6,982 bases of DNA from Alloprevotella sp. (GTDB taxonomy: Bacteria > Bacteroidota > Bacteroidia > Bacteroidales > Bacteroidaceae): the NCBI GenBank assembly GCA_017477205.1, contig JAFUXE010000069.1:1-6982 (forward strand). Reading direction: 5' to 3'. A model generated the notes under the pieces. That model ran no database searches. It saw nothing but the letters and a program-made list of their open reading frames with translations, and was not told the origin of the DNA. Every line of letters starts with the position of its first letter. Position 1 is the stretch's first letter. Positions 1 through 6,982 of the stretch are shown here, in pieces. The translations under genes were made by a program, and so were the position numbers.

Positions 1-2351
1 TCGTAGGTTCTCATAAAATCCGTCACGCCGTGGTCCATCAGCACGTACGCTTCCTGGTCCAAATCATCTATCGTCAACGGCGGAGCACCCGAGTTTCGTT
101 CGACGTGCCGGGGAGACGGGATAGGCTCCGCTTGACTGAAACAGTCCTTGTCGTAGTTCACCGTCTCTATGTATCCCCCCTGGGAGTAAGTGTATGATTT
201 GGCGGGATACAGGGACACTCCACTCTCCACGCCCCCGGCCCAAACGATGCCTCGCCGTTCCTCGTAGAAAGCACGGCGGAAGGTTTCGTGGGAAAGCAAC
301 CAGTCGCTCACGTAGGGAGCAGAAAGTCCATGGTCAAGATATTTGTCCGTCTCGCGAAACATGTCAAAGTATATTTGCGAACGCTCCATGAGTCTCCTTC
401 GTGTACCCCGTCGTGTGGGATGGTGGTGAGCCGTCACCGTGGCGGCCTCCAACTCGTGTTCCTTGTTGCCCCTCCACGCTTTGCTGCCTGTCAGCCCAAT
501 TTCTTCCGTTTGACGGTATCCCTCCGCTTCTGCTCTCAGGTGTAGAGGGCTGGGAGTTGGAGGAGGTAGCGTCTGCTCGTACCAGCTGTACGAGCGGCAC
601 GGCGGTGAGAACTGTCGGTTGAGAGAAGCAATCTGATACAGGTTCTTTCCCTTGCGTTTCGTGATAAACGACGTGTCCCAAACCCCGTACACATCAGGGA
701 CGGAGAAGGCGAAGTATCCCTCTTCATCCGTAAGCGTGCGTCCGCGCTCCGTGACGGTCGTGTCTGCGTTTGTCATTATGACCGACAGTTCCACGCTCGC
801 CCTATTGCGGGCGTTACGCTTTTTTCTTGGGGCTGTCCAGAAGGAGCCTTTGTAATCCAGCTTCGGATTTATACGTCCGTCAATGTAGAGGCGGTCCTCG
901 ATGGGCTGTCGTTTTACGAATGGCGCTTTGCCCGACATTTGCAGCCAGTCGTACCTTGCCCATCCCTGCACGAGGCAGAGCAGGTCTGCAGCTTGGCGGT
1001 GCGCGTTGTCGTCCGCCTCAAGGTAGTACTCCGCATCGCGGACGTAGCCTTTCAAATCTGAAGTGAGCAGCAGGTATGTCGCTACGTTGTCATCGCAACC
1101 ATTTGTCGTTGCCGCCACGTCGCGCACGGAGACTGACACCGTCTGTTTCGGAAAACCTTCCAGCTGTACAAGCATACGTTTATGGGGCGTGATGAGGGTG
1201 TCGGCAACGCATACTTTTACGTTCGCTACGCCTTTGGAGGGATTCGCAGGTGTCGGAGGTACAAAAAAGTGGCGTTGTGCCCAGATGCGGCCGTCGCTGT
1301 CAAAGAGTGTCAGTTGGTGAATCCCAGCTGGCAACGAGAGACGGTTGATCCGGATGTTCCATGCTCTCGCCGTGGAAGCCCTTCCGCGCTCGAAGGCCAG
1401 CACCGTGCCATTATGCATAAGCGTTAGCCCGAGTTCCCGCTCCGACAAGTCGGGGGTGACGTTCACCTGTATGGAGACGTACTTGACGTCCAAGGCATTT
1501 ACCGCCAGAACACAACCCTGGTCCTGTGCTTCCGGAAGGCGGACGCGGCGGGACTGCCCGTCGTGCGTGAAGCAGAGGTACAGGGGAGCGTCACCTGGGG
1601 TACAGGTGAACGTTCCGCGCCCCTCGCGCAACGTACGTACGCTTGCCAGTACCTCTCCCTGTTCCGTCTGGAGCTCTCCTTCAATGTCGATATTCGCCGA
1701 GTCTGGCAGCGAGACCTCGAAAGCTACGAGACTGTTCAGTCCGCGTACCAGGTTGCCGCCTTCGGGATAAAAGTCCACGATGGGAGGCTTTTCTTTCTGC
1801 CATAGCCGTAGCTGCTTCCGTGAGAGACTGTCGGGCGTGTCGTTTCCCATACGGTATTTCATAAAATCCTGCTCTATGATTTGGTTCGTATAGTTACCCT
1901 CCTGCTCCGGCCTGTCAAAGACTGGCACTACGCGCGAGAAGATATTCTCAGCCGGCCAGTTCGTCATGTAGCGTGTATAGGCACGAATCTCGTAGAAGCC
2001 GTTGGCGCGTAGCTTTTCCAAAGATATGTCGCCGTGGCACTGCCCGTCCTCGATCTTCAGCTTCTGCGTCTCTATAATTTCACCGAAGGGATCCACGAGC
2101 TCCACGTAGAGCACGCCGCTCAGGTTCGTGAAGGCCATCGTGTCGGGGCGCACGACATAGGCCTTGTACCAGATGGTATCGCCGATGAAGTACCCCGTGT
2201 TGTCCAGGTGCAGGTAGGCCTTCTCCTGCGGGAACAGGCGGGCGAAGGTCTCCACGTTGCGCACGAAGCCCCGGAGCCTTTCCTGCGCCGTCTGGGCAGA
2301 AAGGCATGCGGCGCATAGTGCGAGGAGGGTGACAGCGTATATCCGTTTCAT
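1..2351 (-). CDS. MG2/carboxypeptidase-regulatory-like exported protein with plug-like region (3' end outside window)
   Basis: I translated this frame by hand from the ATG at 2351..2349. It stays open for 783 codons to the left edge, so the C-terminus is missing. Residues 1-20 form a signal peptide (MKR, hydrophobic stretch, likely cleavage after LSA). Residues 43-66 hold the MG2-like start EKAYLHLDNTGYFIGDTIWY. FYPEGG lies at 194-199. LLLTSDLKGYV (427-437) and DLLCLVQGWARYDW (456-469) match motifs I recall from large Bacteroidetes MG2 proteins. A carboxypeptidase-regulatory-like sandwich follows (about 485-553, TDEEGYFAF at 541-549). HELEAATVTA (632-641) resembles the segment that opens a TonB plug. 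Family members are usually somewhat longer, so perhaps around 100 residues are missing. It is likely periplasmic or at the outer membrane; substrate and partner are unknown. No Shine-Dalgarno is seen, as is usual in this phylum. It follows the propeller lipoprotein gene by 57 bp, probably in one transcript. Third-position base use changes near 2030. Confidence 0.88.
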   Translation of the reverse strand, partial: MKRIYAVTLLALCAACLSAQTAQERLRGFVRNVETFARLFPQEKAYLHLDNTGYFIGDTIWYKAYVVRPDTMAFTNLSGVLYVELVDPFGEIIETQKLKIEDGQCHGDISLEKLRANGFYEIRAYTRYMTNWPAENIFSRVVPVFDRPEQEGNYTNQIIEQDFMKYRMGNDTPDSLSRKQLRLWQKEKPPIVDFYPEGGNLVRGLNSLVAFEVSLPDSANIDIEGELQTEQGEVLASVRTLREGRGTFTCTPGDAPLYLCFTHDGQSRRVRLPEAQDQGCVLAVNALDVKYVSIQVNVTPDLSERELGLTLMHNGTVLAFERGRASTARAWNIRINRLSLPAGIHQLTLFDSDGRIWAQRHFFVPPTPANPSKGVANVKVCVADTLITPHKRMLVQLEGFPKQTVSVSVRDVAATTNGCDDNVATYLLLTSDLKGYVRDAEYYLEADDNAHRQAADLLCLVQGWARYDWLQMSGKAPFVKRQPIEDRLYIDGRINPKLDYKGSFWTAPRKKRNARNRASVELSVIMTNADTTVTERGRTLTDEEGYFAFSVPDVYGVWDTSFITKRKGKNLYQIASLNRQFSPPCRSYSWYEQTLPPPTPSPLHLRAEAEGYRQTEEIGLTGSKAWRGNKEHELEAATVTAHHHPTRRGTRRRLMERSQIYFDMFRETDKYLDHGLSAPYVSDWLLSHETFRRAFYEERRGIVWAGGVESGVSLYPAKSYTYSQGGYIETVNYDKDCFSQAEPIPSPRHVERNSGAPPLTIDDLDQEAYVLMDHGVTDFMRTY

Positions 2352-2408
2352 CGTTTGGGGGAGTTTTCCGTGTGTGTTTGTCCCGCGCGCTACGTGCGCA
2401 CCTTTTTT
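2352..2408 (-). other. Short operon junction between propeller and MG2 genes
   Basis: These 57 bp separate the TGA of the propeller gene from the ATG of the MG2 gene. I see no TAnnTTTG box reading toward the MG2 gene and no convincing terminator on that strand, so co-transcription is likely. The stretch just before the MG2 start is C-rich and A-rich (CTCCCCCAAACG) with no Shine-Dalgarno, so start choice rests on the signal peptide that follows. Confidence 0.55.
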
Positions 2409-3668
2409 TCAGAAGGCTTTGAGCTTCATTTTGACGAGGATGGGATTATCGTCCTCGTGGAGCGATTCCACCAATGCCCGGTCCTTCGGCGGAAACTGAA
2501 TCTTCTTCAGCTGCGGATGCTTCGCGTACTCCGCCAGCAGGCGGAACAGGTCCGCGGGGCGGAGAACGTGGTAGAAGTATTCCCCGTCGGAGAAGTTGAA
2601 GTGGTAGCAGCACATGTATTCAAACAGGTCGCCTCGCGGACGGGACACGTCACCGAAGAGGACGTGCCCGGACCGGCGGTCGTAGAGGAGGTTCGTGACG
2701 GGCTTTGCCTCCTGCATGATGGAAAACTGCATGTGGTGCTTCGTGAACGTGTAGTAGCCGTTGAAGTGCGGGGTTGTGCGGAAATAGGCATTCATCTTCT
2801 CGTCCGTGTCAATCTCGCCCTTCCACACCCATGAGGCCTTGTCAGGGAAGGCGAGGCAGTAGCGTGCGCGGCATGCGTCCTTGCCCACCTCCCAGATGGT
2901 GTCGGAGCGGATGTCGTGGTAGAAGACTTCGCCCGCGACGGCGTTCAGGGGCCTGCCGGACATCCAGTGGAACGCGTCGCGCAGGGATTCAGGATAGGGG
3001 AAGCCTGCCAGGGTGGGGACGAGTGCGCCCTGTGCTTCGGGCGTGGAGATGACGAGCTGGTGGCGGTCAACGGGTGCCAGGCGGCTGTTGTTCCCGAAGT
3101 AGGTGTATTGCGCCAGCTTGTCGCCAATGTATGCTATTTGGTAGAAGTAGTAGTAGAGCGGCATGCTTTTGACGAAACGCCCTTCGTAGTCGTAAACGAG
3201 GAGTGCGGCGCCGCGCGTATCTAAAAGCGTGATGGTCCGCGCTTTTGTGTCCAGGGCTATGTCCTCTACGTCTTGGTATTCGCCTGCGCCATAGCCGTAG
3301 GCCCCGATGCGTCCCAGGTACTTTCCGTCCTCGGAGAAGCGATAGACGGCATGGTTCTTTTTGTCCAGAATGAACATCTGGGCGGCATCGCACACGAGCT
3401 TGTCAACCCTGTCGATGTGGCAATCAGACCAAGTCTCCAGCCTTACGTAACGGATCGTGTCTATGAGGTTGTATAGGTCGTAAGGTTGTGGCTTCTCAGG
3501 CACGATGATTGTCTTCACGCCGGAGGTTATGAGGGGGAGGTCGGGGAGGTTTTCCTTCAGGCTGAGGACGTCGGCATATTGGCTGTTCAGGGGCGTGGCG
3601 ATTATCTCGCTCGCGTCCTTGCACGAGGAAAGCGCGAGCGCGGCGAGGGCGAATGCAGGGAGTTTCAT
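2409..3668 (-). CDS. 6-bladed beta-propeller lipoprotein
   Basis: This 419-aa protein starts with a short lipoprotein signal, a hydrophobic run ending LALSSC with the lipid-accepting Cys at 16. The mature end reads CKDASE. A lysine and acidic residues just after the Cys resemble the surface-export signal described for Bacteroidetes lipoproteins, so outer-membrane surface display is plausible. Blade-type repeats begin near residue 70. The hallmark GAYGYGAGEYQDVEDIALD lies at 122-140 and is followed by a DTRGAALLVYDYEG strand pair. The C-terminal HEDDNPILVKMKLK (404-417) matches the end of the Bacteroidales 6-bladed beta-propeller group (DUF5128/DUF4934-like, from memory). Length fits that group. 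No catalytic residues are evident; such proteins usually act as binding scaffolds and their ligand is unknown. It is the first gene after a good minus-strand promoter and precedes the MG2 gene by 57 bp. The leader is A/T-rich with no Shine-Dalgarno. Confidence 0.88.
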   Translation of the reverse strand: MKLPAFALAALALSSCKDASEIIATPLNSQYADVLSLKENLPDLPLITSGVKTIIVPEKPQPYDLYNLIDTIRYVRLETWSDCHIDRVDKLVCDAAQMFILDKKNHAVYRFSEDGKYLGRIGAYGYGAGEYQDVEDIALDTKARTITLLDTRGAALLVYDYEGRFVKSMPLYYYFYQIAYIGDKLAQYTYFGNNSRLAPVDRHQLVISTPEAQGALVPTLAGFPYPESLRDAFHWMSGRPLNAVAGEVFYHDIRSDTIWEVGKDACRARYCLAFPDKASWVWKGEIDTDEKMNAYFRTTPHFNGYYTFTKHHMQFSIMQEAKPVTNLLYDRRSGHVLFGDVSRPRGDLFEYMCCYHFNFSDGEYFYHVLRPADLFRLLAEYAKHPQLKKIQFPPKDRALVESLHEDDNPILVKMKLKAF

Positions 3669-3717
3669 GGCTTTTCGATTTTTATTTGATTTTTATATAT
3701 CAGGTCTCTTGCGACGG

Positions 3718-3748
3718 CAAAGGTATGCAAAATGCCGTCCCCCTGCAA
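3718..3748 (-). promoter_or_regulatory. Promoter of the propeller-MG2 operon
   Basis: On the minus strand a -7 box TACCTTTG occupies 3725..3718. A TTG at 3748..3746 lies 20 nt upstream, which matches the Bacteroidetes sigma-ABfr promoter layout (TTTG or TTG, about 19-21 nt, TAnnTTTG). Transcription would start near 3711, giving a leader of roughly 43 nt, A/T-rich, before the ATG at 3668. It contains a repeated GATTTTTAT on the plus strand (3677..3685 and 3688..3696). Confidence 0.7.
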
Positions 3749-3756
3749 GCTAAACG

Positions 3757-3774
3757 CTTTCCACCTTTTTCCAC
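3757..3774 (-). repeat. Inverted-repeat arm / candidate operator for the propeller operon
   Basis: The plus strand reads CTTTCCACCTTTTTCCAC, the exact reverse complement of 3886..3903. Read toward the propeller gene it is GTGGAAA-AAG-GTGGAAA-G, two GTGGAAA copies with a 10-bp start-to-start step. It ends 31 bp before the -7 box and 8 bp before the -33 TTG, a typical activator position. The bound protein is not known. Confidence 0.65.
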
Positions 3775-3833
3775 TTTTGCGAAAAAATGCCTCGTCGGCA
3801 GGGTGACATTGTGTGTCGGAAGGTGGATGCAGA

Positions 3834-3851
3834 GAAAGGTGCAACCCTTTC
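3834..3851. repeat. Small inverted repeat GAAAGG/CCTTTC
   Basis: GAAAGG at 3834..3839 pairs with CCTTTC at 3846..3851 across a 6-nt spacer. It lies between the two 18-bp arms. Its AAAGGTG and a nearby AAGGTGGA at 3820..3827 resemble part of the arm sequence and may be weaker copies of the same site. Confidence 0.35.
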
Positions 3852-3854
3852 ACT

Positions 3855-3867
3855 GCAAGCAGCTTGC
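3855..3867. repeat. 13-bp palindrome GCAAGC-A-GCTTGC
   Basis: GCAAGC at 3855..3860 and GCTTGC at 3862..3867 form a perfect palindrome around one A. It lies about midway in the divergent region, between the arms. The 8-mer CTGCAAGC here also occurs at 3743..3750 in the -33 region of the minus-strand promoter. Its size suits a dimeric DNA-binding protein, but it could be chance. Confidence 0.4.
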
Positions 3868-3885
3868 CGCATCGTCTGGGGTGCC

Positions 3886-3903
3886 GTGGAAAAAGGTGGA
3901 AAG
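3886..3903 (+). repeat. Inverted-repeat arm / candidate operator for the regulator gene
   Basis: GTGGAAAAAGGTGGAAAG is the exact reverse complement of 3757..3774, with 111 bp between the arms. It points toward the TPR-HTH gene, just as the other copy points toward the propeller gene. It ends 32 bp before the -7 box at 3936. It contains two GTGGAAA copies with a 10-bp step. Confidence 0.65.
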
Positions 3904-3911
3904 GCATCCCT

Positions 3912-3926
3912 GCGGGCTATGTCCGC
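3912..3926. repeat. Imperfect palindrome in the -33 zone of the regulator promoter
   Basis: GCGGGC-TAT-GTCCGC can form a 6-bp stem with one G-T pair and a 3-nt loop. It sits where the -33 element of the plus-strand promoter should be. It could be a repressor site for autoregulation, or chance in GC-rich DNA. Confidence 0.3.
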
Positions 3927-3935
3927 GGAAAAGCA

Positions 3936-3943
3936 TAACTTTG
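3936..3943 (+). promoter_or_regulatory. -7 box of the TPR-HTH regulator gene
   Basis: TAACTTTG fits the Bacteroidetes TAnnTTTG -7 consensus and is followed by GCA. No good TTG is present at the expected -33 position (around 3911..3916, CG-rich), which suggests a weak or activator-dependent promoter. Transcription would start near 3950, leaving a leader of about 35 nt before the ATG at 3985. Confidence 0.55.
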
Positions 3944-3958
3944 CAGCCGGAAACACGA

Positions 3959-3971
3959 GGGCGGTACGCCC
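3959..3971 (+). repeat. Leader hairpin GGGCG-GTA-CGCCC
   Basis: A perfect 5-bp GC stem with a 3-nt loop falls in the predicted 5' leader of the regulator mRNA, 13 nt before its ATG. It may influence translation start. It has no T-tract and is not a terminator. Confidence 0.35.
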
Positions 3972-3984
3972 GCACACACAAAAC

Positions 3985-5667
3985 ATGAACAGCACGAAGA
4001 ACATATTGCCCCTGCTGCTGCTCCTCCTCGGCCTCGTCCTGGGGCTGAGTCCCTCCTGCTCCAGACAGGCGGGGACGGCGCGCGAGCTGGAGGAGATACG
4101 GACCGTGGGTGAGAAGGATCCTGTGGCGGCCGCCAAAATGCTGGACTCCCTTTCATCCGCCGACGCAGAGGCGGACGAGGAGGTCGTCATGCGCCGCGAG
4201 CTGCTACAGCTCCGGCTGCAAGGGAAAGGCATATGCGTGCAGACGTCCGACGTGGCAGCAAGGCAGGTTTACGACTATTTCATGGCCAAGGGAAGCCGGG
4301 GCGAGCGGCTGGAGGCGTGCCTCTGCCTGGCAGGCGTGTATCGCGACCTGCATGACAGCCCCAAGGCGATACGCTACTACAACGAGGTCCTGGACATGGC
4401 CTCGGCAGGCACTGGGAGCGGGGCGGACAGCCTGGCCCTGACGGAAGCGTGCATGGAACTCAGCGCGCTCTACGGCTTGCAGTACAACTACAAATTGGCC
4501 CTGGAGACAGCCGAGAGGGGGCTGGAGACGGCACGGCGGCAGGGACGCGTCACGCCGCGGCTTCTGGCGGCCGTGGCTGCGGCGGCACGCGGGATGAACG
4601 ATGCCTACACGGTGCTGCGCCACCAGCGGGAGGCTCTGGACATGATTCAGCGCGACGGCACCCTCGACACCGATGCCGACGTCGTGGCGGACATCCTGGC
4701 GGACGCCTCCGAGTACAGTTTCACCGAGGAGGCCGAAAGATGCAGGACGCTTCTGGAAAGCATCAGTCCAAAGCGACGTCCGCGCGGCTACATGCGCGCC
4801 TTGGCAACCTACTACAGGTGCCACGCCAAGGCGGACTCCGCCATCAGCTGCTACCAACGCATATACGCCACCTCCAGAAGCGCGGAAGAGAGATGCGAGG
4901 CCAGCCGCCATCTGGCCCTGCTCTACGAGCGGAAGGGGGACGGCGCACAGTCGCAGAAATATGCCCTCGCCTTCATACATGCCGAAAGGGACTACAGGAA
5001 AACCTTGCAGCATGAGCAGGCTGTCAGCGCGTACAACGAGTTCGTCTATAACAGGAACGCGGCAGCGGAGGAAAGGGCGTACCGTGCAGCGGCGGAGGCG
5101 CAGCGCAGCAAAATGGAGTGGATAGCGGCCTTCGCCTTCCTCCTCGTGCTGTCCCTGCTGCTCATCCTGACGCAGCGGTACCGGAACCTGCGGCGCAGGA
5201 ACGCGGCGCTGGAGCGCATGCGAGAAATGGAAGGGGAGATACGCCACGGGCAGGACGTGGAGCGCCAGCTGCAAGCGAAGGAAAAGCTTCTCGCGGAGAA
5301 GCTGGATCAGAACGAGCGCCTTTTCCGTTATGCCTTCACGGAGAACCTGCAGGCAAGCGCGGGCGACGTCCTCAGGCAGTTCCGCATGGCGTCCGGCGGG
5401 AGGCACCACCTTTCCAGCGAGGAATGGAAGCAGATGTTCGCGGCGGTCGATACGCTCTATCCCGGCTTCAGGGCCGCCGTCGTCAGCAAGGTCGGCAAGC
5501 CCACGGAGGACAAGCTGCGCATCGCCTACCTGCTGAAGGCCGGCATGGGGAAGCCGCAGATTGCCAGCCTCACCGGCTACCCCACGACGACGGTATGGCG
5601 GAAGGTGCGGCAGCTGACGGAAGTGCTGAAGGAGGAGCTTTGGCGGCTGGACGACCTCGCCACGTAG
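3985..5667 (+). CDS. Membrane-anchored TPR-like protein with C-terminal HTH (putative one-component regulator)
   Basis: This 560-aa protein is started at the ATG at 3985 because a signal sequence follows at once: MNSTKN, a leucine-rich core, then LSPSC with Cys25, a non-canonical lipobox. Residues 30-370 are largely alpha-helical with TPR-like pairs, for example AxxCLxxAGVYRDLHDSPKAIRYYNEVLD at 110-138 and helices at 154-184 and 306-336. One membrane helix spans about 377-396 and is followed by basic RYRNLRRRN, so the C-terminal part should be cytoplasmic. A coiled coil covers about 400-445. The last 110 residues form a helical domain with an HTH-like stretch (PTEDKLRIAYLLKAG, then KPQIASLTGYPTTTVWRKVRQL, 506-544). 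Similar TPR-TM-HTH proteins are common in Bacteroidales as putative regulators. It probably senses something in the periplasm and binds DNA in the cytoplasm. It is divergent from the propeller-MG2 operon, a plausible target. Confidence 0.85.
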   Translation: MNSTKNILPLLLLLLGLVLGLSPSCSRQAGTARELEEIRTVGEKDPVAAAKMLDSLSSADAEADEEVVMRRELLQLRLQGKGICVQTSDVAARQVYDYFMAKGSRGERLEACLCLAGVYRDLHDSPKAIRYYNEVLDMASAGTGSGADSLALTEACMELSALYGLQYNYKLALETAERGLETARRQGRVTPRLLAAVAAAARGMNDAYTVLRHQREALDMIQRDGTLDTDADVVADILADASEYSFTEEAERCRTLLESISPKRRPRGYMRALATYYRCHAKADSAISCYQRIYATSRSAEERCEASRHLALLYERKGDGAQSQKYALAFIHAERDYRKTLQHEQAVSAYNEFVYNRNAAAEERAYRAAAEAQRSKMEWIAAFAFLLVLSLLLILTQRYRNLRRRNAALERMREMEGEIRHGQDVERQLQAKEKLLAEKLDQNERLFRYAFTENLQASAGDVLRQFRMASGGRHHLSSEEWKQMFAAVDTLYPGFRAAVVSKVGKPTEDKLRIAYLLKAGMGKPQIASLTGYPTTTVWRKVRQLTEVLKEELWRLDDLAT

Positions 5668-5712
5668 GTTCTTAGGTTTATAGGTTCTTAGGTTTATTGG
5701 TTTATAGGTTTT
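5665..5712 (+). repeat. Six tandem copies of an 8-bp unit overlapping the stop codon
   Basis: Two exact copies of TAGGTTCTTAGGTTTA (5665..5680, 5681..5696) are followed by a degenerate third (5697..5712). This resolves into six 8-bp units of the form TAGGTTYW, the fifth starting TTGG. The TAG stop of the regulator gene is the first three bases of the array. Such AGGTT-type runs resemble repeats I have seen between genes in Bacteroidales genomes, but I cannot name a family. Confidence 0.8.
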
Positions 5713-5822
5713 TGAAATCTTTTTTCTTCTAACCACTACAGACACAGCTTGGGGAACCACAGACTATACGGACTTCTGTTCCTCTTGCCGAAAAAGGGAG
5801 AAAAGGCCGGAGGTTTCAGGAG

Positions 5823-5885
5823 AAGGCATCTTACCGGAAGATAAAGGCACTTCGCCAGATCATGAAGGCATCTCGCCAGCGTCGA
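5823..5885. repeat. Three imperfect copies of a 21-bp unit
   Basis: AAGGCA occurs at 5823, 5844 and 5865, exactly 21 bp apart. Copies two and three also share TCGCCAG (5852..5858, 5873..5879), and copy one has TACCGGA in that place. The copies are imperfect, suggesting an old duplication. In one minus-strand frame each unit would encode seven residues of the type LA(R/K)CL, but nothing else marks that frame as a gene. Confidence 0.65.
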
Positions 5886-5895
5886 TTCGGGAACC

Positions 5896-5936
5896 AAAAC
5901 GAGGGGCAGGGCTGTCCGGAAAGACGCCCTGCCCCT
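5896..5936 (-). terminator. Rho-independent terminator of the alkaline phosphatase gene
   Basis: AGGGGCAGGGC at 5902..5912 pairs perfectly with GCCCTGCCCCT at 5926..5936, and GTC/GAC inside the 13-nt loop can extend the stem. On the minus strand the hairpin is followed by CGTTTTGG (T-tract 5899..5896). It begins 41 nt after the phosphatase stop codon. On the plus strand no T-tract follows, so it serves the minus strand. Confidence 0.75.
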
Positions 5937-5977
5937 GCCTGTCGTACAGAACCCCGCGAGGGTTGTCCCCCGGGGAG

Positions 5978-6982
5978 TTACTTGTCCCATCCTGCGGCCT
6001 TCATGATGCGCAGGGGGATCTCGGTGTTGTCGAAACGGCCCGTGAACTGCTCGGCACCGGCACCGACGGCATAGACGCCGACGTAGCCGTTCGAGTGGCC
6101 TCCGCTCTGCCATCCGATGCCGCTGGCTCGGTCGCAGGTGTGGGCGGCTGCGTAGGTGAAGTCGCTTATCTCGCCCGTGAGCTTGCTGTCGCCGCTGACG
6201 AGGGCGGCTGCGAGCTTGTCGTAGGCGGCACGGAGCTCCTCGACGTCGGCGGCCTTGGGCTCGATGGTGCCCCAGATGCCGAAGTTCTCACGCAGGAGGT
6301 TGCGGGCGTACTCCCACGTGAACTCGCTGGGGTTGATGCGTGCGAGGAGGCGCTTCATGTTGCGGCTGAAGCGTCCCAGGCTGATGGTCTGCCCGCGCAG
6401 CTGGTCGAGGTGGAGCTGATAGCTGCCGCGGCCGAGGGAGAGGCCGCCGGTCTCGTGGTCGGCGGTGATGACGATGAGCGTCTCCTTGGGGTGCTTCTGG
6501 TAGAAGTCGTAGGCGATGCGTACGCAGCTGTCCATGTCGATGAGCTCGTGGATGTAGCTGGCGCCGTCGTTGGCGTGGCAGGCCTTGTCGATCATGCCGC
6601 CCTCGATCATGACGAAGAAGCCTTTCTTCTGCTTCTGTTTCTTGGAGAGGAAGTCTATGGCTGCACGCGTGATCTGCTGGAGGGAGAGGTTTTCGGGGCG
6701 CTGCTCTATTTTGTAGGGGATGTTCTGCACGTGCTCCTCGCTGTCGGCCTTGGGCTGGAAGAGCACCATCTTGTCCGCCGCGGCGCACTTGGCGAGGTAT
6801 TCGTCGTAGCCGCGCACGATGGTGTAGCCTGCGGCCTCGGTCTGCTGGTAGAGGTCGGGGGTGCCTTCGGGCTCGTCCTTGCCGACGGGCGTCATGAAGT
6901 CAGACCCTGCAAAGAAGTCGAAGCCCGAGGGGCCGAGCTGCTTGCCGATTTCGTAGTACATGTTGCGGTTCTCGGCATGGGC
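5978..6982 (-). CDS. Alkaline phosphatase, PhoA family (5' end outside window)
   Basis: The frame is open to the right edge, and 334 C-terminal residues are visible before the TAA at 5980..5978. An internal ATG at 6961 is not the true start, because coding continues upstream (AHAENRN). PhoA-family metal-site motifs are intact: VMIEGGMIDKACHANDG (125-140 of the visible part), where E127 matches the E. coli Mg ligand Glu322 and D132 and H136 match Asp327 and His331. TADHETGG carries D175 and H176 (Asp369, His370), and GGHSNGY carries H296 (His412). The missing part should hold the nucleophilic Ser and the first Asp ligand. It hydrolyses phosphate monoesters and is normally exported to the periplasm. 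It converges on the regulator gene and has its own hairpin terminator, so it is probably independent of the module to the left. Whether phosphate controls it cannot be judged, as its promoter is not visible. Confidence 0.93.
   Translation of the reverse strand, partial: AHAENRNMYYEIGKQLGPSGFDFFAGSDFMTPVGKDEPEGTPDLYQQTEAAGYTIVRGYDEYLAKCAAADKMVLFQPKADSEEHVQNIPYKIEQRPENLSLQQITRAAIDFLSKKQKQKKGFFVMIEGGMIDKACHANDGASYIHELIDMDSCVRIAYDFYQKHPKETLIVITADHETGGLSLGRGSYQLHLDQLRGQTISLGRFSRNMKRLLARINPSEFTWEYARNLLRENFGIWGTIEPKAADVEELRAAYDKLAAALVSGDSKLTGEISDFTYAAAHTCDRASGIGWQSGGHSNGYVGVYAVGAGAEQFTGRFDNTEIPLRIMKAAGWDK

Follow-up and report, generated by a model that had tools for sequence, protein, structure and literature searches.

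Between two divergent genes, the window (the whole stretch of DNA analysed, 6982 bases) carries a mirror-image pair of 18-bp arms. The pair is one case of a family-wide layout, consisting of inverted tandem arms of ~7-bp half-sites spaced 10 bp apart. Judged from the sequence, it is likely the bidirectional operator of the adjacent, predicted membrane-anchored one-component regulator, which would switch its own gene and the divergent operon together, probably by activation. The finding goes beyond what was first described, as the pair is an example of a promoter grammar common to most close homologues of the regulator.

The two arms are copies of GTGGAAAAAGGTGGAAAG on opposite strands (Table 1). 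All 18 positions are complementary (18/18, 100%), with a spacer of 111 nt, confirming the perfect inverted repeat of the original prediction, and a recount returned the same arm-to-box gaps on both sides. No third copy was found in the window at ≤3 mismatches (2 matches in total). In 200 dinucleotide shuffles of the window, the mean number of matches was 0.01, and two matches were reached in 0/200. With so few expected by chance, and with the layout recurring in relatives, the earlier view that a chance match is unlikely holds. Two features had been missed. Within each arm a unit is directly repeated at a 10-bp period (GTGGAAAAAG/GTGGAAAG), and in the left promoter a CTTG stands at the position expected for the -33 element, which is part of the Bacteroidetes promoter consensus. 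In the right, regulator-side promoter of the window, a clear -33 TTTG was looked for and not found.

Table 1 Features of the window, with positions counted from its first base.
Feature	Position	Strand	Remarks
Second gene of the presumed propeller operon	3..2351	-	783+ aa, runs off the window; MG2-domain match below cut-off
Propeller gene, divergent target	2409..3668	-	6-bladed beta-propeller protein (PF17170), 419 aa
-7 box, propeller operon	3718..3725	-	TACCTTTG (CAAAGGTA on the + strand); 31 bp from left arm
CTTG, presumed -33 element, propeller promoter	3746..3749	-	20 bp upstream of the -7 box; TTG at the same place in aligned promoters
Left arm	3757..3774	-	Half-sites GTGGAAAAAG GTGGAAAG, 10-bp period; toward propeller operon
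Right arm	3886..3903	+	Same tandem half-site pair as left arm; toward regulator gene
-7 box, regulator promoter	3936..3943	+	TAACTTTG; 32 bp from right arm
Regulator gene	3985..5667	+	560 aa; TPR, TM stretch and C-terminal LuxR/sigma4-like HTH
Alkaline phosphatase gene	5978-6961	-	PF00245; upstream end cut by the window end

From its sequence and a structure model, the regulator has TPR-type helices (residues 25–317), a long helix (320–470) with the hydrophobic TM stretch inside it, and an HTH (508–548) whose modelled fold appears most similar to sigma4 and LuxR folds. Its N-terminus is lipobox-like. The TPR domain is predicted to lie outside the inner membrane, and the protein is predicted to be a membrane-anchored one-component regulator, a single chain that combines sensor, TM helix and DNA-binding domain. 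Of 52 close Met-start homologues, 49 had a lipobox-like small residue plus Cys at residues 11–34 (window 3985–4070). It is odd for the same regulator to have a lipid anchor and, further on, a TM helix. Directly past the regulator stop codon (window 5666–5720) there were, by eye, AT-rich near-repeats of the TAGGTTTATAGGTTCTTAGGTT type. The 7-kb window gave propeller, MG2-like and alkaline phosphatase matches, and no matches to susC/susD or glycosidases. A homologue with 70% identity (P0002) has a predicted N-terminal extension reading LEKGGK, and at the matching stretch the translated right arm gives VEKGGK in the upstream frame of the window. The DNA of P0002 can therefore encode the right arm, at codon level and as judged from its protein.

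To collect relatives we searched a protein collection, which gave seven proteins, including the one from the window. The first search for relatives, with the single window protein, gave no matches. An alignment of the seven sequences matched four loci in GTDB contigs, while viral contigs gave no match. Among 399 genomes from the family of G003, 55 had matches at E ≤ 1e-30. We fetched 45 regions, covering most places not yet returned as loci and leaving out a C-terminal fragment in G231. At a threshold of E ≤ 1e-25, 82 non-redundant open frames were kept of 93, and divided into a close set (55 frames, E < 1e-55) and a far set (27 frames). From the close set we dropped four loci with <200 bp upstream (L029, L046, L052 and L080) and two gene fragments (the second pieces of L054 and L073), and from the far set the first piece of L054, so that 49 close and 26 far homologues entered the architecture test. 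The 49 are not independent cases, because some are near-identical (e.g., L038 and L040). Searches at genus, order and second family level, with overlapping or small draws, added only two new loci, L113 and L114.

Each upstream region (≤300 bp) was scored by its best combination of four 7-mers, with two 7-mers spaced by period p in each of two inverted arms, against 200 dinucleotide shuffles of the same region. At period 10, 35/49 close homologues had z > 3 (mean z 5.43) and 32/49 were never matched by the 200 shuffles; at nine other periods (7 to 16), z > 3 was reached by at most 3/49. Controls were the 300-bp segments of highest AT content from other parts of the fetched loci (150 segments, 60 shuffles each): five had z > 3, and six were never matched by their shuffles. 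Conservation of the arms in orthologous regions, the check proposed with the original prediction, was thus borne out for the architecture in 35/49 close homologues and not for the letters, which vary by clade. The later-found L113 (z 4.0) and L114 (z 10.2) also passed at period 10, with 0/200 shuffles reaching either score. Comparing inward with outward arms was uninformative, the two giving the same number by symmetry.

The layout had limits. In the 300-bp scan, 14/49 close homologues had no passing arms at period 10. With 400 bp, 34/49 passed; L069 passed only at this length, because the 300-bp limit had cut its left arm, and L072 and L075 fell just below the threshold. L047 and L070, both among the 14 failures, had an arm period of 9 instead of 10 (z 9.3 and 6.8). 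L045 (G174) and L063 (G086) had no passing arms at period 9, 10 or 11, and both were without a lipobox-like Cys. In the far set only 1/26 had z > 3 at period 10; the other 25 failed, and a run of matches sought at any offset in these distant homologues was not found. Inter-arm gaps <50 bp clustered at a helical period of 10 (12 loci, R = 0.78, p about 0.001), only a hint of helical phasing between arms, with three periods and three subsets tried. Long gaps showed no helical clustering at period 10 (22 loci, p 0.58).

The arms also kept a fixed distance to the promoters. We counted TAnnTTTG boxes in 5-bp bins from the end of the 17-mer arm on the 72 sides of the 36 loci that had scored z > 3 (35 close homologues plus L073). 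The box was found at 30–34 bp on 41/70 sides, at 40–44 bp on 6/69, and in any other bin on three sides at most. With the two period-9 loci added, 56/76 sides had a box at 25–55 bp and 20 had none. In 44 promoters with a box at 28–34 bp, aligned on the box and counted from the first T of TAnnTTTG, TTGGGAC-type half-sites started at about -48 and -38, and a TTG occupied -23 to -21 (T 84%, T 77%, G 57%). We take this TTG to be the Bacteroidetes -33 promoter element, which places the arms directly upstream of it. A second spacing class, with the -7 box 41–44 bp from the arm and thus one helical turn further out, was seen in the right-hand promoters of L009, L035, L038, L040, L043, L061 and L114. 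In L114 the right box was at 41 bp and no left box lay in the region; L113 had boxes at 30 and 29 bp.

The half-site words of the 35 loci compared largely grouped with their regulators. WRW helices paired with GAAAC/GGAAC-type words (9/9; L089 also has TGTAAC), and where QT precedes W or F in the helix, the words were mostly GGACA or TTGGGAG/C. Exceptions were L058 (QTVW) with TTGGATG, L066 (QTTW) with TTTGACA, and L002, which has TGGGAC without QT. Word similarity tracked regulator similarity (Mantel test, 0/1000 permutations as good). With sensor similarity held constant, the partial correlation between HTH identity and word was 0.05, reached by 269/1000 permutations; with the HTH held constant, that between sensor part and word was 0.31. 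The word therefore tracks the regulator's descent, as the HTH adds nothing beyond the sensor part and the sensor part still adds beyond the HTH. Beyond what the family tree explains, the word showed no correlation with HTH residues in the 35 loci, and no specific HTH-to-DNA code emerges. Each regulator probably has its own lock, the site letters changing by clade while the layout stays. Paralogous loci in G105 (L031, L058) and G315 (L042; L069 by eye) had differing words. The paralogues L034 and L062, both in G161, had nearly identical ones, showing that insulation is not universal.

Three words from relatives were searched in whole genomes. For TTGGGAGNNNTTGGGAG, a TTGGGAG word, 8 genomes gave 16 matches at ≤1 mismatch, in 6 genomes (reversed-pattern control, 5); the three exact ones (two in G342, one in G156) were all at regulator loci, and 12 of the 13 one-mismatch copies were away from them. 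For TCGGACANNNTCGGACA, all 8 matches at ≤1 mismatch in 5 genomes were at regulator loci (reversed control, 9), including three exact ones (G105, G204 and G362). For TGGAACNANNTGGAACNNNNT, 3 genomes gave 65 matches at ≤2 mismatches versus 41 in the reversed control: three were exact and at regulator loci (G086, G203 and G251), both one-mismatch copies were elsewhere in G086, and 2/60 two-mismatch copies were at regulator loci. Site copies unrelated to promoters, which the original prediction had named as evidence against it, did not occur as exact copies of these three words, whose pooled exact matches were all at regulator loci (9/9, 8 genomes).

The divergent gene varied. Among 43 mechanically chosen candidates, some of which may be wrong, 14 matched DUF3244 (E ≤ 0.03), making it the commonest partner; others were three BspA-type LRR proteins and single cases of a serpin, CotH, a propeller and others. 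Five DUF3244-matching proteins viewed singly were 136–161 aa long. The ORF picked as divergent at L045 had a GG-type leader-like N-terminus instead. That the regulator gene is constant and the divergent gene variable argues for binding by the TPR-TM-HTH protein, with both promoters as its targets. The earlier proposal that one DNA-binding protein, perhaps this one, co-controls both transcripts gains support in the same way, and we infer that it binds the arms.

The mechanism we propose is as follows. The long helix below the membrane would bring the cytoplasmic LuxR/sigma4-like HTHs together in pairs, and the paired HTHs would bind next to each other on the two half-sites of an arm, which lie on one helix face. 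From the arm, the regulator would assist RNA polymerase at the -33/-7 promoter. A signal would be sensed by the TPR domain outside the membrane, and regulator and divergent operon would turn on as one module. The sign of regulation is the weakest inference here. Activation appears likelier than repression because the arms sit just upstream of the -33 element and not over it. The same binder could also act on the same sites as a repressor, keeping both promoters silent as long as no signal reaches the TPR domain. Autoregulated divergent operators are often repressor sites. However, in the 44 aligned promoters the arms end about 8–9 bp upstream of the TTG and leave both TTG and -7 box uncovered, and contact with polymerase would require just such a fixed distance, with the second class displaced by one turn, so we consider repression unlikely. 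Quite doubtful, too, is a wider view of the regulator as a Gram-negative, membrane-anchored counterpart of Rap/NprR-type peptide sensors, with several private circuits per genome. Here the TPR superhelix would read a product of the divergent operon, a peptide or small secreted protein (often DUF3244), the paired arms would switch regulator and operon jointly, and the modules would diversify their operator words.

Other readings take the regulator out of the circuit. A separate global DNA-binding protein might bind the repeats, with the regulator gene as a passenger. MraZ binds TGGGN repeats with a 10-bp period, and the helix-phased TGGGA-type repeats of some clades resemble its box. One global protein would, however, hardly read sites whose words vary by clade and between paralogous loci of the same genome (G105, G315), and exact copies of the three searched words were found only at regulator loci, which makes this explanation very improbable. 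The arms might instead be recombination sites that flip the sequence between them, as inverted repeats of such length flank phase-variable promoters in Bacteroidales. We rejected the invertible promoter: both -7 boxes of the window lie outside the arms, the arms hold a fixed distance to the promoters, and in L009, L065 and L067 they touch (gap 0), leaving nothing to invert. An invertible segment is thus extremely improbable. Short two-copy repeats can also arise by chance or neutrally, but the shuffles, the recurrence in relatives, the fixed promoter distance and the two later-found loci are all against it here, and we regard the probability as negligible.

With a bidirectional operator of the adjacent regulator as the preferred reading, the fixed promoter grammar makes it possible to read, from the DNA upstream of an uncharacterised regulator, the word that it likely binds. 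The grammar also names the target operon, and specificity can be tested by word swaps. For engineering in Bacteroidales, the layout is a source of candidate orthogonal switches, and it allows a comparison of many natural regulator-operator pairs within one system.

In the literature searched (open-licence PMC papers) we found no operator description for TPR-TM-HTH proteins of gut Bacteroidales. Several known systems share parts of the design. For OmpR/PhoB-type regulators, ToxR and CadC, tandem half-sites lie immediately upstream of the promoter at a spacing of about one turn; in ToxR and CadC the DNA-binding domain, an N-terminal winged helix, is tethered to the membrane. The tandem half-sites are shared here, and so is the tether as predicted, whereas the HTH is C-terminal and appears sigma4/LuxR-like. 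The MraZ operator likewise has direct G-rich 5-mer repeats with a 10-bp period, but here there are two repeats per arm, the arms are inverted, and the words change with the neighbouring regulator. The BT3442 family (NF053779), found beside BT3441 and a MACPF gene, is also TPR-containing, and proteins of the 3d33/BT3441 type are presumably DUF3244, the commonest divergent partner here. In B. thetaiotaomicron, BT3442 adjoins BT3441, which is homologous to the protein of structure 3d33, according to the excerpt available of that study (PMC2954219). The window protein scored 19.4 bits against NF053779 (cut-off 940), and by eye no arms were seen in the upstream DNA of L109 and L111, two of three family members.

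SusR itself is, we assume, a DUF6377 protein. Against DUF6377 (PF19904) the window protein scored 19.9 bits, below the cut-off of 36.7, and in G168 one DUF6377 protein adjoined GH3, GH16 and SusD genes. As described in the excerpt of the source, SusR-like regulators (SusR, BT3705 and paralogues) are Bacteroides membrane proteins with the sensor outside and a C-terminal HTH inside; they control neighbouring operons through two conserved sites per regulatory region, and their motif similarity follows regulator similarity (PMC3878776). In B. thetaiotaomicron, three of five SusR-like genes have susC/susD beside them (PMC3878776). The regulators studied here are alike in the predicted outside sensor and inside C-terminal HTH, the presumed control of a neighbouring operon, the two sites and the word that follows the regulator. 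In contrast, each SusR motif predicted in that excerpt consists of two directly oriented sites whose centres are separated by 67 or 77 bp (PMC3878776), whereas here half-sites are 10 bp apart, and the arms are inverted, with 111 nt between them, and lie between two divergent promoters. On what these excerpts describe, SusR-like regulators are the closest known system, and the sites in the window are built differently.
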